Below, piece after piece: positions 1 through 40,796 of a stretch of DNA of 40,796 nucleotides (positions are counted from its first letter, which is position 1; every line of letters begins with the position of its first letter). The position numbers were made by a program, and so were the translations under genes. The DNA comes from Oscillospiraceae bacterium (lineage in GTDB: Bacteria; Bacillota; Clostridia; Oscillospirales; Ruminococcaceae): positions 1-40,796 of the forward strand of contig JAFYZY010000025.1 of assembly GCA_017548485.1 (NCBI GenBank). The letters run 5' to 3'. The notes under the pieces were generated by a model that ran no database searches, had not been told where the DNA came from, and saw only the letters and a program-made list of their open reading frames with translations.

Positions 1-1
1 C

Positions 2-571
2 AACGGACCCTGCAGCGTAGTTACAAAGGAGCGCTGCCTCGATGAGGTCATCGGACGTTACGAAGACGTCGATGAAGCGGTAAGCCAGCTGAGCCACGGC
101 GCACTGGAGCACGTCACTCTGTATTCACTGCTCACCGACCCTATGACATCCTGCGGATGCTTCGAGTGCATCTGCGGCGTAGAACCCATGAGCGGCGGAG
201 TGGTCATCACGACCCGTGAACATACCGGCATGACCCCTGCGGGAATGACATTCTCCGAGATGGCCTCCTTCACAGGCGGCGGCGTGCAGACTCCCGGATA
301 CATGGGCCACGGAAAGCACTATATCGCATCCCATAAGTTCCTCAGAGCAGAGGGCGGCATCGGACGCATCGTATGGATGCCCAAAGCGCTGAAGGATCAG
401 GTCAGGGAGAAGCTTGACGCTACTGCCAAGGACCTCTACGGAGTGGAAAACTTCACGGATATGATAGCGGACGAGACGGTCTGCACCGATGATCTGGAAG
501 CGCTCCTCAACTTCCTGGCCGAGAACGGACATCCCGTGCTGGAAATGACCAACATTGCGGAACTGATGTAA
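2..571 (+). CDS. acsB: CO dehydrogenase/acetyl-CoA synthase, acetyl-CoA synthase subunit, 3' part
   Basis: The 5' end is cut by the window edge; 189 codons remain. AcsB joins a methyl group, CO and CoA to acetyl-CoA at the nickel-iron-sulfur A-cluster and is the defining enzyme of the Wood-Ljungdahl pathway in the cytoplasm. The visible part contains the Cys-Gly-Cys motif (codons at 152-160, in SCGCFEC), which holds the distal nickel in the family, followed by the conserved GMTFSEMASFTGGGVQTPG stretch and the typical C-terminal helical end. The four cysteines of the [4Fe-4S] part lie upstream of the window. The reading frame is open from base 2 to a TAA stop and is followed at once by a rho-independent terminator, so this is the last gene of its operon. 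Identification is from remembered family sequence and is secure. Confidence 0.95.
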   Translation, partial: NGPCSVVTKERCLDEVIGRYEDVDEAVSQLSHGALEHVTLYSLLTDPMTSCGCFECICGVEPMSGGVVITTREHTGMTPAGMTFSEMASFTGGGVQTPGYMGHGKHYIASHKFLRAEGGIGRIVWMPKALKDQVREKLDATAKDLYGVENFTDMIADETVCTDDLEALLNFLAENGHPVLEMTNIAELM

Positions 572-582
572 CAATGAACGGC

Positions 583-619
583 AAAGCCGTCTTTCCCGTG
601 AAAGACGGCTTTTCTTTTT
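583..619 (+). terminator. Rho-independent terminator after acsB
   Basis: A 13-bp perfect stem (583-595 with 600-612), loop CCGT, followed by a T-rich run. It sits 11 bases after the acsB stop and separates it from folD. Confidence 0.9.
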
Positions 620-744
620 CCAAGGGCCTTGGATATGATGCCGAAACTTCTCAAAAAGCGACAGTTGAACGGAATACTGTGCTAAAATAGATAACAGAAG
701 CTGATCGTGCGCTGAATTAATAAAAATATACATGGAGGATCAAA

Positions 745-1725
745 ATGAGTGCGAAGGTACTGGATTGTAAAGTCGTAGCACAGGCGGTGAAAGACGAATG
801 CAAAGCTGAGGCAGAAGCCCTTAAGGCGAGGGGCATCACTCCCAAGCTCGGCATCGTGCGCGTCGGAGAAAAAGGACCGGACCTATCCTATGAAAAGGGC
901 GCTACAAAGACCATGAACGAGGCGGGAATAGAGGTCGAAGTCTTTGCTCTGCCGGCTGATATCTCTCAGGAAGAGTATATTAAGAAGTTCAGAGAGATAA
1001 ATGCAGACCCCGCTATTCACGGGATCCTTGCCTTCAGACCGCTTGACAATATCGATGAGAACGAAGCTATCGGAGGAACCATAGATGTCCTCAAGGATGT
1101 CGATGCAGTCACTCCGGCAAACATGGGAAAGCTTGTGATAAGCGACCCCACCGGACTGAATCCCTGCACACCGGAAGCGATCATGGCGGTGATCGACTAT
1201 TATGCAGACGAGATCAAAGCTCAGACCCGCAAAAAATACGCACCGCTCGAGCTTGCAAGACCCGGTCAGGAAGACGACGTCTGCTGCGGACTTGATGTCT
1301 GCGTCATAAACAACTCAAATGTCATCGGAAAACCGCTGTCCATGCTGCTCACGAACCGCTATGCAACGGTCTCAATAGTCCACCATCTGACACATGCAGA
1401 GGTCAAGAACGACTATATCAAGCGCGCGGATGTCGTAATAGTCGCTACGCCGTTCAAGGACACTCTCACAGCGGATATGATATCGGAAGGCGCCATAGTT
1501 ATCGACGCGGCAGTGATCCGTGAAAAGGCATTCGATGCAGACGGGAACCCGATAATCAACGAGAAGACCGGAAAACAGAAGACCATCACTCTCGGCAGTT
1601 CTGCAGCAGATGTCGAGGAGAAAGCATCCTGGAAAACACCGGTTCCCGGTGTGGGAGGCATCACTTCAGCGATGCTCTGCAAGAATGTCATCAGAGCCTG
1701 CAAGATCCAGAACGGCATCAAGTAA
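745..1725 (+). CDS. folD: FolD-like methylene-tetrahydrofolate dehydrogenase, possibly lacking cyclohydrolase activity
   Basis: 326 residues, longer than the usual 280-300. FolD oxidises 5,10-methylene-THF to methenyl-THF and normally also hydrolyses it to 10-formyl-THF; in acetogens it works in the methyl branch of the Wood-Ljungdahl pathway. Family landmarks: Tyr49 in LSYEKGATK, KDVD (117-120), NPCTPEAI (139-146), the Rossmann segment VINNSNVIGKPLSML (187-201) and PVPGVGGITSAML near the C-terminus. By alignment from memory, the catalytic lysine (Lys54 in E. coli, Lys56 in human) is Ala53 and the glutamine of VQLPLP is Phe97. Both residues form the cyclohydrolase relay, so this may be a dehydrogenase only. 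The start has a GGAGG at 733-737. It follows acsB after a terminator, so it has its own transcript; a weak -10 (TAAAAT, 683-688) is visible. Confidence 0.85.
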   Translation: MSAKVLDCKVVAQAVKDECKAEAEALKARGITPKLGIVRVGEKGPDLSYEKGATKTMNEAGIEVEVFALPADISQEEYIKKFREINADPAIHGILAFRPLDNIDENEAIGGTIDVLKDVDAVTPANMGKLVISDPTGLNPCTPEAIMAVIDYYADEIKAQTRKKYAPLELARPGQEDDVCCGLDVCVINNSNVIGKPLSMLLTNRYATVSIVHHLTHAEVKNDYIKRADVVIVATPFKDTLTADMISEGAIVIDAAVIREKAFDADGNPIINEKTGKQKTITLGSSAADVEEKASWKTPVPGVGGITSAMLCKNVIRACKIQNGIK

Positions 1726-1761
1726 TATCCGAGAAGCAGGCTCACTGGGTAGCTATACTTT

Positions 1762-1790
1762 CAGCTGGGCGCTTCTGAGGTGCCCAGCTG
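1762..1790 (+). terminator. Hairpin after folD, weak terminator or processing stem
   Basis: A 9-bp perfect stem, CAGCTGGGC (1762-1770) with GCCCAGCTG (1782-1790). No T-run follows, so read-through into the next gene is likely. Confidence 0.4.
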
Positions 1791-1833
1791 TACTGTCAAT
1801 ATCCGCATTATCCGAACAAAAGAGGAATCTAAA

Positions 1834-2331
1834 ATGAGCGAACGCACAGACAAGCAGGGGTTCACCCTTGGACTGGCCTTGCTGGATGCCGTACCCGTAG
1901 CAGCTTTTGGAATCGACATGGCGCTTCTGGCGAGACCGCTTCAAAGCAGGCTGTTCCTCGCAGGCGCAGTGCTGTCTCTTGCGGCGGGGACATGCATGGT
2001 CATTTACAAGCTGCTGCTCGCGACCGTCAGGAAAGAAGTCCCCGCTCTGAAAAAAGCGATGCCTGTGGGCATGAGCCTGGGATGGATACTGATGATAGCG
2101 GGACTTATCATAAACAGGGCAAAGATCAGTGCGGCGGGTATATGGAAAGCTGTGTCCGCGCCTCCTGCCTGCATCTTCTTCCTGCTCGGCATTGCATTCT
2201 TTGCAGCATTCATCATATTTTTCAAAACAGGATTCGATGCGGATTCCGCGAAGGATAACTGGATAGAAGAGATCCTGAATGCCGGCGCTCAGGTCTGCAT
2301 CCTCGCAGGTGTGATGATGTCTGTGAGATAG
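1834..2331 (+). CDS. Five-helix membrane protein of unknown function
   Basis: 165 residues; I do not recognise the family. The frame is open further upstream, but the ATG at 1834 has AGAGGA at 1821-1826, eight bases before it, which decides the start. Hydrophobic segments lie at about 12-32, 40-64, 79-95, 108-129 and 145-163, with a basic loop at 65-75 (KEVPALKKAM) and an acidic loop near 132-145. There is no signal peptide separate from the first helix and no cysteine or histidine pattern that would suggest a cofactor. It lies between folD and a URO-D family gene on the same strand, 66 bases before the latter, so co-transcription with one-carbon genes is possible but not proof of a role there. 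Confidence 0.7.
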   Translation: MSERTDKQGFTLGLALLDAVPVAAFGIDMALLARPLQSRLFLAGAVLSLAAGTCMVIYKLLLATVRKEVPALKKAMPVGMSLGWILMIAGLIINRAKISAAGIWKAVSAPPACIFFLLGIAFFAAFIIFFKTGFDADSAKDNWIEEILNAGAQVCILAGVMMSVR

Positions 2332-2397
2332 CGTACCGCCGCGTCAGAAGGACAGAAGCAGTATGCTTGTATATATTCAACATTTTGGAGTAGAGAA

Positions 2398-3567
2398 ATG
2401 AACAGTAAGGAGCTGAAAGCTCAGCGGGTACAGTTGTTCCGGGACGCAGAAAACTTCAGGAAAACGGAGAGGATACCTCATTTCGCAAATGCCGTAACGT
2501 GGAAGATCTTCGACGCAGGGCATACGCTCGATGAGGCAATGACCGATTTTGATCTCATGGAAAAGTGTGTGCTGCACTTCCTGGACAAGTATCCTATAGA
2601 CGCGATACTTGATGTGGGCATACGCAACCAGTTCAATGTTACGGAAGCGTTCGGAGAAGGCGGATATTATTATTACAACAGTGAAGTAATAGGCATCCAT
2701 GATCATGCGCACTGCACGGTAGAGACGCTGCAGGAGTATATGGACGACCCTGTCAGGTATGCATGGGAGAAGATACTCCCCGAGAAGTACGGTGAGAGCT
2801 GGGAGAAAAAAGACAAGGCCGTCTGGAAGAAAACTTTCAAAGAGTACATCAGATACATTATGTTCATTCTGCACATGGCCAAGGTGATGGACAGGTATGG
2901 ACTGCCGGGTCTTTCTCCCAACAACCCTATGAAAGGCGCGGTCGTTCCCGCAGTGGAATCCCTGATGAGCGATCTTCTCGGGATCCAGCAGCTTTCGGTC
3001 GCCATGAGGAGAAGTCCGGATCTTCTGGATGCTTTCATCGAGCGCTGGGAGAAGGAGCGCATGGAACCGATATACGAAAAGATCAGGGCTTCAAAAGGTC
3101 CTGATTATAAGTACTGTTTTGATTCATCGATACTGATGCTTGCACACAATACGATGAATAAGAAACAGTTTGAACGGTTCTACTGGCCCTATCTGAAGAA
3201 GCTGCTGGACACTTATGCTGAGAAAGGCCTGAACATAAGGATATTCACGGAAGGAAGCATTCTCCGCTTTGCCGAGTATTTCAGGGATTATCCGAAGGGC
3301 CTTCTGACTTTCCATCTTGAGCAGGACGATCCGTTTGAGTTCCGGCAGGCGCTGCCGAATGTCGCCATCATGGGAGGCATGACCACCGATCTGCTCTCCA
3401 ACGGGACGCCGGAGGAATGCGTAGCCTACGCAAAGCGCCTGTGCGATGAACTGGGCAGAGACGGAGGATTCATCTTCAGTGAAAACAAGATGCTGTCGTA
3501 CCGCAATGATGCCAGGTCAGAGAACATGAAGGCAGTCTGCGATTTTGTGAGCGAGTACAGGATATAG
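2398..3567 (+). CDS. Uroporphyrinogen decarboxylase family protein, likely methyltransferase-type
   Basis: 389 residues. The fold family includes true HemE and also MtaA/CmuA-like corrinoid or coenzyme M methyltransferases. The C-terminal part is diagnostic: a glycine-rich strand NVAIMGGM (about 322-329), then DGGFIFSENKMLSYRNDARS, the place where this family closes its barrel. The N-terminal half lacks the short HemE motifs for porphyrin binding that I would expect, and no other heme gene is nearby. In anaerobes with acsB, such proteins are commonly methyl donors or acceptors for corrinoid proteins, for example in O-demethylation; that is inference. Substrate is unknown, and no corrinoid-binding partner is visible in the window. 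GGAG lies about 9 bases before the ATG. A small ORF follows after 12 bases. Confidence 0.75.
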   Translation: MNSKELKAQRVQLFRDAENFRKTERIPHFANAVTWKIFDAGHTLDEAMTDFDLMEKCVLHFLDKYPIDAILDVGIRNQFNVTEAFGEGGYYYYNSEVIGIHDHAHCTVETLQEYMDDPVRYAWEKILPEKYGESWEKKDKAVWKKTFKEYIRYIMFILHMAKVMDRYGLPGLSPNNPMKGAVVPAVESLMSDLLGIQQLSVAMRRSPDLLDAFIERWEKERMEPIYEKIRASKGPDYKYCFDSSILMLAHNTMNKKQFERFYWPYLKKLLDTYAEKGLNIRIFTEGSILRFAEYFRDYPKGLLTFHLEQDDPFEFRQALPNVAIMGGMTTDLLSNGTPEECVAYAKRLCDELGRDGGFIFSENKMLSYRNDARSENMKAVCDFVSEYRI

Positions 3568-3579
3568 GAGGAGTACATC

Positions 3580-3708
3580 ATGAAAAGCAACTACACGAGC
3601 TACCCGGAAGGATACAGGCGCGTTATGAGGGATATCATCCCGTTCTATATGCGTCCTGTCAAGGATATGCTGATGCGACTTCTTCTTACTATACTGACGG
3701 ACGGCTGA
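3580..3708 (+). CDS. Short 42-residue ORF after the URO-D gene, possible remnant
   Basis: ATG at 3580 is preceded by a perfect AGGAGGAG (3566-3573) that overlaps the stop of the URO-D gene, so translation is very likely. The peptide begins MKSNYTSYPEGYRRVMRDII and ends in a hydrophobic LLLTIL stretch; no family is recognised. It is rich in Tyr and Arg. The +1 frame from about 3650 continues as protein-like sequence (ADATSSYYTDGRL) up to the terminator, so this could be the 5' end of a frameshifted or truncated larger gene rather than a genuine microprotein. Confidence 0.5.
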   Translation: MKSNYTSYPEGYRRVMRDIIPFYMRPVKDMLMRLLLTILTDG

Positions 3709-3775
3709 CACAGACACCGGTTTCTTTTTTCAGAAGACCATACACACGATTAACAGTTTCACAGCGCATATAAGG

Positions 3776-3810
3776 GAAGATCCCTGACTCTACAAGAGTC
3801 AGGGATCTTC
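3776..3810. terminator. Bidirectional terminator between convergent genes
   Basis: A 15-bp perfect stem (3776-3790 with 3796-3810) with a 5-base loop. It lies between the plus-strand URO-D unit and the minus-strand esterase, which ends 19 bases away. T-runs are short on both sides. Confidence 0.8.
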
Positions 3811-3828
3811 ATGTCTTAAACCAAATTA

Positions 3829-5400
3829 TCATTTCTTTTCCGATACGCGGAACAGCATCGCCATCTTCTCTTCAAAAGACGGATCACAGGCGTTTTTCGT
3901 GTTTATGAGCTCGGTGTCAAAATCAATGCGTGCGCGGCTGTCTTCACAGAAGACCATCGTCGCGTGGTTGTCCTTTGTGAAGGCCGGCCACTCGGCGAGA
4001 CCCTTGTGGTTCGGATCCCCGGTATGGGCAAACGCAGCCCATGCACCGGCTATCTCGTCTTCCAGCTTTTCGACGCCGTCCTGCTGGCATACCATGACAC
4101 GGGATGTGGTGTGGAAAGCGTACGGAAGTTCTGCGCAGTGGAAGGCGGTCAGACCGTTGTCGTAGTTCCTGAACTCCTGCGCGAACACATATGAATAGAC
4201 AGGTGCGCTGCTTTCAAATGCCGATCTCTTGAGGATGTGGTCGAGGGAACCATAGCGGACCTCAGCGTCCAGCACCAGAAGATCCAGCAGATTCTTCTCG
4301 GGATAAGCTTCCCTGAACAGATCTATCAATCTGTCGGCGTTTTCATGATAGCGCTCGCGGATCAGGGATATGATCCTGTCCTCGCTGAGCTGGTACTTGA
4401 CAGGCTGCATCGGATGCTTCTCGAACTCGGAGAAGCAAGTGCCGATCATGGTAGGCACTTTGAGCGCGTGCTCATAGAACCCGTCAAGACGGGCATAGCC
4501 CTGATAGTATCCGTTCGCGAGCGGAGCCCATCCGTCGGGCTGCAGTCCCTTGGCGCGCAGTCTCGGTACGGCTGTGTTGTAAGCCTTGACCAGGTCATGG
4601 TACTCGACTTCCTCCAGCTTCTCGATCTCATCGGGGGAGATGCCGAGGATATCCAGCATCTCGCCGACGAGTACCTTGCTGACTTCCGGGGTGGGACGCT
4701 GACGTCTGGCATGGATGCCGCTGTGGACTATGGCTTTGTGGAACAGGCCGTCGGCTGCGGGGCACTGGAGGAGAGCGCATACTTTTCCGCCGCCTCCCGA
4801 CTGACCCATGATGGTCACGTTGTCAGGGTCGCCTCCGAATGCAGCAATGTTGTCACGGATCCACTCGAGGGCTATCACCAGGTCCGCCAGACCGGCGTTG
4901 CCGGAGTTCTCATACTGAGGGCCGTAGGCGGAAACATCCAGGAAGCCGAGGATGTTGAGTCTGTGGTTGAGGCTCACCATAACCACATCACCGTATCCGC
5001 ACATCTCCTCTCCGTCGGCGCAGAGAAGTTCTATGGCTGAACAGCCTGCGAAACCGCCTCCGTGTATCCAGAGGATGACGGGCTTTTTTGCAGTGCTGTC
5101 GATGGTGGTGGTCCACACGTTGAGGTACTGGCAGTTCTCGTTTTTAGGCCAGTAACGGTGATCGAGGTAGGCGGTCTCATCGCGGCTGTCCTCGGTCATG
5201 GTCGGGCAGTTGAAGCCCCAGGAAAGAGCGTTTTTGATGCCTTCCCATGGACCTACGGGTTCCGGGAGATGGAATCTTTTGGCGTTGGCATACTTGATGC
5301 CTTTGAAGTTGAAGACGCCGTCATAGAAATAACCTCTGATAAGGCCATTCGGCGTGGAGACGACAGGGTATTCGTAATTGGAGATGAAGCTTTTGGGCAT
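3829..5400 (-). CDS. Type B carboxylesterase (para-nitrobenzyl esterase family)
   Basis: 523 residues, the usual length for this alpha/beta-hydrolase family, which cleaves carboxylic esters. Seen: oxyanion loop HGGGF (113-117), the EDCLYLNVW equivalent at 88-96, nucleophile Ser201 in GQSGGGG, probable acid Glu325 in GTCFSE and probable base His421 in FHCAELPYAFH. The nucleophile elbow has Gly where most members have Ala (GESAGG). There is no signal peptide, so the enzyme should be cytoplasmic. AAGGAG lies 8 bases before the ATG on the minus strand. It diverges from a GPH sugar symporter coupled to a phosphodiester-glycosidase-like gene, so it could deacylate an imported sugar derivative; this is inference and the natural substrate cannot be read from the sequence. 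Confidence 0.9.
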   Translation of the reverse strand: MPKSFISNYEYPVVSTPNGLIRGYFYDGVFNFKGIKYANAKRFHLPEPVGPWEGIKNALSWGFNCPTMTEDSRDETAYLDHRYWPKNENCQYLNVWTTTIDSTAKKPVILWIHGGGFAGCSAIELLCADGEEMCGYGDVVMVSLNHRLNILGFLDVSAYGPQYENSGNAGLADLVIALEWIRDNIAAFGGDPDNVTIMGQSGGGGKVCALLQCPAADGLFHKAIVHSGIHARRQRPTPEVSKVLVGEMLDILGISPDEIEKLEEVEYHDLVKAYNTAVPRLRAKGLQPDGWAPLANGYYQGYARLDGFYEHALKVPTMIGTCFSEFEKHPMQPVKYQLSEDRIISLIRERYHENADRLIDLFREAYPEKNLLDLLVLDAEVRYGSLDHILKRSAFESSAPVYSYVFAQEFRNYDNGLTAFHCAELPYAFHTTSRVMVCQQDGVEKLEDEIAGAWAAFAHTGDPNHKGLAEWPAFTKDNHATMVFCEDSRARIDFDTELINTKNACDPSFEEKMAMLFRVSEKK

Positions 5401-5562
5401 GGCTGATACTCCTTTCAGATCGATCGACTGCTTTGCCCGCTTTTTTGATCCGCTGCCGCGGAGACATACGGCTCACAGCAGTCGATTATGCGTTATTATA
5501 TATATTATAAGAGGAGCAGCATATTATTGCACAGAAACTGCAGCGTTGAAGAGGTAAGAATC

Positions 5563-6957
5563 ATGTCGGACAGAGAACTACAGACCACGAGGGGAGAGAG
5601 GATCTCCTACGGTATATATTTCTTCGGGCAGAACCTGCTCTGGTCATTCGCTGGACTGGTATCAACATTCCTGCTGGATATAGGTCTGGACGCCAAAGTC
5701 GCTTCGGCGGTCCTGCTGGGTCCAAAGATCTGGGACGCGGTAAACGACACGCTTTTCGGATATATCGTCGATAAGACGGAATTCAGGGGAAACCGGAAGT
5801 TCATTCCCTGGGTCCGGTTAGGGACCATGCTGATAGGAGTATCCACTGTATTCATGTTCGCAATAAACAGCGGTATCGGTAAACAGTGGGTCAAGATCGC
5901 CTGGTTCCTCATCGCGTATATCATATTCGACTGCGCGTACACCATGCTTGACGCCCCAATGTACGCACTTCCGACCGTCATGACTACCAACATAAAAGAG
6001 AGGACCGGACTCATCTCCTCAAACCGCTTCGGCGGGATAATGGGAGGGCTTGTGGGAACTCTGCTGGTTCCGGTCATCAGACCGAAACTGGGCTGGTTCT
6101 TCAGCGCTGTAGTCATATGCCTGATAAGCACGCTGTTCATGCTGCCTATCCTTTTCCTCGGAAAGGAGCGGACAGTAAGAGATCAGAGCGGAGAGGAGTA
6201 CGGCCTTAAGCAGATGTTCGGATACATCGGGAAGAACCGGTATCTCACCATCAGCCTGCTGCTTATATTTATCGTGGGAGTGTGCTCGATAGAGACGACA
6301 CTCAGTCTTCTGATGGCCAGAAACTGTCTTGGAGACGAGTCTCTGGCTACTCTGGTCACCGCGGTCACAAGCCTGCCCATGATATTCACGAGTCTTCTGA
6401 TACCAAGGTTTTCCAGAAAGTACGACAAGAGGTCCCTGCTTATATTCGGGATGATAACGGCATTGATCGGGAGCGTCGGATGCAATCTCGCCGGATACGG
6501 CAGTATAGTGATGTTCTTTATACCGACAGTCATCAGGGGGATCGGTTACTCATTCTTCATGGTGATCAGCTACATGCTGATCGCCGACAGCGTGGAGTAC
6601 GGGACATACAAGACCGGAGTCAGGGCATCTGGCATATCTTTCAGTCTGCAGACCTTTACTGCGAAGCTCAAGAATGCCGTGATAGGATCCGTGGCGCTCT
6701 TCGCGCTGGGCCTTTTCGGTTATGATTCCTCCATTGGAGAAACGGCAGTGCAGAGCGTCAGAGTAGCAAACGGGATATGGACAGTCTTTAACCTCCTGCC
6801 AGCCATCGGATATGCTGTAGCTCTGGTGCTGCTTATATTCTTCTACAAACTCAGGGATCCCGATGTGGAGGTCATGGCCAGGTATAACAGCGGGGAGATC
6901 AGCCGCGAAGAGGCGGAGTCACTGCTGGAGGAGAGATTCGGGAAGGCCGGAAGATGA
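5563..6957 (+). CDS. GPH (MelB-type) glycoside:cation symporter
   Basis: 464 residues from the ATG at 5563, chosen because GAAGAGG lies about 8 bases before it; the frame is open to 5488, but the extra 25 residues are not family-like. Twelve membrane helices are expected for the MelB family, which imports glycosides, pentosides or hexuronides with Na+ or H+. Diagnostic sequence: IWDAVNDTLFGYIVDKT (56-72), where the family has a W-x-A-x-N-D-P motif in helix 2 and the following loop; here Thr replaces the usual Pro. It ends in an acidic cytoplasmic tail. The stop overlaps the next ATG (ATGA at 6954-6957), so the two proteins are translationally coupled. The 5' region (5480-5515) is very AT-rich, with TATATATTATA, a likely promoter zone. 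Confidence 0.9.
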   Translation: MSDRELQTTRGERISYGIYFFGQNLLWSFAGLVSTFLLDIGLDAKVASAVLLGPKIWDAVNDTLFGYIVDKTEFRGNRKFIPWVRLGTMLIGVSTVFMFAINSGIGKQWVKIAWFLIAYIIFDCAYTMLDAPMYALPTVMTTNIKERTGLISSNRFGGIMGGLVGTLLVPVIRPKLGWFFSAVVICLISTLFMLPILFLGKERTVRDQSGEEYGLKQMFGYIGKNRYLTISLLLIFIVGVCSIETTLSLLMARNCLGDESLATLVTAVTSLPMIFTSLLIPRFSRKYDKRSLLIFGMITALIGSVGCNLAGYGSIVMFFIPTVIRGIGYSFFMVISYMLIADSVEYGTYKTGVRASGISFSLQTFTAKLKNAVIGSVALFALGLFGYDSSIGETAVQSVRVANGIWTVFNLLPAIGYAVALVLLIFFYKLRDPDVEVMARYNSGEISREEAESLLEERFGKAGR

Positions 6958-8297
6958 TAAGTCAGGAGATCAGGGAATTCAGATATGAAAGCGGCGATCT
7001 TCAAAAAGTGCAGGTCGTGCGTTTTGGATCCTTCAGCGAGATGGATTTTCTGACTCCGGATTTCGATCCGGAAAGCTTCGACCGGTTGGCAGATCTCTAT
7101 GAGGATTACATTATAAAAAAGTATGCGTTCGCTTTTGGAAATCTCGTTCTGTTCCGGCTGCCGGAAGGGTATCAGGTCAGGCCAGTCAGAGGCGACCCGG
7201 AATACGGCGATATATACGATCCTCTGATCAGCGCGTCCATAACCATGGAACGCGCATTGAGATTCAAAAGCGGGGAACCGGTATTCTCGGATCCTGAAGC
7301 CGGAGAGTTGTTCAGGTATCTCAGAGAGACCGGATGTCTGAGAACCGTCAGAGGAATGTGGAACACGGTCAGGATACTGCCTGTATCGGACAGATTCGGA
7401 TTTCTCAGCCGCAGCAGGGCGGACGCCAGGCTGAAGGTCAATTCCAGTTTCTTCATAATGGACGGATTCGACTGCGCGAGCAGGTACGACAGCATAGGCA
7501 CGCCCTTTGGACTCTGCGTAAAGGACGGAAAGATACTGAGTCCTCCGATGTTTGGCCGGCAGGTGTTTCACGTCTCGAAGAGCGGAGAGACGGAGATAAC
7601 CGGAGCGGATCTTACAGATTTGACTGTCCATATCGGGGATATGTCATTCCGGCACGGTGAGAACTGCCGGATCTTCCAGCGGCCTGCCGCGGGAAGGACT
7701 CCCGCAGGGGGATACGATACAGTCATATGCGGAAACAGAGTGACAGCAGCAAAAACGGGAGGGAAGACCTGTATACCGGCGGCAGGATTCGTGATCCGCA
7801 CAGACGCTCCGATAAGAGATGCGGAAGGAATAACGGTGACTTACAGCGGGATGCCGGATACGGCTTTCGCGGTGCAGGTCGGCAACAGCACAGTTGTGGG
7901 CGGAAAGAAGACAGACAGCTTCATCTCACCGTTCTATAGCTTCATGAGACCGTTCACGCCCAGTTATCCTCCTACCTTCTATCCTCTTAGCTATAAAAAA
8001 GCCAGGGCACCGAGGATCGTTCTCGGAGCGGACGGAGAGGGAGAACCAATGCTCCTTTGGTTCGAAGGGGCGGGAAAGTTCGGATACAGACCGGGCACGG
8101 ACAGCTGCGGTGCTTCCCTGTCAGAGGCAGCAGATATCTGCTGCCAACTCGGCATGCGCGACGGCATCCATCTTGACGGAGGGGGATCCGCGCAGATACT
8201 CCTGAACGGCAAAAGAACCTTGATGGTGTCCGACAGAGATGCGGAAAACTTCAATGAGGCGGAACGGGCTGTTCCTAACGGACTGTTCATCATGTGA
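6954..8297 (+). CDS. Phosphodiester glycosidase (NAGPA domain) family protein
   Basis: 447 residues. The C-terminal 190 residues match the NAGPA/DUF2233 domain, named after the lysosomal enzyme that removes N-acetylglucosamine from mannose-6-phosphate diesters; the hallmark is IHLDGGGSAQILLNG (405-419), preceded by a conserved ELLxxxG-like helix and followed by NEAERAVPNGLFI at the extreme C-terminus. The N-terminal 180 residues are not recognised and may be a substrate-binding module. There is no signal peptide, whereas many bacterial relatives are exported, so this one should act on something inside the cell. Its ATG overlaps the stop of the GPH symporter by 4 bases; the pair probably handles one imported sugar phosphodiester or glycoside. 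Enzymatic activity is inferred from family only. Confidence 0.8.
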   Translation: MISQEIREFRYESGDLQKVQVVRFGSFSEMDFLTPDFDPESFDRLADLYEDYIIKKYAFAFGNLVLFRLPEGYQVRPVRGDPEYGDIYDPLISASITMERALRFKSGEPVFSDPEAGELFRYLRETGCLRTVRGMWNTVRILPVSDRFGFLSRSRADARLKVNSSFFIMDGFDCASRYDSIGTPFGLCVKDGKILSPPMFGRQVFHVSKSGETEITGADLTDLTVHIGDMSFRHGENCRIFQRPAAGRTPAGGYDTVICGNRVTAAKTGGKTCIPAAGFVIRTDAPIRDAEGITVTYSGMPDTAFAVQVGNSTVVGGKKTDSFISPFYSFMRPFTPSYPPTFYPLSYKKARAPRIVLGADGEGEPMLLWFEGAGKFGYRPGTDSCGASLSEAADICCQLGMRDGIHLDGGGSAQILLNGKRTLMVSDRDAENFNEAERAVPNGLFIM

Positions 8298-8436
8298 TCC
8301 TGCTCATGGCGGAGATCAAAGTGCTCCGCGTCTGAAGAGTTAAAGGACTGAGCATGACCAAACTGAGTCGGATCCTGGTTTCGATTCCAATTCAGTTGAT
8401 GACAGATGATCGAGCAACACTGTTTAATACATCGAA

Positions 8437-8469
8437 AAGTATGTCCCGGTCGCAGACCGGGACATACTT
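8437..8469. terminator. Bidirectional terminator between convergent genes
   Basis: A 15-bp perfect stem, 8437-8451 with 8455-8469, loop GCA. It lies between the NAGPA-like gene (+) and the CDF gene (-). A smaller stem, GCGGAG with CTCCGC at 8312-8331, lies upstream; nothing else is seen in 8298-8520. Confidence 0.8.
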
Positions 8470-8520
8470 GATTATAAAGCATATATTGCGTGAAACACTT
8501 TTTTTGCCAGTTACCGTGGA

Positions 8521-9651
8521 TCAGGATTCCAGGATCTCGCTGAAATCGATATCGGGTGTGACCTGGACGGTATAGCTGGGGAATTCCTTCTCTACCTTTT
8601 CAACAGCATCCTGCAGAACCTTTCTGCGGTCTTCCGCATCAAAGCTTATGACGATGTCAAAGCGCATGTGCTTCTTATCGATGTCCAGGAAGAAACCGTG
8701 CATCTGCAAGACATACGGATCGGAAGTTACCATCTTCGCAACTTTGTCTCGGATCTTCGCGAAGTCAGGGTCTTTGGTGTTGTAGGCGTATACCCCTACA
8801 CCGGTGAGCAACACGTCATACTTATCATATACTTCGGCGGTAAGGCCGCGTGTAAGGCGGTCGATCTCGACAGCAGTCATGGAGTCAGGTACTTCGATAT
8901 GTACGGAACCGTTATAAGCATCAGGACCGTAATTGTGCAGCACGAGATCGTAGGCGCCTCTGACACTCGGATATCCGGCTATGGTCTTCTTGATCGCTAC
9001 CGCAAGCGCGGCATCAGCGCGCTCACCGAGGATCTTGGACAGAGTGTCGCTCAGCATCTCAAAACCCGACTTGATGATGACCGCAGCGATAACAGCGCCG
9101 AGCCAGGCCTCCAGAGAGAGTCCGAAATAAAGGTAGATGAGAGCCGCTACCAGAGTGGAAGCAGAGATGACAGAGTCCAGTGTAGCGTCTTCTCCGGAGT
9201 TGACCAGGGAATCGGAATTGACCTTCTCCCCGACGCGCTTCACGTATCTTCCCAATATGATCTTGACCAGGACTGCGACGGCGACTATCACAAGGGAAGA
9301 CGTGGAGTAATCGGGAGTCTCCGGACTGATGATCTTCTTTACGGATTCGATGAAGGCGGTGATTCCAGCATAGAGGACCAGGAATGAGATAGCCATTGCG
9401 CTTATATATTCGATCCTGCCGTATCCGAACGGATGCTTTTTGTTGGCCTCTTTTCCGGCGAGCTTTGTCCCGACTATGGTGATGACAGAACTCGCTGCGT
9501 CGGAGATGTTGTTCACAGCGTCCATTACGATGGCGATGGAATTGGACATGAGGCCAACGAAGGCCTTAAAAGATGCCAGCAGTACGTTGGCGAGTATTCC
9601 GATTACACTTGTCCGGATGATCACCCGGTCACGGCTCTTCTGTTCGTTCAT
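8521..9651 (-). CDS. Cation diffusion facilitator, manganese-type metal exporter
   Basis: 376 residues: six membrane helices (about 12-215) and a cytoplasmic C-terminal domain (about 215-376), longer than the minimal CDF because a second C-terminal ferredoxin-like stretch seems present. CDF proteins export divalent metals in exchange for protons. The transport site can be read: Asn47-x3-Asp51 in helix 2 (DAVNNISD) and Asp155-x3-Asp159 in helix 5 (EDATLD). Zinc exporters carry Asp/Asp and His/Asp there; an Asn-Asp/Asp-Asp site is what manganese exporters such as streptococcal MntE have. HPFGYGR (73-79) is the conserved loop after helix 2. GGAG lies 10 bases before the ATG. It follows a GPH symporter gene on the same strand after 96 bases. 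Confidence 0.9.
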   Translation of the reverse strand: MNEQKSRDRVIIRTSVIGILANVLLASFKAFVGLMSNSIAIVMDAVNNISDAASSVITIVGTKLAGKEANKKHPFGYGRIEYISAMAISFLVLYAGITAFIESVKKIISPETPDYSTSSLVIVAVAVLVKIILGRYVKRVGEKVNSDSLVNSGEDATLDSVISASTLVAALIYLYFGLSLEAWLGAVIAAVIIKSGFEMLSDTLSKILGERADAALAVAIKKTIAGYPSVRGAYDLVLHNYGPDAYNGSVHIEVPDSMTAVEIDRLTRGLTAEVYDKYDVLLTGVGVYAYNTKDPDFAKIRDKVAKMVTSDPYVLQMHGFFLDIDKKHMRFDIVISFDAEDRRKVLQDAVEKVEKEFPSYTVQVTPDIDFSEILES

Positions 9652-9693
9652 TTTTCAAATGCTCCGGTTCTGTTTCAATATTTTTCATTGACG

Positions 9694-9731
9694 GCGTCCG
9701 TACCGGCTTGCTATCCGGATCCGACGGACGC
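9694..9731. terminator. Hairpin between the symporter and CDF genes
   Basis: GCGTCCGT (9694-9701) pairs with ACGGACGC (9724-9731). The T-rich run lies on the plus-strand side only, while both flanking genes are on the minus strand, so it may slow rather than end their transcription. Confidence 0.35.
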
Positions 9732-9747
9732 TTGTCTTTTTCAGAGA

Positions 9748-11127
9748 TCACAGGCCCAGTCTTTTCAGTTCTTCCTTATTTTGTTCAACTATTTCAGGGG
9801 TAAGAGTGTTGATCAGAAGCATGCACAGGGCTGCCACCACGAAGAACAAGGCGGGAACAAGAGAGATATGTAGCTTGATACCAATGCGGGCAAGAGGAGC
9901 CTGGAGGCCGGAGATGCCTGAATCATATCCGGTCGCTTTATGGCACAGCCAGAAAACTATGGCCTGGCTTGTGTAGGAGAGACGCATGAAGAATGCGCGT
10001 ATCCCCATCAGGACACCGTCCTCCCGGCGTTTCTCCGAGACGACTACGGAGTCGACTATATCGGCCATAGCCGGAGTCATAAAGGTCCAGAATCCTCCAA
10101 AACCCAGTCCCCACACGAACATGCCGATCGCGAAAGCGATCTGGGTGTTGGCAAAGAACAAGGCGCCGGAGGCTGCAGCCATGGCGAAACTTGTGATAAC
10201 AAGAAGCTTCTGGTTGTTGTTGCGGATGCGTTTGGCAACGGCGCGCCAGACCAGGATAGAGACAAGAGCGCCGACCAGCATGGCTGCGAATATGGGTGTC
10301 GTGGCAGAGCTCTTCATGCCAAGCACTCCGCTGACGACATAGTTCACGGAACCTGTCATGCACATGCAGGCGCTCTGGTAGAAGAACAGCATGAGGAGCA
10401 GCGCCAGGAATTCTTTATGTTTGACTGCTCGGACGAGAGACTTGAAGAAGCCTGTCTCGTCCTGCTGCTCTGCCGATTCTCCGGCATTCCTCATCTCAGA
10501 GGTCTCTCTTACGCCCTTTCTTATCAGGAAGGAACCGATGATTCCTATGACAGCGATTATCATGGCGCTGACCGCGAAGCTCTCAGGCTTTCCGTAGGAG
10601 TAGAAAAGCGGGGGAAGAACAGCACCGAACGCGATCCCGAAAACACCTATCGATGTAGATATGACCGCGGTTTTTGTTCTTTCTTCCGTTGAGCGGAACT
10701 TGTTGGGAAACACCTCCTGATAGTTGACTTCCCACAGAGAATAAAAACCGTCATTGAGACAGACAAATACTACCATCCATAAAAACAGTCTGACGGGCTT
10801 TGCTTTGATCCAGCCGGGCACTGCAAAGATGCCCACATAGGTAAGTGAGCATAAAATGATCCCCGAGATGATCCACGGCGTATGACGTCCGAACCTCTTT
10901 GTGACCTTGCTCGTCTTGCCGGTGATGTAACCGATCAGCGGGTCGTTCACTGCGTTCCAGATCGAATAGATGACCGTTGCTATAGTCACATAAAGCGCAT
11001 CCAGATGCATCTCTGACTCATAAAAGTAGTAGACCATGATCCCGTATGCGCCGGAAAGGAACTCGGCAAGGAATTTGCCCGTGCCGTAAGAAGCCATTGT
11101 CAGGAATGATGTCTTTTTTTCAGTCAT
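9748..11127 (-). CDS. GPH (MelB-type) sugar:cation symporter
   Basis: 459 residues from the ATG at 11127, which has GAGG six bases upstream; a GTG four codons earlier (11139) would remove that site from the leader. The helix 2 signature is canonical: IWNAVNDPLIGYITGKT (56-72), with the arginine/glycine-rich loop RFGRHTPW after it. Twelve helices are expected, with a central loop around 205-225 rich in Glu and Gln. Imports an unknown glycoside or uronide with a cation. It is only distantly similar to the symporter at 5563-6957, so it is not a recent duplicate. A good promoter lies immediately upstream on the minus strand (11154-11183). The CDF gene follows and may be read from the same transcript. 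Confidence 0.9.
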   Translation of the reverse strand: MTEKKTSFLTMASYGTGKFLAEFLSGAYGIMVYYFYESEMHLDALYVTIATVIYSIWNAVNDPLIGYITGKTSKVTKRFGRHTPWIISGIILCSLTYVGIFAVPGWIKAKPVRLFLWMVVFVCLNDGFYSLWEVNYQEVFPNKFRSTEERTKTAVISTSIGVFGIAFGAVLPPLFYSYGKPESFAVSAMIIAVIGIIGSFLIRKGVRETSEMRNAGESAEQQDETGFFKSLVRAVKHKEFLALLLMLFFYQSACMCMTGSVNYVVSGVLGMKSSATTPIFAAMLVGALVSILVWRAVAKRIRNNNQKLLVITSFAMAAASGALFFANTQIAFAIGMFVWGLGFGGFWTFMTPAMADIVDSVVVSEKRREDGVLMGIRAFFMRLSYTSQAIVFWLCHKATGYDSGISGLQAPLARIGIKLHISLVPALFFVVAALCMLLINTLTPEIVEQNKEELKRLGL

Positions 11128-11153
11128 TCTGCACCTCACTTGTTTTTTTCAGA

Positions 11154-11183
11154 ATTCTACATGCACATATATTTGAATGTCAA
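11154..11183 (-). promoter_or_regulatory. Promoter of the GPH symporter
   Basis: Minus-strand TTGACA (11178-11183), 18-base spacer, TAGAAT (11154-11159). It lies 27 bases before the chosen ATG. Confidence 0.7.
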
Positions 11184-11220
11184 CTGATGAACGATTATCT
11201 CATTTCAGCCATTTGTTCTG

Positions 11221-12243
11221 TCATGGTTCTTTTCGAATAGATGTTTCCCGCTTAAGGATATCTTCCATACACTGATGTGCGGCGGCATCATCTTCTGCTT
11301 CGATAGCCTTGATCAGGTTTTGCATATATACTCCCCAGAAGGCATCTATCAGAGCATAGAAATACGGGAAAGCAGCTTTCTGCTCTGCAGTGAATGGCCT
11401 TATCTTTTGATAGCCTTCAAGGAATGCACTGAGAATCGTATCTTCCTGATGACCGGACATATAGTCCGGGTAATCCATCAAACGGGCCTCAAAGACCGCC
11501 TGCATAACTGCGTCGAAATACAGATTATTGTCGCCGCATCGATTGAAATCGAATACACCGATCCTTCCGTCTGATGTCCGGTACAGGTTGCAGTCGCTGA
11601 TATCGCCCTGGACGGCAAATCGTGGTTCTTTTCTGAAAGGCTCAATATGAGAAACAAGTTCTGAATGCTTCCGAATGATCTTATGACATAGTCCGCTGTC
11701 TATGGTAAGAAGCTTGTCTCTATGTCTGTTGAATGCATCAAAGCTGAAAAGATCATTTGACTTCAGCGGGTCGAAAAGCACTTCACTGCAGACATGAAAG
11801 TCTGCGCTTTCGGCAATGCCGTGCATCCTTGCAAGCAATTCTCCGGTATCTTCCGCGGTTTTTGGATCGACGATCTTTATCTCTCCGTCTTCAAAATTCT
11901 CGACAGTAACGATGACATCGTATCCATTGAATGAATAGCTGTTTGCATAATGCCCGCTGCAGGAATATGTTTTGGGTGTTTCGATCCCTTGTTCATACAA
12001 AAGAACAGCAAATCGGCTCTGTGCTTCGATTATATCCTGCGGTGCATCATCTTCGTTCTTGAAGCGCAGTACTAAGGAACTACCGTCCATAAGATCAGCC
12101 CGGATGATCAGCCTCACTTGCTTGGATCCAGGATTATCTTTTTCATAGTAATATCGCTGCAATTCAGTAAACGACAGGCATTCAGAATGAAAACCATAAT
12201 CATAAAGGATAGTATTTATGTCGTTTGGTGTAATCACAAACAC
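11221..12243 (-). CDS. APH/choline-kinase-fold phosphotransferase
   Basis: 340 residues with a GTG start; AGGAG lies 11 bases upstream. The family phosphorylates small molecules (aminoglycosides, homoserine, choline, sugars) with ATP. Seen: the Brenner motif VQGDISDCNLY with catalytic Asp214 and Asn219 (His before Gly is replaced by Gln), and the metal-binding Asp232 in FDFNR. N-terminal lobe residues 45-61 (LIIRADLMDGSSLVLRFK) hold the expected nucleotide-binding lysine. The wider sequence does not match any aminoglycoside kinase I know, so a housekeeping or salvage substrate is as likely as resistance. The gene is more AT-rich than its neighbours. A promoter seems to be provided by the adjacent transposon-like end (12286-12314). 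Confidence 0.85.
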   Translation of the reverse strand: MFVITPNDINTILYDYGFHSECLSFTELQRYYYEKDNPGSKQVRLIIRADLMDGSSLVLRFKNEDDAPQDIIEAQSRFAVLLYEQGIETPKTYSCSGHYANSYSFNGYDVIVTVENFEDGEIKIVDPKTAEDTGELLARMHGIAESADFHVCSEVLFDPLKSNDLFSFDAFNRHRDKLLTIDSGLCHKIIRKHSELVSHIEPFRKEPRFAVQGDISDCNLYRTSDGRIGVFDFNRCGDNNLYFDAVMQAVFEARLMDYPDYMSGHQEDTILSAFLEGYQKIRPFTAEQKAAFPYFYALIDAFWGVYMQNLIKAIEAEDDAAAHQCMEDILKRETSIRKEP

Positions 12244-12285
12244 AACAGAATGATCTCCTAATTTTCAGTTAGTCATTTTCTTATA

Positions 12286-12314
12286 GATATAGGCGAGAAT
12301 CCCCGTGCTTTCAA
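12286..12314 (-). promoter_or_regulatory. Outward promoter toward the APH gene, inside a transposon-like end
   Basis: Minus-strand TTGAAA (12309-12314), 17-base spacer, TATATC (12286-12291). The -35 lies in the loop of the hairpin at 12302-12321. Confidence 0.45.
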
Positions 12315-12321
12315 ACATGGG
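12302..12321. repeat. Hairpin resembling an IS200/IS605 element end
   Basis: CCCGTG (12302-12307) can pair with CATGGG (12316-12321) with one G-T pair and an 8-base loop, inside the context GAATCCCC...GGGATGAATCG. Subterminal imperfect hairpins of this look are typical of IS200/IS605 ends. No second copy is in the window, so the assignment rests on appearance and on the tnpB remnant 200 bases away. Confidence 0.4.
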
Positions 12322-12365
12322 ATGAATCGCACAATCAGATGACTGATCAGTAAAACACTGATCCA

Positions 12366-12394
12366 TTGATAATATTGTAGCTTTGTTGTAGAAT
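12366..12394 (+). promoter_or_regulatory. Promoter of a short structured RNA
   Basis: TTGATA (12366-12371), 17-base spacer, TAGAAT (12389-12394). Predicted start about 12401. It points toward the terminator at 12467-12490 and the tnpB remnant. Confidence 0.6.
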
Positions 12395-12400
12395 AACAAC

Positions 12401-12490
12401 AACGAAAGATGATGTCGGCGGAGATATCCGCAAGTGAACGGTTCAACTGAATGACCTGATACACATGCTCATCTTCGGATGAGCTTTTTT
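12401..12490 (+). ncRNA. Putative 85-90-base structured RNA or tnpB leader
   Basis: Lies between a good promoter and a near-ideal intrinsic terminator. Stems: GCGGA-GATA-TCCGC (about 12418-12431), the odd palindrome TGAACGGTTCA, and the terminator stem GCTCATC-TTCG-GATGAGC. A 5' GATGA (about 12409-12413) could pair with TCATC of the terminator, which would give an attenuator. No ORF of useful size fits inside. It is just upstream of a truncated tnpB and could be a leader of that element, a relative of the RNA motifs known beside IS605 orfB genes, or an independent small RNA. I do not recognise the family. Confidence 0.5.
12467..12490 (+). terminator. Intrinsic terminator with UUCG tetraloop
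   Basis: A 7-bp perfect stem (12467-12473 with 12478-12484), loop TTCG, followed by six T. It ends the putative short RNA. Confidence 0.9.
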
Positions 12491-12514
12491 ATTGCTGATG
12501 CTCGGTAAAAGACA

Positions 12515-12706
12515 ATGGACAGAGAAGAAAAGAACAACCGAATAAGAGAGAAAGGAAAAGCCACGAGAGAGCGTCATGCGAATATGCTCTGCAGATGCTA
12601 TGAAGTCAAAGTGGACTCTTCCAAAATGTCCAGGAAGCAGAAGGATGACGTCAATGCTCTGTTTCGGGAAGTTAAATGGCTTCATAGAGCTGGTATAACC
12701 TTGTAA
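12515..12706 (+). pseudogene. tnpB: Truncated TnpB (IS200/IS605 orfB) N-terminus
   Basis: 63 codons. The sequence MDREEKNNRIREKGKATRER, then a stretch CRCYEVKVDSSKMSRKQKDDV and LFREVKWLH, matches from memory the first 60 residues of clostridial TnpB-type proteins, RNA-guided nucleases of IS200/IS605 elements, which are normally 350-450 residues. It stops at 12706 right after the conserved EVKWLH, where intact proteins continue; the RuvC domain and zinc ribbon are absent from the window. No clear ribosome binding site precedes the ATG. The break coincides with the start of a fossil GH1 fragment on the other strand, so a deletion or recombination removed the rest. Confidence 0.7.
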
Positions 12707-12730
12707 GGTACCGAGGACTCAGGACAGTTC

Positions 12731-12917
12731 CCATGGGCATCGTGCCGGAGTTGATTTCGTTGAAGGTCAGTCATTATTTGACCTTGTCCTTGTAGCGGGA
12801 AAAGATTATTTTACAGTATTTCTCGAAACAGCTGATGACTTCCCGCCCGTACCAGCCGTTATGCTTTTCCGCCAGAGCGTAGGGAAGCTCATAGTGGGAG
12901 ATCGTGACCAACGGCTC
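12731..12917 (-). pseudogene. Fossil fragment of a GH1 6-phospho-beta-glucosidase gene
   Basis: The minus strand reads EPLVTISHYELPYALAEKHN, then GWYGREVI and RYKDKVK, two adjacent stop codons (12771-12776), then LTFNEINSGTMPMG. In intact GH1 enzymes the two stop positions are Tyr-Trp (KYWLTFNE, as in the complete gene at 16278-17756), so single changes TAC to TAA and TGG to TGA explain them. About 60 codons of some 480 survive, around the acid/base glutamate. It begins 3 bases after the stop of the AEC gene and in the same frame. Its residues differ from the intact GH1 gene (for example YELPYALAEKH against DEMPDHLARHY), so it is the relic of a different gene. Confidence 0.8.
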
Positions 12918-12920
12918 CTT

Positions 12921-13835
12921 TTACAAAATTAGACAGATTAACGGAATTGTGATGACAGACAGTAGCGTCGAGACAAGGATCGTCTGAGCTGCGAACTTCG
13001 CGTCACAGCCGTACTGCTCGGCGAGGATGGCTGCCGTACTGCCGGTTGGCATGGCGGTCAGAATCGTGGAAAGGCTGATAAGCAGAGCCGGTGCGCCGCA
13101 GAGCTTCAGCACGGCAAAGACCAGCAACGGAAATGCTGCCAGACGCAAAAGGCAGAAATAGATGACCGATCCGCTGAACAGACTTTTCCAGTCGATCTCA
13201 GCGAGAATGCTGCCCACGACCAGCATGGAAACAGCTGAAGTACAGCGGCTGACCGAGGAAACGGTTCCGGTCACAAAGGCCGGAAGAGGCGGTTGAGTCA
13301 GCATCAGAACGAAGCCCAGAGCCACAGCTATCACGCATGGATGCAGAAGCATTTTTTTGACAGCTTCCTTCCCGCGGACGTTGGTGAACAGCTTGAGGCC
13401 CGAGGTCCACATCGTGATGCGGATTGGAATCTGGAAGATTGAGGTATACATTACGGCGAGACTGCCGTAGATACTATCCACCACGGGAATGCCGATGAAG
13501 CTGGAATTGGACACAATCATGCCGTAGGACATGACGTTCGCCTTTTCCTTCGGAAAGCGTCGAAAAGCCAGCTTACTGCCGTAGATCGCGACAAGCTGAA
13601 TGACCAGGGAAATCCCAACAGCCAGGGCACAGTTGAAAAGTAGCTCCTCCGTGACGGTAATGCCGCTGAGGAAGGAATTCACGATGTTGCAGGGCAGGAT
13701 CAGATTGACCAGCAGCGAGGACATTCCCTTACGCACTGCCGGAGAAATGATCTCCAGCTTTTGCATCAGCATCCCGATGGCCAGTAGCAGAAGCAGCTGG
13801 AGCTGCAGCTGCAGCATTTGCAGGAATAAGTCCAT
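12921..13835 (-). CDS. AEC family (auxin efflux carrier-like) transporter
   Basis: 304 residues, about ten membrane helices, usual for the family, whose bacterial members move organic acids such as malate or export small molecules. Seen: an N-terminal helix with a long glutamine/leucine run (LQLQLQLLLLL, 9-19), the LILPCNIVNSF motif in helix 2 where AEC proteins have LxxPxxxF, and MPTGSTAAILAEQYG near the C-terminus, the conserved region of the second half. Start: CTAGGAG overlaps the end of the upstream dehydrogenase gene, whose stop is 2 bases from this ATG, so the genes are coupled. The C-terminus ends naturally just before a GH1 fossil. Likely role: export or import of an acid made or used by the dehydrogenase; inference. 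Confidence 0.85.
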   Translation of the reverse strand: MDLFLQMLQLQLQLLLLLAIGMLMQKLEIISPAVRKGMSSLLVNLILPCNIVNSFLSGITVTEELLFNCALAVGISLVIQLVAIYGSKLAFRRFPKEKANVMSYGMIVSNSSFIGIPVVDSIYGSLAVMYTSIFQIPIRITMWTSGLKLFTNVRGKEAVKKMLLHPCVIAVALGFVLMLTQPPLPAFVTGTVSSVSRCTSAVSMLVVGSILAEIDWKSLFSGSVIYFCLLRLAAFPLLVFAVLKLCGAPALLISLSTILTAMPTGSTAAILAEQYGCDAKFAAQTILVSTLLSVITIPLICLIL

Positions 13836-13837
13836 AC

Positions 13838-14743
13838 TTATGCTCCTAGAATGTCGAGGATGTGTTGGGCCGCGACGGTACCAACGCGCTCCCGGCTCTC
13901 ATAGGTGCTGCCACCGATGTGGGGCGAGCACATGAAGTTGTCCAGCGACAAGAGCGGATTGTCCTTGTCAATCGGCTCCTGTACGGTAACGTCAAGTCCG
14001 GCGCCGCCGATGGGGCCGGTCTGCAGCGCCTGGTAGAGAGCGTCTTCGTCGATGATGCCGCCTCGGGCGGTATTGACCAGAATTAGCCCCGGCTTTGCCG
14101 CTGCCAGAACCTCAGCATTGACCATGTTGCGGGTGCTGTCGGTCAATGGGACACTGATGTTGATGAAGTCGGAACGGGAAAAGAGTTCCTTGACCGTCTC
14201 CACCTTCTCCGCGCCGAGGGCCGCAGCCTTTTCCGTACTGGCAAAAGGATCGTAGCCGAGGACAGTCATGCCAAAACTGTTTCTCATGATCCGCATAACG
14301 ACCTGAGAGATATTTCCCATGCCAATGACGCCAAGTGTTTTGCCGGTCAGCTCATGGCCGACCAGCTCGGCGGGGCCGAAGCTGGTGTACTTTCCCTGCT
14401 TCAAGCCGTTTTCAGCCTGCTTGAGCTTCCGGGCCAGCGCCATCATATAGGTGACTGCCAGCTCACCGACGGCCTCCGCACCCATGGCGGGAACGTTGAA
14501 GACCTGCACACCGTGCTCCTTGGCGGCCTCCATGTCGATCCGATCCAAACCGATGCCGTGCATGGAGATAACCTTCAAATTTGGCATCTGCTCGATGCGT
14601 TCCCGGGACATCGGAACCTGCCGAACCAGAACCGCTTCGATCTCCTCGGGATGATCGAAATTGTCTACGATCTCATAGTGATCTGACAGCGTCTTCCGGA
14701 CGGAATCCGCAACCAATTCATTCAGAAATACTTTCTTCTTCAT
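13838..14743 (-). CDS. D-isomer-specific 2-hydroxyacid dehydrogenase
   Basis: 301 residues, the short form without the ACT domain of SerA. Reduces a 2-keto acid, or oxidises a D-2-hydroxy acid, with NAD(P). Seen: Rossmann motif GMGNIS (141-146; last Gly of GxGxxG is Ser), catalytic Arg227 in NTARGG, Glu256 in VQEP and His275 in SPHIGGS. MHGIGLDRID (61-70) is the substrate loop, with the usual GxGxDxID. AGGAGG lies 9 bases before the ATG. It lies in the beta-glucoside operon, downstream of PTS and GH1 genes and coupled to an AEC carrier, an unusual partner for sugar import. The substrate cannot be told; hydroxypyruvate or phosphoglycerate are the family defaults. Confidence 0.9.
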   Translation of the reverse strand: MKKKVFLNELVADSVRKTLSDHYEIVDNFDHPEEIEAVLVRQVPMSRERIEQMPNLKVISMHGIGLDRIDMEAAKEHGVQVFNVPAMGAEAVGELAVTYMMALARKLKQAENGLKQGKYTSFGPAELVGHELTGKTLGVIGMGNISQVVMRIMRNSFGMTVLGYDPFASTEKAAALGAEKVETVKELFSRSDFINISVPLTDSTRNMVNAEVLAAAKPGLILVNTARGGIIDEDALYQALQTGPIGGAGLDVTVQEPIDKDNPLLSLDNFMCSPHIGGSTYESRERVGTVAAQHILDILGA

Positions 14744-14767
14744 TAGAAGAGCCTCCTGTCAATAGAT

Positions 14768-14794
14768 GGGGGACGGTACCGAGGCACCGCCCCC
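14768..14794. repeat. Intercistronic GC hairpin between PTS and dehydrogenase genes
   Basis: GGGGGACGGTACC (14768-14780) faces GGCACCGCCCCC (14783-14794) with few mismatches. No T-run follows on the minus strand, so it may protect or divide the mRNA rather than terminate it. Confidence 0.6.
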
Positions 14795-14831
14795 ACGTTT
14801 TGGAGTGAGATTTGGAAAAAAGAGGAAAGGA

Positions 14832-16217
14832 TCAGGCGTGCGCCTCGTCCTGGTCGAAGCCGAGGATGAAGGACACAGCCGCAGCCACGACGATGGCCGT
14901 GACCACGCCGGCGATGGCAGCGCCGATGGTTTCCATGAAGATGGGCAGAGCCAGAATGGTGGAGTAGCCAACCACATAGGCCTTTATGCCGAGCAGACCG
15001 GCAACCACGCCGCCGACACCGCCACCGGCCATGACACCGATCATGGGTTTGCGGAGCCGCAGGTTGACGCCGTAAATGGCGGGCTCGGTCACGCCGGCCA
15101 GGATGCAGCCGATAGCCAGAGAAAAGCACTGGGACTTGAACTCCTTGTCCTTTGCCTTGAGTCCGACGCCGATGCAGGCGCCGCCTTCAGCCATGTTGTG
15201 GAGCAGGAATGCGGGACGGATAACGGGGTCGTAGCCGATGTCCGCAATGTTGGTGGGAATGAAGGGGGTGATAGAGGTGTGGGTGCCAGTCATGACCAGC
15301 CAGGGCAGACAGGCACCGAGAACGCCAACGCCAAGCCAGGGCACGTTGTCGCCGATGAACATGAAGAAGCTGGAGATAACACCGCCAATGTAGGCTCCGA
15401 GAGGCCCGAGGATCGTGAAGGCAAGGATGCCGGAAATCGTGATGGTCAACAGACCGACCAGCAGGGACTTGAAGATGCCGGGAACAATCTTATTGAAGAA
15501 CTTTTCAAGATAGGCGCAGGGGAGGGCGATGAGCAGTGCGGGCATCAGGGAGTTGGAATACTTGACCAGTTTGACGGGGATGCCGAGCAGGGCCAGGGTC
15601 TCCCCGCTGCCGACCATGTTCAGGAAGGCGGGCGTCAGCAAAGCGCCAACTACCATCATCGCATAAGCGGGGGTCGCGTTCAGCTTCTTGGAGGCACCGT
15701 AAGCGACGAACAGCGGCAGGAAGTAGTAGGGGGCGTTGGCAAGCCAGCTGAGAATGGTGTAGGTCTGTGTCTTGTCGAAGCCGGGAGACGCGAGGTTGAT
15801 GAGCAGGAGGATGACCTTGAGCATGCCGCCGGCAACCAGTGCGGGAACTGCAGGGGTGACGGAGGCGGAGGTGTAGCCGATGATCTCGCCAAAGATGCCT
15901 TTGACGCCCTTCTTCTTTTTGGGCTCGTCAAGGTTCTCGTCAATGGCGGCTTCTTCCTTGAAGTTGTTCTGCTTGGATACTTCCTGATAGACGTTGATGA
16001 CGTTTTCGCCGAGAACCACCTGGGTCTGTCCACCGGCGACGACGGTACCGAGAACGCCCTTGACCTTCTTGAGGGCTTCGACGTCCGCCTTGCTGGGGTC
16101 CTTCAGCATGAAGCGGAGTCTGGTCATGCAGTGGGTGATGCTGATGACGTTGTCCGGTCCTCCGACCAGTTCAACGATTTCTCTTGCGGCCTGTGCCGCG
16201 TCAAGTTTTGTTGCCAT
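14832..16217 (-). CDS. PTS beta-glucoside-type transporter, EIIBC component
   Basis: 461 residues. Imports and phosphorylates a beta-glucoside using phosphate from HPr through an EIIA partner. EIIB domain at 1-85 with phosphorylated Cys30 in ITHCMTRLRF; linker rich in Lys and Glu at 88-105; EIIC domain at about 105-450 with TGTHTSITPFIPTNI and the conserved GVTEPAIYGVNLRLRKP. The C-terminal EIIA domain found in BglF and BglP (about 150 residues) is missing, so an EIIA must come from elsewhere; none is in the window. AAAGGGAAG lies 8 bases before the ATG. It follows the GH1 gene by 60 bases on the same strand, which gives a substrate link: the imported 6-phosphoglucoside is cleaved by that enzyme. 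Confidence 0.95.
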   Translation of the reverse strand: MATKLDAAQAAREIVELVGGPDNVISITHCMTRLRFMLKDPSKADVEALKKVKGVLGTVVAGGQTQVVLGENVINVYQEVSKQNNFKEEAAIDENLDEPKKKKGVKGIFGEIIGYTSASVTPAVPALVAGGMLKVILLLINLASPGFDKTQTYTILSWLANAPYYFLPLFVAYGASKKLNATPAYAMMVVGALLTPAFLNMVGSGETLALLGIPVKLVKYSNSLMPALLIALPCAYLEKFFNKIVPGIFKSLLVGLLTITISGILAFTILGPLGAYIGGVISSFFMFIGDNVPWLGVGVLGACLPWLVMTGTHTSITPFIPTNIADIGYDPVIRPAFLLHNMAEGGACIGVGLKAKDKEFKSQCFSLAIGCILAGVTEPAIYGVNLRLRKPMIGVMAGGGVGGVVAGLLGIKAYVVGYSTILALPIFMETIGAAIAGVVTAIVVAAAVSFILGFDQDEAHA

Positions 16218-16277
16218 TTTTTTCTTCCCTTTCGTTTTTGTGATTATAGATGGTTAATTATAGTTATGACCGATTGG

Positions 16278-17756
16278 TCAATAGTTCAGATCTTCTCCGT
16301 TGCTGGCGATGACCTTCTTCATCCAGTCAAAGGAGTCCTTTTTGTAACGCTTGAGGCTACCGTTGCCCTTGTCATCCATATCGACGTAGACGAAGCCGTA
16401 GCGCTTTTTCATCTCGCCAGTGCCGAGGGAAACCAGGTCGATGGGTGCCCACATGGTGTAGCCAAAACAGGGGACCTTGTCGATGTTAATGGCGTCTTTC
16501 ATCTGCTGGAAGTGTTCGGAGAGAAACTTCATGCGGTAGGGGTCGTGGACTGTGCCATCTTCTTCCAGCTTGTCAATCTCGCCAAGACCGTTTTCAATTA
16601 CGAAGACGGGCTTCTGATAACGGTCGTACAGCTCGTTGAGGACGAAGCGCAGGCCAAGCGGATCGAGGGACCAATTCCAGGGGGTCTTCGGCAGGTAGGG
16701 GTTGGTATCGCCACCCATGATGCCGATGGGATCGATGGAGGTAAAGTGGTCGGCGCAGATCGTAGTGCTGCGGTAGTAACTGAAGCTCACGAAATCCAGC
16801 GGATAGGCCTTGATCAGTTCCAGGTCACCCTCACGGATGTCCAGCTTCACGTTCTTCCTGGCGAAGATCTCCGCAGCGTAGTTGGGATACTCGCCGCGGG
16901 CCATGGTGTCGATGAAGAAGTAGTTCTCCCGACGCTGCTTGTACCAGGCGAAGACGTCTTCGGGCTTGCAGGTAGCAGGGTACATGGCAGACATGGCGAA
17001 CATAGAGCCGAAGATCGCGTCCGGCATCCGCTTGTGTCCCTCGCGGATCGTGATGGCGGAGGCGACGAACATATGGTGCTCTGCCTGATAGTAGGTCTGG
17101 GGGTCCATGCGGTGAACGCCAATTTTGGAGTAGCCGTGGATCAGGTTCAGCTCATTGAAGGTCAGCCAGTATTTCACTTTCCCCTTGTAGCGGTCGAACA
17201 GCGCCGTCGCGTAACGGACATAACAGTCGATTAGATGACGGCTGTGCCAGCCGTTGTAATGGCGGGCCAGGTGATCGGGCATCTCGTCGTGACAGATTGT
17301 GATCAGGGGCTCGATCCCACAGGCCAGGCACTCGTCGATGACCTTCTCATAGAAGTCCAGGCCCTCTTCATTCGGGGTCAGTTCGTCGCCTGTTGGGAAA
17401 ATACGGGACCAGCAGATCGAGAAGCGAAACACAGAGAAGCCCATTTCAGCCATCAGGTGGATGTCTTCCTTCCAGTGGTGGTAGAAGTCCACGGCCTTGT
17501 GGCTGGGATAGTACTGATCGTCATACATGCAAGGCTCAGCGCCTTCCGGCAGGCTCTCCAGAGAGTTGACCGAGCCGCGGCTGCCGTCTGCCATCTTCAG
17601 TGTAATCTGACGCTTGCGGCCGACGCTTCCGTCGGTAACGAAGTCCTGTGCATTGATCCCGCGTCCACCTTCATTGAAGCCGCCCTCATACTGAAAGTCC
17701 GCCGTGGCGCCGCCCCATAAAAAACCTTTTGGGAACGGTTGTGTGGAATGCTGCAT
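16278..17756 (-). CDS. bglA: GH1 6-phospho-beta-glucosidase
   Basis: 492 residues, family length. Splits 6-phospho-beta-glucosides delivered by the PTS into glucose 6-phosphate and an aglycone or glucose, in the cytoplasm. Seen: N-terminal FPKGFLWGGATADFQYEGG (8-26), acid/base Glu202 in LTFNELN, nucleophile Glu388 in FVIENGLG, and the phosphate-binding Ser443...Lys451-x-Tyr453 of the GEMKKRYGF segment, which marks 6-phospho enzymes. GAGGAGGAG lies just before the ATG. Arginine is mostly CGC/CGG/CGT, unlike the AGA/AGG-rich neighbours outside the block. It is the second gene of the beta-glucoside operon, after the VOC gene (42-base gap) and before the PTS gene. Confidence 0.95.
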   Translation of the reverse strand: MQHSTQPFPKGFLWGGATADFQYEGGFNEGGRGINAQDFVTDGSVGRKRQITLKMADGSRGSVNSLESLPEGAEPCMYDDQYYPSHKAVDFYHHWKEDIHLMAEMGFSVFRFSICWSRIFPTGDELTPNEEGLDFYEKVIDECLACGIEPLITICHDEMPDHLARHYNGWHSRHLIDCYVRYATALFDRYKGKVKYWLTFNELNLIHGYSKIGVHRMDPQTYYQAEHHMFVASAITIREGHKRMPDAIFGSMFAMSAMYPATCKPEDVFAWYKQRRENYFFIDTMARGEYPNYAAEIFARKNVKLDIREGDLELIKAYPLDFVSFSYYRSTTICADHFTSIDPIGIMGGDTNPYLPKTPWNWSLDPLGLRFVLNELYDRYQKPVFVIENGLGEIDKLEEDGTVHDPYRMKFLSEHFQQMKDAINIDKVPCFGYTMWAPIDLVSLGTGEMKKRYGFVYVDMDDKGNGSLKRYKKDSFDWMKKVIASNGEDLNY

Positions 17757-17798
17757 CTCTTCTCCTCCTCGTTGTTTGTTATCTGGCTGTAGTGTGAA

Positions 17799-18149
17799 TT
17801 ACTTTCGTGTCGTCATGTGGATCGCGAAGCCGTTTATCTCTCGATCCAGGTAGATCAGCCGCATTGCTCCGTCCGGATTGTATTTGGCGGTCGAGAGATC
17901 AAAGCGGTAGCCCAGCTTTTCCAATTCGGAGATGGTGGTCGGGAGATCGGGTGTGTAAAAGGCCAGGTGCCCTTTGGTTCCGAAACCTTTCTCCTTCATC
18001 ACTTCGATCTTCCCGTCTGCTGCGAACCATGACAAAGGGGTCTCAGCAGGCTCGCTCATGCCGAGGCCGAGCCTGAGCAAATCCCGCAATGCCTGAACTT
18101 CCTTGGCGTTTTCCGGATTGACGCCGACGTGCGCAAGATACAGTTCCAT
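17799..18149 (-). CDS. VOC (glyoxalase-fold) family protein, first gene of the beta-glucoside operon
   Basis: 116 residues, a single beta-alpha-beta-beta-beta pair, so it probably dimerises. Family members are metal-dependent lyases, isomerases or binding proteins. Seen: N-terminal HVGVN, FGTKGHLAFYTPDL in the middle with His75 or so as a possible metal ligand, and C-terminal IYLDREINGFAIHMTTRK, similar in memory to the C-terminal domain that some clostridial KDPG aldolases carry. Exact substrate unknown. GAGGGGG lies 8 bases before the ATG. Being first in the operon and followed by the GH1 gene suggests action on the released sugar or aglycone; inference. Confidence 0.8.
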   Translation of the reverse strand: MELYLAHVGVNPENAKEVQALRDLLRLGLGMSEPAETPLSWFAADGKIEVMKEKGFGTKGHLAFYTPDLPTTISELEKLGYRFDLSTAKYNPDGAMRLIYLDREINGFAIHMTTRK

Positions 18150-18221
18150 GTGTGCGTCCCCCTCAACATCAGTTTGTTAAATTTATCTTAATTGCTGACA
18201 CAAATTGTTATTAATATCGTA

Positions 18222-18250
18222 ATGATGGCACAGAAAAATAAATTTGTCAA
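18222..18250 (-). promoter_or_regulatory. Promoter of the beta-glucoside operon
   Basis: Minus-strand TTGACA (18245-18250), 17-base spacer, CATCAT (18222-18227, 4 of 6). The long AT-rich leader to the VOC gene is about 70 bases. Confidence 0.5.
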
Positions 18251-18267
18251 TAGCTATTACGTAAATT
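18241..18267. promoter_or_regulatory. Candidate RpiR operator at the operon promoter
   Basis: The perfect palindrome AATAGCTATT (18249-18258) lies inside a wider imperfect inverted repeat, AATTTGTCAATAG against AATTTACGTAATAG on the other strand, overlapping the -35. AAATTGTTA recurs nearby (about 18203 and 18263). Binding by the RpiR protein encoded upstream is inferred. Confidence 0.4.
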
Positions 18268-18296
18268 GTTAAAATTACCTTTTTGACGAGAATAAA

Positions 18297-18318
18297 GCCC
18301 CGGAGGCTACTCCGGGGC
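18297..18318 (-). terminator. Terminator after the RpiR gene
   Basis: A 9-bp perfect stem, GCCCCGGAG (18297-18305) with CTCCGGGGC (18310-18318), loop of four. On the minus strand it is followed by TTTATT. Confidence 0.85.
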
Positions 18319-18337
18319 AAAAAGCTGGTATGACGTA

Positions 18338-19090
18338 TCACATATAGTGATTGATATAATAGGTCGTGACGAGATCGACATATAGACTCATAATGATATG
18401 GTCACAGAGCAGCGCGGAGGATTTTTTCTTGACTGCGTGGGGCAGCACAACCTTGTGGGTCACAAGGGGAAGGTTTGGCGACTTCTCATTGAACGTGATC
18501 ATAATGCTGTCTGATCCGGCTCTCTGCGCCGCTGCGACGAGCCGCGTGATACGGTCGGAATATCCGCCAACGGAGAAAATGATCACCAGATCCTCTTTGC
18601 GGAAAACCTTCTCATAGTCGTTAATCAGAACGGTATCGTCGTCCATCGAGATGTAGCGGTTCAGACGGGCAAAATTGTATTTCAGGAACCTCCCGGGAAT
18701 AGAGGACTTGCCAAAGCCCGCGCAGATAATCCGGTCATGAGCCCGGAGCAGATCTGCCAGCGTCTGAAATGCTTCCTCGTCCATCTGTGAAAAAGCCTTG
18801 AACTCATCCTGATACAGAGCCAGAACCGCCTGCAGCATTCCGTTCGTCGATTCTTCCGCGCCGGAATGAGCGTATTTCATATAGCTGAACCGGAAATCGC
18901 TATAGCCGGAGTAGCCGAGCTTCCGGCAGAAGCGCATGACAGCGGAATGAGAGACCTTCAGGTACGCGGCAAGCTGCATCACAGTGTAGCGCTCGATCAA
19001 ATCGAGATGCTTGATAATACCATCGTAGATCTTCAGTTCCGTTTTTGTATAGCTGGGTTTGTTGAATTCGATGATTTCCCGAAAATCCAC
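18338..19090 (-). CDS. RpiR/MurR family transcriptional regulator
   Basis: 250 residues from a GTG at 19090. The frame is open to 19156, but that extension would begin inside the -10 box of the promoter at 19146-19173, so the later start is chosen. N-terminal HTH (about 15-70; VMQLAAYLKVSHSAVMRFCR contains the recognition helix) binds DNA; the SIS domain (about 105-245; CAGFGKSSIPG and FSVGGYSD) senses a phosphosugar. Such proteins control PTS and amino-sugar or glucoside genes. It lies directly upstream of the beta-glucoside operon on the same strand, separated by a terminator, and is the obvious local regulator, probably responding to a 6-phosphoglucoside or glucose 6-phosphate; inference. 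Confidence 0.9.
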   Translation of the reverse strand: MDFREIIEFNKPSYTKTELKIYDGIIKHLDLIERYTVMQLAAYLKVSHSAVMRFCRKLGYSGYSDFRFSYMKYAHSGAEESTNGMLQAVLALYQDEFKAFSQMDEEAFQTLADLLRAHDRIICAGFGKSSIPGRFLKYNFARLNRYISMDDDTVLINDYEKVFRKEDLVIIFSVGGYSDRITRLVAAAQRAGSDSIMITFNEKSPNLPLVTHKVVLPHAVKKKSSALLCDHIIMSLYVDLVTTYYINHYM

Positions 19091-19145
19091 ATTCTCACAA
19101 CCTTTTCTGATAATTTGAACAACTTTGATATACGTTTCTGTTATT

Positions 19146-19173
19146 ATTATACACAAAAGCCGTCATTTGTTAA
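19146..19173 (-). promoter_or_regulatory. Promoter of the RpiR gene
   Basis: Minus-strand TTAACA (19168-19173), 16-base spacer, TATAAT (19146-19151). The leader to the GTG start is about 45 bases. Confidence 0.8.
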
Positions 19174-19177
19174 TCTG

Positions 19178-19258
19178 TCATTGGATTAATCTTTGAACAC
19201 AACATAATAAGTCTTTTTCCTCCTCGGTCAAGTAAAGATGATGCTTTTTTGAAAACAT
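19178..19258 (-). CDS. 26-residue ORF, remnant of a mobile-element-associated protein
   Basis: ATG at 19258 has AAGGAG nine bases upstream on the minus strand. The peptide begins MFSKKHHLYLTEEEKDLL and ends in VQRLIQ. From memory, short clostridial proteins linked to mobile elements start in this way and are about 50-60 residues; this one stops early, so it is likely truncated. It ends a few bases before the -35 of the RpiR promoter. Confidence 0.4.
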   Translation of the reverse strand: MFSKKHHLYLTEEEKDLLCCVQRLIQ

Positions 19259-19383
19259 AGCAGCAGTCTCCTTATATGACCCAATATATTTAGCCGGGTG
19301 ACCGTTGAAAGTATGCGATTTAAGAAAACAGCGCAGTGTAGCTGTTAGATGAGTGATTAGAAAGAGTCGCCCAATAATGTGTC

Positions 19384-19411
19384 TTTTCTTCTAATCATGA
19401 TTAGAAGAAAA
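19384..19411. repeat. 28-bp perfect palindrome
   Basis: TTTTCTTCTAATCA (19384-19397) is followed without spacer by its exact reverse complement (19398-19411). A partial copy, TGATTAGAAAGA, lies about 30 bases upstream (from 19357). It could be an operator, a cruciform site or a transposon scar. Apart from this, 19259-19463 holds nothing I recognise. Confidence 0.7.
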
Positions 19412-19463
19412 ACTGCAAAAACAAGTCAATAAGGTTGAGCGTTCGAAACCTTATTTAGAGTGT

Positions 19464-19500
19464 AAAAAAAGGCCTCGGAAACTGTGAGTTTCCAAGGCCT
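19464..19500 (-). terminator. Terminator of tRNA-Arg
   Basis: On the minus strand a 14-bp stem with one mismatch (19487-19500 with 19470-19483), loop of three, followed by seven T. It is 7 bases after the tRNA. Confidence 0.9.
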
Positions 19501-19506
19501 GAAATC

Positions 19507-19583
19507 TGGCGTCCCCGAGAGGATTCGAACCTCCGACCCCTCGCTTAGGAGGCGAGTGCTCTGTCCAGCTGAGCTACGGAGAC
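19507..19583 (-). tRNA. tRNA-Arg (anticodon CCU)
   Basis: 77 bases with encoded CCA. Cloverleaf on the minus strand: acceptor GTCTCCG with CGGGGAC (one G-T pair), D arm GCTC/GAGC, anticodon stem CTCGC/GCGAG with loop CTCCTAA giving anticodon CCT, and T arm GGAGG-TTCGAAT-CCTCT. Reads AGG codons, which are very common in the genes outside the beta-glucoside block. Its 3' end faces the accessory block, the usual side for tRNA-targeted integration, but I found no repeated 3' end at the far edge. Confidence 0.97.
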
Positions 19584-19602
19584 ATGTTTTGTCACAACGA
19601 TT

Positions 19603-19631
19603 ATTATATGAGAACTGTCCTGAAAAGGCAA
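19603..19631 (-). promoter_or_regulatory. Promoter of tRNA-Arg
   Basis: Minus-strand TTGCCT (19626-19631), 17-base spacer, TATAAT (19603-19608), about 20 bases before the tRNA. Confidence 0.75.
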
Positions 19632-19669
19632 CTGATAATCCTTATTAACTGTTGTGGTAGAATAACCGT

Positions 19670-20536
19670 ATGGAAAAACAGGTCACAAGAAACGATCATA
19701 CTTCTGTGCTGGGCTTTGCAGTCTGTCTGTTCATAGTTCTGTCGCAGGCCTCATCTTTCGTCTTCAGCAGAATGCAGACGAAAACTGATGCGGCGGCATG
19801 CTACCTGACCGCCATCGTACTGCAGACAGTATCTGCTGTCATTCCTTACTTCATCATATCCGCAAGATACGGACGCGGGGCAGGATACAGCATGCCTGAA
19901 AAAGAAGAAGCTGCGCTTGTCATTCCGCTGTTTCTTTCACTGTATTTCACATACTATATCTCAAGCCTGATGTGCAGCACCATATTCGGCAGCCAGGATG
20001 CAAATACGCCTTTGATCCCGGCCGGCCCGGAAGATCCGCTGCTGTTCACACTGGCTGTCATCTATTATGTGATAGCACCTGCTATACTGGAAGAACTGCT
20101 TTTCAGAAGAGCAATGATCAATGCCATCCTGCCTTATGGAAAGTGGTTCGCCGTGATGATCAGCTCACTGCTTTTCGCCATGTCCCACTGGGACAGAACA
20201 AGAGTCATCCCGGTATTCATCTTTTCGTTTTTCCTTGCTGTGATATATATAGAAACGGACAACCTCACGGTTTCGTCCGTGATACATCTGCTGAACAACA
20301 CGTTTGCATTTGCCGGACTGTATATGAGTTCGGGATTCGATCAGGATACGTCTTCGTCGGTAATGATGACTGCAGCCGTTGCGGGCTTCGTCTGTTTTAT
20401 AATCCTTGCGGTAACGCTTCCGCTGGGAAGCATATTCTCTCCTGACGGGAGGACAGCCGCGGTCAAAAAGGATTTCTGGTCTTACCCGGTCGTCATAGCG
20501 TTTCTGGCGTATATCCTGCTGCTTGCACTGCACTAA
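19670..20536 (+). CDS. CPBP family intramembrane glutamic endopeptidase
   Basis: 288 residues with about eight membrane helices. The CPBP (Abi/Rce1-like) family contains intramembrane proteases; bacterial members are linked to peptide maturation, immunity or protein sorting. Three motifs are present: EELLFRR (EExxxR, near residue 140), FAMSHW (FxxxH, near 168) and HLLNNT (HxxxN/D, near 205). No bacteriocin gene is nearby, so a role in that cannot be argued. No Shine-Dalgarno sequence precedes the ATG, and a -10-like TAGAAT lies only 7 bases upstream, so the mRNA may be leaderless. tadA follows after 12 bases on the same strand. Confidence 0.9.
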   Translation: MEKQVTRNDHTSVLGFAVCLFIVLSQASSFVFSRMQTKTDAAACYLTAIVLQTVSAVIPYFIISARYGRGAGYSMPEKEEAALVIPLFLSLYFTYYISSLMCSTIFGSQDANTPLIPAGPEDPLLFTLAVIYYVIAPAILEELLFRRAMINAILPYGKWFAVMISSLLFAMSHWDRTRVIPVFIFSFFLAVIYIETDNLTVSSVIHLLNNTFAFAGLYMSSGFDQDTSSSVMMTAAVAGFVCFIILAVTLPLGSIFSPDGRTAAVKKDFWSYPVVIAFLAYILLLALH

Positions 20537-20548
20537 GGAGTATCTGAC

Positions 20549-21037
20549 ATGATCCCTCAGGATGAAATATATATGAAAAGAGCCCTCGAGGAAGCCGGGA
20601 AGGCTTTGGAGAACGGAGATGTTCCCGTCGGTGCCGTAATAGTTAAGAACGGCAGAGAGATAGCTTCCGGATTCAACAACAGGGAAGTGCGGAGCGATCC
20701 GTCTGCCCATGCCGAGATAGAGGCGATAAGGCAGGCCTGTACCGCTCTGGGCGACTGGAGACTTGACGGATGTACGCTTTATGTCACTCTCGAGCCGTGC
20801 GCCATGTGCACCGGCGCGTGTATAAGCGCAAGAGTCTCCCGCATCGTTTTCGGGGCATATGATAAAAAGGCCGGATGCTGCGGGAGCGTGGCCGACCTCA
20901 CAGCTCTCCATCTGGACAGTGAACCGGAGGTGTTCGGCGGCATCCTTCAGGAGGAGTGCGAATCAGTACTGAAAGAGTTTTTCAAAGAGAGAAGGACCGG
21001 TGATGGCGGGGATCGACTCAAAGATACGCAAAGCTGA
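20549..21037 (+). CDS. tadA: tRNA-specific adenosine deaminase
   Basis: 162 residues. Deaminates adenosine 34 to inosine in tRNA-Arg(ACG), which lets it read CGU, CGC and CGA. Zinc site and catalytic glutamate are visible: HAE (54-56) and PCAMC (83-87). GAVIVKNGREI and NNREVRSDPSAHAE are typical of TadA rather than cytidine deaminases. AAGGAG lies 9 bases before the ATG. The C-terminal 15 residues (GDGGDRLKDTQS) are coded by bases that also encode the start of the next gene, a 35-base overlap. Confidence 0.95.
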   Translation: MIPQDEIYMKRALEEAGKALENGDVPVGAVIVKNGREIASGFNNREVRSDPSAHAEIEAIRQACTALGDWRLDGCTLYVTLEPCAMCTGACISARVSRIVFGAYDKKAGCCGSVADLTALHLDSEPEVFGGILQEECESVLKEFFKERRTGDGGDRLKDTQS

Positions 21038-21734
21038 TGAGCTGTATCATCTCATAGATGACGGCGACGAGATCGCTGTCGGCCTTTCGGGCGGTAAGGA
21101 TTCTACTGTCCTTATCTGGGCGCTTGCAAAACTGAGAGAATACTGCGGCAAGGATTTCGGGATAACCGGGCTCACGATCGATCCGCAGTTCGGCGGATCT
21201 CCAGGCAGCTATGAACGCCTCACGGCGTTCTGCGAGGGACTCGGCGTGAAACATGTAGTAAAACCTGATAATATATACAATGTCGTCTTTGAGATCAGAA
21301 ATGAGATCAACCCCTGTTCGCTGTGCGCCAGAATGCGGCGCGGAAGCCTGAACAGGACAGCAAAGGAGCTGGGCTGCAACAAGGTCGCGCTCGGCCACCA
21401 TATGGACGATGTGGCTGCCACTTTCTGGATGAATCTCAGGGACGAAGGCAGGCTGGGGACGTTCTCTCCTCTCACATATCTTGACCGATCAGATATAACT
21501 GTGATAAGACCTATGGTGCTGTGCAGAGAGAAAGAGGTTCTCAGGACCGCGGAAGAGATCATGGCTCCGGTCATTGAGAGCGGATGTCCGGTAAACGGAA
21601 AGACAGAGCGCGCCGCGGTAAAAAAGATAATGGATGATGAGATGTCCTGGCTAGGGGATGATCCGTGCCTGAGGACTTTTGAAGCGATACAGCGCAGCGG
21701 GTTATTCGGATACAACACGAAAGACAATGAGTAA
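21003..21734 (+). CDS. TtcA-like tRNA 2-thiolation protein (PP-loop ATPase)
   Basis: 243 residues from the ATG at 21003 (a GTG lies just before it). PP-loop ATPases of this family activate a tRNA base with ATP and add sulfur; TtcA makes 2-thiocytidine at position 32. Seen: PP-loop SGGKDS (29-34), Cys105-x2-Cys108 in NPCSLCARMRRG, GHHMDDVAATF (131-141) and a third cysteine, Cys195, in GCPVNGKT. In TtcA three such cysteines hold a [4Fe-4S] cluster. It is shorter than E. coli TtcA (311). It overlaps tadA by 35 bases and is itself overlapped by the next gene, so three tRNA/wall genes form one transcript. TilS is a less likely alternative because of the CxxC. Confidence 0.85.
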   Translation: MAGIDSKIRKADELYHLIDDGDEIAVGLSGGKDSTVLIWALAKLREYCGKDFGITGLTIDPQFGGSPGSYERLTAFCEGLGVKHVVKPDNIYNVVFEIRNEINPCSLCARMRRGSLNRTAKELGCNKVALGHHMDDVAATFWMNLRDEGRLGTFSPLTYLDRSDITVIRPMVLCREKEVLRTAEEIMAPVIESGCPVNGKTERAAVKKIMDDEMSWLGDDPCLRTFEAIQRSGLFGYNTKDNE

Positions 21735-23748
21735 AAAAGACCGTCTCAGAAGGAAAAAGAGGAAGAATCTCAAAGCAGGGGGACTCAACCCGCCTGCAGG
21801 TCTTTCTTTTGCTCTGACCGGGACGGAAGAGACGGCAGCAGATACGATACCTGCTGAAACTGAACCCGCGGAAACGGAGCCGGCACAGGAATTTGCAGAT
21901 GCGGCGGAGACAGCATCTGCGGAAGAAGAGACGGCGTTGACCGGGGAAGGACTGGAAGATACCGGATCTGCGGAAGCGGAAGAAGCACCGTCGCAGACAG
22001 AGACTGCGGACAGAGAAGAAGTAACGGCGGAAGCTGAGGAAAAAACAGAAGAAGCTGCTGATCCCGAAGCTGCGGAAACGCCGGAAGATCTTCCGGAGAC
22101 TGAGACTGCCACCGCACCGGAAGGAGCGGAAGAAGTACCGGAGGAAGAGGAAATACCGGCTGATAACGGTACTGAGGAGACGGCAGAAGGACCTGCAGAT
22201 GCTGTAGCTGAGAAAGCGTCAGAAGAAACAGCGGAGGCCGATGCTGCCGAAAAAACAGAAGGACATGCCGACACAGAGTCTGCACAGACAGAAGAATGGC
22301 TGCCGCTGATCTGGGAAGAAACGGACGAGCCAGCAGAAACAGGGGAGACGACAGGGGACGGAGATCATCTGGAGCTCGTGTTTGCCGATCTGTTTGAGGA
22401 GCCGGTACGTATGTATGAACCGCCGACACCCCGTTTCTACCGCGTCGGGAAAAAGCTGGCCTGTGCCCTTGTCGCGGTATTGCTGGGGCTGACTGCGGCA
22501 TACAACCTGGGCTATACGGAAGTAATAGAGACAGAGATAGACAGTTATGTCATTGAACCGCTCAAGGTCGTCGAGACTATGCCGGAAGAGGAAGAACCGT
22601 CGCCTGTACCGGCAGCGGAACCGCAGCAGGAGCAGAGCCAGGAGATCCTGGACGCTCTGAGTTTTACAGACGCGGATATCGCATACAAGAAAACGGTCGT
22701 TTATCTGACATATGACGGGAATACCGTCGAATTTATGTTTGATGAGCCGTCGATAACTGTCAGAACGCTCCTGAATACTGCCGGTGTCACGCTGGAGAAC
22801 GAGGACACTGTGGAACCGGGGATGAACCGCACGCTGGGTGACAGGGACAGCGTCAAGGTCACCAGGATCAGGCACGAGGAGTACACCGAGACCGTCACTA
22901 TACCTGCCACTACCGAGATCAAACTGACGCCGCTGCTAAAGGCAGGAAGAACGAAAGAACTGAATCAGTCCTCAAAACACAGCGGAGAAAAGGTCCTGAC
23001 CTACAGAGACGAGTATATAAACGGAGAACTGACAAAACACGAAGTCATTTCGGAAAAGGTCACGAAAGAGCCCGGACGGTCGCTGACGCTGCAGGGCGCA
23101 GCGGTGACTATGAGCGCCATAAACGGCGCAAAATATACGGACGTGATGATCTCCGGAAACGCCCCGACCAGTTACGAGAGGCTGATCACCGGATACTGCA
23201 CGGCATACAACTTCAACAAGGGATGCTGGGGCGCCAGCGGTATGTATCTCAGCCAGGGATTCGTGGCGGTCGACCCCGATGTTATCCCTTACGGCTCACT
23301 GCTCTACATCACGAATTCGGACGGCAGTTTTGTCTACGGCTGGGCTATCGCCGCCGACTTCTGCGAGGCTGCGTCCTGGGGATGGATCTCAGTGGACCTG
23401 TTCTTCGACACATACGAGGAATCGGTGCTGTTCGGAAAGCACACTATGAACATCTACATAGTCAAACAGCTGTACCGTGATGAGCTGCAGCAGTTCGTGG
23501 CAAGACAGGGCTATTTCGATGCCAGAGTACCTGCCAGGCCTGCCCCTGCTCCCGAACCTGAACCTGAACCGGAGGAACCGGCACAGACGGAGGAACCGGA
23601 AGCGCCTGATGTGCCGGAAGTCCCGGAACAGACCGAAGAGCCTGAACAGCCGGAAGAACCGGCAGAGACTGCAGAAACGGAAGTTCCGGAACAAAGCGCA
23701 GAGGGCAGTGAGACTCCGCCGGAAGGCGAAACAGAAGGAACACAGTGA
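21727..23748 (+). CDS. Membrane-anchored G5/3D-domain cell-wall protein with a long acidic cytoplasmic tail
   Basis: 673 residues. ATG at 21727 overlaps the previous stop (ATGAGTAA). Order: basic start (RLRRKKRKNLK, 6-16); about 190 residues almost entirely Glu, Ala, Thr, Pro and Asp (30-225); one membrane helix (about 242-262, LACALVAVLLGLTAAYNLGY); DUF348 ubiquitin-like domain (about 321-382); G5 domain (about 382-450); 3D domain (about 487-578) with the three aspartates VDPDVIPYG, AADF and SVDLFF; and a Glu/Pro-rich tail (605-673). DUF348-G5-3D is the YabE/Rpf-like set that cuts or binds peptidoglycan outside the membrane. The second 3D motif lacks the usual DTGGAIKG. Why it carries a large acidic cytoplasmic region is unknown. 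Confidence 0.85.
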   Translation: MSKKDRLRRKKRKNLKAGGLNPPAGLSFALTGTEETAADTIPAETEPAETEPAQEFADAAETASAEEETALTGEGLEDTGSAEAEEAPSQTETADREEVTAEAEEKTEEAADPEAAETPEDLPETETATAPEGAEEVPEEEEIPADNGTEETAEGPADAVAEKASEETAEADAAEKTEGHADTESAQTEEWLPLIWEETDEPAETGETTGDGDHLELVFADLFEEPVRMYEPPTPRFYRVGKKLACALVAVLLGLTAAYNLGYTEVIETEIDSYVIEPLKVVETMPEEEEPSPVPAAEPQQEQSQEILDALSFTDADIAYKKTVVYLTYDGNTVEFMFDEPSITVRTLLNTAGVTLENEDTVEPGMNRTLGDRDSVKVTRIRHEEYTETVTIPATTEIKLTPLLKAGRTKELNQSSKHSGEKVLTYRDEYINGELTKHEVISEKVTKEPGRSLTLQGAAVTMSAINGAKYTDVMISGNAPTSYERLITGYCTAYNFNKGCWGASGMYLSQGFVAVDPDVIPYGSLLYITNSDGSFVYGWAIAADFCEAASWGWISVDLFFDTYEESVLFGKHTMNIYIVKQLYRDELQQFVARQGYFDARVPARPAPAPEPEPEPEEPAQTEEPEAPDVPEVPEQTEEPEQPEEPAETAETEVPEQSAEGSETPPEGETEGTQ

Positions 23749-23767
23749 GTTTTAAGAATATGGCAGA

Positions 23768-23796
23768 GCGGTCCCGTATCTCCGGGACCGCTTTTT
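23768..23796 (+). terminator. Terminator of the tadA-3D operon
   Basis: A 9-bp stem GCGGTCCCG (23768-23776) with CGGGACCGC (23783-23791), then five T. Confidence 0.9.
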
Positions 23797-23842
23797 GCTG
23801 CACCGATGAGCGTAATGAGCCCCGATCAGCAGCGCAGGAAGG

Positions 23843-23878
23843 GCCGTTTTCTTCAAAAGGCACAAAAAAACGGCTTTT
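23843..23878 (+). terminator. Second, weaker terminator
   Basis: GCCGTTTT (23843-23850) pairs with AAAACGGC (23867-23874) over a 16-base loop; four T follow. It backs up the hairpin at 23768. Confidence 0.5.
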
Positions 23879-23897
23879 AAATCAGCATGTTTGCAAA

Positions 23898-23927
23898 TTG
23901 ACTGACAGGCATCAAAAAAACTATGAT
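23898..23927 (+). promoter_or_regulatory. Promoter of the esterase pair
   Basis: TTGACT (23898-23903), 18-base spacer, TATGAT (23922-23927); leader of about 55 bases. Confidence 0.65.
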
Positions 23928-23989
23928 AGACTCATGAAAATGCGATCAGTTTAACCATTTTCTAAATAACGAAGAAAGGCAGAAATTGT

Positions 23990-25171
23990 ATGGTACAGGA
24001 TTATTACAAGAACGCTATTACCAGTTCGTCCATTCTGTATTTCCACAAGCCCGACAAGGACCTCAAGATGGATTTCACACTGGACCCGAACGGCAAGGGC
24101 GTATCAGGCGGACGCTTCGGCAAAGTCTGGCTGGAAGATGCTGAACCGACGATCAAGATCCTCGACAACGGCGACGTAAGGTTCCGTTATTATGCCCCTG
24201 AGGCAAAGAAGGTCGAAGTCGCAGGCTGCGGCGGATATTTCAGTGATGAAAAGGTAGCCATGACAAAGGGCGAGGACGGCTGGTGGAGCTGTGTCATCTC
24301 CGGCATCAAGCCCGGATTCCACAACCACAAATACTGGGTCGACGGGAACCTCATGGTCAACCCCGACGCGCCGGTAGGCTACGGCTGGTTCTATCCGATC
24401 AACGTTTTCGATCTCCCCGGAGAAGAGGACGGCTTCTGGATGCTCAAGGATGTTCCCCACGGCGACGTGAGAATGGAGTATTACAAGTCCTCCGCCACCG
24501 GACGCACCAAGCTCGCCTGGGTATATACCCCGGCAGGATATGATGAGAGCGACAAGAGATATCCCGTTCTCTACATCCAGCATGGTGTCGGCGAGAACGA
24601 GATGGGCTGGGTATGGCAGGGCCATATCAACATGATCGCGGACAACCTCATCGCTGAGGGAAAGATGGAAGAGATGATCATCGTCATGAACTGCGGCTAC
24701 GCGTTCGTGGAAGGCGAGAACCCCGTGTTCCTGCCCGGTGATTTCTCCAAGGAACTGACGGAAGACTGCATCCCGCACATCGATGCCGAGTACCGCACGA
24801 TCGCGGACAGGAAGCACAGGGCGATGGCAGGACTCTCACTCGGTTCTTCTCAGGCATTCTTCATCGCCAATGAACACAGGGATCTGTTTGCGAATCTCGG
24901 CGTGTTCTCCGGCGGCTTCCCGATCGTGAATACTTTCGGATACTGGGACTACACCGATTACTACAATGACCCCGAGCAGGTCAACAAGGACTTCGACGTT
25001 CTGTTCATCTCCGGCGGCGATGACGAGGGATATCCCGAGCGCACCGCTCCCGTGGTGGAAAAGGAACAGGAACTGGGTGTCAATGTGATCGGTTATCATC
25101 ACCCCGGATTCCATGTATGGGATGTCTGGAGATTCTCAGCCCGTGAATTCATGCAGAGAATATTCAAATAA
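23990..25171 (+). CDS. CE1-type esterase with N-terminal E-set domain (1)
   Basis: 393 residues. N-terminal immunoglobulin-like E-set domain (about 55-140; VRFRYYAPEAKKVEVAG, with the tryptophan pair of GEDGWWS) as found in front of feruloyl and other carbohydrate esterases, then an alpha/beta-hydrolase domain (about 160-393). Nucleophile Ser283 in GLSLGSS, acid in SGGDDEG (341-347), base His375 in PGFHVWDVWR. YIQHGVGENEMGW holds the oxyanion loop. No signal peptide, so it works inside the cell or is exported by another route. It is followed after 15 bases by a paralog of the same architecture. CE1 relatives de-esterify plant wall oligosaccharides, but the substrate here is unknown. Confidence 0.85.
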   Translation: MVQDYYKNAITSSSILYFHKPDKDLKMDFTLDPNGKGVSGGRFGKVWLEDAEPTIKILDNGDVRFRYYAPEAKKVEVAGCGGYFSDEKVAMTKGEDGWWSCVISGIKPGFHNHKYWVDGNLMVNPDAPVGYGWFYPINVFDLPGEEDGFWMLKDVPHGDVRMEYYKSSATGRTKLAWVYTPAGYDESDKRYPVLYIQHGVGENEMGWVWQGHINMIADNLIAEGKMEEMIIVMNCGYAFVEGENPVFLPGDFSKELTEDCIPHIDAEYRTIADRKHRAMAGLSLGSSQAFFIANEHRDLFANLGVFSGGFPIVNTFGYWDYTDYYNDPEQVNKDFDVLFISGGDDEGYPERTAPVVEKEQELGVNVIGYHHPGFHVWDVWRFSAREFMQRIFK

Positions 25172-25186
25172 GGGGGAGGATTGACA

Positions 25187-26326
25187 ATGATCAGAAAAGA
25201 AATACTTGAAAATCAGGCCCTTAAGGCCCATGCGCTGTTCTGGGACGACCCACATCGCGATCTTACCAGGTCAAACGGCACATATTACGATCTTCCCAAG
25301 GGCGTTGAAGTCCTTGAGAACGGAGACGTCAATTTCGCCTACAATGCTCCTGACGCCAAGTCGGTCCAGGTAGCGGGAACAGGCGGATCATTCCCCGACA
25401 CGCCCATCGATATGGTAAAGGGAGAGGACGGCTGGTGGAGGGCCACCGTTTCCGGACTGGAATCAGCGTTCCACTTCGTCAACTTCTATGTCGACGGCAC
25501 AAGAGCGCTCAACCCCTACATGCCCTACGGATACGGATACGGACGCGTCATGAACTTCTTCGAGCTTCCTGACAAGTACTCCGATTTCTATCTCTTCCAT
25601 GATGACATCCCGCACGGCAGTGTAAGGATGAATTATTTCTATTCCGAGACAGTAGGCGACTGGCGCACATGCTGGGTCTACACTCCTCCCAAATATGAGC
25701 AGAACAGGGACAAGAGATATCCCGTATTCTATCTGCAGCACGGCGGTGGAGAAGCGGAATCCTGCTGGATCTGGCAGGGCAAGATCAACAACATCATGGA
25801 CAACCTGCTGGCTGACGGACAGTGCGAGGAGATGATCGTCGTCCTCAACTGCGGATATGTCTACAGGAAGGACGGAGTCATCGGAGCGAACCCCGTGGCG
25901 AGCCCGGTGGAAGACCTCATTGCCAATGACTGCGTGCCGTTCATCGACAAGAAATACCGCACCATAGCGGACCGCCACCACAGAGCGGTCTCCGGATTCT
26001 CCATGGGCGGCGGACAGACCATGAACACCGTCATCAAGTATCCTGAAGTGTTTGCGAACGCAGGCGTTCTCAGCGCTCCCGGCATCCGCTCCGACAGAGA
26101 GGACAAGCTTGGACTGCTCAGCGATCCTGAGAAGTTCAATGCGAATTTCGATCTGTTCTTCGTCAACGCAGGCGCATACGAGCCCGCAGGACCGATGCTC
26201 AAGAAGCAGACCAGAGAGATGCGCGACAAGGGATACAAGATCGTATTCTTTGAGTCTCCCGGCTATCATGAGTGGGCGCCCTGGCGCTACGGCGTGGCCG
26301 AATTCGTAAAGAGACTGTTCAAATAA
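25187..26326 (+). CDS. CE1-type esterase with N-terminal E-set domain (2)
   Basis: 379 residues from the ATG at 25187, which follows GGGGGAGG; a TTG two codons earlier is less likely. Same layout as the upstream gene: E-set domain (about 40-125) and alpha/beta-hydrolase domain with nucleophile Ser272 in GFSMGGG, base His361 in PGYHEWAPWR and HGGGE (185-189) at the oxyanion loop. The two proteins share motifs such as MVKGEDGWW/TKGEDGWW, DIPHGSVRMNY/VPHGDVRMEYY and KYRTIADR, yet differ in many other places, so the duplication is old. The putative acid residue region (VNAGAYEP) differs from SGGDDEG in the first copy, which may change activity or specificity. Terminator at 26347. Confidence 0.85.
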   Translation: MIRKEILENQALKAHALFWDDPHRDLTRSNGTYYDLPKGVEVLENGDVNFAYNAPDAKSVQVAGTGGSFPDTPIDMVKGEDGWWRATVSGLESAFHFVNFYVDGTRALNPYMPYGYGYGRVMNFFELPDKYSDFYLFHDDIPHGSVRMNYFYSETVGDWRTCWVYTPPKYEQNRDKRYPVFYLQHGGGEAESCWIWQGKINNIMDNLLADGQCEEMIVVLNCGYVYRKDGVIGANPVASPVEDLIANDCVPFIDKKYRTIADRHHRAVSGFSMGGGQTMNTVIKYPEVFANAGVLSAPGIRSDREDKLGLLSDPEKFNANFDLFFVNAGAYEPAGPMLKKQTREMRDKGYKIVFFESPGYHEWAPWRYGVAEFVKRLFK

Positions 26327-26346
26327 TCATCCGCGCATATGAAAGA

Positions 26347-26372
26347 GGGCTGCAGCCATTGAGCTGCAGCCC
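26347..26372. terminator. Terminator between convergent esterase and peptidase genes
   Basis: A 10-bp perfect stem GGGCTGCAGC (26347-26356) with GCTGCAGCCC (26363-26372), loop of six, flanked by AAAGAG and CTCTTT that extend it. Confidence 0.85.
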
Positions 26373-26389
26373 TTGCTCTTTCAGTGAGA

Positions 26390-27952
26390 TCAGCTCCTGC
26401 CGAACTGGTCGTAGGCGGAAGCTATCTGATACTGGGAAGTGATCCCGAAGTACTCCTCGAGGCAGAGACCGGATTCATATACCTTTGTGGCAAGATCGAC
26501 TCCGAGGTATCTGACGTGCCACGGCTCATATTTGTAGCCTGTGATGCTCTGTTTATTCTTGGGGTATCTGATTATGAAGCCGTATTCGTGACAGTGCTCA
26601 GCCAGCCACTTGCCTTCCGGAGTCTCCCCGAAGTTGTCGTCCAGAGAGTTCAGGTCCATCGCAAGTCCGGTCTGATGTTCAGAGTGGCCCGGTCTGGCAG
26701 AGAAGGTATCGGCTTTCTCCATGCCTCTCTTGTTGACGTATCTCCAGTAGATCGATTCCTGCGTGCTGTAGGATCTGTAGCCGGATACTATGGAGAGACT
26801 TATGCCGTCCGCGGCTGCCGCTTCTTTCATGCTGTTGAATGCCGACATGCAGGCGGAGGTGAGACCGCCGGGAGCGTAGGTGGAGGGAAGAGGATATGTC
26901 TTGTTGGCGATGATCACTCCTCCGATATATGTGATCCCGTTCTTCTTGGTTATCTTATAGCCGTTTGCGGTGTATTCGTCTGGCTGGACGTTCCACTTCG
27001 CGTACAGCGTCACGGGACCGGATAGGACCGTTCCGTCAGCGACATCGTTCCCGTCCTTGTCCGTCCACCCCGCGAAGACGTACCCGTCGCGCCAGGGGGC
27101 CTGCGGGTATTTGAATGGATCGCCTTCGTTGACCGAGACCGCACTTACGCTGCTGCCGCCGTTGGAATCGAACGAGACCTTGAAGGTGTTTCTCTCCCAG
27201 CTGGCTTTAAGAGCAAGTCCGCCAAGAGGCAGCGTGTCTCCGTTTTTATACTCGTTGTCATCCTGATCGTACCAGCCGAGCAGATGGTATCCCTTTTTGC
27301 TCACGGACGGCAGAGACAGGACATCATCGATATGGTAGCTGACCGCATCGGCGCTGCCTGCGCCGTCGGTGTCGAATGTCAGTTCATAGTACTCGTAGTC
27401 CCATCCGGCAGTCAGTACGCAGTCGCCCCACGGAAGCACCGTACCGGCGGTGACCTGAGTCCCTTCGGAATCATACCAGCCCTGGAAGACATAGCCTTCC
27501 CGTACCGGAGCGTCAGATGGGAGCGTGAGAGCATCACCGGTGCGCAGGGTAACTGCAGCAGGGATATCCGATGTCCCGCCGGCAGGATCGAATGATACTT
27601 TATACTCATTTCCGATCCACTCTGCGGTGAGAGTAACATCATCATCCGGACTGAAGGGAGAAAGGACTCTTTCGCCTCCGGAGGTCCACCCGATAAAGGT
27701 GTAATCCTGTCTGACCGGTTCCGGGAGTTCGATCTTTCTGCCGAGCTTGACTCTTACGGCATCGATCTCGTCTCCGCCTGAGCAGTCGAAGGTGACCAGG
27801 TGATTGATGAATCCCGGGCCTACGACGTCATAGAGCACCAGGCCGGCGGCGACCAGCAGCAGTACGGCTGCGGTCACGGCCAGAGTCTTCTTTTTCCTGT
27901 TCTTTTTGACGGATGCTGTATCGGACGATACTGTCTTTTCCTTTTTTTTCAC
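26390..27952 (-). CDS. VanY-type D-Ala-D-Ala carboxypeptidase with four InlB-type repeats
   Basis: 520 residues with a GTG start; TGGAG lies 7 bases before it. N-terminal basic stretch and membrane anchor (23-45, LAVTAAVLLLVAAGLVLYDVV), then four Listeria/Bacteroides (Flg_new, InlB B) repeats at about 51-112, 117-184, 188-252 and 256-320, each with GGWx/GWYD-like cores and ending in a Trp. The catalytic domain (about 330-500) is VanY/DacB-like: SGYRSYSTQ (390-398), His426 and Asp433 in SEHQTGLAMD, Glu476 and His479 in EPWHVRYLG, which form the zinc site and base. Trims the terminal D-Ala of peptidoglycan stems outside the cell. Having wall-binding repeats at the N-side is not the usual VanY layout. 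No VanRS genes are nearby, so this is not a vancomycin cluster. Confidence 0.9.
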   Translation of the reverse strand: MKKKEKTVSSDTASVKKNRKKKTLAVTAAVLLLVAAGLVLYDVVGPGFINHLVTFDCSGGDEIDAVRVKLGRKIELPEPVRQDYTFIGWTSGGERVLSPFSPDDDVTLTAEWIGNEYKVSFDPAGGTSDIPAAVTLRTGDALTLPSDAPVREGYVFQGWYDSEGTQVTAGTVLPWGDCVLTAGWDYEYYELTFDTDGAGSADAVSYHIDDVLSLPSVSKKGYHLLGWYDQDDNEYKNGDTLPLGGLALKASWERNTFKVSFDSNGGSSVSAVSVNEGDPFKYPQAPWRDGYVFAGWTDKDGNDVADGTVLSGPVTLYAKWNVQPDEYTANGYKITKKNGITYIGGVIIANKTYPLPSTYAPGGLTSACMSAFNSMKEAAAADGISLSIVSGYRSYSTQESIYWRYVNKRGMEKADTFSARPGHSEHQTGLAMDLNSLDDNFGETPEGKWLAEHCHEYGFIIRYPKNKQSITGYKYEPWHVRYLGVDLATKVYESGLCLEEYFGITSQYQIASAYDQFGRS

Positions 27953-27984
27953 TGATTTACTCCATTGTTCAAGTAACTATGTCT

Positions 27985-27990
27985 ATTATA
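27985..27990 (-). promoter_or_regulatory. -10 box of the VanY-type gene
   Basis: Minus-strand TATAAT, 33 bases before the GTG. No good -35 is visible at 16-18 bases (TTTCCG at 17). Confidence 0.5.
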
Positions 27991-28035
27991 GTTTTTTTGT
28001 TCCGGCACGGAAAGTGAGACGCGGACAAAAAGAAA

Positions 28036-28059
28036 ACAGGCCCCTGCTAAGGGGCCTGT
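28036..28059 (-). terminator. Orphan terminator in the ackA-VanY gap
   Basis: ACAGGCCCC (28036-28044) pairs with GGGGCCTGT (28051-28059). On the minus strand TTTTCTTTTT follows, so it ends a minus-strand transcript that starts between it and the ackA terminator at 28222. Confidence 0.85.
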
Positions 28060-28221
28060 GCCTCCTGTCCCTGTCGGGTAGGAGTAAAGGTACAAAAATG
28101 AGGAGAAGAGTGAGTTGGCATTCATGAGCCGTTGCGGTGCTCACAAATGTTACTATGGATATGATATCGGAAGACTGTCTGTTTATTGTTACGGTATTTG
28201 AAACAAACTGTTAATACGGAA
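28060..28221 (-). other. Unassigned interval between two minus-strand terminators, possible small RNA or leader
   Basis: The 325-base gap 27953-28277 holds two strong minus-strand terminators. The 160 bases between them contain no convincing gene. On the minus strand there are several small stems (CTCCT with AGGAG just before the terminator, GAGC with GCTC near 28130-28145) and a poorly placed -10-like TATCAT. On the plus strand a 25-codon cysteine-rich frame (28124-28201, MSRCGAHKCYYGYDIGRLSV) lacks a well-spaced ribosome site. A small RNA is the simplest explanation for the extra terminator. Confidence 0.35.
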
Positions 28222-28253
28222 AAGTCCTGCTGCCGGTCACGGCAGCAGGACTT
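28222..28253 (-). terminator. Terminator of ackA
   Basis: A 14-bp perfect stem (28222-28235 with 28240-28253), loop of four; TTTTCC follows on the minus strand. It lies 25 bases after the ackA stop. Confidence 0.9.
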
Positions 28254-28277
28254 GTGGGATATTGATTCAGATGACTG

Positions 28278-29477
28278 TTACAGACCGGCGACTTCAAGAG
28301 TATCTCTTGCGATCATGATCTCTTCATTGGTGGGGAGGACCATGGCAAGGACCTTGCTGTCCGGAGTGGAGAATACGGCTTCTTTGCGGCTGGCTTCATT
28401 ATTCAGCTCCCTGCTGATCTTGAGGCCCATGTACTCCATCCCTTCGCAGATGGCTTCGCGGGTCTCGGCGTCGTTCTCACCGATGCCTCCGGTGAAGATG
28501 ACTGCGTCGACTCCGCCCATCTCAGCGGCATAACCGCCGAGGAATCTCTTGATCTGGTGGATGAGGATGTCTACGGTGAGCTGTGCTCTCTCGTTTCCGT
28601 CCTTGGCGGCCTGGCGGATGTCTCTGCAGTCGCTGGATACTCCGCTGACTCCGAGGAAGCCGGATTTCTTGTTCATGAGATCGCTGAGCTCGTCAGGGGT
28701 GAGACCTTCCTTGTTGGCGATGTACGTGACCACGGACGGATCTATGCCGCCGCTTCTGGTGCCCATGATGAATCCGTCAAGAGGCGTGAGGCCCATCGAT
28801 GTATCGAAGCATTTGCCGTCCATTATGGCGCACAGGGAACTGCCGTTTCCGAGGTGGCAGGTGATGATCTTCGTGCCTTCGGGATCGATACCTCTGAGCT
28901 CGAAGAAGCGCTTGCTCACATAGCGGTGGGAGGTTCCGTGGAAGCCGTAGCGGCGGATGGAATACTTCTCATAGTATTCATAGGGGATCGGGAATATGTA
29001 GCTCTTGGGAGGCATCGTCTGATGGAACGACGTGTCGAACACGGCGACCATCGGGACATCGGGACCGAACACTTCGCGGCATGCTCTCATGGCGATCGCC
29101 TGAGGCGGGTTGTGAAGAGGTCCGAGTTCGCGGAGATCGTAGATCGTGTCGATGACTTCGTCGGTCACCAGTGTGCTCTGCTTGTAGATCTCGCTGCCGT
29201 GGAGGACCCTGTGGCCTACCGCGACGATCTCGCTCATATCGTCGATGACCTTTCCTTCTCCGGAAGTCATCTGCCTGACGACCTCAAGGAAGGCCTCCTT
29301 GTGGGTCGGGAAATCCATCTTCTTCTCGATCTTTGCGCCGCCTGTGACGCTGTGGGTGATGAATCCGCCTGCGCCAATGCGCTCGCAGTTGCCCTTGCAG
29401 ATCACCTGCTCGTTATCCATCTCGATCAGCTGATATTTGAGGCTGCTGGAACCGGCATTTATGACTAGAACCTTCAT
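28278..29477 (-). CDS. ackA: Acetate kinase
   Basis: 399 residues from the ATG at 29477, chosen because AAGGAG lies 6 bases upstream and family proteins begin MKVLVINAGSSS; the frame is open further but without family likeness. Converts acetyl phosphate and ADP to acetate and ATP, the energy-yielding last step of acetogenesis. Seen: NAGSSSLKY (7-15), GHRVLHG, NPPQA, FDTSFHQTMP with the active-site region, RRYGFHGTSHRYV, CHLGNGSSLCA and MGTRSGGIDPSVV, with GGIGENDAETR near the end. No pta gene is adjacent; phosphotransacetylase must be elsewhere. Divergent from tmcAL with overlapping promoters. Own terminator at 28222. Confidence 0.97.
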   Translation of the reverse strand: MKVLVINAGSSSLKYQLIEMDNEQVICKGNCERIGAGGFITHSVTGGAKIEKKMDFPTHKEAFLEVVRQMTSGEGKVIDDMSEIVAVGHRVLHGSEIYKQSTLVTDEVIDTIYDLRELGPLHNPPQAIAMRACREVFGPDVPMVAVFDTSFHQTMPPKSYIFPIPYEYYEKYSIRRYGFHGTSHRYVSKRFFELRGIDPEGTKIITCHLGNGSSLCAIMDGKCFDTSMGLTPLDGFIMGTRSGGIDPSVVTYIANKEGLTPDELSDLMNKKSGFLGVSGVSSDCRDIRQAAKDGNERAQLTVDILIHQIKRFLGGYAAEMGGVDAVIFTGGIGENDAETREAICEGMEYMGLKISRELNNEASRKEAVFSTPDSKVLAMVLPTNEEIMIARDTLEVAGL

Positions 29478-29498
29478 ATTCTGCTCCTTCTTTGTTGC

Positions 29499-29527
29499 TT
29501 TACAAGCCTTTTCTACGCATCTATAAT
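29499..29527 (+). promoter_or_regulatory. Promoter of tmcAL, sharing its -10 with ackA
   Basis: TTTACA (29499-29504), 17-base spacer, TATAAT (29522-29527); leader of about 39 bases. The -10 lies in CTATAATTATAG, a 12-base palindrome. Confidence 0.7.
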
Positions 29528-29553
29528 TATAGCAATACAAAGGTGTTTTGCAA
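29526..29553 (-). promoter_or_regulatory. Promoter of ackA, sharing its -10 with tmcAL
   Basis: Minus-strand TTGCAA (29548-29553), 16-base spacer, TATAAT (29526-29531); leader of about 42 bases. Two polymerases could not occupy both promoters at once. Confidence 0.65.
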
Positions 29554-29572
29554 GGACGGAAGGGGGCCTCAG

Positions 29573-30718
29573 ATGAGTGTTTTCGGGGTCGTCTGCGAGT
29601 GCAATCCCTACCATACCGGGCATAGAAAACTGATAGATGAAGCCTTCGAAAGAGGAGCAGACAGACTGGTCGCCGTGATGTCCGGGGACTTCGTCCAGCG
29701 GGGAGAACCGGCAGTCCTCTCAAAGTTTGACAGGGCAGAGGATCTGGTTGAACAGGGCTTCAGCCTTGTTTTCGAACTTCCTGTCAGATATTCACTTTCA
29801 TCTTCTGAAAGATTTGCGGCCGCGTCGGTGGGACTTCTGGATGCCCTCGGAGCGGTCGATACTCTTTTTTTCGGCAGTGAATGCGGAGATACGGATCTTT
29901 TGAAGTCCATAGCTGAAACCGTGGACGATGAGAAAACGAAAGCCAGAGTCAGCGAACTGTGTTCGGAAGGATACAGTTATCCCCGCGCCCTTTCCGCGGC
30001 GGTCGGGGAGATAGCCGGAAAGAGACTTGCGGATGAGATGTCCCGCCCGAACAACATACTTGCCATAGATTATCTCCGAGCTGTCAGGTCATTCGCTTCA
30101 GGAATGACTGTGGAAACGGTGAAAAGAGATGACGACGGATACAGTGCGCATGCCGTAAGAGATATGATCCGCACCGGTACTGAACCGGAAGGATATGTCA
30201 CGGCAATGACCGCAGAACTCATCAGGAAAGGCGACACCGTTTCGCTGGAGAGATGGGATACGGTCTCGATGACGATGCTCAGACAGCTCACAGAAGATGA
30301 CGTGAAGCGCATACCCGATATATCCGGAGGGCTGGAGAACAGGTTCTACAGGGCAGCCAGGGAGGCATCGTCGCTTGGGGAGTTCTGCTCGTCGGTCAAC
30401 ACCAGGAGCTTCACTCTAAGCAGGATAAGGAGAGCTGCAGCCTGCGCCGTATGCGGGATCTTCGGAAGCGCACCGGCGGTCCCGCCGTATGCAAGGATAC
30501 TGGCTATCGGAAACGGAGGGAAAGAACTGCTCCGGGATATCACGGGAGCATGCCGTATACCTGTCTCCGAGAACCTCTCAAAGCTCTCGGCAGTGTCGGA
30601 AGATGCGGCGCTGATCGCGGCAGAGGAAATGAGGGCCACCGACATCTACAACATAGTAAGGAATATACCGCGGCCTGCGGGAGAGGATCTGAGCAGGCGG
30701 CTGATCATAAGGAACTGA
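29573..30718 (+). CDS. tmcAL: tRNA(Met) cytidine acetate ligase
   Basis: 381 residues from the ATG at 29573, preceded by AGGGGG. TmcAL (YlbM family) activates acetate with ATP to acetyl-AMP and transfers it to cytidine 34 of elongator tRNA-Met, giving N4-acetylcytidine; it uses free acetate rather than acetyl-CoA. Seen: nucleotidyltransferase motif NPYHTGH (11-17), SGDFVQRGEPAVLSKFDRA (37-55), and RPNNILAIDYLRA. The C-terminal half is more divergent, as usual. Divergent from ackA, which makes the acetate. The stop overlaps the tsaE start by one base (TGATG), so it heads a tRNA-modification operon. Confidence 0.93.
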   Translation: MSVFGVVCECNPYHTGHRKLIDEAFERGADRLVAVMSGDFVQRGEPAVLSKFDRAEDLVEQGFSLVFELPVRYSLSSSERFAAASVGLLDALGAVDTLFFGSECGDTDLLKSIAETVDDEKTKARVSELCSEGYSYPRALSAAVGEIAGKRLADEMSRPNNILAIDYLRAVRSFASGMTVETVKRDDDGYSAHAVRDMIRTGTEPEGYVTAMTAELIRKGDTVSLERWDTVSMTMLRQLTEDDVKRIPDISGGLENRFYRAAREASSLGEFCSSVNTRSFTLSRIRRAAACAVCGIFGSAPAVPPYARILAIGNGGKELLRDITGACRIPVSENLSKLSAVSEDAALIAAEEMRATDIYNIVRNIPRPAGEDLSRRLIIRN

Positions 30719-31158
30719 TGTATACATATCGATTCACAACTGCGTCTCAGAGAGAGACGGAAGAATTAGGGGAAAGATTCTCCGCGTATCTGGACCCCGG
30801 TACTGTCGTGGCGATGTACGGGGATCTGGGGGCCGGCAAGACGGCATTCACCCGCGGAGTACTCAGAGGACTGGGCTACGACTGCACCGTCAGCAGCCCG
30901 ACTTTCGCTATCGTGAACGAATACCGCGGGGGAAGGCTGGATCTGGCCCACTTCGACATGTACAGGATCTCGTCTGAGGACGAACTGTACGGCACCGGAT
31001 TCTACGATTATCTCGACGGGACCATGACCGTCTTCATGGAGTGGAGCGAGAACGTCCCGTTCGCCGTGGACGAGGACGCCGTAAAGGTGAGGATAGAACA
31101 CGGAGAAGGCGATATAAGGATCATAGAGATAGATTTCCAGAAGGAGATTGAGATTTGA
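30718..31158 (+). CDS. tsaE: tRNA threonylcarbamoyladenosine biosynthesis ATPase TsaE
   Basis: 146 residues. TsaE binds the TsaB-TsaD complex and hydrolyses ATP to reset it during t6A37 synthesis on tRNAs reading ANN codons. Walker A GDLGAGKT (35-42), SSPTFAIVNEY (59-69), LAHFDMYR (76-83) and the Walker B-like EWSEN (108-112) are all family marks. The frame is open upstream, but the ATG at 30718 sits in TGATG with the tmcAL stop and gives the family N-terminus. The stop overlaps the TTG start of tsaB. Confidence 0.95.
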   Translation: MYTYRFTTASQRETEELGERFSAYLDPGTVVAMYGDLGAGKTAFTRGVLRGLGYDCTVSSPTFAIVNEYRGGRLDLAHFDMYRISSEDELYGTGFYDYLDGTMTVFMEWSENVPFAVDEDAVKVRIEHGEGDIRIIEIDFQKEIEI

Positions 31159-31853
31159 TCATACTTGGAGTGGATTCATCATCCGCCGCAGGAAGCGCAG
31201 CGGTCAGCAGAGACGGTGAACTGCTGTACGAGGCGTTCGCCAACGAGGGGCTTACGCATTCCCAGACACTTCTGGTAAGATGCGACGAGGCTCTGCGGGC
31301 CGGCGGCGTCAGACCTTCAGATGTGGACGTGTTCGCGGTCACATCGGGACCGGGCTCCTTCACCGGACTGAGGATCGGAATGGGACTCGTCAAAGGGATG
31401 GCATTTGCGACAGGAGCAAAATGCGCAGGGGTGTCCACTTTTCTCGCGCTTGCGGAACCGCTCAGGCATTCCGGAAGAGATATCCTGACGGTGCTTGATG
31501 CAAGACAGAAAAGAGCGTACTGCTCCGCATACAGATCCTTGGACGGGGAACTGTATAAAGTCATGGACGAGTGCGTCCTGAACTTTTCGGAACTGAACGA
31601 GGCAGCCGGCAGAGCGGGGCTGACAGCTCCGCTGGTCGTGGGGGACATCTCCATGGAGGCAGTTTCCTATGTGGACGAGGCCGAATACGCCGGTGATGAC
31701 CTCAGATATGTCCACGCCGGGCATGTCTGCAAGGCGGCTCTGTCTATGGCGGAGAAGGGACTTCTCTGCAGCGCGGATGAACTGAGACCTTTCTATCTCC
31801 AGCTTTCCCAGGCTGAGAGAAACAGGATACACAGCGATCGAGAGGAGAAATAG
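31155..31853 (+). CDS. tsaB: tRNA threonylcarbamoyladenosine biosynthesis protein TsaB
   Basis: 232 residues with a TTG start that overlaps the tsaE stop (TTGA); AAGGAG at 31141-31146 fixes it. TsaB is a non-catalytic ASKHA-fold partner that holds TsaD in the t6A synthase. Seen: ILGVDSSSAAGSAAV at the start, THSQTLL, and VTSGPGSFTGLRIGM (about 63-77), the best family mark. In many Clostridia rimI and tsaD follow; here rpiB does, so tsaD must be elsewhere. Confidence 0.95.
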   Translation: MIILGVDSSSAAGSAAVSRDGELLYEAFANEGLTHSQTLLVRCDEALRAGGVRPSDVDVFAVTSGPGSFTGLRIGMGLVKGMAFATGAKCAGVSTFLALAEPLRHSGRDILTVLDARQKRAYCSAYRSLDGELYKVMDECVLNFSELNEAAGRAGLTAPLVVGDISMEAVSYVDEAEYAGDDLRYVHAGHVCKAALSMAEKGLLCSADELRPFYLQLSQAERNRIHSDREEK

Positions 31854-31854
31854 A

Positions 31855-32301
31855 ATGAAACTGATGATAGGCAGTGACCACGGCGGTTTTGAGCTCAAGA
31901 AGGCAGTCAAGGCACATCTTGAGGAACTGGGATACGAAGTGGTCGATGTCGGCTGTTATGAGCCGGCGAGCTGCGACTATCCCGATATCGCCAGGGAAGG
32001 ATGCAGCAGGATACTCAGCGGTGAGTGCGAGAGAGGGATCCTCATCTGCGGGACAGGAATAGGCATATCTATGGCAGCCAACAAGATCAGGGGAATACGC
32101 GCAGCTTGCTGCAGCGATACATACTCGGCAAAATATACCAGGCTCCATAACGACGCCAACGTGCTCTGCTTCGGAGGCCGCGTGGTCGGAGACGGACTGG
32201 CGTGTGAGATCGTGGACGCCTATCTCTCGGTGGAGTTCGAAGGCGGCCGGCATCAGCGCAGAGTCGATAAGATAATGGCGCTCGAGGCTGAAGAAAGATG
32301 A
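31855..32301 (+). CDS. rpiB: Ribose-5-phosphate isomerase B
   Basis: 148 residues. Interconverts ribose 5-phosphate and ribulose 5-phosphate. Seen: IGSDHGGFELK (5-15) with His9, catalytic Cys65 in LICGTGIGISMAANK and GIRAACCSD (80-88), where the family has the phosphate-binding arginine and another cysteine. GAGGAG lies 6 bases before the ATG at 31855, one base after the tsaB stop. The longer C-terminal tail (RRVDKIMALEAEER) is normal. Overlaps the next small gene by ATGA. Confidence 0.95.
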   Translation: MKLMIGSDHGGFELKKAVKAHLEELGYEVVDVGCYEPASCDYPDIAREGCSRILSGECERGILICGTGIGISMAANKIRGIRAACCSDTYSAKYTRLHNDANVLCFGGRVVGDGLACEIVDAYLSVEFEGGRHQRRVDKIMALEAEER

Positions 32302-32525
32302 GAGCGGGGACCGGTGACGGCAGAGCTCTGGCCGGAAGGATCCTGAAGTATGTTCTGGTATACAGTCTGCTGACGGCAGTCGAAGCCGGGCTCGCTTATC
32401 TGGGCTATCTGTTCTTCAGGACAGGATTCTTCCAGGACTGGTTCAGGTATCTGCTCATCGGAGCCGATGCGGTCTTCATGCTCGGGCTGTTCTGGCTCGT
32501 CAGCAGGAACATTTCTTTTGACTGA
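32298..32525 (+). CDS. Small two-helix membrane protein
   Basis: 75 residues, start ATG overlapping the rpiB stop (ATGA at 32298-32301), so it is translated by coupling. Two hydrophobic helices at about 14-40 (ILKYVLVYSLLTAVEAGLAY) and 47-68, with basic residues at the N-terminus. No family is recognised. Followed by a terminator, which makes it the last gene of the tmcAL operon. Confidence 0.65.
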   Translation: MRAGTGDGRALAGRILKYVLVYSLLTAVEAGLAYLGYLFFRTGFFQDWFRYLLIGADAVFMLGLFWLVSRNISFD

Positions 32526-32527
32526 AA

Positions 32528-32560
32528 CATCCGGCAGCGCACGGATGCGGTTTTCTTTTT
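32528..32560 (+). terminator. Terminator of the tmcAL-rpiB operon
   Basis: CATCCG (32528-32533) pairs with CGGATG (32542-32547); TTTTCTTTTT follows at 32551-32560. The stem is short, so some read-through is likely. Confidence 0.65.
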
Positions 32561-32579
32561 ATTGATTGGAGGGTTAATG

Positions 32580-33056
32580 ATGGACAAGCTTCTTAAACTG
32601 CTTTGCGAAGACGCGAGGCTTCCGGTTGAGACTCTGGCGACCATGACGGGAGACACTCCCGAGGGAGTCGCGGAGAAGATGCAGAAGATGGAGAACGACG
32701 GCACGATACTCGGATACCGCGCAGTCGTAGACTGGGACAAGGCCGACAGAGAGATGGTCGAGAGCTACATCGACCTGAAGATAGCTCCCAAGAAGGATTT
32801 CGGATTCGATGAGTTCGCTGAACTGGTATCCCAGATGCCAGAGGTCAAGAGCTGCACGCTCATGAGCGGAGGCAGCGACATCTCGCTCGTCGTGGAAGGA
32901 AGGAGCTTCAAGGACATAGCGCTCTTCGTGGGCAGACGTCTTGCCCCGATGGAGTCCGTGATCTCCACAGCGACCAGATTCGTTCTCAAGACATATAAGA
33001 AACAGGGACATGTAGTATCCGCAACCAATACTGACTACAGGGAGATGGACATCTGA
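32580..33056 (+). CDS. Lrp/AsnC family transcriptional regulator
   Basis: 158 residues. GGAGGG at 32568-32573 gives best spacing to the second of two adjacent ATGs (32580). HTH domain at about 1-50 (LLKLLCEDARLPVETLATMT, with a glutamate-rich second helix) and the RAM ligand-binding domain at about 60-145 (VKSCTLMSGGSDISLVVEG). Such regulators sense amino acids and usually control neighbouring amino-acid genes. The stop overlaps the start of an aminotransferase gene by one base (TGATG), so regulator and enzyme are made together and feedback on this operon is the likely arrangement. Confidence 0.9.
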   Translation: MDKLLKLLCEDARLPVETLATMTGDTPEGVAEKMQKMENDGTILGYRAVVDWDKADREMVESYIDLKIAPKKDFGFDEFAELVSQMPEVKSCTLMSGGSDISLVVEGRSFKDIALFVGRRLAPMESVISTATRFVLKTYKKQGHVVSATNTDYREMDI

Positions 33057-34225
33057 TGGAATATAAAAGACTGATGTCTTCCCAACTGCAGGAGATAAAA
33101 CCATCCGGCATAAGAAAGTACTTCAGTTTGGCTGAGGAGATGGGCGACTGCCTTTCACTCGGCGTCGGCGAACCGGATTTCGTAACGCCCTGGGAAGTCA
33201 GGCGCGCGGGCATCGAGAGCCTCGATCAGGGAAAGACGTTCTATTCCGCGAACGCGGGACTCAGGGAGCTCAGAAGACAGATCTCACTTTACCTGGAGCG
33301 CGCATTCAGCCTCAGATACGATCCCGATACCGAGACCGTGGTGACGGTCGGAGGTTCGGAAGCCATAGACATGGCGATGCGGACTCTGCTGAATCCGGGA
33401 GATGAGGTGCTCCTTCCGACCCCGTGTTTCGTCTGCTATGAACCCATAGCAAAGATGTGCGGCGCAAAAGTGACGCCGCTGATCCTGAAGGAGGAGAACG
33501 AGTTCAAACTGACGGCAGAGGAACTGCGGAAAGCCATCACTGAGAGGACGAAGATCCTGGTGCTGCCGTTCCCCAGCAACCCGACGGGTGCAGTGATGGG
33601 ACGAAGCGATCTGGAACAGATAGCGGAGGTCCTGAAGGGGACCGATATCTTCGTGATCTCAGACGAGATATATTCGGAGCTTACATACGGCGGAGACCGC
33701 CATGTATCTCCCGCTTCCATCAGCGATGACATGTGGGCGAGGACCGTTACGGTGAACGGCTTCTCAAAGTCATTCGCCATGACCGGCTGGAGACTCGGAT
33801 ATGTATGCGCTCCCGCTCCCGTAACCGAGCAGATAGTGAAGATGCATCAGTTCGCGATCATGTGCGCTCCGACCACGGCACAGTATGCCGGCATCGTTGC
33901 GCTCAGAGACTGCGAGGACGTGGTCGCGACGATGAGGGACGAATATGACATCAGAAGAAGATTCATCGTCGACGGATTCAACCGCATCGGGCTACACTGC
34001 TTTGAGCCAAGGGGAGCCTTCTATGTGTTCCCCAGCGTCGAATCCACGGGCCTGACGGAAGAGGAGTTCTGCGAGCAGCTGATCAGGAAGAAAAGAGTCG
34101 CCGTCATACCGGGCACCGCATTCGGGCCCGGAGGGGAAGGGCATGTGCGCGTGTCCTACAGTTATTCCATCAAACACATCAAGGAAGCTCTCCGCAGGAT
34201 CGGAGAGTTCGTGAACGAGTTATGA
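33056..34225 (+). CDS. Class I/II pyridoxal-phosphate aminotransferase
   Basis: 389 residues. Transfers amino groups between an amino acid and a 2-keto acid with PLP. Seen: SLGVGEPDFVTP (33-45 or so), YSANAGLRELR, SNPTGAVM, the aspartate of ISDEIYSELTY, and the PLP lysine in VNGFSKSFAMTGWRLGY, followed by the substrate-carboxylate arginine in HVRVSYSYS. This is the aspartate/aromatic (AspC-like, Ib) group; the exact substrate cannot be told. Coupled to the Lrp-like gene in front and overlapping ispE behind (ATGA at 34222-34225). Confidence 0.93.
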   Translation: MEYKRLMSSQLQEIKPSGIRKYFSLAEEMGDCLSLGVGEPDFVTPWEVRRAGIESLDQGKTFYSANAGLRELRRQISLYLERAFSLRYDPDTETVVTVGGSEAIDMAMRTLLNPGDEVLLPTPCFVCYEPIAKMCGAKVTPLILKEENEFKLTAEELRKAITERTKILVLPFPSNPTGAVMGRSDLEQIAEVLKGTDIFVISDEIYSELTYGGDRHVSPASISDDMWARTVTVNGFSKSFAMTGWRLGYVCAPAPVTEQIVKMHQFAIMCAPTTAQYAGIVALRDCEDVVATMRDEYDIRRRFIVDGFNRIGLHCFEPRGAFYVFPSVESTGLTEEEFCEQLIRKKRVAVIPGTAFGPGGEGHVRVSYSYSIKHIKEALRRIGEFVNEL

Positions 34226-35100
34226 CAGAGGCTCTTGTTATCCGCGCGAACGCGAAGCTCAACCTGTCTCTGGATGTCACCGGCGTGAGGGAAGATGGGT
34301 ATCATACAGTGGATATGGTGAACCGGTCGGTTACTCTGTTTGATGAGATAAAGATAGAGCTGACTCCGGGACGCCCGTTCTCGATAGAATCGAATGTCCG
34401 TTATTTCCCGACTGATGAAAAGAACCTCATCTGGAAAGCCGCCAGAAAACTGACCGAAAAGATCGGCGCTCCGATGCCGGAGGCAAGATGCACCGTGCGC
34501 AAGAGGATACCGTCGCAGGCAGGACTCGGTGGCGGCAGCGCGGATGCTGCGGCTTCTCTGATAGGATTCAACACGCTTCTCGGCGCAGGGCTTGATGAAA
34601 GCGAACTGTGCAGCATCGGAGCCTCGGTAGGCGCGGATGTCCCTTTCTGTGTCATCGGAGGAACAGCGCGGGTAGGCGGTATCGGAGAAGAGATACATGC
34701 CATCAGCGACAGTCTGTACTGTCCCATGCTGATAGCGATGCCAAGATACGGGCGTTCTACTAAAGAGGCATATGCATTGCTTGACCGCACACCGGAGCTG
34801 GCGCATCCCGATACCGAAAGCGTCATCACCGGGCTGGCGGAAGGCGACGCGGAGAAGGCGTTTCTCAGAGCGGGCAATGTGTTCGAGTCTGTGACGGCGG
34901 ACGAGGTCACAGAGGAATTGAAGAAAAAGATGATCGCCGACGGAGCGGTCTATTCTGCTATGACGGGAACCGGCGCGGCGGTGTTCGGCGTGTTCCAGAG
35001 AGCGAGAGAGGCACTGGAAGCCAGAGACCTCCTCAGGACAGAGGGATACGGGGCATGGGTCGTATACCGCGCCGACAAAGGGGCAGAGATAGTCACATGA
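34222..35100 (+). CDS. ispE: 4-diphosphocytidyl-2-C-methyl-D-erythritol kinase
   Basis: 292 residues. Phosphorylates CDP-methylerythritol in the non-mevalonate isoprenoid pathway. GHMP-kinase marks: ANAKLNLSLDV with catalytic Lys12, PSQAGLGGGSADAAASL (97-113, the ATP loop), Asp139 in GADVPF, and the C-terminal MTGTGAAVFGVF. Its stop is 55 bases before addB, with a GC stem between. It overlaps the aminotransferase by four bases; there is no obvious metabolic link. Confidence 0.96.
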   Translation: MTEALVIRANAKLNLSLDVTGVREDGYHTVDMVNRSVTLFDEIKIELTPGRPFSIESNVRYFPTDEKNLIWKAARKLTEKIGAPMPEARCTVRKRIPSQAGLGGGSADAAASLIGFNTLLGAGLDESELCSIGASVGADVPFCVIGGTARVGGIGEEIHAISDSLYCPMLIAMPRYGRSTKEAYALLDRTPELAHPDTESVITGLAEGDAEKAFLRAGNVFESVTADEVTEELKKKMIADGAVYSAMTGTGAAVFGVFQRAREALEARDLLRTEGYGAWVVYRADKGAEIVT

Positions 35101-35106
35101 TAAATT

Positions 35107-35132
35107 GGCCGCCGTTCACGGGAATGGCGGCC
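35107..35132 (+). terminator. Stem-loop after ispE, weak terminator
   Basis: GGCCGCC (35107-35113) pairs with GGCGGCC (35126-35132), with an inner TTC/GAA extension. Only two T follow. Confidence 0.45.
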
Positions 35133-35154
35133 TTGCGTATAGAAAGGATATCCA

Positions 35155-38100
35155 GTGTTCAGATTCGTATTAGGAACTGCAGGAAGCGGCAAAAGCAGGT
35201 ACTGTCTGGAACAGATCACTTCTCTCGCTGAAAAGGGGGAGGAGACGGTCATCGTCGTTCCGGAACAGACCGGTTTCACCTATGAGAGAGAACTCGTCGC
35301 ACGTCTTCCCGGAGTACTGGGCTCCAGGACCAAAGTCATGAGCTTCAGGAGCATATCCCGCTATGTTCTCAGGGAGTGCGGGGGTTCCGCACGCATACGG
35401 CTGGCTGATGCGCAGAAGACCGCGTTTACCAGAAGGGCGATGATGAAGCGCAGGGATCAGCTAACCTGCTACTCAAGGAGCAGGGAGTTTGCTTTCTATG
35501 AAAAACTCAGCAGCCTGTTCGATGAACTGAGAAGCGCAGGGGCGACACCGTCAGAACTCAGAGAGATCAGCAGCGAGATCAAAGGAACATTGTCCGCGGA
35601 CAAATTCGGTGACATCGCATCCATCATGGAGGAGTACGAGAACTGTCTGGGAGAGGATTATCTGGACGATTCCGGAGAGATCAGGTTCGCCGCGGGAAAG
35701 ATCCCGCAGTCCGGGCTTTTCAGAGGGAAAACGGTGTTTTTTGACGCATTCTCCGGATTCACTGATGCGGAATATGCGATGATCAGGCAGATAGCATCCT
35801 CTGCGGATCTGGCCGTTTTCTCACTGAGCTGCACCGGTTCCGATGACGACAGAAGGTCATCGCTCGCCGTTCCGTTCAGGACATATGAACTGCTGAGGAA
35901 CATGTCTTCCGAATTGTTCACCGGAGAGCCGGAGGTCATCCTGTTTAAAACGAATGAGAGATTCGGTACTAACGGACTGAGACTGGCGGAGCGGTATTTC
36001 AGGAACTTCACAGTGCTGCAGGAAAGGGATACTGACGGCGTCAGATGGTTCACCGGAAAAGACCGGTACGATGAAACGAAAAGAGTCGCCGATGAGATAG
36101 TGGCGCTTACAAGAGAACACGGGTACAGGTACAGCGACATATCTGTGCTGTTCCGCAACGCGGACGACTACAGAGATCCGGTGACGAGGACGTTCTCGGA
36201 GTTCGGGATACCTTTCATCTTTGATGAGGGGGAAGACATGCTGAGCGCTCCGGGCACCGTCTTCATGCTGTGCGCGCTGGAGATGGCTTCCGGCATAAAG
36301 ACGGACAGCCTGATGAGAATGCTCAAAACAGGACTGTGCGATATCGAAGAGGACGAAGTCTCGCTGCTTGAGGACTACTCGTTCGTGCACGGGATAGAAG
36401 GAGGGGAGTGGTTCGTCCCCTTCCGGATGAGTCCTTCCGGATTCGGTCTGCCGCAAGGAGATGACGAAGAAAGGGCCCTCAGAGAGACCGAGACTGCCAG
36501 GATAAAAGTCACGGAGTGGATCAGGCCGTTCATTAACAGAGAAGGCAGAGACGGGAAGGAACTGGTTAAGGCGGCCTACGAGATGATGGACGCCTGCGGC
36601 GCTGTCGAAGCCGTAGAGAAGAACGATAAAGCCGGCAGGCAGAATGCGGAGCTGCTCTTTGGGATCATCCAGCAGCTGTACGATATGGCGGAGAGAGAAG
36701 ATCTCTCCAAAGGAGAGCTGCCCGATACGCTTAGGATCCTCGCAAGGAGCACCAGGTCGGCAGACATCCCGAGGGTAGGAGACGGAGTGTTCGTCGGAGT
36801 GGCGGGTCATTCCAGACCGTTCAATCCGAAAGCCTGCTTCATCATGGGACTGAATGACGGTGTGTTCCCCAGAGATATAACGGAAGGGAATCTGTTTACC
36901 CTTGAGGAAAGAGATATCCTGTCAAGTTATGACCTGGTGCTGGGAGGCAGTTTCGATCAGAACACAGATCTTGAATCTTTCTTCCTTTATGACGCCGTTA
37001 CTTCTCCGTCGGAGAAACTTTACCTTTCATATCCCGGATCCGCTGCAGGCAGCGGTATGCTGCCCTGCGCGGAGCTGGAAGGGTTCATCAAGGCCTATAG
37101 CATAGAGAAACAAGAAGAAGATCCCGCATGCGGGATCGTCAACCTGAAGACCGCGAAAGGCATCTATGCTGAAGCTCTGCAGGGAAGAGATGACGTTCTG
37201 GCGGCTTCTCTCCTCGAAAGCGATGCGGGAGACGCATGCAGGGAATATGAGGAAGCGGTCAGAAGGAAGGAAATGACGATAGAAGATGCGGATATCGCCC
37301 GGGCGCTTGCCGGCGATGTCACCGGCATCACGGCCAGCAGGATGCAGACCTATGAGGAATGCAGATTCATGTTCTTCCTGCAGTATCTCGCGGGTATAAG
37401 ACCTCTGAGGAAGGCAGAGATGTCTCCGGATGTGGCCGGAAGCTTCGTTCACGACGTCATGGAGAATCTCATGCGCGAGTTCTCCGGAGATCTGTCCTCA
37501 AGCGAGGAGAGCACGATCAGAAACGCGTGCCGGAGGCTTGCGGATGAGTATATAGGCAGGATGGTCGGGGAAAAAGCGATGACCCCGAGGATGAGAGTGA
37601 TCTCCGATCAGATAAAGGAGAACTGCATCAGACTGGCAGGCAGGCTCAGGACCGAGCAACTGCAGAGCGAGTTCAGAGCGGACGGATTCGAACTGAATAT
37701 CGGCACGGACATACCCGGACCGGTGGTCGTTCTGGATGACGGGCACCGCGCCGAAGTGTTCGGCAAGATAGACAGGGTGGACACCTATTCGCACAACGGG
37801 GAGACCTATGTGAGGATAGTGGACTACAAGACGGGCGGCAAGGACTTCAGGCTGTCGGATGTCTGGCAGGGACTGAACGTCCAGATGCTGCTGTATCTCT
37901 TCGCGGTCAAGAACAACGGAGAAGCACTGTACGGAAAGAATATAGTTCCCGCAGGAGTCCTGTACATGCCGGGAGATCCTGCTCCGGCATCCGACGAGAA
38001 AGGCGCTGATAACGTATACACCATGAAGGGACTGGTGCTGGACGATCCGGATGTGCTGCAGGCCATGGAGAAAGAAGGCGGAGGCATATTCATTCCCGCC

Positions 38101-38382
38101 AGCATCGACCCAAAGACGGGCACCTGGAAGAGCAGCAATCTTGCCTCGCTGGAGGAACTCGGGAAAATAGAGAGAAGGATCGAACAACTGGTCAGAGAGA
38201 TGGCATCCGGTATCAGACAGGGAGACATAAAAGCGGAGCCTGCGGAAGAAAACAACGGAAGCAGACCCTGCAGATACTGCTACTACAGGGCCGTATGCGG
38301 AGCCGACAGAGTGGAGAAACCGCGTAAGATAAAGAACATGTCAAGAGAAGAGATGTTCGGAGAGGGGGAGAAAGATGTCTGA
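35155..38382 (+). CDS. addB: ATP-dependent helicase/nuclease subunit B
   Basis: 1075 residues with a GTG start; AAAGGA lies 7 bases before it. With AddA it forms the Gram-positive counterpart of RecBCD, which resects double-strand ends until a Chi site. Seen: Walker A GTAGSGKS (7-14), PEQTGFTYERE (35-45), PD-(D/E)xK nuclease in the C-terminal third with Asp890 and Lys892 in VDYKTGG, and the iron-sulfur staple: Cys736 (TYEECRFMF) plus Cys1039, Cys1042 and Cys1048 (PCRYCYYRAVC). All four cluster cysteines are present, so the nuclease domain should be functional. Slightly shorter than B. subtilis AddB. The stop overlaps the addA start (ATGTCTGA). Confidence 0.95.
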   Translation: MFRFVLGTAGSGKSRYCLEQITSLAEKGEETVIVVPEQTGFTYERELVARLPGVLGSRTKVMSFRSISRYVLRECGGSARIRLADAQKTAFTRRAMMKRRDQLTCYSRSREFAFYEKLSSLFDELRSAGATPSELREISSEIKGTLSADKFGDIASIMEEYENCLGEDYLDDSGEIRFAAGKIPQSGLFRGKTVFFDAFSGFTDAEYAMIRQIASSADLAVFSLSCTGSDDDRRSSLAVPFRTYELLRNMSSELFTGEPEVILFKTNERFGTNGLRLAERYFRNFTVLQERDTDGVRWFTGKDRYDETKRVADEIVALTREHGYRYSDISVLFRNADDYRDPVTRTFSEFGIPFIFDEGEDMLSAPGTVFMLCALEMASGIKTDSLMRMLKTGLCDIEEDEVSLLEDYSFVHGIEGGEWFVPFRMSPSGFGLPQGDDEERALRETETARIKVTEWIRPFINREGRDGKELVKAAYEMMDACGAVEAVEKNDKAGRQNAELLFGIIQQLYDMAEREDLSKGELPDTLRILARSTRSADIPRVGDGVFVGVAGHSRPFNPKACFIMGLNDGVFPRDITEGNLFTLEERDILSSYDLVLGGSFDQNTDLESFFLYDAVTSPSEKLYLSYPGSAAGSGMLPCAELEGFIKAYSIEKQEEDPACGIVNLKTAKGIYAEALQGRDDVLAASLLESDAGDACREYEEAVRRKEMTIEDADIARALAGDVTGITASRMQTYEECRFMFFLQYLAGIRPLRKAEMSPDVAGSFVHDVMENLMREFSGDLSSSEESTIRNACRRLADEYIGRMVGEKAMTPRMRVISDQIKENCIRLAGRLRTEQLQSEFRADGFELNIGTDIPGPVVVLDDGHRAEVFGKIDRVDTYSHNGETYVRIVDYKTGGKDFRLSDVWQGLNVQMLLYLFAVKNNGEALYGKNIVPAGVLYMPGDPAPASDEKGADNVYTMKGLVLDDPDVLQAMEKEGGGIFIPASIDPKTGTWKSSNLASLEELGKIERRIEQLVREMASGIRQGDIKAEPAEENNGSRPCRYCYYRAVCGADRVEKPRKIKNMSREEMFGEGEKDV

Positions 38383-40796
38383 GATAAAGCTCACTCCCGA
38401 ACAGAAGAACGCCGTCGATAAAGGCGGAGCGATCCTCGTAGGAGCCGCCGCCGGAAGCGGCAAGACTCACGTGCTTACGGAGAGGATAGCGAGGATACTG
38501 AATGACAGAGAGCGTCCCGTGAGCGCGAACAGGATGCTGATCCTTACTTTCACGAATGCTGCCGCCTCGGAAATGAGGCAGAAGATAAGAAAGAGGATAT
38601 CCGAACTGATCGCGCAGGATCCGTCCGATGACTATCTTAGGACCCAGCAGAGACTGCTGAGGAGGACACATATCGGAACGGTGCATTCCTTCTGCCAGAA
38701 GATACTCAGGGAGTTCTTCTCGGAAGCGGGGATATCTCCCGATTTCAGCCTCTGCGATGAAGGTTATTCAGCCTCTGTCAGGAGCAGTGCTCTGGAAGAG
38801 GCGATGGACAGGCTGTGCGCCGAGGATCCCGCGACTGCCGGACTGCTGTTCGGAAACTTCGGACGCTCGAGAAGCGACCGCGAGACTATGGATGCCGTAC
38901 TCGGGCTTCACGGATTTGAGCAGAATCTTGTCGATGCCGAAAAATGGGAGGACGGTGTGCTCGATGCCATGGGCTCCGGAGCTGCATTCAGAGATTCCGC
39001 TGCCGGAACAGCTGCGGCTGAGCAGCAGGCGGACAGATTCCGCCAGGCTAAACTGCTTCTTGACAACGCAGTGATGATCCTGGACATGGAAGGCGCATCC
39101 GGGAAAGGGTACGAGTATTACTGCGCTCTGAGAGATCACTGCGCCGGCGTCCTGCGTGCATTCGAAGAGCAGGACTGGGACAAAGCGGCACGGCTCGTGG
39201 CCGCAAAGCCGGAAGGAAGGGCATCTTCCCAGAAATTCTGGAGCGAGGAAGCGAAGCACAGGATCGGCGCGGCAAAAGAAGTCTATACCGATCTGCTCAA
39301 AAGGAGCGGGAAGATCATCTCCGACGATCTTGAGGCGAGCGAAGAAGCCAGAGCAAGGCAGTACGCTGTTGCCAAAGCCCTGATTAAAGCGGAAAGGCTG
39401 TTCAGGGATATCCTGACCGAAAGAAAAAGAGAACGCGGCCTGCTGGAGTATGACGATCTGGAGAAACTGGTGATCGGACTGTTCTATGATGAGAAGGGCG
39501 GTCTGACCGAAATAGGCAGATCCGTCTCCGGCAGATTCGATCACGTGATGGTCGATGAGTTCCAGGATACCAATGAAAGGCAGAAGATGATATTCGACGC
39601 GGTATCGGACGGCGGAAAGAACCTTTTCTGCGTCGGAGACGTCAAACAGAGCATCTACAGTTTCAGGAGAGCGGATCCGTCCATCTTCACCGACATGAGG
39701 AAGGCCTGCAGGGATGACGGCCCGCCCAGCTATCTTGCACTGCACAGCAATTTCAGAAGCAGCAGAGGCGTGATCGAAGCGGTCAACAAGGTCTTTGATC
39801 CGCTGATGACATCCGGATTCGGCGGAGTGGACTATATGCCGGATGAGCGGCTCGTTCACGGACGCGAAGACGGTCCTGAAGAAGAGGCGTGCGGACTTGA
39901 ATATCATTCCGTGGACTGCACATCCGAAGATCTTCCCGGCGCGGTGGCCGGATATGTGACAGGACTGCTCTCGAAAAACGGCGGGAAATACAAGGAGGAT
40001 GACATCTGCATAATGCTCAGATCCGTAAGGGGAAGAGCGGATAAATACACCGAGGCGCTTAGGAAAAACGGGATACGGTACACAAGTACCATCTCGGAGG
40101 ATTTCTTTGAGGCTTCCGAGATTATGACGGTGATGTCGCTGCTGAGATGCGTCAGCAATCCCGGAAGCGACGTGGACCTGGCTGCGGTCATGATGTCACC
40201 GCTGTTCGGGTTCACCGCCGACGAACTGGCATCTCTGAGGCTGGAAGGCAGAAAGAACAAATTGTGGTCACAGGTCAGGAGATCCGGTGATCCCAAGTGT
40301 ATAAGACTCAGAGACATGGTGGATGAGCTGCGGAAGAAAGCCTCTGCCATGTCCACCGATGAGATCGTAAGAGAAACTATAGAAGTGAGCGAAGCAGAGA
40401 TCTATCTGACTTCTCCTCCCGATACTCTCAGGAGGAAAAGCCGCCTGCACGCGCTGGTGGAGTACGCCGCGGAGTTCACATCTTTCGGAGGCAGAGGGCT
40501 TTCGGATTTCCTGAGATACTGCAGTGATGCGGAGAAGAAGGGAAACGGACCTGATTATTCCCAGTCCGCTGCCGGAGGAGTCCAGGTCACAAGCGTCCAC
40601 AAGGCAAAAGGGCTTGAGTGGCCGATAGTGATCCTGGCGGACGCCGGCAGGAGACTCAACACGTCTGCTGACTCGAGCAGGAGCGTCCTTTTCGACCAGC
40701 ATATCGGGATCGCCGCAAAGGTAAGGAAGGAGTCGGACGGAGGGCCGTGGATGGAGAAGACGCCGGAATACGGCCTTATCTCCGAGATGAAGCTCA
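38375..40796 (+). CDS. addA: ATP-dependent helicase/nuclease subunit A, 5' part
   Basis: 807 codons to the window edge; full AddA proteins have about 1150-1250, so the C-terminal nuclease domain is outside. UvrD-like superfamily 1 helicase: Q motif LTPEQKNAV (6-14), Walker A GAAAGSGKT (23-31), TFTNAAASEMRQKI, Walker B DEFQDTN (394-400), GDVKQSIYSFRRA, SNFRSS and TSVHKAKGLEW, all in order and intact. The ATG at 38375 follows GAGAGGGGGAG and overlaps addB by 8 bases. The insertion between motifs Ia and II is typical of AddA. Confidence 0.96.
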   Translation, partial: MSEIKLTPEQKNAVDKGGAILVGAAAGSGKTHVLTERIARILNDRERPVSANRMLILTFTNAAASEMRQKIRKRISELIAQDPSDDYLRTQQRLLRRTHIGTVHSFCQKILREFFSEAGISPDFSLCDEGYSASVRSSALEEAMDRLCAEDPATAGLLFGNFGRSRSDRETMDAVLGLHGFEQNLVDAEKWEDGVLDAMGSGAAFRDSAAGTAAAEQQADRFRQAKLLLDNAVMILDMEGASGKGYEYYCALRDHCAGVLRAFEEQDWDKAARLVAAKPEGRASSQKFWSEEAKHRIGAAKEVYTDLLKRSGKIISDDLEASEEARARQYAVAKALIKAERLFRDILTERKRERGLLEYDDLEKLVIGLFYDEKGGLTEIGRSVSGRFDHVMVDEFQDTNERQKMIFDAVSDGGKNLFCVGDVKQSIYSFRRADPSIFTDMRKACRDDGPPSYLALHSNFRSSRGVIEAVNKVFDPLMTSGFGGVDYMPDERLVHGREDGPEEEACGLEYHSVDCTSEDLPGAVAGYVTGLLSKNGGKYKEDDICIMLRSVRGRADKYTEALRKNGIRYTSTISEDFFEASEIMTVMSLLRCVSNPGSDVDLAAVMMSPLFGFTADELASLRLEGRKNKLWSQVRRSGDPKCIRLRDMVDELRKKASAMSTDEIVRETIEVSEAEIYLTSPPDTLRRKSRLHALVEYAAEFTSFGGRGLSDFLRYCSDAEKKGNGPDYSQSAAGGVQVTSVHKAKGLEWPIVILADAGRRLNTSADSSRSVLFDQHIGIAAKVRKESDGGPWMEKTPEYGLISEMKL

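Follow-up and report, generated by a model that had tools for sequence, protein, structure and literature searches.

Transcription-attenuation leaders, such as the pbuE-type adenine riboswitch and protein-dependent leaders, carry a terminator and an antiterminator that are mutually exclusive. In IS200, a terminator within the left end has been reported to limit tnpA and to block incoming host transcripts. To our knowledge, little has been established about the means by which tnpB elements keep down the amount of a potentially harmful nuclease. In a 40,796-nt contig of an Oscillospiraceae bacterium (hereafter the window), we found a conserved interval that is probably the 5' leader of tnpB, acting in cis as a transcription attenuator, in a tnpB-only element of the IS200/IS605 type.

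The interval resembles the known attenuation leaders in its order of promoter, structured leader, terminator whose 5' arm is predicted to pair alternatively upstream, and gene; it differs from them in that its sequence lies outside the Rfam 15 families, that the gene it would control is tnpB, and that the predicted antiterminator strand forms its extreme 5' end. As at the left end of IS200, the terminator is placed where it would restrict expression of a transposon gene; however, the gene here is tnpB, the promoter is internal to the element and precedes the terminator, and one arm of the terminator is predicted to have a conserved 5' segment as a second pairing partner. The reRNA (omega RNA) of TnpB and the IS605-orfB RNA motifs are likewise associated with tnpB of IS605-type elements, whereas the leader lies upstream of the gene and has no right-end hairpin, no guide and no Rfam match. 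The element itself resembles the tnpB-only (IS1341-like) members of IS200/IS605 in its OrfB_IS605 and Cas12f1-like_TNB domains, subterminal hairpins, TTTAY left flank and reRNA-like tnpB 3' end. Unlike its relatives in Solobacterium, which have tnpA at this place, it has a 91-nt conserved leader. The sequence family is new, and the kind of device is already known.

The features of the locus are listed in Table 1. An earlier note on this DNA had described a promoter, TTGATA-17-TAGAAT (12366-12394), and a terminator beside a tnpB remnant, and all three were present. Within the left end of the element, the promoter precedes the truncated tnpB, and an ORF-free stretch of approximately 88 nt separates it from the terminator. 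MDREEKNNRIREKGKATRERHANMLCRCYEVKVDSSKMSRKQKDDVNALFREVKW of the window corresponds to the N-terminus of an intact TnpB (locus L026), the remnant being homologous to the 453-codon tnpB frame of that locus over approximately 55 codons; this N-terminus alone gave no Pfam match. Because L026 and other copies show the whole layout, the window holds what is left of a decayed IS200/IS605-type element of the tnpB-only kind: its left end, its leader and the first ~55 codons of tnpB, the remainder having been lost. Positions 12757-12798 are repeated with 83% identity at 17152-17193, inside a minus-strand gene (16278-17756) whose product looks like a GH1 glycosidase, and this repeat suggests that a gene fragment directly follows the truncated tnpB.

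Table 1. Features of the tnpB leader locus in the window
Feature	Position	Strand	Remarks
Presumed target flank, TTAT	12281-12284	+	TTTAT or TTTAC in other copies
Left end of the element, IS200/IS605-type: GGCGAGAAT, hairpin CCCGTGCTTTCAAACATGGG, ATGAATCG	12292-12329	+	
-35 hexamer, TTGATA	12366-12371	+	-35 region differs from copy to copy
-10 hexamer, TAGAAT	12389-12394	+	
Leader RNA, predicted terminated transcript (5' end inferred)	12400-12490	+	Model R1: 102.9 bits
Conserved core, CAACGAAAGATGATGTCGGCGGAGATATCCGCAAGTGA	12400-12437	+	79-97% nucleotide identity
Predicted antiterminator P1, 5' strand: CGAA, bulged A, GATGA	12403-12412	+	
P2 hairpin, GCGGA-GATA-TCCGC	12418-12431	+	
Intrinsic terminator, GCTCATC-TTCG-GATGAGC-TTTTTT	12467-12490	+	Stem 12467-12484, UUCG loop, T6
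P1 3' strand (terminator 5' arm and loop)	12469-12477	+	
Truncated tnpB, N-terminal ~55 codons, running on into unrelated sequence	12515-~12680	+	

The intact copy, L026, belongs to the Oscillospiraceae MAG RGIG5635, from sheep duodenum. In it, the left end is followed by promoter, leader and terminator, then by a tnpB frame of 453 codons and the right end. Its TnpB carries the OrfB_IS605 (PF01385, 9e-13) and Cas12f1-like_TNB (PF07282, 8e-11) domains and, by inspection, retains the expected RuvC acidic positions in GIDFG, QDEM and SRD. The right-end hairpin of L026, CTCGTGCTTTCAAGCATGAG, resembles the left-end hairpin, CCCGTGCTTTCAAACATGGG, and is followed by TAGTTCAC. Most copies share the start GCGAGAAY-N-CCCGTGCTTTCAAACATGGG-ATGAATCG, with TTTAY conserved in position approximately 10 nt before GCGAGAAY; the flanks farther out are unrelated between copies, and the left end is 92-100% identical among all copies compared. 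Subterminal hairpins are thus present at both ends as in IS200/IS605, judging from the copies compared on the left and from L026 on the right. The reRNA-like region overlaps the tnpB 3' end and closes with the right-end hairpin plus TTCAC, beyond which the flanks vary; the differing flanks at the right ends of other copies place the reRNA at the tnpB 3' end, as usual.

No tnpA (Y1 transposase) was found between the left end and tnpB, and none of the nine Y1 transposases of the genus that we examined had a cognate left end beside it. The absence of tnpA is consistent with the tnpB-only subgroup. Y1 transposases L207, L208, L214 and L215 (genus g1) adjoin end hairpins of other kinds. A short MITE-like derivative in L042 (G004:C38, approximately 1725-1975) has the left end and a right-end-like GGGTAATTCAC, separated by approximately 150 unrelated bases that carry a hairpin of their own.

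Promoter-like sites in 4 kb numbered 7 (4.6 expected) and terminator-like sites 3 (3.4 expected); because such signals alone are expected by chance over this length, comparison must decide. The 261-base region around the interval recurs on four other contigs of the same genome and in seven of the eight remaining genomes of the genus. Counting all genomes of the genus, 8 of 9 have related left ends, as does one further genus, and the leader accompanies most of these ends. Eighteen distinct copies of the tnpB element, from two genera, share the -10 box, core and terminator with unchanged spacing (four of these copies are cut by contig ends), and the complete tnpB-linked copies scored 91-104 bits with the covariance model. 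A -10-like hexamer (TAGAAT, TATAAT or TACAAT) lies at a nearly constant distance from the core in all copies. The tnpB-linked leaders follow the pattern CAACGAAAGATGATGYCGGCGG-N6-CCGCAAGTGAA, a variable segment of 28-32 nt, GCTCATC-TTYG-GATGAGC and a run of T's; the terminator reads ACTCATC...GATGAGT in one lineage, has a single-side change in another and a shortened loop in a third. The order and spacing of promoter, core, terminator and tnpB are kept in genera g1 and g68. At the sequence level, it is this recurrence across copies that makes the promoter and terminator significant.

Among diverged copies, identity was 79-97% in the core (the first 38 nt) and 83-100% in the terminator, compared with 66-78% in tnpB coding DNA, where the full segment was available, and approximately 40-60% in the spacer. 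The variable segment was 50-79% identical (90% in the closest pair), and both it and the spacer are saturated. Since the core and terminator exceed both the tnpB coding DNA and the spacer, selection acts on the leader itself and holds these two parts more strictly than the protein gene. P2 and the terminator show modest covariation: the outer pairs of the terminator covary around six invariant inner pairs, and the fifth pair of P2 occurs as A-U, U-A, C-G or U-G with 4 mismatches in 18, the four lower pairs changing from G-C to G-U only. The GATA-loop stem described in the earlier note exists and its stem is conserved, but its loop varies; the 11-base odd palindrome that the note had also pointed out belongs to the variable segment and lacks conservation.

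Covariance-model matches were limited to the genus itself and one other genus of the family (~91 bits), and nothing convincing was found elsewhere in the family, order or class samples. Matches in other genera scored 31-39 bits; one (G359) lies within an apparent coding sequence, and the others inspected were chance-like or driven by the terminator; three further weak matches at class level scored 31-34 bits. Eighty viral contigs with the core pattern were scored, the best at 19 bits, as expected by chance, and no TnpB relative was found in viral contigs; plasmids and phages gave no leader match. In Rfam 15, no family reached its gathering score for 12400-12490 (best sub-threshold score 21.6 bits against a gathering score of 47), and membership in the IS605-orfB RNA motifs, one of three identities considered in the earlier note, is not supported insofar as Rfam 15 includes them; with E values up to 10, only weak matches to unrelated sRNA families appeared, mainly via the terminator. 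In the literature that we searched, no 5' attenuator on tnpB is described. The interval is, as far as sequence comparison goes, a real conserved tnpB leader that is absent from Rfam and from the papers found.

An intrinsic terminator that is conserved across relatives thus lies between the promoter and the gene. The tnpB start is only approximately 15-30 nt past the T run; because this gap has no space for a second promoter, a polymerase that starts at the conserved promoter has to pass the terminator to transcribe tnpB. Among the three identities proposed in the earlier note, a leader attenuator of the transposon is the best supported, given the conserved order from promoter to tnpB, the missing space for a second promoter and the mutually exclusive predicted hairpins. 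The order of the parts, their conservation, the terminator sequence and the lack of promoter space are shown by the sequences themselves; transcription, its regulation and the identity of any signal are inferred.

The competition between a 5' GATGA and the terminator suggested in the earlier note does exist and is longer than was claimed, since CGAA-A-GATGA is complementary to the terminator 5' arm and loop, UCAUC-UUCG, and copies with UUUG pair via G-U. P1 can form in all tnpB-linked copies whose arm is readable. Its pairing (12403-12412 with 12469-12477), found in 99.3% of cells, is invariant, and the alignment therefore gives no evidence for or against it. When growing transcripts were folded by partition function, the predicted P1 occupancy was ~1.0 until the terminator stem was all but finished in 6/6 lineages examined; in the full-length transcript the terminator won in five of the six. 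The energy of the terminator minus that of P1 was -1.4 to +2.4 kcal/mol without the T tract, which makes the two nearly isoenergetic. Per lineage, 2-9% of shuffled leaders matched the sequestration of the terminator arm; against shuffles, the 18-nt duplex at the 5' end gave p values of 0.015-0.054, and a third helix, P3, was not consistently beyond shuffles. These features suit a bistable attenuator, in which P1 and the bistability are predictions.

In the mechanism that we propose, transcription would start near 12400, and the emerging 5' arm and loop of the terminator would first be paired by the nascent CGAA-A-GATGA to form P1, enclosing P2 and the variable segment. Once the 3' arm of the terminator is complete, the hairpin could displace P1 and release an RNA of approximately 88 nt; if P1 holds, the polymerase would continue across the next 15-30 nt and enter tnpB. 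The conserved core would set the fraction of read-through, or let some factor set it, and thereby the dose of the nuclease. The signal, if there is one, may be TnpB or the reRNA complex as a first guess, or a small molecule or host protein as a second.

Several copies lack either the leader or tnpB. Two related TnpB groups (53-58% identical) have no leader, and in the Solobacterium relatives (TnpB 58% identical) tnpA occupies its position; L045 and L053 of Solobacterium look complete: their tnpA and tnpB point the same way, and their left-end hairpin is similar. The G006 elements (L039, G006:C250; L064, G006:C314) have the left end, promoter and tnpB without leader and terminator, and their TnpB is 82-87% identical to that of leader-bearing G004 copies, so this looks like a secondary loss and the leader is dispensable at least sometimes. 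L039 and L064 amount to a natural deletion of the proposed attenuator. Conversely, a diverged leader and terminator on the minus strand of L076 (G001:C74, ~1501-1592) have neither left end nor tnpB and sit approximately 60 nt past the stop of another gene on the same strand. This is the only known copy unlinked to tnpB; its predicted folding gave zero P1 and a dominant terminator. It is probably a remnant kept as the terminator of the upstream gene, or possibly a standalone RNA.

The main rival to a switching attenuator is a plain attenuating or insulating terminator, which would lower tnpB expression and block transcripts from host genes without any switching, the core being conserved for another reason, such as a protein site on the DNA or the initial transcribed sequence. 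We consider this unlikely. In its favor, the terminator is present wherever the leader is complete, P1 lacks covariation and is sometimes mimicked by shuffles, and low expression would benefit multi-copy elements. However, it leaves unexplained the strong conservation of the first 38 nt and the invariance of the six inner terminator pairs; the frozen pairs fit an arm shared by P1 and the terminator, whereas a plain terminator needs no such freeze. Moreover, changes confined to G-C and G-U in the 4-bp lower stem of P2 suit an RNA and not a palindromic DNA site. Improbable, in our judgment, is a small RNA acting in trans, in which the released 88-nt RNA would be the product and would act on tnpB mRNA, the reRNA or host targets. 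The interval does have its own promoter and terminator and conserved unpaired segments, and the G001:C74 copy stands without tnpB or left end; yet that copy may be the terminator of another gene, the other complete copies directly precede tnpB or its remnant, and pairing was no better than that of shuffles (as good in 0.55 for the reRNA, 0.31 for the tnpB 5' region and 0.62 for whole tnpB). The third identity raised in the earlier note, a small RNA that outlived its transposase, is superfluous, since the window copy is decayed but keeps its left end and intact relatives have the leader before tnpB; although G001 has one copy with no tnpB behind it, conservation was seen as part of the tnpB leader, which disfavors an independent small RNA.

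An upstream guide RNA scaffold or a mimic of one, serving TnpB as a decoy like the reRNA or omega RNA, is very improbable: the single local similarity, of the G075 leader to the reRNA region, was marginal (p 0.034) and had no counterpart in the other lineage tested (p 0.41), and the leader lies 5' of tnpB, ends in a terminator and has no right-end hairpin, whereas the reRNA-like region is at the tnpB 3' end. Attenuation through a leader peptide encoded by an ATGATG mini-ORF in the core is scarcely credible. ATG ATG and open codons do occur in several copies, e.g., MMSAEISASERFN in the window; however, stops and codons vary, there is no SD at proper spacing, and in two G004 copies a P2 loop shorter by one base shifts the frame and leaves the stem intact.

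Returning to the cis-acting attenuator, we tentatively suggest, as a possible but doubtful elaboration, that the leader is sensory: the core would bind TnpB (or the reRNA complex) or a metabolite and tip the balance between P1 and the terminator, giving feedback on the TnpB dose. Natural comparisons are available in the G006 elements that lack the leader and in the G001 copy that lacks tnpB. Should the attenuator be confirmed, TnpB expression would have in this compact leader a direct, testable point of control, and if the sensory reading is true, the transposon would meter its own RNA-guided nuclease through a new sensory leader RNA.
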